From a virus: a DNA stretch of 42,345 nt. The stretch lies in the IMG/VR virus record IMGVR_UViG_3300030085_000423, positions 1 through 42,345 of that record; one strand, written 5' to 3'. Numbering within the stretch: position 1 is the first letter of the stretch; every line of letters begins with the position of its first letter. Shown one piece after another: positions 1 to 42,345 of this stretch. The notes beneath the pieces were generated by a model. The model did no database searches and was not told where the DNA came from. It saw only the letters and a program-made list of their open reading frames with translations. A program made the translations under genes and the position numbers.

Positions 1-98
1 TCAAATTCTTTTTTTATGCGTAGCATATATGTCCGCTAATGCGCAGAAAGACCCCCCATATTCGTACTATAAAAAAGAGTTATTTAACTTCTTTTTTA
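1..98. repeat. Left copy of terminal direct repeat
   Basis: These 98 bases are identical to 42245-42342. The next base differs (C at 99, A at 42343) and the following two match again. Such a repeat at both ends is expected of a circular or terminally redundant phage genome cut at an arbitrary point, or of a real short direct terminal repeat. It contains the short hairpin ATGC-GTA-GCAT. Confidence 0.95.
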
Positions 99-117
99 CC
101 AGTAAGTATGCTAAAAT
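89..117 (+). promoter_or_regulatory. Extended -10 promoter of a small-RNA candidate
   Basis: An extended -10 element TG-C-TAAAAT lies at 109-117. A weak -35-like TTCTTT at 89-94 is 17 bases upstream. The predicted start (about 124) falls just before the closing stem of the RNA candidate at 126-229. The position of the start relative to the stem is the main support. Confidence 0.5.
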
Positions 118-123
118 ACTACA

Positions 124-229
124 TTAGGTAGTTAGTTAACTTATGGGATATTTCTTACTGTAACCTGTAACTTACTCTAGCGATAGAGTTTCATTAATAA
201 CTTATAGGATGACTAGCTACCTTTTTTTT
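124..229 (+). ncRNA. Candidate autonomous small RNA (about 105 nt)
   Basis: A 12-bp stem (126-137 with 211-222, two G-U wobbles) closes the whole segment and is followed at once by eight T (222-229), the form of an intrinsic terminator. Inside it, 174-179 pairs with 184-189 around a GCGA (GNRA) tetraloop. An extended -10 lies just upstream. There is no convincing ORF. The unit therefore has promoter, folded body and terminator. I do not recognise the family. It could instead be a leader that ends transcription early ahead of the plus-strand block. Confidence 0.5.
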
Positions 230-548
230 ATGTAGAAGAATTGCCAGTAATTTCTGAATATCTTACATAATAGCACACCCCCCCACCCAGATTAACACTC
301 GCCGTGAACGCGTTGTATACGAACTCCCACCATCTAGTTTGCCCAATGTTATATACACCCAATACATTGAGTATTGTGTGGCGCAAAGCGTTATATAATA
401 TCATATGTCGTTTAATGTCGTACAAACAAGCACCTTTGCATTAGAACGATACATAATCTTAAGTAGTTCGGCATAAATCCCCCAACTCTCATTTGAAGTG
501 CCGAACACTTCCCCACCCTACCACCCTTTCCCCTTTTTGATGAACAGT

Positions 549-596
549 ACCAGCGCTATCTTCCTCATTGATTTAATTCTTTGTGCGCTGGTTTTA
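549..596 (+). terminator. Possible intrinsic terminator with long loop
   Basis: Perfect 8-bp inverted repeat ACCAGCGC/GCGCTGGT (549-556 and 585-592), loop of 28 bases, followed by TTTT (592-595). The large loop and short T-run make terminator function uncertain. It is one of several hairpins in the leader. Confidence 0.35.
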
Positions 597-849
597 AGAG
601 TTCTCATTTTCGGTATAGCATACTTTTTGTAAGCCATAAAATTTTTTCTGCAATATGCTGTGCTTTCCCTTATAAATATTTGCTACATAAAAGCAGTGCT
701 TTTATCTTCAAATATTTCCACTCAAGACTACGCAATAGGATACAGAATAAATTTGACACCTTAAAAAAGCACACTGCCTCTTTTTTTGATAACTCTATTT
801 TTTTTTATTTTTAGAGTTATTTCGCTTATTTATATAGAAAGGATATCTT

Positions 850-1269
850 ATGAGTGATACTTGGGTTAAACAACCTAAATTCTACACAGGACAGTCATTT
901 TTTGGTACTGTTTGGTGTGGTGCTAAATTAATCGATAGTAAGACAGGTAAATTTACTTACCATATTGGTAGAGTAGATGAATTCGGTCTACCTATATCAA
1001 AATCAATGCAACAGTTACCCTCTGGTAGCTATCAAGCCATTGTGCAATTTATGGACATATTGGATAATTGTCCATCTATTCTCAAAAAGGGTAAGTTTGC
1101 ATTGAATAAAAATGGTACATTACCACAAGCCCTAGTGGATATATTAGGCACAGATAAAATCAACAAAGAAACTAAAGGTAAAGTTCGTACTTTAGCAGAA
1201 GTTCGTGAAATGATGAATAGCTGGTCTAAGAAAAAAGGTAAAGCCAAATCAACTTATCGTAAAAAATAA
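850..1269 (+). CDS. Hypothetical protein, first gene of plus block
   Basis: A 139-residue soluble protein of no family I recognise, preceded by a purine-rich ribosome site (AGAAAGGAT) eight bases before the ATG. The N-terminal two thirds is mixed alpha/beta in composition; the last 15 residues are strongly basic (SKKKGKAKSTYRKK), suggesting nucleic-acid contact. It is the first gene after the long control region, so it is probably early expressed. No membrane segment or signal peptide is evident. Function unknown; the gene call rests on length, start signal and sensible protein composition. Confidence 0.75.
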   Translation: MSDTWVKQPKFYTGQSFFGTVWCGAKLIDSKTGKFTYHIGRVDEFGLPISKSMQQLPSGSYQAIVQFMDILDNCPSILKKGKFALNKNGTLPQALVDILGTDKINKETKGKVRTLAEVREMMNSWSKKKGKAKSTYRKK

Positions 1270-1281
1270 GCAATATAAAAT

Positions 1282-1319
1282 TGCGCGCGCGCAAGCGCGC
1301 GCAGTTCGCAGTGCGAACT
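1282..1319 (+). promoter_or_regulatory. Tandem GC-rich hairpins with GNRA tetraloop
   Basis: Two perfect hairpins lie back to back between two genes. The first is a 9-bp stem of only alternating G/C plus one T-A pair (1282-1290 with 1295-1303) around a GCAA (GNRA) tetraloop. The second is a 7-bp stem (AGTTCGC 1303-1309, GCGAACT 1313-1319) with a 3-base loop. They end a few bases before the ribosome site of the next gene, and no T-run follows. In such AT-rich DNA this GC block is exceptional. Likely roles are RNA processing, 3' end protection or translational control. Confidence 0.75.
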
Positions 1320-1331
1320 AGAAAGGTAACT

Positions 1332-1577
1332 ATGATAATAGAATTCTATGTATACAAACTAGACAGATTACAAATGTATAGTCCTTTTATGGACGAAACA
1401 TACACTCTAGAGGGTACATTAAAAGAAATCAATGATAAAGTAAACTCTCTAAAAAAAGAAAATGTTTACTTTGAGCCAAAAACAATTCAATGGAAAGGCA
1501 TTGTAGCTAATGTAAACAATGACCTAGCAGAATTAGTATCCATTATAGAAACTATGCCAGACTTTAGTCAGGTATAA
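1332..1577 (+). CDS. Hypothetical protein downstream of paired hairpins
   Basis: An 81-residue protein starting MIIEFYVYKLDRL; no recognised family. The ATG at 1332 follows AGAAAGG and is preferred over the in-frame TTG at 1281, which would put the GC-rich hairpins inside the reading frame and add an unnatural Arg-rich leader. Composition is mixed, with a C-terminal acidic helix. The hairpins just upstream could control its translation relative to the gene before it. Confidence 0.7.
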   Translation: MIIEFYVYKLDRLQMYSPFMDETYTLEGTLKEINDKVNSLKKENVYFEPKTIQWKGIVANVNNDLAELVSIIETMPDFSQV

Positions 1578-1582
1578 ACTAA

Positions 1583-1621
1583 GTAGTTGGGTAGGTGTTC
1601 CCCTTGCATCTACCTTACTAC
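1583..1621 (+). other. Stem-loop after gene, not followed by T-run
   Basis: GTAGT (1583-1587) pairs with ACTAC (1617-1621), and GGTAGGTG (1590-1597) pairs with CATCTACC (1607-1614) with one wobble. A poly-A stretch rather than poly-T follows, so it is not a classical terminator on the plus strand. It may be a processing site or protect the 3' end of the upstream message. Confidence 0.5.
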
Positions 1622-1987
1622 ATAAAAAAATTTGTCGCCACACCCCCGACACCCACCCACCACCATATAAACCAGCCCATCACGAGAATAAGGAACGATG
1701 GTCTGATACCCCAAGAGCTGTCTTGCACTCTCAACAAATACTCATAACTAATCTCAAACACTAATAACTAAAAACTAATATAAAAATACTATGTATATAT
1801 ATACGAAAAAAAAAATTTATAATCTACTATGTATAAATTTATGCATCAAAGAATTACGAAAATGTCAAGTCATTCTGTAATAACAAACAAAATTGCAAAA
1901 AATTTTGGTGGCGCAAAAATAAATCTGCGACAAAATTTTATTTGTTGTGTATGCATTTTTATGTATATTGTAGAAAGGACAAAAGTT
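1622..1987 (+). promoter_or_regulatory. Intergenic leader with candidate promoter and hairpin
   Basis: A very AT-rich gap of about 370 bases. TATAAT at 1818-1823 is a plausible -10. The hairpin AAAATTTTG/CAAAATTTT (1899-1907 with 1931-1939) lies in what would be the 5' leader of the next gene. An open frame runs from an ATG at 1829, five bases after the -10, into the downstream gene; I treat it as leader because its predicted peptide is not protein-like and a good ribosome site precedes 1988. The C-rich stretch at about 1634-1680 shows nothing I recognise. Confidence 0.4.
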
Positions 1988-2518
1988 ATGGGTAAAAGAC
2001 ATAGAAAGCCAAGTGTTCCTAGAACAAAGCGAACACTCGTTGGTTATGACAAGCTCAATGATGTGCCTGTTGTAATTGACACAAGAGTACCAGACTTAAA
2101 TGGTAGTAGAGAGCCACAACTTCCAGTAGAAGATGGTGATAAGTACAAGTGGACTTGTCGCTTATGTGAAGCTACTACGAAGGTAGGACAAAAGCTCTGC
2201 TCTTTATGTAGCAGAGATGCAGATAAAGTCATTGATACTGTTGACAATACAGAAGCTATTGAACAGCATATCAAGAATTGCGATTGTTGTATCTGTGAAC
2301 TAGATGAACTAGATGATTGCGAGTGCCTTTGCAACTACGCAGTTAATCCTGACAAATCTAATGTTACTGATGGTCAATGGAAACCTAATGACAGATACGA
2401 TTACATTATCGTAGAGAAACCAGATGCTCAATGTATTGAGTGTTTCATTGTACTACCTGTTGAGTTTGCTCAAAAAGGTTTGCGTAAATGCGAACATTGT
2501 AGAAAGGAAGTGGTGTAA
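1988..2518 (+). CDS. Cysteine-rich zinc-binding protein
   Basis: A 176-residue protein with a basic N-terminus (GKRHRKPSVPRTKR) and clustered cysteines: CRLC and CSLC pairs (a four-Cys zinc knuckle), a CDCCIC plus CEC cluster, and C-terminal CIEC and CEHC pairs. This suggests three separate zinc sites. The start at 1988 follows AGAAAGGAC; an upstream in-frame ATG at 1829 would add 53 residues. The stop overlaps the start of the next gene (TAATG). Probably a DNA/RNA-binding or host-takeover adaptor; the family is not identified. Confidence 0.75.
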   Translation: MGKRHRKPSVPRTKRTLVGYDKLNDVPVVIDTRVPDLNGSREPQLPVEDGDKYKWTCRLCEATTKVGQKLCSLCSRDADKVIDTVDNTEAIEQHIKNCDCCICELDELDDCECLCNYAVNPDKSNVTDGQWKPNDRYDYIIVEKPDAQCIECFIVLPVEFAQKGLRKCEHCRKEVV

Positions 2519-2631
2519 TGCCAGTTAATAAAAATCATACACAGTATAAAACTTCTGTGTATTGGAAAAAGAATAAAGATAGTATAAAGAATAGAATAAA
2601 AAAGAATTTTAATTTAGATTTTTTACCTTAA
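2518..2631 (+). CDS. Small basic protein, 37 aa
   Basis: A short frame beginning MPVNKNHTQYKTSVYW. Its ATG overlaps the previous stop (TAATG) and is served by AGAAAGGAAG within the upstream gene, the same coupling seen across this block. About a quarter of residues are lysine. Function unknown; small size keeps confidence moderate. It is the last reading frame before the hairpin tract. Confidence 0.55.
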   Translation: MPVNKNHTQYKTSVYWKKNKDSIKNRIKKNFNLDFLP

Positions 2632-3181
2632 ATAAGCGAAGCTATCTATGAGTAAGAGTTAGGTTAATTCCCTGTTGTCCTAACAACTGAAAGTAGGTAG
2701 CTTGTAGCACATAAGAAACTAACAGTTTGCCAACTATAGCTAATACCTAGATTGGTGGGGTTGAAACTTCCATTGTGTGTTACAAGCTATCTATTCAAAC
2801 AAACTACTTGACCTCTCGCTCAGAGTACTCAAAGTATGATAATGAAACGAGGCATACACGAAGTTAAGTATCTTGTTAATTGAGTAGGTAGCTTGTAGCA
2901 CATAATATACTGAAACAATTAAAAGAAAAGAGCTTCATAGAAGCGACAGGAATTGTGTGTTACAAGCTATTTGCTGAAACTTAATACCCTATGGGCGAAT
3001 AAGTACAGAGGTAGATAGCGTGGTGTGTATAGTAAATGCACTTGACATTGTGCAGTCCTTTCGTAATCGCGCTGTACACACCACGCTATTTACATAGCAC
3101 ATAGGATTAGGCAACTCACTCTAAAACAATAATAAATATCTATTAGAGTTGCCTCCCTATGTAGTAAGAGAAAGAGAGTAT
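2632..3181 (+). ncRNA. Array of long hairpins (candidate structured RNA)
   Basis: A 550-base gene-free tract with a succession of inverted repeats. H0: 2658-2663/2679-2684. H1: 2692-2714/2773-2795, 23 bp with four wobbles. A bridging stem: 2805-2812/2863-2870. H2: 2883-2906/2952-2975, 24 bp, with inner hairpin GCTTC-ATA-GAAGC. H3: 3011-3031/3073-3093, 21 bp, with inner TGCAC/GTGCA. H4: 3099-3105/3156-3162 plus 3110-3117/3146-3153. H1 and H2 share almost identical arms but different loops; differences in the arms keep pairing. No promoter is obvious, so it may be processed from the upstream transcript. No known RNA family recognised. Confidence 0.6.
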
Positions 3182-3322
3182 ATGTTATGTGATATGTGCC
3201 GTGAAGGTAAATATTCAAAGCTAATGATAGAAGCTAATGTCAAATCCTCTGTATATCACAGAGTTATTTGTTATTTATGTGGATATCAAACTGTTAAAAG
3301 ACTAAATGTAAAGAGAATATAA
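3182..3322 (+). CDS. Zinc-ribbon mini-protein, 46 aa
   Basis: A 46-residue protein with two cysteine pairs, CDMC (residues 3-6) and CYLC (30-33), separated as in a small treble-clef or zinc ribbon. It starts MLCDMCREGKYSKL after a purine-rich AAAGAGAG site, and ends 12 bases before the next gene, whose SD (AAAGGAGAG) overlaps its stop. It sits directly after hairpin H4, which could affect its translation. Probably a small nucleic-acid or protein adaptor. Confidence 0.65.
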   Translation: MLCDMCREGKYSKLMIEANVKSSVYHRVICYLCGYQTVKRLNVKRI

Positions 3323-3334
3323 AGGAGAGAAACT

Positions 3335-3892
3335 ATGGGAATAAATAATCAAGGTGATTATGACGAAACCAAACCAGAAAGAGAAGAGTATATAAAGAAA
3401 CTTAAAGAAGAATACAATATGGAACATATTGCAAACTTCTTTCCGTTGGCTATGGAAACAATCTTTGGTGTTAACTCAATAGTAGTTGACCACGAGAAAG
3501 AAGCCTTAGACCAGAAACGTGCTTTTGTACCAGCACAAACCCCTGTGGTAGCAATGGCTATGTATTGGGAAAGTATGTGGCAACAGATGTTAGCACAAAC
3601 AATACAAAGTATGGGTGAAATGATACTGCAAGTAGTCAAAGCTAGTGAACTTGAGGAAGTACCTGTTGGTATGATTGAAGGTTTGCTTGAAGCTTTTTCT
3701 AGCGCTGAAGGTGTGAAGGCTGCTTTACAAGCGTTCTATGAAAGCACACCAGACATACTAAGTATTGGTAATCCTATGTTAATAGGTAATGTAGTTGCTA
3801 AAACAGCAGGAGAAATGGGTATGCCTGATGCAGTAGAAGATTTACTTGCAGATATATTCAAAAATGTAGAACTTAAAACTGAGGAGGAATAA
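3335..3892 (+). CDS. Hypothetical acidic protein, 185 aa
   Basis: A 185-residue, acidic, largely helical protein of unknown family, starting after a strong AAAGGAGAG site. The middle (about residues 70-150) is rich in Met, Ala and Gln, suggesting packed amphipathic helices; the C-terminus is acidic (LKTEEE). It opens a tight operon of unknown proteins (3335-5721) that ends at the AAA+ ATPase. The stop overlaps the next ATG (TAATG), implying coupled translation. Confidence 0.75.
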   Translation: MGINNQGDYDETKPEREEYIKKLKEEYNMEHIANFFPLAMETIFGVNSIVVDHEKEALDQKRAFVPAQTPVVAMAMYWESMWQQMLAQTIQSMGEMILQVVKASELEEVPVGMIEGLLEAFSSAEGVKAALQAFYESTPDILSIGNPMLIGNVVAKTAGEMGMPDAVEDLLADIFKNVELKTEEE

Positions 3893-4167
3893 TGGAAATA
3901 AGAAAAGTGTTTAATAAGTTGCGTAAGTTAGCAATAAATTTAGACAGGAGAGTAAGAATACTTACAAGAACTCAAATGGTTATTGTAGAACATATGGGTA
4001 GAGGTAATACAGACTTTCAAAATGATTACATAAAAGCAATGATGTCTATAAAAGAAATTAGAGATGGCTTTAGTAAAGATATATTAGAGAGTAATGATGC
4101 TAATGATACTGTCAAGACACAAGTGATGGAAATAAATGAACTGTTTAACGAAATGGAGGAGGAGTAA
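3892..4167 (+). CDS. Hypothetical helical protein, 91 aa
   Basis: A 91-residue protein starting MEIRKVFNKLRKLAINLD with SD GAGGAGG inside the preceding gene. The N-terminal third is basic, the remainder acidic, with heptad-like leucine/isoleucine spacing, so a short coiled coil is likely. It is joined to both neighbours by TAATG overlaps. No family recognised; perhaps a partner of the adjacent operon proteins. Confidence 0.7.
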   Translation: MEIRKVFNKLRKLAINLDRRVRILTRTQMVIVEHMGRGNTDFQNDYIKAMMSIKEIRDGFSKDILESNDANDTVKTQVMEINELFNEMEEE

Positions 4168-4463
4168 TGCCGTTAAGTGATAAGTTCAAAGATGAATTAG
4201 AAAAGTCTATTGACTTAGAAAATGAAAACAACAAGAAAGAGTTTTCTCAATATGTACATTGTAAACTCTGCATACAAGAAACAGGTGGTGCTACTGGTCG
4301 TAGTTATACACAACTACTTGAAGTGGGAATATTCTTTGAGGATAACAAAACTTGGGTAGGAGTTAATTGCAACAGACATAATGAAAAGGTTGCTAGATGG
4401 GAAATAAATACATTAAACCCTAAGCAATCTGCATTTGATAATGAGTGTGATTGTTGTGAGTGA
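4167..4463 (+). CDS. Hypothetical cysteine-containing protein, 98 aa
   Basis: A 98-residue protein starting MPLSDKFKDELEKSID, with SD GAGGAGG and a TAATG overlap with the gene before. It has a CKLC pair near residues 34-37 and a C-terminal CDCC, so it could bind one zinc ion with a conserved NRH segment between. Function not recognised. The end overlaps the start of the next frame by about 23 bases. Confidence 0.7.
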   Translation: MPLSDKFKDELEKSIDLENENNKKEFSQYVHCKLCIQETGGATGRSYTQLLEVGIFFEDNKTWVGVNCNRHNEKVARWEINTLNPKQSAFDNECDCCE

Positions 4464-4677
4464 AGTGTATGAATTAATTAACACAGGTAATGAAGATATA
4501 AATAAATTAACTGTGGACTTTTCTTTTATGTCAAGGATTAAAAAGAAAGATGCTATTGAACAAATAGATAAGTTAGTTTCTCTAGCTGATGACAACAATG
4601 AGATACAGCTTATAGACCACAAACCTACCTTTTGGGAAAAGAGTAGATGGTCTGATGTAGAAGGAGAGGAACAATAA
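4441..4677 (+). CDS. Hypothetical acidic protein, 78 aa
   Basis: A small protein of about 78 residues, helical and acidic, ending WSDVEGEEQ. The start is uncertain: the ATG at 4441 overlaps the previous gene by 23 bases, and the GTG at 4465 would avoid overlap, but neither has a good SD. The end overlaps the next ATG (TAATG), consistent with the operon pattern. Function unknown. Confidence 0.6.
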   Translation: MSVIVVSEVYELINTGNEDINKLTVDFSFMSRIKKKDAIEQIDKLVSLADDNNEIQLIDHKPTFWEKSRWSDVEGEEQ

Positions 4678-5000
4678 TGTATGGCGTGGTGAACACCATA
4701 GTCAAAAACCCTATATTACATAGGGCTAAAGATAGATTGTTAAGAGAAGAGTATTACAAAAAGAATGGTCGTAATGATGTTATGTTTGATACATTATTAG
4801 ACACTGGTATTGGAGATGATGATTGGATTTGCGACTTTTGTAATGTAAGTATGGAAGTAGGAACAAAGGATAACCCTCAAAGTGTTCTAATACACGGCTC
4901 TTATGCTTTGTGTCCTACTTGCATTAAAGAGTACAAGACTAAATATCCTGAGGAATTTGTTAATCAACAGGATTGTAAGTGTTGTGATGAGGAGAAATAA
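4677..5000 (+). CDS. Zinc-finger-like protein, 107 aa
   Basis: A 107-residue protein with an N-terminal helical part and a zinc-binding part: CDFC near residue 59, CPTC near 81, and CKCC near the C-terminus. The spacing CxxC-(~18)-CxxC is that of treble-clef or HNH-type zinc sites, but no HNH catalytic His pair is visible. SD GGAGAGG precedes it, and TAATG overlaps link it to both neighbours. Probably an adaptor; not identified. Confidence 0.7.
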   Translation: MYGVVNTIVKNPILHRAKDRLLREEYYKKNGRNDVMFDTLLDTGIGDDDWICDFCNVSMEVGTKDNPQSVLIHGSYALCPTCIKEYKTKYPEEFVNQQDCKCCDEEK

Positions 5001-5170
5001 TGCCTGACTATCTTGCAGAAATGTTTCTTGATACAACAGATATGGAGAGTGGTACAGTATATCACGGAAATATACTTATCAACTTAGATACTGGTGAACA
5101 AGAACAAACATTGCATAAAGGAGAGAAGAAAGATTGTAAAGAGCAATCTTGTATAGATGAGGAGGAATAA
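5000..5170 (+). CDS. Small acidic protein, 56 aa
   Basis: A 56-residue frame beginning MPDYLAEMFLDTTDMESG and ending CIDEEE. Its ATG overlaps the preceding stop (TAATG), with GAGGAGAAA as ribosome site, and its stop overlaps the following ATG in the same way. It has two cysteines six apart near the C-terminus. Conservation of coupling on both sides is the main argument that it is real. Confidence 0.6.
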   Translation: MPDYLAEMFLDTTDMESGTVYHGNILINLDTGEQEQTLHKGEKKDCKEQSCIDEEE

Positions 5171-5721
5171 TGCCTAGTGGTATTGAAGGGTTTCCTAAAG
5201 ATGTAGAGGAAGCCACAGAAAGACTAAAGAACTGTGCTATTACTATCCCTATTCTTAGAATGCTAAATGATATGGCTATTGAGAATGGATATAACAGACA
5301 GATACGAGAAGGTTTCTTAGATGAAACTATTGATGATAGCAAAGACTATCCTAAAGACCACGACCATAGAGCAGATGATAGGTTTCCTGCTATTGTGATG
5401 TTGGCTATGCCACATTATCACAAGAACGGAGTACCAACAGAATTACATTATCGCTTGATGCTAGAGGTTATCGTTAAAAGTAAATCTGGTAAGACACTTG
5501 ATGAGAAATACGCCACAGTATTTGTGGATATTCCAGCAGAAGCATTTGACTTACTACCAAATGTTCCTGATATACAGTGGATAAAACCAGAAGCCACCAC
5601 TGATGAGAAAGATGCTTTCTTAAAAGCGTGGCAAGAAGCTGATACAGATGAAATGTATGAGGACTTCATTGAAAATATAGAGAGAATGTTGGGTAAAGAC
5701 TCAACTAGAGAGGAAGAATAA
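5170..5721 (+). CDS. Hypothetical protein, 183 aa
   Basis: A 183-residue protein with an HDHR segment near residues 63-66 and a long acidic C-terminal helix. The central part (about 75-135) looks beta-rich. SD GAGGAGG; TAATG overlap with the previous stop. It immediately precedes the MoxR-type ATPase with a three-base gap, so it may be an accessory or substrate of the AAA+/VWA pair. This is inference from position only. Confidence 0.75.
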   Translation: MPSGIEGFPKDVEEATERLKNCAITIPILRMLNDMAIENGYNRQIREGFLDETIDDSKDYPKDHDHRADDRFPAIVMLAMPHYHKNGVPTELHYRLMLEVIVKSKSGKTLDEKYATVFVDIPAEAFDLLPNVPDIQWIKPEATTDEKDAFLKAWQEADTDEMYEDFIENIERMLGKDSTREEE

Positions 5722-5724
5722 ACA

Positions 5725-6417
5725 ATGACAGAGAGTAATTGTTGGAAATTGTTTGATGCAATTATTGGTGCAACACCAAGAATATTGCTGTATGGTGTAC
5801 CTGGTACAGGGAAAACATATCAAGCAAACACAACTAATTTAGAAGGTAGAAATACTTACAATGTTACCTTAACACAAGACAGTAGTGCTAGTGAATTGCT
5901 AGGACATTATGTTCTAAATGAAACTGGTGGTATGGATTGGTTAGATGGTATTGGTGTACAAGCTTGGAAAGATGGTGCAAGACTTGTGGTTAATGAGATT
6001 GACCACGCAGGTGTAGATGTTATGTCATTTCTACACGCCCTTCTTGACGACCCTGAGTTTGCAAAGTTCACACTACCAAACAAAAGAAAAGAAACTGTAA
6101 GACCACAACCTAGCTTTCAAGTGATAGCTACTATGAATGGTGTTCCAGAGGATTTACCTGAAGCATTGCTTGACAGGTTTCCTGTAAAGATAAACATTGA
6201 TACAGTACACCCAAGTGCTTTGGAGAGTTTACCTGAGAAGTTCCGTAGTGTATACGCTGACTACAACAATGGTGCTTTCTCTATCCGTAGATGGATTGCA
6301 CTAGGCGAACTGCTTGACAAAGAAGTTAACTTAGAGTTTGCAGTACAAACTATATTCCCTGATGAGTATGAAGAAATTACTGATGCTTTGGTAGTTGCTT
6401 TGAATAGTGATGAGTAA
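5725..6417 (+). CDS. MoxR/CobS-like AAA+ ATPase
   Basis: A 230-residue AAA+ ATPase core. Walker A GVPGTGKT is at residues 24-31, Walker B VVNEID around 88-93 (Asn where most relatives have Asp), sensor 1 VIATMN at 133-138, and a candidate arginine finger in LLDRFP (Arg 151). Size and motifs fit the single-domain MoxR/CobS/AAA_5 group, which remodels partner proteins together with VWA-domain proteins. The next gene, overlapping by one base (TAATG), encodes such a VWA protein, so the two most likely act as a complex. Confidence in the fold is high; the substrate is unknown. Confidence 0.9.
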   Translation: MTESNCWKLFDAIIGATPRILLYGVPGTGKTYQANTTNLEGRNTYNVTLTQDSSASELLGHYVLNETGGMDWLDGIGVQAWKDGARLVVNEIDHAGVDVMSFLHALLDDPEFAKFTLPNKRKETVRPQPSFQVIATMNGVPEDLPEALLDRFPVKINIDTVHPSALESLPEKFRSVYADYNNGAFSIRRWIALGELLDKEVNLEFAVQTIFPDEYEEITDALVVALNSDE

Positions 6418-8210
6418 TGTTATTTGTTAAAAGAAAACAGAAAGCTAGTGTAAAAGATTATCCCAATCTTGCACTTGGTACAGATAACAAGTTTATTCGT
6501 AGAGTACCAACACCTGCTGCTGTAAGAAAAACAGTTAAAACAAATGCTGTTCCAGTTGTACAAACACAGGAAAGATATTCATCTAGAGAAAAACTTATTG
6601 CTCTTGCGCAATCAAAGTTGTTCTCTGATAAGAAGTATATGAAATTGAGTGAGTTTGATTACTCAACCAGTGTACCTGTTGCAGAGAGAATAGTATCTAA
6701 CTTTGAAGCTGATACTTGGGTTAAGAAAGCTATGCGTAATAGAACTACTAGTTCAATTATAAGTAGTGATAAGTATTACAGCAGTGGTAATACATTACCA
6801 TATCCTACAGTTGCACAAGCTAAAAAGAATTTACAAGAGTTTGTTAGTATATTTTATAGAAAGAATACTAATGATAAAGATATATACAAATTCTTTATGC
6901 AGACACTAGCTAACTATGGTACTAACTATGCTTCAAGTTATTGGAGTTATTCTTTGTCAATAGCTGATGAACTTGGAGAATACACAGTAGGTAATGATGA
7001 GAACTTTGAGTTTATTGAAGCTAAGTTATTTGCTATGAAGCCAAATGATATTCATAAACTCTCACAAACTGAGTGGCAAGTTCTTATATACAAAGCTGTG
7101 ATGTTAGAGATGCCAGAGGCAACTCGTAATCAAGTATTTGAGGACACTAAATTCATTATTTTAAAATTGAATTCGTTAGCTCAAATAAAAAATAGTGCTT
7201 TGAGAGTTCTTGGTAGAAAAAGAAATAGAAAGATTTCTCCTAAGAATATTAAAGATACTATTAAAAGTTTGGATTATGACAGATACTTTGAACACGTTCA
7301 TTATATGTTGGATAGACACCAAAAGATGTACAAAGAAGTGTATCAAGGTACACCTACTAGCAATAACTTAGTTGAAGCAATAGAGGATATGAGTGAATTT
7401 GATGTAGATTACTACGGAAATATTCAACCTAAAGAAAAAGAAGATGATGATATATTAGATAACACAGCTTCAAATGTATTACCTGATTGGCTAACTGAGG
7501 ATTTGTCTAAGAATATATTAAATGAAGCAAATAAAAATTATAATTCTAATTTCAAAGTTAGACATTATGGTCAAGGTGTACACGGCAGAGGATTACTTCA
7601 TAAGTTTGTTCCTAACAGAAGGGATAAAGTTGTTGAGGAAAAACTACATAGGCAACTAAGTGATGCTGGTGTTAAGCCAAGAAATGTACACAGAATACTC
7701 ACTGATAGGAAAGTATTTGCTCGTAGAAAAAGAATAGCAGGTGGCTCTGTAATGATAGATTGTAGTGGCTCAATGTCTTGGTCAGTAGAACAACTGAGAG
7801 AGATATGTAGAATACTACCAGCTTCTATGATTGCTGGATACACTGGTTATTCTAGTAGTGTAAGACAAGATGGTGTTTTGTATCACGGAGATATTCGTGT
7901 TATTGCAGATAAAGGTAAGTATGATGACAAAGCACTTATTGAACTTAATAAGCACGGAAACAACAACATTGACTTAGATGCTATTAAATGGCTTGCAGAA
8001 CAAGAAGAGCCTAGAATATGGGTTACTGATTTACAAGTTGTTGGTACTTATGATATGAGCCACAAAAAAGAGTGTGCTGCAGCAGAGAACTTAAACAATG
8101 AGGGCAGGGCTGAGATATCGCGCTTTATGAAAAAGCACAATATCATACCTATTGAAAAGTTTGAGTATGTTAAAGAGTTTGCAACTCAATACGCTAACTT
8201 TATAGGTTAA
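6417..8210 (+). CDS. VWA-domain partner of the AAA+ ATPase (CobT-like layout)
   Basis: A 597-residue protein with a large helical N-terminal region (about 1-430) and a C-terminal von Willebrand A domain. The metal-binding MIDAS motif DCSGS is at residues 448-452, and a later VTDLQ near 537 supplies the second conserved Asp. This is the architecture of CobT-type and other MoxR-associated VWA proteins that pair with AAA+ rings. The gene is translationally coupled to the ATPase. A hairpin and a strong terminator follow, so it ends the operon. Phage versions are known from metagenomes, but the target in infection is unknown. Confidence 0.85.
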   Translation: MLFVKRKQKASVKDYPNLALGTDNKFIRRVPTPAAVRKTVKTNAVPVVQTQERYSSREKLIALAQSKLFSDKKYMKLSEFDYSTSVPVAERIVSNFEADTWVKKAMRNRTTSSIISSDKYYSSGNTLPYPTVAQAKKNLQEFVSIFYRKNTNDKDIYKFFMQTLANYGTNYASSYWSYSLSIADELGEYTVGNDENFEFIEAKLFAMKPNDIHKLSQTEWQVLIYKAVMLEMPEATRNQVFEDTKFIILKLNSLAQIKNSALRVLGRKRNRKISPKNIKDTIKSLDYDRYFEHVHYMLDRHQKMYKEVYQGTPTSNNLVEAIEDMSEFDVDYYGNIQPKEKEDDDILDNTASNVLPDWLTEDLSKNILNEANKNYNSNFKVRHYGQGVHGRGLLHKFVPNRRDKVVEEKLHRQLSDAGVKPRNVHRILTDRKVFARRKRIAGGSVMIDCSGSMSWSVEQLREICRILPASMIAGYTGYSSSVRQDGVLYHGDIRVIADKGKYDDKALIELNKHGNNNIDLDAIKWLAEQEEPRIWVTDLQVVGTYDMSHKKECAAAENLNNEGRAEISRFMKKHNIIPIEKFEYVKEFATQYANFIG

Positions 8211-8225
8211 TGTACATTAATCTAT

Positions 8226-8259
8226 AGACAAGCTAGGTTGCTCTCTCTTAGCTATGTCT
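8226..8259 (+). other. Stem-loop before terminator
   Basis: AGACA-AGCTA (8226-8235) pairs with TAGCT-A-TGTCT (8249-8259), a 10-bp stem with one bulged base, lying two bases before the intrinsic terminator. It may protect the 3' end of the operon message. Confidence 0.5.
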
Positions 8260-8261
8260 TA

Positions 8262-8298
8262 AATAAGGCGCAGGATAATACCTGCGCCTTATTTTTTT
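8262..8298 (+). terminator. Strong intrinsic terminator of the AAA/VWA operon
   Basis: A perfect 13-bp GC-rich stem, AATAAGGCGCAGG (8262-8274) with its complement at 8281-8293, six-base loop and a T-tract at 8292-8298. The best terminator in the window. It separates the AAA/VWA operon from the next promoter. Confidence 0.93.
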
Positions 8299-8307
8299 AT
8301 CTTTACT

Positions 8308-8354
8308 TATGCATATGCATAGATAATTTTTTTATTTTTATGTGTGCATATGCA
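8308..8354 (+). promoter_or_regulatory. Pair of palindromic operators
   Basis: A perfect 14-bp palindrome TATGCATATGCATA (8308-8321) and a related 10-bp palindrome TGCATATGCA (8345-8354) have centres 35 bases apart. The second overlaps the predicted -35 of the following promoter. The shared core TGCATATGCA suggests binding of one dimeric regulator, possibly the small HTH-like protein encoded just downstream. Confidence 0.55.
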
Positions 8355-8371
8355 AATGCTTATGGTATGAT
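8343..8371 (+). promoter_or_regulatory. Extended -10 promoter giving leaderless mRNA
   Basis: TGG-TATGAT: an extended -10 with hexamer at 8366-8371. Exactly six bases later comes the ATG at 8378, so transcription would begin on the A of the start codon. No ribosome site is present. The -35 is poor, as is usual with extended -10 promoters. Confidence 0.65.
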
Positions 8372-8377
8372 TATCGT

Positions 8378-8653
8378 ATGATAGATAACACAAAGAAAAA
8401 TGTAGATGACTTACTTGCTAAGGCAACTACACATACAGTAGGTGGAGTAACCAACTGGTATTTAAGACTACCAGAAGATGCAAAACCTTTTATAGATGAA
8501 CTATCCAATAGGGTTGCTAATGAAGGCGCTAAGGCAAATGCTAGAGTTATAAGCGAAATACTCTCTAACGAATTTGACTTTGAAGTTTCTTATAGCAGAG
8601 TAAGACATTGGCTAGTTAAGTTAGAGAAACAATATGCCGAAAAAAAATCATAA
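8378..8653 (+). CDS. Small HTH-like protein, leaderless gene
   Basis: A 91-residue protein beginning MIDNTKKNVDDLLAKATTH. A run of alternating hydrophobic and charged residues followed by VSYSRVRHWLVKLE near residues 70-83 resembles a recognition helix, so DNA binding is plausible. The start at 8378 is chosen over the in-frame ATG at 8342 because it lies six bases after an extended -10 and has no SD: a leaderless message. Palindromic operators upstream make autoregulation plausible. The end overlaps the next gene by 20 bases. Confidence 0.65.
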   Translation: MIDNTKKNVDDLLAKATTHTVGGVTNWYLRLPEDAKPFIDELSNRVANEGAKANARVISEILSNEFDFEVSYSRVRHWLVKLEKQYAEKKS

Positions 8654-9698
8654 CAAAGAGTTAGCAGGGCTAATTGCTGAAGCTGAAAGCGATAAGTTAA
8701 AAGAGTTAAAGCGCACTAATGAAAGATTATTAAAGCAGATTGACAAACTTAAAGACAAGAAAGCAGATATGATACAGGCAGTTTATCAAGGTGCTAGAGA
8801 TGGTATGTCTACTCTAACACTTCCTAAGATAACAAAACCTAATCTAAAGAAAACCCATAAAGACAAAGAGATATGCGTACCTTTGCTCTCTGATATCCAA
8901 CTCGCCAAGAGAACCACGGACTATGGCACTGAAGTTGCAGAGAAGAGAGTTATTGAATATGCACACCGTATTGTCAAACTTACTCACATACAAAGACAAT
9001 CACACAATGTAGATAAATGTGTGGTACTTGCTTTGGGAGACATTGTAGAAGGAGAACTTATATTTCCAGGGCAGGCACATTTAATTGATAGTTCTTTGTA
9101 TAGACAAGTTACAGTAGATGGACCAAGAATAATGCACACTTTCTTTAGTATATTGTTAGAAGCATTTGATGAAGTAGAATGTGTGTGGGTTATTGGTAAT
9201 CACGGAGCATTAGGTGGTAGGTCTAGGCGTGATTATAACCCTGAAACAAATGCAGATAGAATGCTTGGTAAAATTTTACAAACTATGTTTGCTGGAGAAA
9301 AACGAATCAAGTTTACTATTCCTGAAGGTGTCGATAAACATTGGTATGCAGTTGCTAACTTAGGTAGAAAAGCAAAGTTCCTATGTTTTCACGGAGATAA
9401 TATTCGTGGAAGTATGGGCTTACCATTTTATGGATACAATAAAAAAATACTTGGGTGGAAAGCATTAGCTTCACAAGGGCTAATGGAGGACTTCACCCAC
9501 GCAGTATGTGGTCATTATCACACACCAACATCACTATACATTAATGATGTTCGTGTATGGGTTAATGGCTCTACTGAAAGTTATAACAGTTACGCACAAG
9601 AACAACTTGCAAGTATGGGTAGACCATCACAATATTGTTTGTTTGTGAAACCCAACAAAGGAGTTACAGCTGAGTATCTTGTTAACCTAGAGGAGTAA
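8634..9698 (+). CDS. Calcineurin-like metallophosphoesterase
   Basis: A 354-residue protein. A basic coiled N-terminus (1-45) is followed by the binuclear metal-site motifs of the calcineurin/Mre11 fold in order: SDIQ (about 88), GDIVEGE (about 138), GNHG (about 186), HGDN (about 260) and GHYH (about 293). The first motif has Gln where the classic DxH has His; I recall a similar D-x-Q form in actinophage relatives. Likely a phosphodiesterase or nuclease acting on nucleic acid. It is co-transcribed with the ERF-like ssDNA protein, which suggests recombination or replication. Substrate not determinable here. Confidence 0.88.
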   Translation: MPKKNHNKELAGLIAEAESDKLKELKRTNERLLKQIDKLKDKKADMIQAVYQGARDGMSTLTLPKITKPNLKKTHKDKEICVPLLSDIQLAKRTTDYGTEVAEKRVIEYAHRIVKLTHIQRQSHNVDKCVVLALGDIVEGELIFPGQAHLIDSSLYRQVTVDGPRIMHTFFSILLEAFDEVECVWVIGNHGALGGRSRRDYNPETNADRMLGKILQTMFAGEKRIKFTIPEGVDKHWYAVANLGRKAKFLCFHGDNIRGSMGLPFYGYNKKILGWKALASQGLMEDFTHAVCGHYHTPTSLYINDVRVWVNGSTESYNSYAQEQLASMGRPSQYCLFVKPNKGVTAEYLVNLEE

Positions 9699-9699
9699 T

Positions 9700-9822
9700 A
9701 TGTCTCACATATGTTATAGTTGTGGCAAAAAACTATACGTTAAGTTAGGCGACTTGATGTGTGTTAATGTCACTTGCAGACTATATAATGTAAAACAATA
9801 TGTAAAAGAACAAGCAACGTAA
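9700..9822 (+). CDS. Mini zinc-knuckle protein, 40 aa
   Basis: A 40-residue frame starting MSHICYSCGKKLYVK, with CYSC (5-8) and C21 plus C26 completing a possible four-cysteine zinc site. SD GAGGAG lies inside the end of the preceding gene. It sits between the metallophosphoesterase and the ERF-like protein. Small size keeps confidence moderate; the Cys pattern resembles the other mini zinc proteins in this window. Confidence 0.6.
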   Translation: MSHICYSCGKKLYVKLGDLMCVNVTCRLYNVKQYVKEQAT

Positions 9823-9840
9823 TAAATATAAAGGAGAATG

Positions 9841-10608
9841 ATGGCGAAGTTTAATTTAGACAGTTATGAAACTGTAGAAGATAGGCTCAAAAAGTTTTGG
9901 GCAGACAATCCTAATGGAAGGATTGAGACAAATGTAGTACACATTACTGATGATGGTACTTGTGTAACTATAAAAGCAGAAATATTTACAGATACAAAAG
10001 TGGCTCTACCTGTATCAACAGGAATAGCACAGGAAACAAAAGGGCAAGGTGGCTTTGCCAATGCTGATGCTTGGATGGAGAACTGTGAGACTTCCGCAAT
10101 AGGTCGTGGATTGGCTAACTGGAAGTACCAAGGTTCTGATAAAGCAAGACCAAGTAAAGAAGAGATGAGTAAGGTTTCATCTTCGTCATCAGTACCAGCC
10201 AAGGAGAGTAAACCAGTAGAAGTTGTTAAAGAGTCAGGAGCTTCTTCTACTGGCTCTCCTATTAAACAAATAGCTGAAGCAGGATATGGTGATGTTAAAT
10301 TTGACAAGCACCCAGGCGGTGAACCTGCAATAAACGAAAAGGGTTTGCTGTGTATTTGTGGTTCTTTTGTTAAATGGTATAAAGATAGTGAGAAAACAAA
10401 GCCAACAAGTCCAGACTTTAGGTGTACAGCTATGGGTAAATGTACTGCTGGAGATACTGTAGATGGTAAAGTGTTTGCTAAGTCTTGGTGGATGGACAAC
10501 AAAGCCACACCAAATAGTTGGAAAGACTTTGCAGCAGTTTCAAATGGTATGACAATACCTGAACCTAAATCACTAGATGATATTAAACCAGGAGATGCAC
10601 CCTTCTAA
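9841..10608 (+). CDS. ERF-like ssDNA-binding or annealing protein
   Basis: A 255-residue protein. The N-terminal about 105 residues carry the signature TGIAQE...ENCETSAIGRGLAN, typical of a family common in actinophages and reminiscent of ERF/Sak-type annealing proteins. A Ser/Lys/Glu linker follows, then a C-terminal module with CICG and two further cysteines (possible zinc site), ending DDIKPGDAPF, like the acidic tip of bacterial SSB. The ATG at 9841 is chosen over 9838 because of better spacing from AAGGAG. It probably handles single-stranded DNA in recombination-dependent replication. The exact family name was not verified. Confidence 0.75.
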   Translation: MAKFNLDSYETVEDRLKKFWADNPNGRIETNVVHITDDGTCVTIKAEIFTDTKVALPVSTGIAQETKGQGGFANADAWMENCETSAIGRGLANWKYQGSDKARPSKEEMSKVSSSSSVPAKESKPVEVVKESGASSTGSPIKQIAEAGYGDVKFDKHPGGEPAINEKGLLCICGSFVKWYKDSEKTKPTSPDFRCTAMGKCTAGDTVDGKVFAKSWWMDNKATPNSWKDFAAVSNGMTIPEPKSLDDIKPGDAPF

Positions 10609-10623
10609 TTAAAAGTAAGCAAG

Positions 10624-10656
10624 AGCCGAGGTAGAAAGGATAACACCCTCGGCTTT
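10624..10656. terminator. Stem-loop between convergent operons
   Basis: AGCCGAGG (10624-10631) pairs perfectly with CCTCGGCT (10647-10654); the loop is 15 bases. It lies between the plus-block end (10608) and the minus-block end (10665), so it probably stops transcription from both sides. T-runs are short on both strands. Confidence 0.65.
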
Positions 10657-10664
10657 GCTATAAA

Positions 10665-10946
10665 TTATTTAGTAATTTGTTTTTTAGCGTATGTTTTAAT
10701 AACAGCTAAAGCAGCACCACCACCAGCTAATGCAGCTAACTGAAGTGTTTCAGCTTCTACACCAACTAATGGAGCAACTGTTAAAGCACCAATAAACGCT
10801 TCAACGAATGTCCAAGCGGTACGCTCTAACATATCTTTTAAGTCGTCACTCATTTTGTACTCCCACGATTCGGACCAAGGTGTCCACCTCACATCCTTCT
10901 TGAATGTACCGTCTTGGTTTCTTGCTCTTTTTGATTTCTCAAACAT
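10665..10946 (-). CDS. Holin, r1t-like
   Basis: A 93-residue protein with a basic N-terminus, then RTAWTFVEAFIGALTVAPLVG and a second hydrophobic, Ala/Gly-rich helix, ending in lysines. Size, two membrane helices and the RTaxTFxxA signature match the r1t-type holin family, which forms membrane lesions at the end of infection. It is the last gene of the minus-strand lysis cassette and overlaps the DUF5675-like gene by TAATG. About 30 residues before the first helix are longer than usual for the family. Confidence 0.8.
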   Translation of the reverse strand: MFEKSKRARNQDGTFKKDVRWTPWSESWEYKMSDDLKDMLERTAWTFVEAFIGALTVAPLVGVEAETLQLAALAGGGAALAVIKTYAKKQITK

Positions 10947-11500
10947 TATCTTATAATCCTTCCTTTAAGCATAGCTTGTAATTTTATAATATTTCCGTTT
11001 ATTTCTTGTAATTTTTCATCAACATCAGTAACTTCAGGAGTTTCTAATTGTATTTTGCTGTATTCAATAGTTACTTTATTACCAATCAACAGTTGCTTTG
11101 CTACTTTACTGTATAGCTTTTTGTATGCATTAACACTTGAACCTACCATACCATTAAAGTTTACATCTAAATCTTGTTGAGTATCACCAACAATTAAACA
11201 ACCTGATGTATGTTCATCAGTGTTGCCTGTATGAATTAAGATATACTCAAAGCCTGGTACGTCTTGTAGCCACAGCATACCATAGTGTTCTGCACCATAT
11301 CTTTTCTTGTATCTTGTATGAAATCCACCAACAGTTCTAAACTTTATATCGTATGTTCCTTCAGGTATGCAGGTTTCGTGCATAACTTTTACTGCTTGAT
11401 ACTGGTCCTCTAGTGTATAACACTCAAATAAACCATCAATAAACAACAATCCATTGGTGGCATCTCTACCTAGTTGTGTTCTTATAACTTGTAATTTCAT
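10946..11500 (-). CDS. DUF5675-like putative lysis enzyme
   Basis: A 184-residue protein. The first about 140 residues match the DUF5675 pattern: LEDQ, IPEGTYDIKF, then ILIHTGNTDEHTSGCLIVG. The His...Ser-Gly-Cys arrangement resembles the catalytic HxG...SxGC segment of YkuD-type L,D-transpeptidases, so a peptidoglycan role is plausible. The C-terminal 40 residues are helical. Position next to the holin supports endolysin function. No separate amidase or muramidase endolysin is seen in this cassette. Confidence 0.7.
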   Translation of the reverse strand: MKLQVIRTQLGRDATNGLLFIDGLFECYTLEDQYQAVKVMHETCIPEGTYDIKFRTVGGFHTRYKKRYGAEHYGMLWLQDVPGFEYILIHTGNTDEHTSGCLIVGDTQQDLDVNFNGMVGSSVNAYKKLYSKVAKQLLIGNKVTIEYSKIQLETPEVTDVDEKLQEINGNIIKLQAMLKGRIIR

Positions 11501-11615
11501 TGTATTCCTTACTTTGTTTCCTTACTAAGTATACAGTTATAGGACTTATAAAACTATTCACAATGGCAACTAATATCAGGATACTTGCAATTGCATATCT
11601 TAATAAAGCTGCCAT
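11466..11615 (-). CDS. Small membrane protein in lysis cassette, 49 aa
   Basis: Starts MAALLRYAIASILILVAIV: one strongly hydrophobic helix of about 23 residues followed by a short basic/polar tail. It overlaps the DUF5675-like start by 35 bases in another frame. There is no clear SD, so confidence is limited; an alternative ATG lies one codon upstream. It could be a second holin, antiholin or spanin-like protein. Confidence 0.5.
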   Translation of the reverse strand: MAALLRYAIASILILVAIVNSFISPITVYLVRKQSKEYNEITSYKNTTR

Positions 11616-11630
11616 CATCTTTTATTATTA

Positions 11631-11669
11631 TCACTTGCCACCGCAACAACCATTACCACAACAGTCCAC
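11631..11669 (-). CDS. Putative 12-residue Cys/Gly microprotein
   Basis: A GTG directly after the stop of the upstream gene (TAA-GTG) is preceded by GGAGG seven bases away. It reads VDCCGNGCCGGK (formyl-Met at the first codon) and stops. Four cysteines and five glycines in twelve residues suggest a metal- or redox-active tag-like peptide. The strong SD is otherwise unexplained, but a chance event cannot be excluded. Confidence 0.35.
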   Translation of the reverse strand: MDCCGNGCCGGK

Positions 11670-11885
11670 TTACACACCTCCTAGCTTAATAAGTATCTCT
11701 GTTATAGCGTTGTTAAGTTCTTGTTCTCTTACAGCTAAATCAAGTAAACTTTGTTTAACTGTGTCTATCTGCACATTAAGTACAGATACATCTTGTTGTA
11801 AATCATTTACTGTTTTAAATAACCACCCCACCAATGCAGCTAATCCACCTTGCAGTACTTGACTTAGATTAACTTGTGTTTTCAT
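11670..11885 (-). CDS. Membrane-anchored coiled-coil protein, 71 aa
   Basis: A 71-residue protein with an N-terminal hydrophobic stretch (GGLAALVGWLF, about residues 13-23) and then a long heptad-like helix (about 24-65). This layout resembles XhlA-type or other lysis-accessory proteins. Its ATG overlaps the stop of the upstream small membrane gene (ATGA), so it is translationally coupled. It probably assists the holin; the exact family is not established. Confidence 0.65.
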   Translation of the reverse strand: MKTQVNLSQVLQGGLAALVGWLFKTVNDLQQDVSVLNVQIDTVKQSLLDLAVREQELNNAITEILIKLGGV

Positions 11886-11995
11886 TTATCCCATTCCCAT
11901 TCAGTGTTTGAATGATTATTATTACTTAATTTTTTAAGAATTACAACTATTTCTTTTATAAAATATCCTAATATAAACCCAATAATGTAATCCAT
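11882..11995 (-). CDS. Small membrane protein, first gene of lysis cassette
   Basis: A 37-residue frame beginning MDYIIGFILGYFIKEIV, one membrane helix followed by a polar tail ending EWEWDK. It has no SD, but lies exactly six bases after a TACAAT -10 with CTGACA 17 bases further up, so it is a leaderless gene. Its stop overlaps the next ATG (ATGA). Likely a holin-associated or regulatory peptide. Confidence 0.65.
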   Translation of the reverse strand: MDYIIGFILGYFIKEIVVILKKLSNNNHSNTEWEWDK

Positions 11996-12030
11996 ATTTG
12001 GATTGTAGCATTAAGGTTTTGGGTTGTCAG
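11996..12030 (-). promoter_or_regulatory. Promoter of the lysis cassette
   Basis: On the minus strand CTGACA (12030-12025), a 17-base spacer, TACAAT (12007-12002), six bases, then the ATG at 11995. The two hexamers each differ from consensus by one base and the spacing is ideal. The message would be leaderless. It lets lysis genes be expressed separately from the tail genes upstream. Confidence 0.7.
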
Positions 12031-12295
12031 CTTTAACCTGTGCTATGTGGTCTTTCCAGGTAGTAGTTCCATTAACATTATCCCAATACTGCATATCTAA
12101 TTGGTCTGCTATAGATTGGTAAGAATTTTTTCTAGCTTCTTGTACTTCTATCTCTGCAATTTTATTTGTAATATCACTATCGCTTGGCTCTGTTTCGTTA
12201 CCCTCAAAATAAACTACAGACAAATCAGGTTTAACTTGAAACTGTGTACCACCAAGTTGTGATATTGCTAATGCTTTTATGTTTACTGCGTCCAT
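12011..12295 (-). CDS. XkdW-like tail-fibre-associated protein (copy 1)
   Basis: A 94-residue protein; its C-terminal half carries SYQSIADQLDMQYWDN..TTWKDHIAQVKADNPKP, the pattern of the XkdW/phage tail-associated family found beside fibre genes. A paralogue lies at 13586-13879. It probably acts as a chaperone or small structural part of the fibre complex. The N-terminal half resembles the QF-V-PDLSVVYFEG region of such proteins. Confidence 0.65.
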   Translation of the reverse strand: MDAVNIKALAISQLGGTQFQVKPDLSVVYFEGNETEPSDSDITNKIAEIEVQEARKNSYQSIADQLDMQYWDNVNGTTTWKDHIAQVKADNPKP

Positions 12296-12296
12296 T

Positions 12297-12833
12297 TTAT
12301 CCTGCTATCTCTATTAAATGAATACTTGATGGGCTTTCTCCAGAAGTTGAAAATTGATTGGCTCTTACTAATCCACCATTGTCAGTTGTACTAGCTTTAA
12401 TCTGTGTTTTATAAGCTAATGCAGAAGTTGAATTTGGACTATCTAAATACATTATATTAACTGGACCTATGAGTACTGGTGCAGGTCTACCTTGTGCAAA
12501 CCACTCCCCAATTTCTGTGCTATCTCTCATTATATTTATATATCCATATATTTCTAAACTACTATCTCTATACACACTTGAATTTTGTTGAACCACAACT
12601 AATATTTTACTTGAAGTTGAACTAGGTGTAATACTTGCAGTAAGTCCTGTATCTGTAAAAGATGTTGAAGCTATTGAACCTGTATCAGTATTTGTAGTTC
12701 CTGTTACAACTTGAAGCACAGGCTTACTCATAACAGAACCTGATGTTACATCTTTTATTTTAAGACCATCAATAGTTACACCATTACCAGCATCTCTTTC
12801 TTCTACTGTATTAACTTTAATAATTGAACTCAT
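12297..12833 (-). CDS. Putative tail fibre tip protein A
   Basis: A 178-residue beta-rich protein beginning MSSIIKVNTVEERDAGNGVT. The N-terminal about 30 residues (VNT-E---GNGVTIDG--IKD) are shared with the 207-aa protein at 13883-14506, a virion-attachment type module seen on marine phage fibres; the rest differs and looks like a receptor-contact domain. One-base-spaced with the XkdW-like gene downstream. Confidence 0.6.
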   Translation of the reverse strand: MSSIIKVNTVEERDAGNGVTIDGLKIKDVTSGSVMSKPVLQVVTGTTNTDTGSIASTSFTDTGLTASITPSSTSSKILVVVQQNSSVYRDSSLEIYGYINIMRDSTEIGEWFAQGRPAPVLIGPVNIMYLDSPNSTSALAYKTQIKASTTDNGGLVRANQFSTSGESPSSIHLIEIAG

Positions 12834-12836
12834 AAT

Positions 12837-13037
12837 CTATCCTATACCTATATTTTCTTCACTAGATAATTTATTAGCCCAAGCATCTTTAATTTCTTGT
12901 GTCCAATGTTCACTAGCTAAATCTTGTATTTCTTGACTTTCTTCAGATACATCCATATCAGGTGTATAGACAGCTTTGTGTCCACTTTCATCTGTTGTAT
13001 TTATATGCTTATATTCTGATAAAATTTCGTAAATCAT
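12837..13037 (-). CDS. Hypothetical protein between fibre genes, 66 aa
   Basis: A 66-residue acidic protein starting MIYEILSEYKHINTTDESG. The start at 13037 overlaps the previous stop (TAATG) with GGAG upstream; a longer frame starting seven codons earlier is not supported. Tryptophan-containing helices at the C-terminus. Its place between fibre genes suggests a fibre chaperone or accessory part. No family recognised. Confidence 0.6.
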   Translation of the reverse strand: MIYEILSEYKHINTTDESGHKAVYTPDMDVSEESQEIQDLASEHWTQEIKDAWANKLSSEENIGIG

Positions 13038-13585
13038 TATGCTCCTACAAAATCCCAATGCAAATGTAAATTACCTGCACTACCTGTATTTGTGCAATAT
13101 AAAAATCCAGAGCCACCATTACTCATATCTAATCCTTTAGTAGAAATTTTTGTAGCACTACCACCACAAGCTACTAAAAGTTGTGGGTCATCTAAGATAG
13201 AGGTGTTATATCTTGCACCCAAGCTATAACCATCTACACCTGCAACAGTTCTATTAGTAGAAGCTGTAGTGGCAGGTAATGAAACTGAATTGACTATAAA
13301 ATCAGCAGACAAACCCATAGTTGACCTACTTATACTTGGTATAGAACATCTATACCATTTACCAATTTTAAAATAATTACCTGTGAGTGTTGTGGTACTC
13401 CAACTAGATGTTTCAGTAAGGGTTGTACTATATTCAATAGTTGCAGTCCAAGTTCCTGTTTCAGGAATACCTACAGTTCCTGTAAGATTAGGAATAGTAA
13501 TTGTCTTGTCTGAACCTAACGAACCACCATTAGTTAATATGGTATAGTTACCACTTCCATCATCTATTTTTATACTACCTGGCAT
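13037..13585 (-). CDS. Putative tail fibre tip protein B
   Basis: A 182-residue protein starting MPGSIKIDDGSGNYTILTNG, rich in Thr, Ser, Gly and Asn, with alternating beta-strand pattern. Features such as ITIPNLTGTVG recall distal fibre or receptor-binding domains. SD AGGAG. It is located in the variable fibre cluster next to an XkdW-like gene. Ligand unknown. Confidence 0.6.
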   Translation of the reverse strand: MPGSIKIDDGSGNYTILTNGGSLGSDKTITIPNLTGTVGIPETGTWTATIEYSTTLTETSSWSTTTLTGNYFKIGKWYRCSIPSISRSTMGLSADFIVNSVSLPATTASTNRTVAGVDGYSLGARYNTSILDDPQLLVACGGSATKISTKGLDMSNGGSGFLYCTNTGSAGNLHLHWDFVGA

Positions 13586-13879
13586 TTATTCTCCTGGTTT
13601 AGGGTTGTCATCTTTTACTTTTTTTATAGTAGCTTTCCAAGCATCTATTCCATTATGGTAGATGTCATCAAGCTGGTCTCCAATAGTAGGATATTCTCTA
13701 ATTCTATTTTGTTCCCAACCATTTTGTTCGTCATCTAATCTACTAGCTGCAACATCATCAACCCAAGCATTGTATTCATCACTTTCAATTACAACATCAA
13801 CACCATTTTTGTGTACTTTAACTGTACCCTCAGGTTTATCTATTCTTACTTGTGCTTTGTGTTCTTCTAAAGTAGCCAT
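13586..13879 (-). CDS. XkdW-like tail-fibre-associated protein (copy 2)
   Basis: A 97-residue protein whose C-terminal half reads REYPTIGDQLDDIYHNGIDAW, with KKVKDDNPKPGE at the end, a clear relative of the 12011-12295 product. The N-terminal half differs. Each copy follows a fibre protein with the shared GNGVTIDG module, suggesting a duplicated two-gene cassette. Confidence 0.7.
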   Translation of the reverse strand: MATLEEHKAQVRIDKPEGTVKVHKNGVDVVIESDEYNAWVDDVAASRLDDEQNGWEQNRIREYPTIGDQLDDIYHNGIDAWKATIKKVKDDNPKPGE

Positions 13880-13882
13880 AAT

Positions 13883-14506
13883 TTAATTATATCCATACAG
13901 TCTATAATTGCCTGTCATTGTTTGTGAACCATCAAAATAAAAATACAATCCATCAAAAGAACCTGTACCCTCTTTAATACCTGTTCCTGTGTGTGTAGCA
14001 TAACCCTCGTTACCCTGATTGTATTCAGAACCAATTTGATACTGAATACTTGTTGATTGACCAGATACTTGTGGTTCTAAAAATGTTACTTGTGCAGTTA
14101 TTTTTTCATCATCCATCCAAGCACCTGTTAATTGAAAATAAGACGCATCAATATCGCTTTCTATACCTGTACCTGAAGAACTGCCTGTTACTTTATGACT
14201 TAACATAGCTACAAAAGAACTATCGCTATCAGAATTTGTTGAACTACTAGCTCTTAACCTTAATCTTAACTCCTCAATATTGTTTGTTGTACCCTCGCCA
14301 TTAAATTGAAATAAATAATTTGGGAACGTTGAAGTAAAAACATTATCTAAAGTTATTCCTGTTACAGCACTAACAGAACCACTTGTAACAAGAGTTAATC
14401 CTGCTGCACCACCTGTTACTTTACCATCTTTAATTAAAGCACCATCAATGGTTACACCATTACCTGATGTGTACTCTCCTATTGTATTTACATTTAACGA
14501 ACTCAT
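13883..14506 (-). CDS. Putative tail fibre protein with shared attachment module
   Basis: A 207-residue protein beginning MSSLNVNTIGEYTSGNGVTI and sharing its N-terminal module with the 178-aa fibre protein downstream. The rest is beta-rich with many Ser, Thr and Gly. It overlaps the long fibre gene upstream by four bases (ATGA). Likely a branch or tip fibre. Confidence 0.6.
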   Translation of the reverse strand: MSSLNVNTIGEYTSGNGVTIDGALIKDGKVTGGAAGLTLVTSGSVSAVTGITLDNVFTSTFPNYLFQFNGEGTTNNIEELRLRLRASSSTNSDSDSSFVAMLSHKVTGSSSGTGIESDIDASYFQLTGAWMDDEKITAQVTFLEPQVSGQSTSIQYQIGSEYNQGNEGYATHTGTGIKEGTGSFDGLYFYFDGSQTMTGNYRLYGYN

Positions 14507-16416
14507 AGTATTACCATTGTACCTGCATTTGTTACTGTACCTGTTATTGTAATAGGTCCTGCGAGAACTGTGCCTTCTGTTGCAGCTACTGTAAATGTAG
14601 CAGATTGCGTTTGATTATGTCTAAACATTCCACCTGCTGCTGTTAATGCAACACCACCTTGATTCCAGTCAGCCATATCTGTATTGTCTAACTCGTAGTG
14701 TATTCCATTAGCAACACCATCTGATAAAGTAAAGTCGCTATCGCCATCTGTCAATGCACCTGCAGAACCTGATGAGAACTGACTAGGGTTTACTTTATAA
14801 ACTGTTCCATCAGTAACATCTTCTAAAATCATTAAGTCATTAGATGTATCTACAGTTATTCCTGAACCATCTGTTAAATTAGATGGGTCAACTGTAAGAC
14901 TTGCATCTCCACTTGCAGCACCACCTGCTAAACCTGAATCAGCTGCAGTGTTTACTGCTGTAATATCTCCTACACCTTTAGCATCTAACTGTGTTTGTAT
15001 GTCTGATGTAACACCATCTAATCTTTGAAATTCTGCATTACTTACTGAACCATCTGCAATTTTTGCAGCATCAATAGCAGCAGCAGATTTAATATTGGCA
15101 TCTTCAATATTCGTTATTGAGTTACCAGTACCATCTGCATCAATAGTTTTATTTGTAAATGTAGTTGTAGATGAAGCTGTTACATCACCCTTAGCATCAA
15201 GCTGTGTCTGTATATCTGAAGTTACGCCATCAAGTCTTTGAAACTCTGCGTTGCTAACACTTCCATCTGCAATCTTACTTGCATCTATTGCTGCAGCAGA
15301 TTTGATATTAGCATCTTCTATGTTTGTAATACTGTTTCCTGTGCCATCAGCATCTATTGTTTTATTTGTTAAAGTGTTTGTAGTAGATGCTGTTATAAAG
15401 CCACTATCGTTTGTAAGTGTAGAAATATTATCACTAGGTTGTGTGGCACTATCTGCCAAAGCACCTTGTGCTGATGTAGCTAAACCTGCTTCTGATGCTG
15501 TTTGATTTATATATTTACTTGAAGAGTTATCATAAGCAATAATATCGTTATCGCCTACAGAAGTAATAGTTACATCATCTAGTTCTGCAAGAGTGTCTTT
15601 AGTATCTACTTGTGCATCAACATAAGTTTTTACTGCTTTAGCTGATGGTATTGTAGTATCTGTACCTGCAACAGAACTTATATCTGTATCTAGTACACCT
15701 GACTTTAAGTTATCTACTTCTATGTTTGTTACTGTGTTGTTATCTACATCTATAGATTTATTAGTCAAGGTATCAGAAGATGCAGGTTGTACTGCAGTAT
15801 CTGCTAATGCACCCTGTGCTGAAGTTGCAAGACTTGCTTCACTTGCAGTTTGATTAATAAATTTACTAGAACTATTGTCGTAAGCTAATACTTCATTATC
15901 GCCTACAGAGGTTATTGTTACATCATCTAATTCAGCTAATGTATCTTTTGTATCTACCTGAGCATCTACATACGCCTTAATTGATTGTTGTGTAGCTAAA
16001 TGTGTAGCAGAGTTAGATGCCATATTATCTTCATCTTTAACGACACCAGTAGCAGTATTTAAACTGCTACCATCATCATTAATTATCTTATCTACTCTTT
16101 CATTTAAGTCATCAAAGTGTTGCTTCATAGCAACCATTCTGACTTTAGCACCTACAGCGTGTGCATTTAGTCCACCGCTATCACTATCAATATTTCTTAC
16201 TACTGTAAGTGAAACACCACTTCTTGCTGTAACTCTTACATATTCCCTAGTGCTATCACTATCAGGGTCTATAACTAAATACATTGGAACTGAAGTTGTA
16301 GGTGTACCTACTGGTGCTGCGTTTACTTGTACTGATACTTCTGTTGCATCTGCACCAATAGCTAAAGCTAATGTTGTTTCATACGCATTTTGTAATATCG
16401 TTTTTTGTGCGGTCAT
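14503..16416 (-). CDS. Long tail fibre with two kinds of internal repeats
   Basis: A 637-residue, Ala/Thr/Asp-rich fibre. The N-terminal about 125 residues look like a virion-attachment domain. The shaft has two tandem families: one with AYVDAQVDTKDTLAELDDVT followed by an NSSSK-INQTASEA stretch (two copies, about residues 148-210 and 265-325), and one with TNKTIDADGTGNSITNIEDA followed by IADGSVSNAEFQRLDGVTSD (two adjacent copies, about 345-480). Repeat copies are nearly identical in protein but differ at many third codon positions. The C-terminus is probably the tip or trimerisation domain. Confidence 0.8.
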   Translation of the reverse strand: MTAQKTILQNAYETTLALAIGADATEVSVQVNAAPVGTPTTSVPMYLVIDPDSDSTREYVRVTARSGVSLTVVRNIDSDSGGLNAHAVGAKVRMVAMKQHFDDLNERVDKIINDDGSSLNTATGVVKDEDNMASNSATHLATQQSIKAYVDAQVDTKDTLAELDDVTITSVGDNEVLAYDNSSSKFINQTASEASLATSAQGALADTAVQPASSDTLTNKSIDVDNNTVTNIEVDNLKSGVLDTDISSVAGTDTTIPSAKAVKTYVDAQVDTKDTLAELDDVTITSVGDNDIIAYDNSSSKYINQTASEAGLATSAQGALADSATQPSDNISTLTNDSGFITASTTNTLTNKTIDADGTGNSITNIEDANIKSAAAIDASKIADGSVSNAEFQRLDGVTSDIQTQLDAKGDVTASSTTTFTNKTIDADGTGNSITNIEDANIKSAAAIDAAKIADGSVSNAEFQRLDGVTSDIQTQLDAKGVGDITAVNTAADSGLAGGAASGDASLTVDPSNLTDGSGITVDTSNDLMILEDVTDGTVYKVNPSQFSSGSAGALTDGDSDFTLSDGVANGIHYELDNTDMADWNQGGVALTAAGGMFRHNQTQSATFTVAATEGTVLAGPITITGTVTNAGTMVIL

Positions 16417-16417
16417 A

Positions 16418-18421
16418 CTATCCTAATCCTGCTACTCCTAATTGTCCTACACCAAGTAACCTTGTTACTATTGTAGCAGCATCTTCTGCTCTCACACCTC
16501 GCACTCTAAGTAAACAAAACTGTGTTACTGAACCTACCTCTGACCTTTCAGAGATTGGGTATTGTACAGATTCTACCACACCTCTTATTATTTCGCTAGG
16601 TTCGTACAACTGTAGTGTAACAGAATCCCCTTCTTTATCCTTTAATGTTTGATATATTACTTCACCTAGGTTCTTAACTCTAAAAGCTTTTCTATTTGGT
16701 CTTTCTATTTGGTCAGATAAATTAATTGGCACGGTGACAACCACTAACTCAGGACGAGGCAAAGCTCTAACAGATACAGCTCTAAACTCTGGTGATTCTG
16801 TAAAAGTTACATTAGGTTCTAACACTATCTTAGTATTTAAGTATCTAGCGTTTCTGTTTAGCTGATACTCTACATTACCTGTACCTGCTACAGAACTACC
16901 TATAAGTTCCCAGTTAGCACTGTCAGGGTTATCTATAGTGTCATAGCTAGTAGATACAAAAATTTGTACAGTTTTACCTGCAGATAAATTACTATGTTCT
17001 ACTTCTACACCAACCCATTGTTTATCTTCTGATGTAAAGAAATCTGCGTTAGGCAATATAATATAACCTGTGCTTTCGTATGTAGATGTTTCTCTATATA
17101 TATCTTTACCTGCTACAGCTACAACAAACTTACCATTACTATTTGTTATACCTGTAACGAATCCAGATGCTTCCATTCTTAAATCTCTAGCGAATCCTGC
17201 AGTAGGAAGATAATATCTCCATAAGTAACTTTCACTACCACTTTCTTTTATTCCCATATATACACTATCTCTTGATACAAACATATGTTTAGGAGTTGTA
17301 TCTACAGCTGTAACCCATTCTTTAATTAACTGTCTATTAGCTAGTACATACAAGTCATCTGCTACTACAAGCTGTGCTGTATAAAACCTACCAACTTCTC
17401 TAGACTTGTCTTTTGTTCCAAAAAATACTAATCCTTCAGCAGCAGCAATAGAATGTACTTCTTCAAAAGGTATATTTGTTTGACCTTTTAGAGTTAAAGT
17501 TCCAGATATATCTTTTAATGAATAAACATCTCCATTAGTAGAAGCTACAAGAACAACTGCACCTGCATCTACAACTTGTGAAACGTGATGAGTATCTTCA
17601 AAAGTTATTATTGCTTGTGAATCTTGTAAGTCTGATGATGACCAGGTTTTATTAAATGGACTTACTGCCCATACTCTTTCTACTGTACCATCATCACCTG
17701 ATATTATTAGCTGACCTTTAGCAAACCACACACCATTTAAACCACCTGCACTAGATTGTGCTGTTGCTTCTTCTGTCCAGGTAGTTCCATCAAACTTTAT
17801 AAGTTCTGAGTTGCTAGTAGTATCTGCAGTTGTTAAATATAGTCCATTACCTACAGCAGCTATACCTGTAAAGTTATAGTTTATTGTAAGTGATGTATAA
17901 CTAGAATCAGTTACTTCTCCCCAAGTATCTCCATTGTCTGTAGATTTATAAACTTTGTTTAAGTCTGTAACATACAGATGACCATTGGTAAGCTGTGCTA
18001 AATAGTTATTAGAACCTTCAAATGTTGTACCTGAACCGCCACCATCACCTCTAACATTTTCATCTTGTGTTGTATATAGTAAATGAACGTGGTAAGAAGT
18101 TTCATCATCTGCGTGAAATACATCTACACCTTTACTATCAAAAAATCTAGTCACATCTTTTTGTGAATTGTTTCTTTTATGTGCAGAGTCTAAACCTTGA
18201 CCACCACTAAAGTCTGACCTAGAAAATATCTGACCTATGTTTGTAGTAATATCTTCAGGGTTTTGTTTTAAGTTTATTTCTTGACCAGGGAACTCTGCAG
18301 TAGATATAGTCATCTGTCTGTTAGGTGCAATAGCAGCTCTAAACAATAAATCGTCTAAAGCTAAATCATAACCTTTTCTTTTAGGGTTAGTTACTTCAGA
18401 GGTTAAAGGTACTCTAGGCAT
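16418..18421 (-). CDS. Beta-propeller-like tail protein
   Basis: A 667-residue protein. The central region contains beta-propeller blades with an Asp-box-like motif (STDNGDTWGE, about residue 163) and several G-LY-TTAD or G-VYS-type strands. The N-terminal about 100 residues and the C-terminal beta-rich 200 residues flank it. Likely part of the tail hub or adhesion complex, placed between the connector and the fibre. It is joined to the preceding gene by a TAATG overlap. Enzymatic activity cannot be inferred. Confidence 0.65.
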   Translation of the reverse strand: MPRVPLTSEVTNPKRKGYDLALDDLLFRAAIAPNRQMTISTAEFPGQEINLKQNPEDITTNIGQIFSRSDFSGGQGLDSAHKRNNSQKDVTRFFDSKGVDVFHADDETSYHVHLLYTTQDENVRGDGGGSGTTFEGSNNYLAQLTNGHLYVTDLNKVYKSTDNGDTWGEVTDSSYTSLTINYNFTGIAAVGNGLYLTTADTTSNSELIKFDGTTWTEEATAQSSAGGLNGVWFAKGQLIISGDDGTVERVWAVSPFNKTWSSSDLQDSQAIITFEDTHHVSQVVDAGAVVLVASTNGDVYSLKDISGTLTLKGQTNIPFEEVHSIAAAEGLVFFGTKDKSREVGRFYTAQLVVADDLYVLANRQLIKEWVTAVDTTPKHMFVSRDSVYMGIKESGSESYLWRYYLPTAGFARDLRMEASGFVTGITNSNGKFVVAVAGKDIYRETSTYESTGYIILPNADFFTSEDKQWVGVEVEHSNLSAGKTVQIFVSTSYDTIDNPDSANWELIGSSVAGTGNVEYQLNRNARYLNTKIVLEPNVTFTESPEFRAVSVRALPRPELVVVTVPINLSDQIERPNRKAFRVKNLGEVIYQTLKDKEGDSVTLQLYEPSEIIRGVVESVQYPISERSEVGSVTQFCLLRVRGVRAEDAATIVTRLLGVGQLGVAGLG

Positions 18422-19434
18422 TAGGTATATGAAATCTTGTTGATACTTACTGGTTCTGGATACCTAGCTCTTAAATCCTTTCGTGCTTGTTGTATCAATG
18501 CTCTTTGATATTGTATTAAAGAGTTTCTAATTGATGATGCAGAGTTAACAGGAAAGCTTTGTGCTTGCATAGATTGTGTAATATTCTCTGCAGTTGCAGC
18601 AGGTATATCTCTACCTGCAATCATTTGTGCTGCTACACCTGCCATAACAATAGGTTCATATTCTGTTTCTAGTCCTATCTGTGCAAGTGTTGTATCTTCT
18701 ACATCTCCATCACTATCGTAATCTCTTACATCTAAAAACTTTTTCTTAAAAGTTACATACACTGTATGACCAGAAGATACATTGTAAACTTGTACTGCAT
18801 TAACTTTATCTGGTCCATTGGTATATGTAATAGTTTGTGATACACCATCTGCATCAGTGTAAGTAAATGGATTTGGTAAATCTATTAACTCTACTGCTAC
18901 TCCTTGAAACATAGTTCCTGTTTCATCTGAGCCTGCAGAAAAGTCTGTGTACTGTGATATTGCTTTTATAGGTGCTATTAAGTAGTTATCATATGTACCA
19001 CTTAATGCTATGTATCCTACTTTAGCTGATACACTTTTAGTTTCTGTTGCAAATAATGTAGGATATAAATTATGTATTTGGTCTGATACTGCATCAAATA
19101 CAGTATTTCTTGGAAAGACAGGATTAATTCTCATTACATCATCTACTGAATGTTCAGCAAGTGTTGTTCCTCTAAAAGCTCTTTTAACTGTTAACTGTTC
19201 TGCTGAAGTATTTAAAGCAGTAACTAACATCAACTCTCTGTTTACTTCTACTACAGCACCTGGTTCTAGTAAATCTTCTTCTTCTGATGTTAGGTAATCT
19301 GATTCATATTCTACTGTTTCATCAGTAGCATCAGCATTCATAGCACCTCTTAAAACAGAAAAAGATTGTATGTCGTCATTTGGCTCTAGGTACTCTCTGT
19401 AAACTCTATCTACTAAATTACCTATTGTACTCAT
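18421..19434 (-). CDS. Head-tail connector or neck protein (putative)
   Basis: A 337-residue protein with helical ends (for instance LIQYQRALIQQARKDLRARY near the C-terminus) and a beta-rich middle with LTVKRAFRGTTLAEHSVDDV, typical of phage neck/adaptor proteins carrying a hub-like beta domain. Its position right after the capsid gene supports a neck role. SD AGGTGAG. Family not firmly identified. Confidence 0.55.
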   Translation of the reverse strand: MSTIGNLVDRVYREYLEPNDDIQSFSVLRGAMNADATDETVEYESDYLTSEEEDLLEPGAVVEVNRELMLVTALNTSAEQLTVKRAFRGTTLAEHSVDDVMRINPVFPRNTVFDAVSDQIHNLYPTLFATETKSVSAKVGYIALSGTYDNYLIAPIKAISQYTDFSAGSDETGTMFQGVAVELIDLPNPFTYTDADGVSQTITYTNGPDKVNAVQVYNVSSGHTVYVTFKKKFLDVRDYDSDGDVEDTTLAQIGLETEYEPIVMAGVAAQMIAGRDIPAATAENITQSMQAQSFPVNSASSIRNSLIQYQRALIQQARKDLRARYPEPVSINKISYT

Positions 19435-19455
19435 ATCTCACCTATGATAGCACAA

Positions 19456-19483
19456 GAAAAGGGTGGAGGTGGAGTTCCACCCT
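19456..19483 (-). terminator. Terminator after the major capsid gene
   Basis: On the minus strand a perfect 8-bp stem AGGGTGGA/TCCACCCT (19483-19476 with 19467-19460), an eight-base loop, then TTTTC. It probably reduces readthrough from the highly expressed capsid gene into tail genes. Confidence 0.7.
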
Positions 19484-19498
19484 AATCTTGTAATTAAA

Positions 19499-20626
19499 TT
19501 AAGCTACTGCTTGAATCTTGCAGTGGTATGAAGGAGGACCAAATTCGAATCCCATCTCCATATAAACTGCTTTACCAATTCTAGCGTTAGCATCTTGGTC
19601 TAAGTCACGTACGAACACAGTACCAAATCCTGGGATGTTGGTAAATACTGGTTGTATGTAAGCTAGGTCAAGAATGAACGCAGAACCTGCTGGCATAATG
19701 TCTGGGTCAATAACCATCAATCCAATAGAACCGAATGGGGTTACTACTGTATCAATGTCAACACCTGCAACATTTCTATCTCTAGGAATGATTGCACCTG
19801 TTATACCCACATTACCACCGATAAGTTCTGTGTTAAGGTCCAAAAGTTGTTTCGGACTTACACATAGAACAGGTTGCTTTAATGGTGCGTGAGCATCATA
19901 AAGAAGCTTCATTGCACCTGCAATAGCATCAAAAGAAAGAACTCTAGCTGAGCCAGAACCATCTCCTGCAGCGTCATTGTAGAAACAATTACCACCTAGT
20001 GGATTTAATGCTCCTGTGTTTGAAGTATTCTTGTTTGCATTAACCCAATGGTCAATACCCCACATTTCTCTAGTTCCTGACCCTGGAGTGGTATTAGCAC
20101 CGTCAGAGAAAGAACCATTGAATGCGAACCACTCAACTTCTCTTGCTATTTTTTCCATTGTCTTTTCCATTTGAAAAGCAAATTCGTCTGCCACTGGGCT
20201 ACCACCAAAGAAAGCCAATTTGTCACCAGCAGTTGTTGTTCCATCTCCATCTGAGGAGTTAACAATGTTGTCTGATAAATCAAATGGGTTTTGATTTGCG
20301 GTAGATGCCAAAGCGGTATATGTCATTTGTACACCCTTGTGGAAAATCTGAGTTACATAAGTGTATGCAGCTCTGTCTCTTCCAAGATATTCTGTGGGTG
20401 ATGAACCTTCTTGTCCTTTAGCTGGTTCTGAAGAAACGGTTGCATTATCTTCTACTTGGACTTGCCAAAATGTAGAGTTTAATGTTTTGCCGCCATTCAA
20501 ACCACCAACTGCGGTAAGTAAAGGTGTTCTTTGACCACCAACTTTGAACAATTCACCAGTGAAGTTATTAATATGTTGGGCGTAGATAGTATCGCTACCT
20601 GCACCACCTAGGCTTATGTCTGCCAT
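19499..20626 (-). CDS. Major capsid protein, SU10/DUF5309-like
   Basis: A 375-residue protein whose pattern fits the SU10-type (DUF5309) major capsid family: an N-terminal arm, AAYTYVTQIFHKGVQMTYTA, then EFAFQMEKTMEKIAREVEWF with a following gap region, and a C-terminal beta domain. This family has the HK97 fold. Strong SD AGGAGA. It lies directly after the putative scaffold, is preceded by an upstream promoter and followed by a terminator. Length is in the usual range for the family. Confidence 0.85.
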   Translation of the reverse strand: MADISLGGAGSDTIYAQHINNFTGELFKVGGQRTPLLTAVGGLNGGKTLNSTFWQVQVEDNATVSSEPAKGQEGSSPTEYLGRDRAAYTYVTQIFHKGVQMTYTALASTANQNPFDLSDNIVNSSDGDGTTTAGDKLAFFGGSPVADEFAFQMEKTMEKIAREVEWFAFNGSFSDGANTTPGSGTREMWGIDHWVNANKNTSNTGALNPLGGNCFYNDAAGDGSGSARVLSFDAIAGAMKLLYDAHAPLKQPVLCVSPKQLLDLNTELIGGNVGITGAIIPRDRNVAGVDIDTVVTPFGSIGLMVIDPDIMPAGSAFILDLAYIQPVFTNIPGFGTVFVRDLDQDANARIGKAVYMEMGFEFGPPSYHCKIQAVA

Positions 20627-20648
20627 ATTTTATCTTCTCCTATATAAA

Positions 20649-21113
20649 TTATTCTTTTAGAGAATCTAACATTCGCAGTTTTGCGTTTATAGAATCTCTT
20701 GTGCTTGTGTTTGAGTCATTAATGAATTTTGAGAACTCTGATTTTACATCAACAGGTTCTGCATTTACACCAAGTTTATTAAGCTGCTCAACTCTTGATT
20801 GAGCCTCAACTACATTGTTAGTAACATTGTCACTAGGTTGTTTAGAATTACTAACTTCTCCAAACTCTTGAGCAACAAAATCTTTTATAGCATCAACAGA
20901 TACTTCACCATCATAGAGTTTTGTAACAGCTTTACCTAATCCCTTATCTGCTTCTAGTCCTAGTTGACCTAAAGCACTGGTCATAGCTTGTGCTTTGAAT
21001 TGTTTATTCTCAGCTTTAAGCTTTTTATACTCTTCTCTAAGTTGTTTGATTCCATCTGTAGATTCATCTACAACTTCTTCTGTAGTATTTACTTGTTGTG
21101 TATTTTCTTCCAT
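20649..21113 (-). CDS. Scaffold protein (putative)
   Basis: A 154-residue acidic protein starting MEENTQQVNTTEEVVDESTD, with a coiled coil (IKQLREEYKKLKAENKQFKA) and a helical C-terminus. Length, acidity, coiled coil and position immediately before the major capsid gene are those of capsid assembly scaffolds. The start at 21113 has GGAG six bases upstream; two further in-frame ATG codons upstream are less well placed. Confidence 0.75.
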   Translation of the reverse strand: MEENTQQVNTTEEVVDESTDGIKQLREEYKKLKAENKQFKAQAMTSALGQLGLEADKGLGKAVTKLYDGEVSVDAIKDFVAQEFGEVSNSKQPSDNVTNNVVEAQSRVEQLNKLGVNAEPVDVKSEFSKFINDSNTSTRDSINAKLRMLDSLKE

Positions 21114-21304
21114 TATTATCTCCATTTTCTCTAGCATATATTTATCCCATAGTATTAATCGCTAGGTAATTAAAGGGATTTACACAAGGGTTTACGAATG
21201 ACAGATAACACACCTTGGCAATGTTACCGAATCCCAGCCCTATATTTTGTGTGCCGAACCTGGCAGGCACTACATCTAGTATAGCAGAATTATTTTTCTG
21301 TCAA
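21114..21304 (-). promoter_or_regulatory. Capsid operon promoter and structured leader
   Basis: On the minus strand a perfect -35 TTGACA (21304-21299) is followed by TATACT (21283-21278) with a 15-base spacer, or by TACTAG with 17. Transcription would start near 21270, at a small hairpin (GTGCC/GGCAC, 21270-21251), giving a 5' leader of about 157 bases before the scaffold gene. The -35 overlaps the end of the preceding gene. Confidence 0.55.
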
Positions 21305-22348
21305 GCCAGTTACAGCACCTTCTTGTGATTTTGCTGCACCTAGTTGAACTGCTGATTCTGATACATTTTGAGCTTGTATTGCTGCTAATTCTTGTGATGT
21401 TTCTAAGTTGCCTAAGTATTGTGCCTCTAGTATTTCCATTGATGTAGGAGCAGAATCTCTACGCTGCTGTCTTGCAACCCTAGCTGTAATTAAAGCTCTA
21501 TCAACAGCAGCTTGAAATGTTCTCTGCGCTTCAGATACTTGTAAGCCTGCACCTACTAAACTTTCAATAGAAGTTCTACTAGCTTCAACTCCCGCAACTG
21601 TTTGATATTGGTTACCAACTTTAGCTATATTTAATCTTCTATTTAAAACTTCTGCATTTATTTCTGGGTCTATTATTAATGGTATTAATGCAGCTTCATC
21701 TAACTGTATAACATCTCCTAACTCAGACGAATAGTATTCTTCATAAGCAGATAACACACCTCTTTTTTGTTCAGGCGTTAAGTTATCTAGCTGTCTTGTA
21801 GCAACAGATAATCTAGAAGCTAGTTCATCTGGGCTAACATTATTTTGTACAAGTTCTGGAAATAGTGTATCAATAACTTGTGCGCCATATCCACCAATAC
21901 CATACTCATTAAAGTGTATTAATGATGCTTCTTTATTCTGTAAGTATGTAGCTTCAGACATTCTAAGTGAGCCATCATCTCTTGTTATACCAGGAAATAC
22001 TTTTTCATAACTATCACTAGACCTCATTCTTGCTAATGCAAATGTATCTTCACCGCTTTCTATGTATCCTGCAACATACTCGTCTATTAGTTTTCTACCT
22101 TCTACTGGTGCTAACTTAGTTAGCCAAGGCATTAATACTTGTGCTTGTTGTGGTGTAAAGTCCACTGCAGTTTCATCTACAGGTTCTTGTGTAGTCCAAC
22201 CCTCATCTTGTGTTTTTCTAGAAAGTTCAGACTTTTTTTCATTATTTCTTCTGTAATACTGAGCGTTAGCAACAGCACCATCTTTATATATTTTTACTTG
22301 CCTTCCGCCTTTAGGTGCGTTTTTATCTACAAATGTATTATCTGCCAT
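21290..22348 (-). CDS. Putative internal virion protein, 352 aa
   Basis: A 352-residue, mainly helical, Gln/Ala-rich protein with a disordered basic N-terminus and a C-terminal coiled region. No enzyme motif is seen. It is the last of six consecutive genes between portal and scaffold that share style and tight overlaps, where podovirus-like phages keep ejected proteins. The capsid operon promoter starts within its last codons. Confidence 0.5.
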   Translation of the reverse strand: MADNTFVDKNAPKGGRQVKIYKDGAVANAQYYRRNNEKKSELSRKTQDEGWTTQEPVDETAVDFTPQQAQVLMPWLTKLAPVEGRKLIDEYVAGYIESGEDTFALARMRSSDSYEKVFPGITRDDGSLRMSEATYLQNKEASLIHFNEYGIGGYGAQVIDTLFPELVQNNVSPDELASRLSVATRQLDNLTPEQKRGVLSAYEEYYSSELGDVIQLDEAALIPLIIDPEINAEVLNRRLNIAKVGNQYQTVAGVEASRTSIESLVGAGLQVSEAQRTFQAAVDRALITARVARQQRRDSAPTSMEILEAQYLGNLETSQELAAIQAQNVSESAVQLGAAKSQEGAVTGLTEK

Positions 22349-23613
22349 TATATACCCCTTATCACATTACCACCTAAACTCCTATTCATAGAAGAAGCAA
22401 CTGTTCTCCCAAAATATTCGTTACCAGTTTCGTATGCTTTTTTTCTCATTGATTTACCTGCATCTTGAAAATCTAAACCTACTGTTTCTAAAAAATAAGT
22501 GTCCTCTTCATCTGGAGAATCTCCAAATATAGAAGTATATAGCTGTTTGTATGGTCCAACTATTTGTCCATAGTTTAAATTTTTACCTGCATATTTTTCA
22601 AAGAATGGGTCGCTATCAAATAAGCCTTGAAGTATTTCCTCTGCATCACTTTGCTGGTCTGTAGAAACTAAAAATGATATTTCTTTTTTTGTTTCCTCAT
22701 CTAGACTTTGATAGCGTGCTTGACCTAAATACCTAATGCCTAATCTCTCTGCTTCTTTAGCTTTTCTAAAATCAAATGCACCTAGACTATATTTTATTTC
22801 TCCGTCTACTTGTTCTTCTATAATATTTTTAAATGATAAATATCTAGCATCTGATTCGTTTAATTTTTCTACTCCTGTGTAATGTTTAATAAATGTATCT
22901 AAGTTAGCAGAATTTAAATATCCTCTAGTAAATACATCAACTAAATTTTGATAACCCTCATAGTTGCTGTCTATAAAATCTTCAACATCAATTCCTATTT
23001 TTGTAAGTGTAGTATTTACAGTATCTATCGAAGCATCTCTTAATTCACTTAACCTAGCGTTAGTATCGTAATCAGGATTTTTTAAACCACCAGCATTTAT
23101 AAACCTAATTTGTCCAACAGTCCAATCAGATTTTAATTCTTTTAATCTAGGGTCGTTTTCATCTATTGCTTTGTCTAACCATAAATGCTCTAACAATAAT
23201 GCCATACCTGGTGCGTTAATTACATTGCCTTGTTCATCTCTAGTTACTTCGTAAAACCAAGGTGCATAATCTTTATACAAGGTTATAGTTTCTTCAAATA
23301 TTTCTGCTGGATTGTAATCATCCATATTGTCATACTTGTTAGATATCATTGATGCTGTTAAAGATGTATGTCCTAATAACAATACATCTTGTACATCTTG
23401 ATAACTTAGTTGTGGTGGTAACTCTCTATCATCACTTAAACCATTTGGCTTTACTGTTCCGACATCATATGAAAGGTATGCTTCTTTATCTGTTAAGTCA
23501 CCAAGCAAATCTCCTACGCTATAAAGGTAATAATATTTACCTGTATCTGTATCATAATAAATATAATCAGGCGTTGGTTTAGTGGAGTATCTCCATTTGT
23601 TTTGTTCTGTCAT
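22348..23613 (-). CDS. Hypothetical virion protein, 421 aa
   Basis: A 421-residue acidic protein. The N-terminus is tyrosine-rich (TPDYIYYDTDTGKYYYLYSV); the remainder is helical. The beginning overlaps the upstream stop by four bases (ATGA), and its end overlaps the next gene (TAATG). No known domain. Likely an ejected or internal virion protein by location; this is inference. Confidence 0.5.
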   Translation of the reverse strand: MTEQNKWRYSTKPTPDYIYYDTDTGKYYYLYSVGDLLGDLTDKEAYLSYDVGTVKPNGLSDDRELPPQLSYQDVQDVLLLGHTSLTASMISNKYDNMDDYNPAEIFEETITLYKDYAPWFYEVTRDEQGNVINAPGMALLLEHLWLDKAIDENDPRLKELKSDWTVGQIRFINAGGLKNPDYDTNARLSELRDASIDTVNTTLTKIGIDVEDFIDSNYEGYQNLVDVFTRGYLNSANLDTFIKHYTGVEKLNESDARYLSFKNIIEEQVDGEIKYSLGAFDFRKAKEAERLGIRYLGQARYQSLDEETKKEISFLVSTDQQSDAEEILQGLFDSDPFFEKYAGKNLNYGQIVGPYKQLYTSIFGDSPDEEDTYFLETVGLDFQDAGKSMRKKAYETGNEYFGRTVASSMNRSLGGNVIRGI

Positions 23614-25424
23614 TCTTGAGCCTGACCTTCCATAGTTACTGGCATAGTCTTGTCTATCTCAGGTTTAGACGGTTCTAAATTAGAAGTATCAAAACCTTTT
23701 AATATGTCTTTGCCTTTATTGTAAACAGCGCCGTGTAGACTTTGGTCACCAAATATAGCGTTCTCTATTTGTAATGTAGGTGACAGGGCAGCGTGTTGAC
23801 TAATAATATTTACAGCTTCTTCCATAATTCTTTCTTCTACATTACCACCTAATACTTCTGTTCTATCATCTACTAAACCTAATGCTTCTCCAAATATCAT
23901 TGATTTTTCAAGTTGCATTTGTGTCATATTAGAACCTCCTAGCCTTAGCAATCCTGCAACCATATTATTCAATTCATATGTAAGAAAAGCAGAAGCTACT
24001 GCTGGCATTCCTAATCTAGTTAACCCAAACGCTACTGCTTCTTCTATAGGGTCAATGATAGGACCTAGTGCTTTAAGCACACCGTATTTTAAATCATTTG
24101 CTTTTTCTATTGCGGCATAACTAAAAGGGTTTTTTAATTCTGACTTTGGCATATATCCAAACTCTACATTTCCTTTGTTAGAGTAATACACATCCCCTGC
24201 ATCAACATTCATACTTACAAGTTCTGAATTGTAACCATTTCTTATATAGTTTTGAAGTGCCTCGTCTGCTTGTTTTTTATTAGCAAACACCCAATCATTT
24301 GGATTAATAATATCTTCTGAACCTCTAGGTACAATTTTATAAATAGTAAGTTTGTTGTCTACTAATTCACTTACTCTACCAGCAGCTTCATAACCTTCTA
24401 ATAAACTATTAGTTGGCTTTCCATTCCAACCTCTAATTTCATTATTAAGAATCATCAAAGGTTTGCTACCACCTCTTTGATGTGATAAATCAAATCTACT
24501 AATAGGGTTGTTTATATCTCCGTGTCCAAATGTTAAAACTCTACCATCATCCATTTTGAATGTGCTTCCATCAGAAATGTGTAATCCACCTGTATTAGTA
24601 AATTTAAACTCTAATCCAGTTTTTTTATGTACAATAGTATATTCTGTACCACTAGCAGTAAATTTAGTATCAGATATATCTTTATATTTAGGTTCTTCTC
24701 CATACCTTACTTCACGAGTATTCTCTACAATCTGTTTTGTTTTAAGTTCAAAACCTTCAGGCAATTCTACTCTAGCCATAATACCTTCTAATGCTTCATC
24801 AACGCTATAAATAAATGAATTCAATCGACTTGATTTATTAGGTTCTACATATTCTTTTTGTGGATATGTTTTTCTTTCAAATTCTTCAGTCCAATAATTT
24901 TTATCAAAATGTCCTGTATGTCGATTATACTTTGGTGCTTCTGCTGCTTTATCTAAAATAGATTGTAATTCTTTTTCTACTTGTTTACTTATAGCTTTAC
25001 CTAATTGATTTACATCAAGACTTAACATTCCAGCATCTAATGACCTCAACATACGTGATATCCATTTAGCATCTAACACTGCGTTACCTGCTATATTTTG
25101 AAATCTTCTAGAAACATAACCTCTGGCGTTATACCTTAATTGATTATCTTTTGCTTCCCAATATCCTGTTTGCTCGTTAATTCTTCCTTCACCTAATTCT
25201 GTAGGAGTATCTTGTGCTGAAGCAGATACTCGTCTCTGTTCAAATTCAGTTTGGGTTATTTCATTTTCTATGGCTCTTATTTCTTCTGATTTATAAGGAC
25301 TACGATTGTCTGCTTCAGCTGTAGCTAAAGCTTTTCTTAAAGCATCTAGTCTTTTTTCTATATCTAAATATCTTTGTTTATGTTCTGGAAGTACCCAATC
25401 AGGAACTTTAATTTCTTCAGCCAT
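23610..25424 (-). CDS. Putative virion protein with ART-like segment, 604 aa
   Basis: A 604-residue protein with a helical N-terminus. The segment about 355-435 (TIYKIVPRGSEDIINPNDWV, later VDAGDVYYSNKGNVEFGYMP) resembles phage-associated ADP-ribosyltransferase-like domains (xYRxVP...GDWVT...V.A.D...E.GY), but the first motif has Lys instead of Arg, so it could be inactive or a chance likeness. After that come hydrophobic helices (about 465-500) that might cross a membrane during ejection. Confidence 0.5.
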   Translation of the reverse strand: MAEEIKVPDWVLPEHKQRYLDIEKRLDALRKALATAEADNRSPYKSEEIRAIENEITQTEFEQRRVSASAQDTPTELGEGRINEQTGYWEAKDNQLRYNARGYVSRRFQNIAGNAVLDAKWISRMLRSLDAGMLSLDVNQLGKAISKQVEKELQSILDKAAEAPKYNRHTGHFDKNYWTEEFERKTYPQKEYVEPNKSSRLNSFIYSVDEALEGIMARVELPEGFELKTKQIVENTREVRYGEEPKYKDISDTKFTASGTEYTIVHKKTGLEFKFTNTGGLHISDGSTFKMDDGRVLTFGHGDINNPISRFDLSHQRGGSKPLMILNNEIRGWNGKPTNSLLEGYEAAGRVSELVDNKLTIYKIVPRGSEDIINPNDWVFANKKQADEALQNYIRNGYNSELVSMNVDAGDVYYSNKGNVEFGYMPKSELKNPFSYAAIEKANDLKYGVLKALGPIIDPIEEAVAFGLTRLGMPAVASAFLTYELNNMVAGLLRLGGSNMTQMQLEKSMIFGEALGLVDDRTEVLGGNVEERIMEEAVNIISQHAALSPTLQIENAIFGDQSLHGAVYNKGKDILKGFDTSNLEPSKPEIDKTMPVTMEGQAQE

Positions 25425-26043
25425 TATTTCTTTCCTGTACTCTACGATTTGCTTCAGCTAATTCTGCTGGGTCTGTTCTTCTTAATATATTTGGATACCT
25501 TTTTAATATATCTTTTTTTAATTTATTATTATTTACAATAATACTAGAAAGTATATATGCCTCTAATCCTCTTTGTTGTTTTACTTTGTCTAGTTCATCA
25601 GGGTTTCCTAACACTCCAGTAAGCTCAAAAGGCTCTACATAATCTCTATATGTTGACCATCTCCTAAGTGGTTTACCACCTGTTCTAAATGAGTTAGGAT
25701 TATTAGAAAGTCTTTTTATATAATGAGCTGCAAATCTTGTAGCTTCTTTTTCACTTGCAGAAATTAACTTTTCAAATTCTGATTTACTTGGTATAGGTTT
25801 TTTTATTTTTTTAAAATATGTTTTAATAGTCTCGTCTGGTGTTCCATCTTCAAAGAAAAATTTATCTATATTTAATTGTAAATAACTTCTATCTTCAGTT
25901 ATTGTTCCATCCTCTTCTCTGTTGATATTAATAACATTTTGATTTAATCCTGATTCAAAATATGCTGTCATAACTAAAGAAGGTATTAATTCATCAGGTA
26001 TATCTAAATTTTGCATCAACTCTATTACTTCTTGTACTTCCAT
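25417..26043 (-). CDS. Virion lysozyme/transglycosylase-like protein
   Basis: A 208-residue protein whose N-terminus contains TAYFESGLNQNVI...DRSYLQLNID. The Glu-Ser-Gly-Leu-Asn followed by S-Y-x-Q-x-N matches the catalytic glutamate and the second conserved motif of soluble lytic transglycosylases/goose-type lysozymes. As a virion part it would open peptidoglycan during DNA entry. Overlaps with both neighbours show tight coupling. Catalysis is inferred from motifs only. Confidence 0.55.
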   Translation of the reverse strand: MEVQEVIELMQNLDIPDELIPSLVMTAYFESGLNQNVININREEDGTITEDRSYLQLNIDKFFFEDGTPDETIKTYFKKIKKPIPSKSEFEKLISASEKEATRFAAHYIKRLSNNPNSFRTGGKPLRRWSTYRDYVEPFELTGVLGNPDELDKVKQQRGLEAYILSSIIVNNNKLKKDILKRYPNILRRTDPAELAEANRRVQERNNG

Positions 26044-27437
26044 TATTTTGTCAAACTCGCTATAGCTACACCTAAACCTTGCCTATAGGCTTGGTCTTTT
26101 TTATCTTGGTCTATCAATGGTTTAAAATAATTATATACAAAATCATCTAAACCTGTAGCAAATGCTGATGATACATCATCATCCGACATTGCTGGTGGTA
26201 GTAAATAATACTCTTGTGGTGTACCTGCAACTTGGTCTTGATATGCCTGTGAAGCCACATCAAATCTAGCTTGTTCATAAACTCTTCTTGATTCTACATA
26301 TGCAGCGCCTAATCTTTCTACTTCTCCATTAGCCCAATCTGCTATGACTTGATAATCTCTCATACTAGGATTTGCACCTATAGTTTCTCTAACTGTTTGA
26401 TTAACATTAAATTTAATAAAATCTGGATTTGCTTGTGCTATTAAAGCTGGTGCTGTAATAATAGGATTAGTATCTCTTAGTTGTACTTCTTCTATAATCT
26501 CTTCAAAATAGTTTCTCATAAATCCTAAGAACACGCCTTCTTCTCCACCAGAAAGTAAATTAATTTCTTTTAAATCATTAACATCTAATCCATATTCAGG
26601 TTTAGTATTTAAATAACTAAACGCAGATTCTAATGCTTCTATTGTTGCATCTTCTGATGCAGTTCCTATTTCTCCAATAGTTCCTAATACATATGAGCCA
26701 GGTTGTAAGAATCCAGCTCTCATAAGTTTATCTTGTATGTTTGCTATTCTTCCTGGTTCTAATCCTGCTAAGAATGATGAAGCAATACCAAAGTTAAATA
26801 CTGGTACAAGGTTTTGATTCTTTGCGGCTTCCTTGTAATTTATTAATTGTAAATCATCTTGAAGTCCATAATACTGCAACATACCTGATGCGTATCGTTC
26901 ACCAAATGTATAACCTGGTCCTGCTGCTGTTTGGTCAGTAAAGTCTACAGTTTCTAATGCAGTAAGCAAAGCATCAGCATCACCTGTCTCTTTATACTTT
27001 TCCCAAGCTGCGTCTGCTAATCCTCTGTCTGTAACAGTAGGTTCAAACTCATATTGTCTTTCTGTAAGATTTAATGCAGAAGCATACTCAGCATCTGCTT
27101 CTCTTTTTAAATCACTTTCATCTACATCTACTGTTATTTCATTTGGGTCTTGTCCAGTTATTCCAGACAAAAATGCTTGAGTTAATTTCTTTGACCTCTC
27201 TAGGTTTACTTCATCACTCATAAATCCACCTAAAGCTAATTGTGCTTTAACTTGTTGGTCAATGCCTACTTGTAAACCTTTTATAATATCTTCAACAACA
27301 TTCTTAGGCATATCAGGTAATGCTTTAATAAACATACGTTGTAAATCATCTAAATCTGCAATACCTTGACCAATAGCATCATAAATAGTTTTTATTGTAA
27401 AACCTATTTGTTGATATTTTTTTTCTTCTCTATCCAT
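26043..27437 (-). CDS. Putative internal virion protein, 464 aa
   Basis: A 464-residue acidic, mostly helical protein without a recognised domain. Its ATG overlaps the stop of the 2851-residue gene (TAATG), served by GGAGG, so the two are made in proportion. Probably co-packaged or ejected with it, like internal core proteins of short-tailed phages; by location only. Confidence 0.5.
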   Translation of the reverse strand: MDREEKKYQQIGFTIKTIYDAIGQGIADLDDLQRMFIKALPDMPKNVVEDIIKGLQVGIDQQVKAQLALGGFMSDEVNLERSKKLTQAFLSGITGQDPNEITVDVDESDLKREADAEYASALNLTERQYEFEPTVTDRGLADAAWEKYKETGDADALLTALETVDFTDQTAAGPGYTFGERYASGMLQYYGLQDDLQLINYKEAAKNQNLVPVFNFGIASSFLAGLEPGRIANIQDKLMRAGFLQPGSYVLGTIGEIGTASEDATIEALESAFSYLNTKPEYGLDVNDLKEINLLSGGEEGVFLGFMRNYFEEIIEEVQLRDTNPIITAPALIAQANPDFIKFNVNQTVRETIGANPSMRDYQVIADWANGEVERLGAAYVESRRVYEQARFDVASQAYQDQVAGTPQEYYLLPPAMSDDDVSSAFATGLDDFVYNYFKPLIDQDKKDQAYRQGLGVAIASLTK

Positions 27438-30400
27438 TACGAGCCTCCGTATAGTGTTGTATCTACGAACTCTTCTTCAACTTCATACTTAAATAAGTCA
27501 AGATACACATAGTAAAAGTCTGGATACTCTGAGAATAATTGCTGTGCAAGTTGTCTTAGAGCTGTTCTTTGTCTTACTAATTCTTCTCTTTGTAATGATA
27601 CATTACTTCCTAATACAAGTCTAGCTTCTGTTAATAACCTGTTTCTTTGCTCCATATATGCTATAGCACCTTGTACTGCAGGAAGTTGTTTTAGTTTCGT
27701 TGTTTTACCATCTGGTAACTTTATGTTTGTTTCACCATCTTGTCTTAACATATCTTCAAATTCTCTAATCTTTGCTTCTACATTCATAGAAGTAGGTATT
27801 GTAGAACTTATACCATAACCTGGATACTCTTGTATCAATGCATTTCTAACAGCAGTAAGCATTTCAAACTTATTCTTACTTGGAACATTAGCGTATGCAG
27901 GTGTATCAAATAACAATCTTCTTTGATATTCGTAAGCTAATCTACCTTGTGCATTTCTAATAGCTGCAACATACTCATCTTCATCTATATCTACCCTATC
28001 TCTTTCTGCAAATGCATTAGCCCAAGAAGTAAAATCAAACTCATCTAGTGGGTTATCAGGGAATATATAATATCCAATGTTAGGATATCTATCTAATACT
28101 TCTTGGTTTTCTCTAGTAAACCTACCGCCTACTTCTGTATATGAACGTTTCTGTATTTCTTTTGATTTAGAAGTTAACAATGCAGTAGGGTCTATACCAA
28201 ATTGATTTACAAATTCAGTAGTAGCAGCTAACTGGTCGCCTTTATATTTAGCTAATATTCTGTAATATGCGTCTGCATATATAGACATACCAAAGTAATA
28301 ACCATCTGGGTCACTATCTTGAAACTCAGCAGGGTCAAGATATAAAGCACCACCAGGTGTAGTTTCTATTTCGTATCTTACTACTGCACCTGTAGGAGCT
28401 GCGAATTGTACAGCAGCCCTAACCCAAGACAATCTGGTAGCAATTTCTTCTGCTTTCTTCATAGCATCTTGTTGCTTCTCTCTAGTAGAATCATCATACA
28501 AACCTGTAGTAATTAACATTCTTAATACATCTTTGTAGGTATTAGCATAAGTTCTTTTTATTTCAGGTGTACTTGCACCAGATATAGAAAATACTTTCTT
28601 TAACCAAGAAGGTATCATTGCATCTAAATAAGTATAAGGACTTACTGGAGAGCCTTCTTCTCTACCGTATGGAAAGAATATCTTATCTAGTAAAGCTGTA
28701 TCTGGTAACAATTTAGCTGCAGGTATTGCAACTAATGGACCTAAACCAGGAACAGGATTACCAGCAACCATATTTAAAGAAGAAGCATATCCCTCTAGTT
28801 TTATCCTGACATCTGGTGCTTCCATAGCATCTCCAGTAATAGGATTTGTCATTAGTCTATTTTCTTCTTCTCCAAACATATAGTTTGTAAGTAACTCTGT
28901 ACCAGGGAAAAAGAACATTTCTTCTCCTGACATTTCATCTGTATGAAAGAAACCTTCCTCTCCTTCTTCTCCTGAACCTCTAGCACCTTGAATTACACGT
29001 TGTACTTTACGACCTGCTAATAGTTTTTGTTGATTAATTAATCTTGACCAAGTACCTATAATCTCTTGATAAACTTCTGCGAATGGAAAAGCTAGTCTTA
29101 ACATATCAGATACAACGTGTCTTTTATTTAAATCATATAGTAATCTTTTTGTTTCAGACAATGCATAGGCTTTAGCTGCGTCATCTAATTCACTAATGTT
29201 TTCTACACCAAGTATTCTTGCATCACCATCTCTGATAGGTTTTGTACCTTTAAGTATTCTTGCAGTTTCACCAGAGTTCTTTACCCACTTAGAAGCTTTC
29301 ATATTAGCCATACTTATAATTTCATTCTTCAATGCTTCGTCATAATATGCACCATTCTCTTCTATAAATCTCCAGTAATATTGTCTGAATGCTGATGACC
29401 TAGATAGTCTGTTAGTAGGAACTGCCATCAATGTTGTAAACAAATTTTCTAACACTTGGTCATACTTACTAATAGTTTGTGCATTTATATCATAAGTTGA
29501 TTTCTTCATAGTATGATAAGCGCCATAAATTTCTCTATCTTTATCTATTTGTCTTATGTGTCCTTTGTAAGTTCTGTGGTCATCTAGTGTTTGGTTTCTA
29601 CCAAATGTAATTTCTATAGGATTGCCGTCAGGGTCAACACCTATTTTTAATCTAGTTGGTTTACCAGCAGGTATCATATCTCTAGTAGCTTGTATTCTTT
29701 TACCAAAAGCTATGTGTCTTATTAATTCATCATCTCCTGGCTTTATAATATCGTGAACAATAATACTTGTAGGAGATGTTCTTGTTACAGCTTTACCAGT
29801 AGAACCATCTGACCTATGTAATACTTTAAATGTTCCATCTTCAAAAACTTCTTTTGTTTCAAAGTGTCCACCAGTTTTGTAATGTATTCTTGCAACAATA
29901 CCATCAATATAAGCATCTGCAGCTTTTCTGTCTGTAAGCATTCTTATCTTTTGATATTTACCTATTTCATCTGAACCATAAGAGTAAGATGTTCTCCACT
30001 CAGATAAATCACCATCCCAAAATCTATCTTTAATTTCTTTAATAGCATCTTCAGCAGATACAGTTTCATCAAGCACAGCTTCAGTTTGTTCTTCTTTTAA
30101 AGCTTTAAGTTTTCTTTGTAAGTAGTTATTTATTCTTGGAGCTTGTTTTTCTAAACCAGTATACTTACCAGTTTTAGGGTCTTTAGGTCCTGCTCTCCCT
30201 GTACCTAAACCATCTTCAGGTAATACAATTACTTTACCAAGACCTCTTGCTTCATCTATCTCTTGAAATGCTTCATCAATAACTTGTACAGCTAAATCAT
30301 AATCATCATCAGTAAAAAACTTTCTAGCAGAATGTTTTGTTGGAACTCCTATTACATTTGGCTCATCTCTAATAATTGCTTGTCCTCCTTTGCCTGTTCT

Positions 30401-33400
30401 AGCTATATTATCTCCAAATACAAACATTTTGTTAGGATTGTTTTTTACAATAGCTGGTGTAAATCTCTTCATAGAGATTACCTCACCTCTAAATGTTCCA
30501 TTAAATCCTGTAAGTTTATATGCTATCTCAGCAGCTATAGGGTCATCACCTAACTGTATAACTTCTCCTGCTGCACCACCATAAAAAGTATCATCTGTTT
30601 TATTAACTTCTAAAAAAGAACCTTGTCTAGCAAATGATTGATTTGGGTCAAGTACACCTCCGTGTGATGTAGTCATTGCACCACCGTGTTCTATACCTTC
30701 TCCTATAGTATTGCCTTCTATATCGTATACGCCTTTTGCTATAAGTCTTTCTGCAAATTCATCTTCATCATAACCTCTAAGTCTATGAGCTATTCTTCTT
30801 TGGTCTTTACCCATTATCCAAGCAAATGCAGATAACGGATGACTAAATACATTGTCTAAATTATCCATCCACATACGAATTTGTTCTTCACCAACAACCC
30901 TAGAAGTCCAAGCAGCTCTTAAAAGTATTGCTGGTTTCCAAGCTTTATTCATATATGAATCGCCTATCATTCCTAAGTAACCTGAAGTTAACTCTCTAAC
31001 TATTGCATCTTCTTCATTCTTTGTTAATTTAAATCTTTTTCTAGCATTTCTAACCATAAGCTCTGCAGTTTCTGACACGCTTTTGTCATCTTTAATAGTA
31101 AGTTCATAAAGTCTAGATACTGGTTTAGCTAGTTCTTTTTCAAACTGAGATGCTATAACTTCATCTTCTTGTAAACCTGCAAGCCTTTGTGGTATTAATT
31201 TACCCTTACCTGCTGCTCTCATCCAGAACTCTCTTGCTGGAGAATATACTCTTAAAAATAATCTTGCATCAGGAAGTGGTATTGCATCAGTACCTAAATA
31301 CTCTGCAATAAGTTGAGCTGTAGGTCTGCCTGATATCTTTGCAATGTTTTCAATTTGTGCTTCATTAAATAACTGTTCACTAATTCTCTCCATTGTTTCA
31401 TAGTTCTGTACTTTGTTTTCAAAGAAGCTAAGTATTTGTTGTGGTGTTACCTTTGCATTCTGTATTACTTTAGAACCTTTTTCTGTTTTCTTAAATGGAG
31501 CTTTGCTTTTAATAAACAATGGTTTAAGAACACTTTCTAGAACATCTCTGTCTTTAAATCCAGCAGGTCCTGCAATATTAACTGTTTTGTTTCTAAGAAG
31601 CTTTTGTGCTTCTACAATAAAGTCATCTGTAAGATTTGGATTTTCTAAATCAATAAGTATCAAAGGTTTGTTAAGTGTCTTTTTAAAAACACCTGTATTG
31701 TAATTGTCTATATTTTTTGCAACTTCATCTTTCCACTCTGGTCCTACCCATCTGTTTCTAGATGCGTACAATATAGTTTTAGCAGTACCACCACCACCTT
31801 TTGTAAGTTGACTTTTTCTAAATGCAACTATTGTTACATCATTGTTATCTACATTTGCAGTAGTTCTAAATTTGTAATCTCTTGGTCTAGGTTTCATAGC
31901 ACCTATATCTCCACCAGTTAATGTATTTAATTCGTCTTGTAATTTTATATAATTAGCAGCATCATTGCCTTGGTACATTATTTGATTGTTGATTTTTAAT
32001 AATTGTTTTTTTGTATTGTGTAGTTTTACTTGTGCATCTGAAAGTACCTGTGTACCCCCTAAAAATTCTCTGTATCCTTTTTCATCAAATGTATAAAAAT
32101 CAATTTCTCTTACAATTTTAAAATCACCTGTTGGTTCTGGAAGATTATTTTCTTTCAGAAACTTTAAGACATTAAACTCAGGACTTAACCCAGTGTCTGT
32201 TTCGTTTTTTGTAAAATGTTTTACTGTATAGCTATGGTTTGTTATAGCAGTTTTAAATTTACCGTCACCTTGACGAACTGGTGTTTTTACTTGATACTGA
32301 GCTTTATAACGAATGCTTTTATCTTTTACAAACCTAAGTATTGCTGCTTTAAATTGTAAGTCATCAACAATTTCTCTAACACTTCTGTCATCACCTTTTG
32401 TAACATCTTTACCTTTAACTGTAGTTTGTTTTATTCTTTTGCCTTGTTGGTCTACACCTTGATAATTCTTACCTTCTAACTCTACATTAAGTCTTCGTAA
32501 TTCTTGTTCAGCAAATTCAGCTTTTCTTAAAGCAATTTGTAATTGTTCGTCTGTATAGTTTTCAGGAAGAACACCTTTATCTATTTTCTTTAATTTTTCT
32601 TTTTCAACTTTTTTTGTTAATCTGTTTATTTCGTTTTCTAAAACAATTTGTCTTTTAAGAAGTGAAGCATCACCACCACCTTCAGTAACTTGTTTTATAT
32701 ATTCTTCTAAAGCTTTTACTGCATCTTCTCTTTTAGAAAAATTAATTAATCCGCCTTTACCTTTTATTTCTAATGCAATTCTGTCAGCTATTTCTGTTTC
32801 AGTTATATCTCCAAATTTTTTCTTATTAAGTATTTGATAGTATCTAGCTCTTTCTTTTGGAGATAATCTTTCTTCTTTAAATGTATCTTGAAATTTTAGA
32901 CCTTTAGTGTTTTGTGTTATTTTTTGTTCTAACCTAGCAAGACTATCTTCAGTGCTTTTAATAGCGTCATCTATTGAATCTTCAACATTGTATTTAAGTA
33001 ACTGACCTGCATTGCTATCATATCTACCATCTTTAATTGTACGTTGTGTAAGACCAGGCATACCGACACCACCAGTTTCAATACCTATATCATCTGCTAT
33101 TTGTAAACCTAAAAAGTCAACACCCTCTTGACCACCACTACTTACTTTCTTTACAAGCACTTCCATCTCTGGGTCTAGCCTGTCTATAGTAGCTTCTGGT
33201 AATATTTCTTCTAGAAAATCATCTTTAAGAAAATTCATAGAAGGAACATTTAAATCATCAATAATATTATTCGGACCAGCTAATTCATAATCTATACGAA
33301 CTGCTTCACCTTTTTTAAAGAAATCTTTTCTAGATATTTCACGCTTGTAAAATTCGTATGTATATCCTTCCTTTTTAGCAATTTCTCTAGCTCTATCTTC

Positions 33401-35992
33401 TAATTTAGGATTTGTAAATAAATCTTTTGGAAGTGTTTCAACGTTATTTACACGAACTAAAACTTTCCTACCTGTTGTTTGGTCAAAGAGTTGTCTAATT
33501 TGCCCTACTTCAGGTGCGCCTTTATAACCTGCTAATGACCTAGTTGTAGATGTTCTTTTACCCTGCATAATAAGTTCCATAGTGTTAGTGTCTTTATTTG
33601 CAAAAGGTGTATCTGCTTTTTTAACTTTAAAAAACATTGGTATAGGTTCACCTTCACCAACTATGTTTTCTATTTTTTGTTTACCAAATCTTTCATTAAT
33701 AATTTCACTTAATGCCCTAGCTTGTGAATTATCTGTTTTAGCAAACTTATCTGTAAGTTGTTTGCCTCTAGCTTTTACTGCTAGTTGTTCTACTAAGTCT
33801 GGATTTTCATCAGCCCAAGCATCCCATATTTTTTTGTATCTAGGATAGTAATCAAAGTTATCTATAACCCTTCCAGCAGCATCAACTGCTTCATTACCTT
33901 TAGCAGCTTTAATGCTGGTATATCCTTTAGCTTTTGCCCATTTAAGTTCTACTAAGTCACCATCTGCAAACTTTGCATTTAATGCAGAAAATTGTTTACC
34001 AAACTCATCACCTGCAGTAGATACTTCAAATGTTTCTACACCTTCATCACCATATCTTGACCAACCTCTAATAATATTTCCTGTGCCTGCTGCATCTTCT
34101 AGTTGTTCAAGTTCTGACCTAGCATCTCTAATTAATCTTCTTCTGCCACCTACTTCTACTTTTTTAACTCCAGCTCTTTCAGCAACTCTTTCTACAATCT
34201 CTAAAGCTTTTTCTAGTTCAAACTGTTGAGATAGTATTGCATTACCTTGACTATCTACAATATCTAGTTTTTGTCCTTGCCAAAATTCTTCTGACATATT
34301 TGTTCTAAAGTATTTTCTAGTTTCATCAATAGAACCCATAAACTTTTTAATACCTTTAGACAACTCTTCTGGTAATTCTAAAGCTTTAAACTTCTCAGCT
34401 ATATGTGTAAATACACCATCATCACCACCTATGACATCAAGTATTAAAGATAACTTAGCTAAGTTTGCAGGTCTAGGGTCATATGGTGTTTGTGCATCAA
34501 ATGGTATATCTGCTAGTGCAGTAATAGCAGGGTCTTCCATACCATCTGCAATTCTATCTAAAGCTTTTACAGCAACTTCATCATCTACTTTTGCAAATTT
34601 CATCCAAGCTTTTAATTCAAAAAATGTTGTATTTAAATCATTAGCGTGCAATCTTGGTGCAGGAAACTGTTGAAACAACCTACCCCATTTAGAATCTTGA
34701 TTGTTTAATTTCATAGCAGTTCTAAATCCACCTGCTCCATAATCTGAACCATAGTATGCTTTGCCTGCTGCTCTAGAAAACTTACCTTTAAATATTAAAG
34801 AGTTAGAATCTAGACGTTTATTAAATCCTAAATTGTCTTGTGTAGTTTCTATAAGTATCTTTTGTACTTCTGATGCGTTATCTGCATCTCTAAGTTGTCT
34901 GCCGATAATAGCACCGTTATCTAAATTTTTAAGTTGACCTTTTGTTAATATGTCTATTTCATCATATGTACTAGCTCTTACAAATAAATCTGCAATATCT
35001 CTACCTGTTTGTGATGTATAAAATTCTTTTGCGGTAGGTTGATGAACTGTTGCTCTAACAGCTTTATTTATAAGACCTGGTTTATTATTAGGTGTAAATG
35101 TTCTTACTGCTTTACCTGCTCTAGATATACCTAAACCTAAATAAGTTGTAGGGTCTGTAAATATAGTATAAGCACCATCAATAACACCTGACATAAATTT
35201 AAATGCTTTACTTCCTGGTTCAAATATTTCTACAGCAGCTACACGACCAGGAGATAATTTAACAGTACCTTTTCTACCTTGATAGCTTAGTGCTGCTTTT
35301 TCTCTATCTTGTATTGTAGGTTGTGATAAAGGTGTTCCTAGCTGTTCTTGTACAGCTTCTTTTACAATGTTTGGGTCTGCACCTCTACCTACTAATTCTT
35401 TATAAACTTCTGTATCTTCAGCTAATGTAGAGTTTCCAAAGTAACCTTCACCTAAATTAACTTTGTTACCTTTTTTTATTTCTTTAAAAGCTCTACCTGC
35501 TAATGTAGGTCCTGTTTCTTCAAATGTATTTTTTAATTCTGTATGAAAGTCAGGATTAATTGCTGCTAATGCTGTACCTATACCAGTAAAAAACAATAGT
35601 GGGTTCTGTTGTTTTTTAGAATAATATCTCATACCTGCAGTACCAAATCTTTTTACAAACTGGCTAGCAGACTCCATACCTACAAAAGCACCTCTAATTG
35701 CACCTCTACCAGATGCTTTTATACTTTCCCACCAACTTCTTTCTTTTTCCATATATGAATTTACGATAGATGTAAACTCAGGACTATCTTTAGTTAGACC
35801 AACCATAGCACCTGCTACTTGTACATCTGTAGGTAAGAACCCATATTCTTGAGATATACCTATTAAGTTTTGTGCTATATCGTTTTGAGAGAAATAATTT
35901 CTAAGTTCTTGTGCTTGGTTTTTTCTTTGTTTTACAAACTCTGAATCAAGAGCGTCTTGATACGGAGATGGAAAACTCCACTCCCACGCCAT
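27437..35992 (-). CDS. Giant polyvalent virion protein, 2851 aa
   Basis: A single 8.6-kb frame, a fifth of the genome. Recognisable parts: ASCH-like domain (about 785-902), a SLOG/molybdenum-carrier-like fold in two halves (about 945-1000 and 1370-1495) with a 370-residue coiled-coil-rich insertion, an FGDN-type domain (about 1840-1968), and long helical stretches with a membrane-active look (about 2480-2560). Giant multi-domain proteins of this kind have been described as polyvalent proteins that enter the cell with the DNA and counter host defences. Its place beside portal and internal proteins agrees. No polymerase motif was seen. Individual domain calls are from motif reading. Confidence 0.75.
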   Translation of the reverse strand: MAWEWSFPSPYQDALDSEFVKQRKNQAQELRNYFSQNDIAQNLIGISQEYGFLPTDVQVAGAMVGLTKDSPEFTSIVNSYMEKERSWWESIKASGRGAIRGAFVGMESASQFVKRFGTAGMRYYSKKQQNPLLFFTGIGTALAAINPDFHTELKNTFEETGPTLAGRAFKEIKKGNKVNLGEGYFGNSTLAEDTEVYKELVGRGADPNIVKEAVQEQLGTPLSQPTIQDREKAALSYQGRKGTVKLSPGRVAAVEIFEPGSKAFKFMSGVIDGAYTIFTDPTTYLGLGISRAGKAVRTFTPNNKPGLINKAVRATVHQPTAKEFYTSQTGRDIADLFVRASTYDEIDILTKGQLKNLDNGAIIGRQLRDADNASEVQKILIETTQDNLGFNKRLDSNSLIFKGKFSRAAGKAYYGSDYGAGGFRTAMKLNNQDSKWGRLFQQFPAPRLHANDLNTTFFELKAWMKFAKVDDEVAVKALDRIADGMEDPAITALADIPFDAQTPYDPRPANLAKLSLILDVIGGDDGVFTHIAEKFKALELPEELSKGIKKFMGSIDETRKYFRTNMSEEFWQGQKLDIVDSQGNAILSQQFELEKALEIVERVAERAGVKKVEVGGRRRLIRDARSELEQLEDAAGTGNIIRGWSRYGDEGVETFEVSTAGDEFGKQFSALNAKFADGDLVELKWAKAKGYTSIKAAKGNEAVDAAGRVIDNFDYYPRYKKIWDAWADENPDLVEQLAVKARGKQLTDKFAKTDNSQARALSEIINERFGKQKIENIVGEGEPIPMFFKVKKADTPFANKDTNTMELIMQGKRTSTTRSLAGYKGAPEVGQIRQLFDQTTGRKVLVRVNNVETLPKDLFTNPKLEDRAREIAKKEGYTYEFYKREISRKDFFKKGEAVRIDYELAGPNNIIDDLNVPSMNFLKDDFLEEILPEATIDRLDPEMEVLVKKVSSGGQEGVDFLGLQIADDIGIETGGVGMPGLTQRTIKDGRYDSNAGQLLKYNVEDSIDDAIKSTEDSLARLEQKITQNTKGLKFQDTFKEERLSPKERARYYQILNKKKFGDITETEIADRIALEIKGKGGLINFSKREDAVKALEEYIKQVTEGGGDASLLKRQIVLENEINRLTKKVEKEKLKKIDKGVLPENYTDEQLQIALRKAEFAEQELRRLNVELEGKNYQGVDQQGKRIKQTTVKGKDVTKGDDRSVREIVDDLQFKAAILRFVKDKSIRYKAQYQVKTPVRQGDGKFKTAITNHSYTVKHFTKNETDTGLSPEFNVLKFLKENNLPEPTGDFKIVREIDFYTFDEKGYREFLGGTQVLSDAQVKLHNTKKQLLKINNQIMYQGNDAANYIKLQDELNTLTGGDIGAMKPRPRDYKFRTTANVDNNDVTIVAFRKSQLTKGGGGTAKTILYASRNRWVGPEWKDEVAKNIDNYNTGVFKKTLNKPLILIDLENPNLTDDFIVEAQKLLRNKTVNIAGPAGFKDRDVLESVLKPLFIKSKAPFKKTEKGSKVIQNAKVTPQQILSFFENKVQNYETMERISEQLFNEAQIENIAKISGRPTAQLIAEYLGTDAIPLPDARLFLRVYSPAREFWMRAAGKGKLIPQRLAGLQEDEVIASQFEKELAKPVSRLYELTIKDDKSVSETAELMVRNARKRFKLTKNEEDAIVRELTSGYLGMIGDSYMNKAWKPAILLRAAWTSRVVGEEQIRMWMDNLDNVFSHPLSAFAWIMGKDQRRIAHRLRGYDEDEFAERLIAKGVYDIEGNTIGEGIEHGGAMTTSHGGVLDPNQSFARQGSFLEVNKTDDTFYGGAAGEVIQLGDDPIAAEIAYKLTGFNGTFRGEVISMKRFTPAIVKNNPNKMFVFGDNIARTGKGGQAIIRDEPNVIGVPTKHSARKFFTDDDYDLAVQVIDEAFQEIDEARGLGKVIVLPEDGLGTGRAGPKDPKTGKYTGLEKQAPRINNYLQRKLKALKEEQTEAVLDETVSAEDAIKEIKDRFWDGDLSEWRTSYSYGSDEIGKYQKIRMLTDRKAADAYIDGIVARIHYKTGGHFETKEVFEDGTFKVLHRSDGSTGKAVTRTSPTSIIVHDIIKPGDDELIRHIAFGKRIQATRDMIPAGKPTRLKIGVDPDGNPIEITFGRNQTLDDHRTYKGHIRQIDKDREIYGAYHTMKKSTYDINAQTISKYDQVLENLFTTLMAVPTNRLSRSSAFRQYYWRFIEENGAYYDEALKNEIISMANMKASKWVKNSGETARILKGTKPIRDGDARILGVENISELDDAAKAYALSETKRLLYDLNKRHVVSDMLRLAFPFAEVYQEIIGTWSRLINQQKLLAGRKVQRVIQGARGSGEEGEEGFFHTDEMSGEEMFFFPGTELLTNYMFGEEENRLMTNPITGDAMEAPDVRIKLEGYASSLNMVAGNPVPGLGPLVAIPAAKLLPDTALLDKIFFPYGREEGSPVSPYTYLDAMIPSWLKKVFSISGASTPEIKRTYANTYKDVLRMLITTGLYDDSTREKQQDAMKKAEEIATRLSWVRAAVQFAAPTGAVVRYEIETTPGGALYLDPAEFQDSDPDGYYFGMSIYADAYYRILAKYKGDQLAATTEFVNQFGIDPTALLTSKSKEIQKRSYTEVGGRFTRENQEVLDRYPNIGYYIFPDNPLDEFDFTSWANAFAERDRVDIDEDEYVAAIRNAQGRLAYEYQRRLLFDTPAYANVPSKNKFEMLTAVRNALIQEYPGYGISSTIPTSMNVEAKIREFEDMLRQDGETNIKLPDGKTTKLKQLPAVQGAIAYMEQRNRLLTEARLVLGSNVSLQREELVRQRTALRQLAQQLFSEYPDFYYVYLDLFKYEVEEEFVDTTLYGGS
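30090..30470 (-). other. FGDN-type domain in giant protein
   Basis: Residues about 1840-1968: NKMFVFGDNIARTGKGGQA, DEPNVIGVPTKHS, VIVLPEDGLGTGRAG. I recall this as an uncharacterised phage domain (possibly DUF7831, name unverified) that looks macro-domain-like. It may act on nucleotide or ADP-ribose ligands. Confidence 0.5.
31510..31880 (-). other. C-terminal half of SLOG-like fold
   Basis: Residues about 1370-1495: RTTANVDNNDVTIVAF, LTKGGGGTAKT, KPLILIDLENP and VNIAGPAGFKDRDVLESVL. In order these correspond to RTxxNVxxSDATLI, GGTxxT, KPxLxxDL and LNVAGPRxSxxPGI of the same family. The two halves are separated by about 370 residues. Confidence 0.5.
32990..33165 (-). other. N-terminal half of SLOG-like fold
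   Basis: Residues about 945-1000: VKKVSSGGQEGVDFLGLQIA followed by DIGIETGGVGMPG. This matches the first half of the putative molybdenum-carrier/SLOG family (IISGGQTGVDRAAL...GIPxGGWxPxG), a Rossmann-like nucleotide-binding fold. Confidence 0.55.
33287..33640 (-). other. ASCH-like domain in giant protein
   Basis: Residues about 785-902: TMELIMQGKRTSTTRSLAGY, then VGQIRQLFDQTTGRKVLVRV and a KKEGYTYEFYKRE helix. This follows the ASCH pattern (IxxGxKTxTTR, GDxxxLxD, xVxVxxV, AxxEG). ASCH domains are PUA-like and bind RNA or modified nucleotides. Confidence 0.55.
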
Positions 35993-36331
35993 TTAAGTAA
36001 CTCCATCATCCATTAAAGCTAATATATCTGAACTTGGTAGTACAGCATACATTTGCCTTAGTATAAAGTTTTTGTCCATTTGTAAACTAGAACCAAATTG
36101 ATTTAAATTATTTTGTTCTACTGATTCAAAAGGTATTTCAGTAGGTCTATTTATAGGTTGTAAATTAGCTACATTAGGCATACCTCCTGTAGCAGCTACT
36201 TCTTTCTGTATTGCACTAATCGCACCTGATTCCTCTTCTTTAAACATTTCTGCACCAGCTTGTTGTTCTAGTAATTCTTTAGAATCACCATAAGATTCAG
36301 ATGCATATTTTCTTTTTGCTTGTCTAGCCAT
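35993..36331 (-). CDS. Hypothetical protein near portal, 112 aa
   Basis: A 112-residue protein starting MARQAKRKYASESYGDSKEL, with a Gln/Glu-rich helical middle and hydrophobic C-terminus. The start at 36331 has GGAG upstream and overlaps the previous stop by eight bases; the longer frame adds a hydrophobic 11-residue leader without SD. One base separates it from the giant gene. Possibly a small virion or connector part. Confidence 0.6.
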   Translation of the reverse strand: MARQAKRKYASESYGDSKELLEQQAGAEMFKEEESGAISAIQKEVAATGGMPNVANLQPINRPTEIPFESVEQNNLNQFGSSLQMDKNFILRQMYAVLPSSDILALMDDGVT

Positions 36332-36545
36332 AATCTTCTCCATAATCAAAATCATCAGGAACAATTAAAATATCTATTCTTCCTACTAAAGGAATATAAG
36401 CTACTGTCATAATGTCAATAACTTTTTCTATTTGAAACTGTTGATTATTGTTAATTAATTCAGAATTAGCTTCCCACATAGGTTGCTCTTCTACTGTATA
36501 ATTTTGTGCAATAATTTTTGCAAACTCTTGATTTATATCAGGCAC
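36324..36545 (-). CDS. Hypothetical protein after portal, 73 aa
   Basis: A 73-residue acidic protein starting at a GTG with AGGAGGT upstream, overlapping the portal stop by eight bases. Ends DDFDYGEDYG. No recognised family. Conserved overlap on both sides supports translation. Could be an adaptor or head-associated protein. Confidence 0.6.
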   Translation of the reverse strand: MPDINQEFAKIIAQNYTVEEQPMWEANSELINNNQQFQIEKVIDIMTVAYIPLVGRIDILIVPDDFDYGEDYG

Positions 36546-38265
36546 TTACACCTCCTAACAATGCAGCTAAGTTAGGTGGACCTTGTGGTGTTTGAGCTGC
36601 TTGTGCTTGCATCAAAGCTTGTTCTTCAGGACTTGGCTCTTCTCCTTGTGCTGTAAAATATTTTTCTAATATGCTACCCATTTGTTTTGGATTATTATAT
36701 ATTTCTACAACAGCCATCATTGCTGCTTTATCACCTTGTTGGGAATTTTGCAACAACATCTGGTATAATATATCTTCGGTTCTTTGTTTAGTAATTCTCT
36801 CATTAATTTGACTAAGATTTTCTAAACCATCCATTTCTTGTTGCATAGTTTCTTTATCTATAATTCCTGCTTGTAGTAATTGTAACCCAGTAATTATTTT
36901 ATTAGGTGCGTCAAAAGAAGCCATAGCACCATACTTTCTTCTTGTTACATAGTTCTTATCTATGTCAGAAGAAGGTGTATAACTTTCAGAAAATGATGCG
37001 CCTTTATAAGTTCCTGATATTGGTTTTCTTTTACTACTAAACAATACTTCATCTAGTTCTAATCTTTTAGAATCTATTTCTTGTAAAGCATATTCAAGTA
37101 TTGTGTGATACTCACTAACCATAGCACCTACGCCAGACTCCAGTTCTTCTAGACCTCTTCCTGTTACAAATGAGTTTGGTGAAATAGCGTCATCTTGAAC
37201 TGGATATCCAGCAACAACTCTTAGTTGCCTTTCTAACCTACCAACAGCTTCAAATAACTGATATGGTAAATTTGTTGTAGGTTTTACTACTTGTGAACCT
37301 GGTGTCAAATAGTTTATAGCATTTCTACCTTTTCTATATTGACCTGATTCTATTTCTCCAACAATGTTTGTTTCTGTAAATACTGCATCTTCCATTGCTA
37401 TTACAGATAAAATATTAATTTTAGCCATAGAAGCCATAAGTCCTACAACTTGGTCAAACTGACCTTGTAATCTATCAAAGCTAAATCTTTTAGCAACTAC
37501 AAATGCAGGACCTGATTTTAAAGGATTAGGTACAAAGTCTACAATTTTCTTTGAAGCAACGTGCATAACATATGTACCTTCTATATTCATATACTCTAAA
37601 ATTACATCTCCACTTTCGTTTGAGTTTTCCCAACTACCATCATTGCTGTAATTTAAATTCATTGTGTCGTAAGAATTGTTTTCTGAATCTTTAGCTTCAA
37701 ACCAAGATTTAAGTTCTGGATACATTTGTACCAAGTTTCTTACAGGCACTTTTTGTATAATGGCTAATTCATCAGGATTTTGCATATTACCCATATAACC
37801 AGGAAAGCAATCGTATGGGTTTCTTAATTCTGCACACGGATACAAATTTCCATTAGCATCTGGTTTAGAAGTAATAACCCATACAGCAAAGCCATAACCT
37901 GGTAACCATCTAGCAACTTGTGGTAACTGTAATTCTAATTGTTGCATTTTATCGTATGCAGTAACAATTCTTTCTAGTTTGTCTTTTTTAACTTTGTTTC
38001 TTTGACTATCTCTTGCATTTGTAATGTGTACATCTAAAGAAGGAACTTTACCTATTTTTTGTGAAAGTCTGTCTAATGCAGATAACAATAAGTTAGGAGC
38101 AGGTATTGTATATGCTTCGTTATTACTAAGTCCTGGTCCTAGTAATTCTCTAATTCCATCTTCTCCACCATTTAAAATAGCTCTAAATCTTGCTCTATCT
38201 AATAATGCGTCATCGTGCATATTTTTAAGATAAGTTGCTCTCTCAATGATTGCTTCAGGTTTCAT
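36538..38265 (-). CDS. Portal protein
   Basis: A 575-residue protein with portal-like features: helical N-terminus, an APNLLLSALDRLSQKIGKVP segment, a beta-rich wing (ELRNPYDCFPGY, then DELAIIQKVPV), a long helical stem and a Gln/Pro-rich C-terminal tail (about 540-575). It directly follows TerL (adjacent TAA-ATG, SD TTGGAG), the usual order. It forms the dodecameric DNA gate at the capsid vertex. Length is within the range of short-tailed phage portals. Confidence 0.85.
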   Translation of the reverse strand: MKPEAIIERATYLKNMHDDALLDRARFRAILNGGEDGIRELLGPGLSNNEAYTIPAPNLLLSALDRLSQKIGKVPSLDVHITNARDSQRNKVKKDKLERIVTAYDKMQQLELQLPQVARWLPGYGFAVWVITSKPDANGNLYPCAELRNPYDCFPGYMGNMQNPDELAIIQKVPVRNLVQMYPELKSWFEAKDSENNSYDTMNLNYSNDGSWENSNESGDVILEYMNIEGTYVMHVASKKIVDFVPNPLKSGPAFVVAKRFSFDRLQGQFDQVVGLMASMAKINILSVIAMEDAVFTETNIVGEIESGQYRKGRNAINYLTPGSQVVKPTTNLPYQLFEAVGRLERQLRVVAGYPVQDDAISPNSFVTGRGLEELESGVGAMVSEYHTILEYALQEIDSKRLELDEVLFSSKRKPISGTYKGASFSESYTPSSDIDKNYVTRRKYGAMASFDAPNKIITGLQLLQAGIIDKETMQQEMDGLENLSQINERITKQRTEDILYQMLLQNSQQGDKAAMMAVVEIYNNPKQMGSILEKYFTAQGEEPSPEEQALMQAQAAQTPQGPPNLAALLGGVSA

Positions 38266-40179
38266 TTAACTCCAAGGTGTTTCGTTCCATTCTACACTAT
38301 TATACCCATCAAAGCTAGGAGTGTAGTCAATTCCTATATCTGCATATGTAAGTTTAGATAACGTTCTAACTACTTTCATAGGAAACCAACTAGCCATAAC
38401 TATATCGCTTTTGTAACTTCTACTTCCGCTACCTTTAGAAGCAAAGTATGTAAGTTGTTTTGTGTATTGTGTAGTTTTAGCTTGTGCATCAGCATCACCA
38501 AAAGGTAATGTAATCATTTTATCGTTAAACATAGGAGCAAGTGATGTAACACCAAATCTTTCATCCCATTTGTTTTTATGAGTTTCGTGTCCTTCTAGCT
38601 TTATTCCCTGTACATTACAAAATTGTTTAATTGTTTTATCTTGTCTAATAGCTTTTTGAAATCCATTTTCTTCAATTACCCAGTGGTAACATCCATACAT
38701 ATCCCACCATTTTTTAATTAATTCAAATGCTTCATCTAAACCACCACCTAAGTGGTTGTCTAAATCAACCATTGTAAGTTTTACTTCACTTGTTGTTGTT
38801 TCTACTGCCCAGAGAAATCCTGCTTGATAACCTGTAGCTGCAGGGTCTAATCCTGCTACTAAGTAAGAACCACTAGGTATTGTGCCTAATGGCATTGTAG
38901 GGTTGTAACATTGTGCTATTTGTTCTGGATTAAACAATCTAGCAGCTTCAGAGAAAGCTTTATTTAGATAAACCATTTCAAAGTTCTTTAATCCACCAGT
39001 AGTCATAGAATCTCTTTTACGATTCATTAACCACTTAAAAGTTCTTTTACCTTCCCACAACATACATTCAGTATGTTCTTCTTCATTTACCTCTGGTATT
39101 ACACACATAGAATCGTGTGCTTCTTCAACTATAGTTTCCCAAGCTTCGTTTTCTAAAATTGCAGAATATAAATCATCAGGATGCTGTCTTGAACCAATAA
39201 GCACCATAGCAGTATGTTCCTCTTTTCTAGAACCAAGAGTTGTTGTCCACCAGTTTTTAGTATTGTTTCTTGATGCAGGTTGCATAGTAGAACTAAAATC
39301 TTCAATGTCGTCTGCAATAATTATGTCACAGTCACGAGAAAGTATTTTACCACCTCTACCAATACCAATCATTGTAGGTGACTTTATACCTGATACAGTT
39401 CTTGTAGATACAGTAAAACCATTTCTTGACCACATCTTACCTGCTCTAGTTGCAGGTTTAAAACTACCACCTGGTCCACAAAAATCTTCTTTTAGTTTTT
39501 CGTTTTGGTCTAGTGTGTCCATAACAGACATTACAGAGTTCATAGCAATATCTTCATTACCACCAACCCACATAACTCTAATGTTTGGATTTCTACAAAT
39601 TAACCATATAACAAAGTGTATAAGCAGTTCTGTTTTTCCGTGTCGTGGTGGACTAAGTATCATTTGCTGACCACCAGTTAACAAAGCTTTGTTAATAGAT
39701 TTAATCCAGTTATGATGAAACTCTGCTGTTTCAAATGGAACGCCTTGTTCTGTTAAAAAGTATCTGTCTCTAAAATTTTTAAAATCATCTAAAGATTGTT
39801 TTGCATCATCAGATACTTCCCAGTTCTCTGCTTGTATATCTTTTTCTAAATCTTCTCTAAATGCAGCTAACATTCTAGCAACGTGTCCTGATGTGCAACC
39901 TAAAGCATTAGCTACTTCTTGTCTTGTAATTTGGTCTTTAATTAACTCTGATGCATATCCCTGATTTCTAAACTTGTCATACAATGAACCTCTTCTTACA
40001 GTTGCAGATTTTGGTTCGTTAATTTCTTTTACAGGCAATTCGTATGTTTCACCTTTTTGTTTAGCTCTGTGTATTCTTTGAGATATTCTTTTATAGCAAG
40101 TATCACTACAATATTTAGTTTTGTTTGGTGGTAGTTGTGCATCACAATCTGGTGCAATACAAACTATGTTTTTTACCAT
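38266..40179 (-). CDS. terL: Terminase large subunit with N-terminal zinc finger and HTH
   Basis: A 637-residue packaging motor. A zinc finger (C7, C12, C24, C28) and basic helix (29-42) are followed by a helix-turn-helix (about 84-108, TRQEVANALGCTSGHVARML). The ATPase has Walker A SPPRHGKT (176-183) and Walker B DIIIADDIED (about 285-294). The nuclease has GLDPAATG (Asp 445), VIEENG (about 497) and SDIVMAS near 596. The HTH is the kind of DNA-binding unit normally carried by TerS, and no separate small subunit is evident, so this may be a TerS-TerL fusion. The start overlaps the previous gene by seven bases. Confidence 0.92.
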   Translation of the reverse strand: MVKNIVCIAPDCDAQLPPNKTKYCSDTCYKRISQRIHRAKQKGETYELPVKEINEPKSATVRRGSLYDKFRNQGYASELIKDQITRQEVANALGCTSGHVARMLAAFREDLEKDIQAENWEVSDDAKQSLDDFKNFRDRYFLTEQGVPFETAEFHHNWIKSINKALLTGGQQMILSPPRHGKTELLIHFVIWLICRNPNIRVMWVGGNEDIAMNSVMSVMDTLDQNEKLKEDFCGPGGSFKPATRAGKMWSRNGFTVSTRTVSGIKSPTMIGIGRGGKILSRDCDIIIADDIEDFSSTMQPASRNNTKNWWTTTLGSRKEEHTAMVLIGSRQHPDDLYSAILENEAWETIVEEAHDSMCVIPEVNEEEHTECMLWEGKRTFKWLMNRKRDSMTTGGLKNFEMVYLNKAFSEAARLFNPEQIAQCYNPTMPLGTIPSGSYLVAGLDPAATGYQAGFLWAVETTTSEVKLTMVDLDNHLGGGLDEAFELIKKWWDMYGCYHWVIEENGFQKAIRQDKTIKQFCNVQGIKLEGHETHKNKWDERFGVTSLAPMFNDKMITLPFGDADAQAKTTQYTKQLTYFASKGSGSRSYKSDIVMASWFPMKVVRTLSKLTYADIGIDYTPSFDGYNSVEWNETPWS

Positions 40180-40445
40180 TTTACTTTATCAGCCCAGTAG
40201 GCTGCAGACATCTTACCCTTCTTTATATTTTTAGCGTGTCTTGCTTTAAATGATTTTCTTCTTGCTTTTTCTTTTGCTGATTTAGGATTTTTGCCAGCAC
40301 CTTGAACACCCTTTTGTCCAAATCTAATTAACTTAACTTTGCTTCCTTCTTTAGCTAATACAGCGTGAGATTTACTAGGATGATTAGGAGTACGTTTTGG
40401 TTTGTTGTAACCAGAAAATTTTTCTCCTCTATAATTTATAGCCAT
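40173..40445 (-). CDS. Very basic small protein ahead of terminase, 90 aa
   Basis: A 90-residue, Lys/Arg-rich protein starting MAINYRGEKFSGYNKPKRTP and ending SAAYWADKVKW. I recall similar proteins in marine phage genomes but not a function. Start overlaps the previous stop (TAATG). Its charge and place beside terminase suggest DNA binding during packaging or recognition. Confidence 0.7.
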   Translation of the reverse strand: MAINYRGEKFSGYNKPKRTPNHPSKSHAVLAKEGSKVKLIRFGQKGVQGAGKNPKSAKEKARRKSFKARHAKNIKKGKMSAAYWADKVKW

Positions 40446-40636
40446 TACTTTTTTTTCCTAACTGCTCTACTTTTCTGTACAGCTTTTAAGTTAATATATT
40501 TACCTTCTTTATAAAGCTTAGCAGTTCTTTTAATCTCTGATGCTACTTTAGATTTAGAGTTCTTTTTATTTTTAAGATACTTAGAAGGTACACCTTTTTC
40601 GTAAGGAACTTTACGTTTACTTTTTTTTCTTGGCAC
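40445..40636 (-). CDS. Very basic small protein, 63 aa
   Basis: A 63-residue protein (MPRKKSKRKVPYEKGVPSKY...) with almost 40 percent Lys/Arg. It starts at a GTG and overlaps the preceding gene by 20 bases. No known domain. Likely nucleic-acid binding; one of several basic proteins in a row. Confidence 0.65.
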   Translation of the reverse strand: MPRKKSKRKVPYEKGVPSKYLKNKKNSKSKVASEIKRTAKLYKEGKYINLKAVQKSRAVRKKK

Positions 40637-40886
40637 TAGACTTCTTACCTTTTTTCTTTAAATCATTATCTTGAGAATGACCACCCCTAATAAAAGAATT
40701 AACTCTACCCATAGCCCAAGCAGCCATAGAAGCTGATTTACTTCCTGAACTAAGGTACGCACCTTGTCCACGCCTGTATACCTGCGCCAGTTGACCATAA
40801 GTATATTTAGAGTTCGCAGCCTTCTTTTGAAGCGTTGCTTTAGTTTTTGCATTAATAGGTTTTCTAGCTGGTTTTTTCTTTGCCAT
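40617..40886 (-). CDS. Basic conserved phage protein, 89 aa
   Basis: An 89-residue protein; the middle SKYTYGQLAQVYRRGQGAYL and MAAWAMGRVNSFIRGGH resemble a small phage family I have seen in marine genomes, flanked by Lys-rich ends. SD GGAG eight bases upstream. Function unknown. It overlaps both neighbours. Confidence 0.7.
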   Translation of the reverse strand: MAKKKPARKPINAKTKATLQKKAANSKYTYGQLAQVYRRGQGAYLSSGSKSASMAAWAMGRVNSFIRGGHSQDNDLKKKGKKSSAKKKK

Positions 40887-41067
40887 TTATTTTCTCCATA
40901 TTCTCATTATAATCAATTACAAATTTTTCTACTAAGGTATCTATTTTAGACACATTAGGTTTTTTATTTATAAGAATACTTCCACAAGCCTCAGATAAAT
41001 CTATTGACCATTCTTTTAATAGTTCTGGACTACTAAAAATATTCCTCCCTTTTTTAATCTTAGGCAT
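40864..41067 (-). CDS. Hypothetical protein, 67 aa
   Basis: A 67-residue protein starting MPKIKKGRNIFSSPELLKEW, helical. The ATG overlaps the stop of the short basic peptide upstream (TAATG), and its end overlaps the next gene by 23 bases. No family recognised. Confidence 0.6.
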   Translation of the reverse strand: MPKIKKGRNIFSSPELLKEWSIDLSEACGSILINKKPNVSKIDTLVEKFVIDYNENMEKINGKEKTS

Positions 41068-41138
41068 TAGTAGCCCATATTTTTACTCTTCCTCTTGGAT
41101 GAGTATCTCTTTTTTTTGCCTTTTTTTCCTACTGGCAT
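41067..41138 (-). CDS. 23-residue, extremely basic peptide
   Basis: Begins MPVGKKGKKKRYSSKRK; more than half of its residues are Lys/Arg. It has a textbook ribosome site (AGGAGAAATT-ATG) and its stop overlaps the next ATG (TAATG), so translation is well supported despite its size. It overlaps a zinc-ribbon gene in another frame for 56 bases. Could neutralise DNA, or exist to couple translation. Confidence 0.5.
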   Translation of the reverse strand: MPVGKKGKKKRYSSKRKSKNMGY

Positions 41139-41253
41139 AATTTCTCCTAACTATATTGTTATAATTTACACAACCAAGATTACCACAATATTTTATTTTT
41201 TTCCTAATCACAGGTAGTTTGTTGCAATATTTGCAAATTATTTTTCCAGCCAT
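41083..41253 (-). CDS. Zinc-ribbon protein, leaderless gene, 56 aa
   Basis: Begins MAGKIICKYCNKLPV; CKYC and CGNLGC give a four-Cys zinc ribbon, followed by a basic and then acidic tail. There is no SD, but a TAAAAT -10 ends exactly six bases before the ATG, so the message would start on it. It overlaps the 23-residue basic peptide in a different frame. Divergent from the gene at 41268. Confidence 0.55.
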   Translation of the reverse strand: MAGKIICKYCNKLPVIRKKIKYCGNLGCVNYNNIVRRNYASRKKRQKKEILIQEEE

Positions 41254-41288
41254 TATATAATTTTACTATGGCAAAAGTTACAGACAAA
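41231..41288. promoter_or_regulatory. Overlapping divergent leaderless promoters
   Basis: Plus strand: TTGCAA (41231-41236) and TATAAT (41256-41261), then six bases, then ATG at 41268. Minus strand: TTGTCT (41287-41282) and TAAAAT (41265-41260), then six bases, then ATG at 41253. The two -10 elements overlap, so only one polymerase could open the site at a time. Confidence 0.6.
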
Positions 41289-41495
41289 GTTATAGATACA
41301 AAAGCTAGAGAGGTTGCTTTACAAATAGAACAACTTATGGCAGTAGTAGATTTTAAATACAACAGACACCAAAAGTGTTTAGTGTGTAATCATAAGTACA
41401 GACACCACTTAGACGGACTACCTTGTCTATCTGATAATAATAAAAAGAAAATTATTAATAAAGATAAATGGGGTAACATAAAACCTAAGGGGTAG
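41268..41495 (+). CDS. Putative zinc-binding protein, leaderless gene, 75 aa
   Basis: A 75-residue protein starting MAKVTDKVIDTKAREVALQI; the centre has KCLVCNHKYRHHLDGLPCL (CxxC...HH...C), a likely zinc site. It is the only plus-strand gene in the right half. The ATG lies six bases after TATAAT with no SD. It ends at the first base pairs of a three-way-junction structure. Possibly an early regulator. Confidence 0.6.
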   Translation: MAKVTDKVIDTKAREVALQIEQLMAVVDFKYNRHQKCLVCNHKYRHHLDGLPCLSDNNKKKIINKDKWGNIKPKG

Positions 41496-41550
41496 TTTAG
41501 GATTTCCTCCTTTACCTAAACAAGGATGGCGGAAACGCCATCTACCCCTT
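41487..41550. other. Three-way-junction element between convergent genes
   Basis: Outer stem AAGGGGTAG/CTACCCCTT (41487-41495 with 41542-41550). Two inner hairpins: GTTTAGG/CCTAAAC (41495-41501 with 41515-41521) and GATGGCG-GAAA-CGCCATC (41525-41542) with a GNRA tetraloop. All stems are perfect. The element covers the end of the plus gene and the last codons of the nuclease gene, so it is partly coding on the minus strand. Bidirectional terminator, RNA processing site or DNA structure are options. Confidence 0.65.
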
Positions 41551-42064
41551 GTAATACTTCATCAACGCTATGCCAATCTAAATCAAGCGTATGGACTACC
41601 CCAGTTGCCAGCACTACGCTTTGCGGTACTATTAAGGTGCGTGAAAAAAATTTTTTATTTTCTGCTTCTACAATTCTGTACTCTGTCATCCAATCTATTA
41701 AATAAGGATTTATCTCACTAGGATTCCAGTAAAGGATGCGCGTAGTTGGGTAAATCCAGTAGAAAAGAAAGTCAGGAAATGTTTTCATAGCTGCACCTAT
41801 AGTCTTTTTATCTTTATGTACTATCTGTATTTCAAATGCTACATTCTCTGTATCTAACGCTTGTGTGTCAGTTTTTACTTCTATATATCTACAATTCAAA
41901 TGTCCATCTACAACAAATAAATCTGCACCTTTCATCTGTTCCTCTAATGATGCTGGTCTGCATACATATAGGTTCTTTTCATTATCTTTCTTAGAATGAT
42001 AGTAATTTCTTATTAATGTTTCTCCTAGCTCACCAATAGCTAGTTGTTCTTCAAAGTCAAACAT
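41516..42064 (-). CDS. PD-(D/E)XK-like nuclease (putative)
   Basis: A 182-residue protein starting MFDFEEQLAIGELGETLIRN. The pattern E...(GELGE), GADLFVVD and YIEVKTD (about residues 45-65) matches the core of the PD-(D/E)XK nuclease fold: Asp, Glu and Lys of the metal site. Such small proteins act as resolvases or repair nucleases. The start at 42064 has AGGAGG; the longer frame from 42133 runs across the promoter. First gene of the minus block, so probably early. Confidence 0.7.
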   Translation of the reverse strand: MFDFEEQLAIGELGETLIRNYYHSKKDNEKNLYVCRPASLEEQMKGADLFVVDGHLNCRYIEVKTDTQALDTENVAFEIQIVHKDKKTIGAAMKTFPDFLFYWIYPTTRILYWNPSEINPYLIDWMTEYRIVEAENKKFFSRTLIVPQSVVLATGVVHTLDLDWHSVDEVLQGVDGVSAILV

Positions 42065-42141
42065 TTTACCTCCTGTAACTTGTAATAAGATTATTATAGC
42101 ACTATAGTAATTTACACAAATAGTTTTTAACAACTATAGTG
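42065..42141 (-). promoter_or_regulatory. Promoter and operator-like repeat before the nuclease gene
   Basis: On the minus strand an extended -10 TG-C-TATAAT has its hexamer at 42098-42093, about 30 bases before the ATG, leaving room for AGGAGG. Upstream, CACTATAGT (42100-42108) and ACTATAGTG (42133-42141) form a perfect inverted repeat around the -35 region, a possible operator. Confidence 0.55.
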
Positions 42142-42244
42142 TTACAGGTAAGCGCTATCGGTACGGCAAAAAGCTAACTGCATCTAAAAGATGGACTGGG
42201 ATTACCACAAAGTTAGTACCCAAGGACACTAGAAAGTTTTAAAC
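42142..42244. other. Nested hairpin before the right terminal repeat
   Basis: GGTAC (42160-42164) with GTACC (42216-42220), inside it TAACT (42175-42179) with AGTTA (42211-42215), and inside that CATCT-AAA-AGATG (42181-42193). No reading frame. An imperfect folded element within the control region; not recognised. Confidence 0.4.
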
Positions 42245-42342
42245 TCAAATTCTTTTTTTATGCGTAGCATATATGTCCGCTAATGCGCAGAAAGACCCCC
42301 CATATTCGTACTATAAAAAAGAGTTATTTAACTTCTTTTTTA
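42245..42342. repeat. Right copy of terminal direct repeat
   Basis: Identical to 1-98 over 98 bases; see the left copy. The last three bases of the window (42343-42345) read ACA against CCA at the left. Confidence 0.95.
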
Positions 42343-42345
42343 ACA

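What the first reader, a model, noticed from the sequence alone, without database searches (positions are those of the whole stretch)
2632..3181. Half-kilobase array of long hairpins with shared arms
Seen: three long stems in a row (23, 24 and 21 bp), H0 and H4 around them and a bridging stem. H1 (2692-2795) and H2 (2883-2975) share the 5' arm GTAGGTAGCTTGTAGCACATAA and the matching 3' arm but not the loop; differences in the arms are wobble or pair-preserving (for example G2693-T2794 versus G2884-C2974). This is a sign of selection on pairing. H3 has different arms but the same layout with an inner hairpin. No reading frame explains it. I know no phage RNA of this form; possible roles include RNase III decoy, RNA-based anti-defence, or an origin.
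Basis: partly seen in the sequence, partly recalled or inferred. Interest (0 to 1): 0.8.

Follow-up and report, generated by a model that had tools for sequence, protein, structure and literature searches.

The report
Interchangeable RNA hairpin modules in phages
A family of marine, probably actinobacterial, phages carries between its early genes a hypervariable string of folded RNA modules set on shared base-paired stalks and swapped between phages like cassettes; the folding is clearly under selection, matches no known RNA family searched, and its function is still to be tested.

Summary

Shown: (i) 33 of 33 relatives that reach the site have a co-directional long hairpin there; (ii) stems change sequence completely but keep pairing, and non-Watson-Crick pairs are G.U on the coding strand (57 G.U versus 7 A.C), pointing to RNA; (iii) two new RNA motifs, Y (2640-2702, 14 of 14 pairs with compensatory changes) and X (2803-2873), keep invariant cores while their stems are rewritten; (iv) stem plus head moves as a cassette with sharp ends at G|TAGGTAGC...GCTATCTAT|; (v) a relative 92-94% identical in the flanks has different modules. 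No Rfam, INPHARED or literature match was found.

Function is inferred. Most likely early-made RNA effectors or decoys in phage-host conflict (about 0.38). The main rival is generic processing or stabilisation of the operon mRNA (about 0.3). Transposon-like, integron and origin readings fail tests.

The parts
2632..3181 (+). whole RNA module array, between a 37-codon ORF (2518-2631) and a 46-codon ORF (3182-3322)
2640..2702 (+).
   Evidence: covariation; covariance model 74 bits
2692..2795 (+). H1: stalk arms 2692-2714 / 2773-2795, head 2715-2772; same head in L001 with another linker
2772..2906 (+). alternative bridging stem, H1 3' arm with H2 5' arm (27 nt, 85% complementary)
2803..2873 (+). 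X module in the linker between H1 and H2; proposed but invariant pseudoknot GTATG 2834-2838 / CATAC 2853-2857
2883..2975 (+). H2: stalk arms 2883-2906 / 2952-2975; near-identical head in L069
2976..3010 (+). linker Z (GAAACTTAATACCCTATGGGCGAATAAGTACAGAG); relatives in L017 and L055 with TCC/GGA in place of CCC/GGG in L017
3011..3093 (+). H3: diverged stalk GTAGATAGCGTGGTG... / ...CACCACGCTATTTAC with inner hairpin; relatives in L106, L114, L116 with compensated arms
3095..3167 (+). H4: distal hairpin, also foldable in L106

Best explanation
The locus is an array of structured noncoding RNA modules made as part of an early operon transcript. Each module is a compact RNA domain on a stalk of up to about 22 bp. 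Stalk sequences are interchangeable and are the joints at which modules are exchanged between phages. Module cores (for example Y and X) keep their sequence while their stalks are rewritten, so the cores probably bind specific partners. The most likely role is as RNA effectors or decoys that engage host RNA-binding proteins or RNA-based defences early in infection, with module turnover driven by phage-host conflict; the stalks may also be cut by a double-strand-specific nuclease that frees the modules. Shown here: structure, strand, covariation, location and cassette exchange. Inferred, not shown: transcription, early timing, processing, partner binding, role in conflict.
For: Covariation with invariant cores: Y 14/14 pairs doubly changed, 97.1% paired against 70.9% shuffled; X outer stem 6/7 pairs doubly changed around a near-invariant core. 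Independent test of Y: 48 of 61 further viral matches have both stems, against 1 of 34 matches in GTDB genomes, that one on a contig with this clade's terminase and portal. G.U 57 versus A.C 7 on the coding strand. Site occupied in 33 of 33 relatives. Arrays intergenic and co-directional. Heads move as cassettes with sharp ends and are not tied to one downstream gene. Module replacement between phages with 92-94% identical flanks. Known precedent for phage RNA decoys: pseudo-ToxI of phage TE (PMC5086642).
Against: No transcript, binding partner or phenotype is known. Arrays lie between operon genes, often 13-60 nt before a start codon, as expected for cis elements. Some relatives have single hairpins between successive genes. 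Host and its defences are not established.
Confidence: 0.38

Rival explanations
1. Cis mRNA elements: the stalks are processing or stabilising hairpins (RNase III sites, or barriers to 5' exonucleases) that cut the operon into units and protect each gene's mRNA; heads are functionally interchangeable and are shuffled by recombination at the shared stems.
For: Intergenic and co-directional, 116 both-same versus 3 both-opposite; a hairpin at the site in 33 of 33 relatives whatever its sequence; single hairpins between successive genes in L058 and L067; shared heads are not tied to one downstream gene. Stems of about 20 bp suit RNase III (own knowledge).
Against: Does not explain invariant cores in Y and X under wholly rewritten stems, nor near-identical heads between otherwise diverged phages.
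Confidence: 0.3
2. Cis riboregulator: competing a-b and b-a pairings make a bistable switch that controls the downstream ribosome-binding site; C-rich apical loops (CCUUUC, CCCUGU) may pair with Shine-Dalgarno sequences.
For: Registers of similar energy, -183.2, -186.4 and -180.9 kcal/mol; linker pairing selected in its own right in Y; CCCTGT 51 versus 5.0 expected and CCTTTC 22 versus 2.6 expected in modules.
Against: Equal energies follow trivially from shared arms; shared heads do not track the downstream gene; loop pairing to a ribosome-binding site was not tested by covariation; arrays vary from one to many units.
Confidence: 0.15
3. Selfish mobile hairpins (MITE/REPIN-like) with no benefit to the phage.
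For: Cassette spread with sharp ends into unrelated flanks; several arrays in some loci.
Against: 0 modules in reverse complement and strong co-direction with genes; strand-asymmetric wobbles; conserved site in 33 of 33; compensatory changes and invariant cores; no Y1 transposase, integrase or reverse transcriptase found in 9 records.
Confidence: 0.08
4. A DNA-level element: origin, packaging signal or integron-like recombination site.
For: Hairpins with conserved ends and variable middles resemble attC in outline; exchange takes place at the ends.
Against: Linkers and heads are not inherited as one unit; no tyrosine integrase in 9 records; G.U over A.C on the coding strand (G.T also forms in single-stranded DNA, so this alone is not conclusive); several arrays in some loci; invariant module cores.
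Confidence: 0.04

Closest known systems
Phage TE 'pseudo-ToxI' and type III (ToxIN) antitoxin RNA arrays (PMC5086642)
   Same: Phage-borne arrays of folded RNA units that can be gained by recombination and act as decoys in phage-host conflict
   Different: Units here are many unlike modules of about 60-200 nt on long stalks, not short near-identical repeats; no toxin gene was recognised beside the array and no Rfam match
REP/REPIN, MITE and mitochondrial repetitive hairpin elements (PMC2800124, PMC12306157)
   Same: Repeated mobile hairpins in intergenic DNA
   Different: Strand-asymmetric wobbles, one orientation to genes, invariant RNA cores, one conserved site
Integron attC cassettes
   Same: Hairpins with conserved ends, variable middles, in arrays that start with a half site
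   Different: Head and linker reassort freely; no integrase found; selection acts on the coding-strand fold
Large ornate phage/bacterial RNAs GOLLD and ROOL (PMC12286853)
   Same: Large structured noncoding RNAs, some of them in phages
   Different: Those are defined single architectures; this locus is a shuffled set of modules; no Rfam match
TIGR-Tas arrays (PMC12045711)
   Same: Tandem RNA arrays in phages
   Different: No regular repeat-spacer units; no Nop-domain protein in 9 records
RNase III processing hairpins (phage T7 early mRNA; rRNA processing stalks; own knowledge)
   Same: Long intercistronic double-stranded stems on the coding strand
   Different: Conserved, complex heads exchanged between phages; cleavage untested

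Membership tests
Any Rfam 15 family | Score at or above the curated gathering threshold | tested here: not met
   None in the window; only weak miRNA/snoRNA/CRISPR-repeat matches far below threshold in the array; no array match in five related loci
REPIN/MITE-like mobile hairpins | Repeated palindromes in intergenic DNA | tested here: met
REPIN/MITE-like mobile hairpins | Orientation independent of genes; no strand bias in stem mismatches | tested here: not met
REPIN/MITE-like mobile hairpins | Matching Y1 (RAYT-type) transposase in the same genome | tested here: inconclusive
   none in 9 records, some of them fragments; a non-autonomous element could be mobilised in trans
Integron attC cassette array | Each attC moves with its own cassette | tested here: not met
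   same heads follow different linkers and the reverse
Integron attC cassette array | Tyrosine integrase (IntI) | tested here: not met
   no PF00589 match in 9 records, some of them fragments
Type III antitoxin (ToxI-like) | Tandem near-identical short pseudoknot repeats | tested here: not met
   units differ in sequence and length
Type III antitoxin (ToxI-like) | Adjacent ToxN-type endoribonuclease gene | tested here: not met
   no such match among the neighbouring genes scanned (Pfam, PADLOC)
TIGR-Tas | Tas protein with Nop domain | tested here: not met
RNase III substrate | Uninterrupted stem of about two helical turns in the transcript | tested here: met
   H1-H3 stems of 22-24 bp; that it is transcribed is inferred
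RNase III substrate | Cleaved in cells or in vitro | not testable with these tools
   needs a biochemical assay

The most novel reading that the evidence does not exclude
A hypervariable RNA 'anti-defence island': phages exchange dozens of aptamer-like RNA modules, displayed on standard helical stalks, as counter-defence or host-takeover effectors, the RNA counterpart of anti-CRISPR gene islands.
Probability: 0.3. Interest if true: 0.95.

Novelty: categorically new. Interest (0 to 1): 0.8.

Why it matters
If the reading is right, phages use RNA domains as exchangeable cassettes, with a standard stem as connector, in the way they use protein anti-defence genes. It yields covarying RNA families (Y, X and about 160 module clusters) whose partners can be sought directly, and it makes the question of what structured RNAs in phage operons do testable. 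Even if the role is only mRNA processing, it is an unusually clear natural record of helix evolution around invariant cores, and of recombination at helical joints.

Tried and rejected
Rfam scans of the window and of five array-rich loci: no array match. INPHARED blastn of the array: none. Arm sequence in 84,980 GTDB species genomes: none. Coding explanation: no open frame over 47 codons. Tyrosine integrase, Y1 transposase, reverse transcriptase, Nop/Tas: absent in 9 records. Y as a host element: absent from 41 other genomes of the family of the one MAG that has it; in that MAG it lies on contigs that carry this clade's terminase. A tRNA origin for a T-arm-like head (L155): only 13.9 bits over 18 nt, so not claimed. 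Single-sequence folding of X does not beat shuffles; its support is comparative only, and its pseudoknot pairs never vary, so they are unproven. Alignment A3 was chosen for pairing and is used only as a search model, not as evidence of covariation. Empty-site comparison gave no clean insertion boundary or target duplication. Literature searches found no description. The first Y count used too narrow a pattern and was redone.

Full report
What was checked. Arms H1 2692-2714/2773-2795, H2 2883-2906/2952-2975, H3 3011-3033/3071-3093 and the bridging stem 2772-2798/2880-2906 were found by independent scans. The 550-nt segment folds at -186.4 kcal/mol on the + strand (z = -10.3, none of 100 shuffles as good), and less well on the - strand (z = -4.4). 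In 20 dinucleotide shuffles of the whole 42-kb window the best stem scored 42 and none reached 48; the array holds 48, 57, 49 and 52. No frame is open for more than 47 codons.

Where it is. The window is an IMG/VR virus record. Terminase (38266-40179, -) and portal (36538-38265, -) have their nearest annotated relatives mostly in Streptomyces phages, at about 25% identity; the exonuclease 8634-9698 is 45% identical to Streptomyces phage Dagobah. A 1.1-Mb Actinomycetota MAG holds two contigs with this clade's terminase (70% and 53%) and the Y element; 41 other genomes of its family lack Y. The host is therefore probably a marine actinobacterium, but MAG binning makes this weak. The array lies between the stop of a 37-codon ORF (2518-2631) and the start of a 46-codon ORF (3182-3322), inside a run of co-directional genes. 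That the operon is early is inferred from its gene content and position.

It is clade-wide. The exact 21-mer TAGGTAGCTTGTAGCACATAA occurs in 101 IMG/VR stretches; the 20-mer TAGSTAGCTTGTAGCACATA occurs in no GTDB species genome. By protein, 91 of these loci match the window. A second sample was drawn by the exonuclease protein, blind to hairpins. Of the 33 loci that reach far enough upstream, 33 have a long co-directional hairpin 3.8-7.2 kb upstream of that gene, against 2 of 33 in a nearby interval of the same width. For the window's own flanking gene pair, 17 matches elsewhere have an array and none is empty. Arm sequences at the site can be wholly different (for example GTAATTATTACTTACTGCG/TGCAGTAAGTAATAGCTAT, or TGCGTAGCACTAAGTCTATTG/CAGTAGGCTTAGTGCTATGTG) yet still pair.

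Array grammar. Typical arrays read: upstream stop, b (GCTATCTAT), linker, a (GTAGGTAGC...), head, b, linker, a, head, b, ribosome-binding site. From 143 distinct heads and 119 distinct linkers there are 165 similarity clusters; some modules occur as head in one phage and linker in another; none was found in reverse complement. Arrays are intergenic in 160 of 162 cases, and 116 have both called neighbours on the same strand against 3 with both opposite; mixed cases may include small spurious ORFs.

Selection acts on folded RNA. In 36 distinct upper stems (positions 9-19 from the base) non-Watson-Crick pairs are 57 G.U and 7 A.C; the nominal p is 8e-11, and related stems are not fully independent. 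For units chosen only by their outer 9 nt, 34 diverged upper stems pair at 0.776, against a mean of 0.520 and a maximum of 0.597 when arms are re-dealt among units.

Two new RNA motifs. Y (window 2640-2702) has an outer stem, an AGTA/GAA internal loop that resembles the bulged-G type (by eye), a second stem and an invariant CCCTGT loop. On 30 sequences picked for diversity and not filtered for pairing, all 14 pairs show double changes, 97.1% of cells pair against 70.9% shuffled (0 of 500 as high), and slid controls are at most 48% (all 52 sequences). A pattern that leaves out both stems' sequence found 61 matches in further viral loci, of which 48 have both stems; of 34 matches in GTDB genomes only one has them, and it lies on a contig with this clade's terminase and portal. 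Outer stems as unlike as TTAGTGTCTAT/GTAGGCACTAA, TTGTTACTGGT/GCCAGTAACA and AAGCCGTAG/CTACGGCTT all pair. A covariance model finds Y once, at the array site, in 23 of 42 sources; some sources supplied model sequences and some do not reach the site. X (window 2803-2873) has an outer stem with 6 of 7 pairs doubly changed and a nearly invariant core; its proposed pseudoknot never varies and so is unproven. X occurs as a linker, as a head through an extra stem, and grafted directly on the common stalk. In L262 Y sits as a head on a full TAGGTAGC...GCTATCTA stalk. Conserved cores under rewritten stems mean that these are not merely recent copies.

Cassette exchange. Among 190 pairs of loci that share a head (at least 85% identical) but are otherwise diverged, 107 have no other alignable segment of 250 nt; in the other 83 the heads average 94.7% against 77.7% for the rest. 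Immediate flanks fail to match in 320 of 372 tests. In 171 pairs chosen for unlike flanks, identity is near 1 from G|TAGGTAGC to GCTATCTAT| and falls to background within one or two bases outside. L106, 92-94% identical to the window over most of the flanking DNA, keeps the borders AATAAGCGAA|GCTATCTA and TAGCACATAG..TTAGGCAACTC but has other modules, plus an extra unit flanked by GCTATNTAYATAGCACATA direct repeats. Recombination at the stems is the simplest mechanism; no transposase, integrase or reverse transcriptase of the families tried was found in 9 records.

How it most likely works. Because every b arm can pair with the a arm on either side, the array has alternative registers of similar energy (-183.2 heads, -186.4 nested, -180.9 linkers), and linker pairing is selected in its own right in Y. 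Co-transcriptional folding should favour heads (inference). Conserved cores, one Y per site, lack of linkage to any one downstream gene and replacement of modules between close relatives fit RNA modules that bind specific partners in a changing conflict, as phage TE's pseudo-ToxI RNA does against ToxIN (PMC5086642). The tmRNA tRNA-like-domain minigenes in some relatives, a few of them directly after an array, are in line with RNA mimicry. The main rival, generic processing or stabilising hairpins, explains position and strand but not the conserved cores. Neither transcription nor function has been shown.

Novelty. No Rfam, INPHARED or literature match was found. The resemblance to REPINs, integrons, ToxI and TIGR arrays breaks at tested features (see the membership table). 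The architecture, many unlike structured RNAs on a standard exchangeable stalk, is not one I know, and I rate it categorically new as an architecture, with function open. The searched paper library holds only open-licence papers and no preprints, so an existing description elsewhere cannot be excluded.

Noticed in passing
L062 2334-2413 (+), same sequence in L020 and L101; L037 7971-8045 (+); L049 3722-3790 (-); L097 2618-2695 (-); L010 9995-10075 (-); L055 minus-strand positions 1953-2032: tRNA-like domain of tmRNA without its mRNA domain, a short hairpin in its place; G3.U70-type (alanine) pair kept across different acceptor stems. L062 scores 52.4 bits with Rfam tmRNA (cut-off 47), the others matched by Rfam 32-40 bits. 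No tyrosine integrase in the L037 record. Phages are known to carry full two-piece tmRNA (PMC9004378), but I know of no tRNA-like-domain-only form.
   Followed up: partly
window 126-222 (+): 27-bp hairpin AGGTAGTTAGTTAACTTATGGGATATT/AATAACTTATAGGATGACTAGCTACCT near the left end, also in L106 1514-1610.
   Followed up: no
L072 minus strand, intergenic gap at plus 3035-3136: In the gap before a gene that has a hairpin in L058 and L067, L072 has instead a sigma-70-like promoter (TTGACA-17-TATAGT by eye) within a different inverted repeat.
   Followed up: no
modules across the clade: C-rich apical loops are enriched: CCCTGT 51 versus 5.0 expected, CCTTTC 22 versus 2.6 expected. CCTTTC is complementary to the phages' GAAAGG ribosome-binding sites.
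   Followed up: partly
heads in L155 4622-4824, L157, L015, L060 and L152: T-arm-like hairpins inside heads (for example CTTATAGGTTCAAATCCTATCA); only a weak partial tRNA match (13.9 bits).
   Followed up: partly
L262 (PBPX01000048.1) and genome G001: A 1.1-Mb Actinomycetota MAG contains two contigs of this phage clade, the only hint at the host.
   Followed up: partly
window 1284-1301: GCGCGCGCAAGCGCGCGC, a GC-only palindrome in an otherwise 34% GC genome, between genes 850-1269 and 1281-1577.
   Followed up: no
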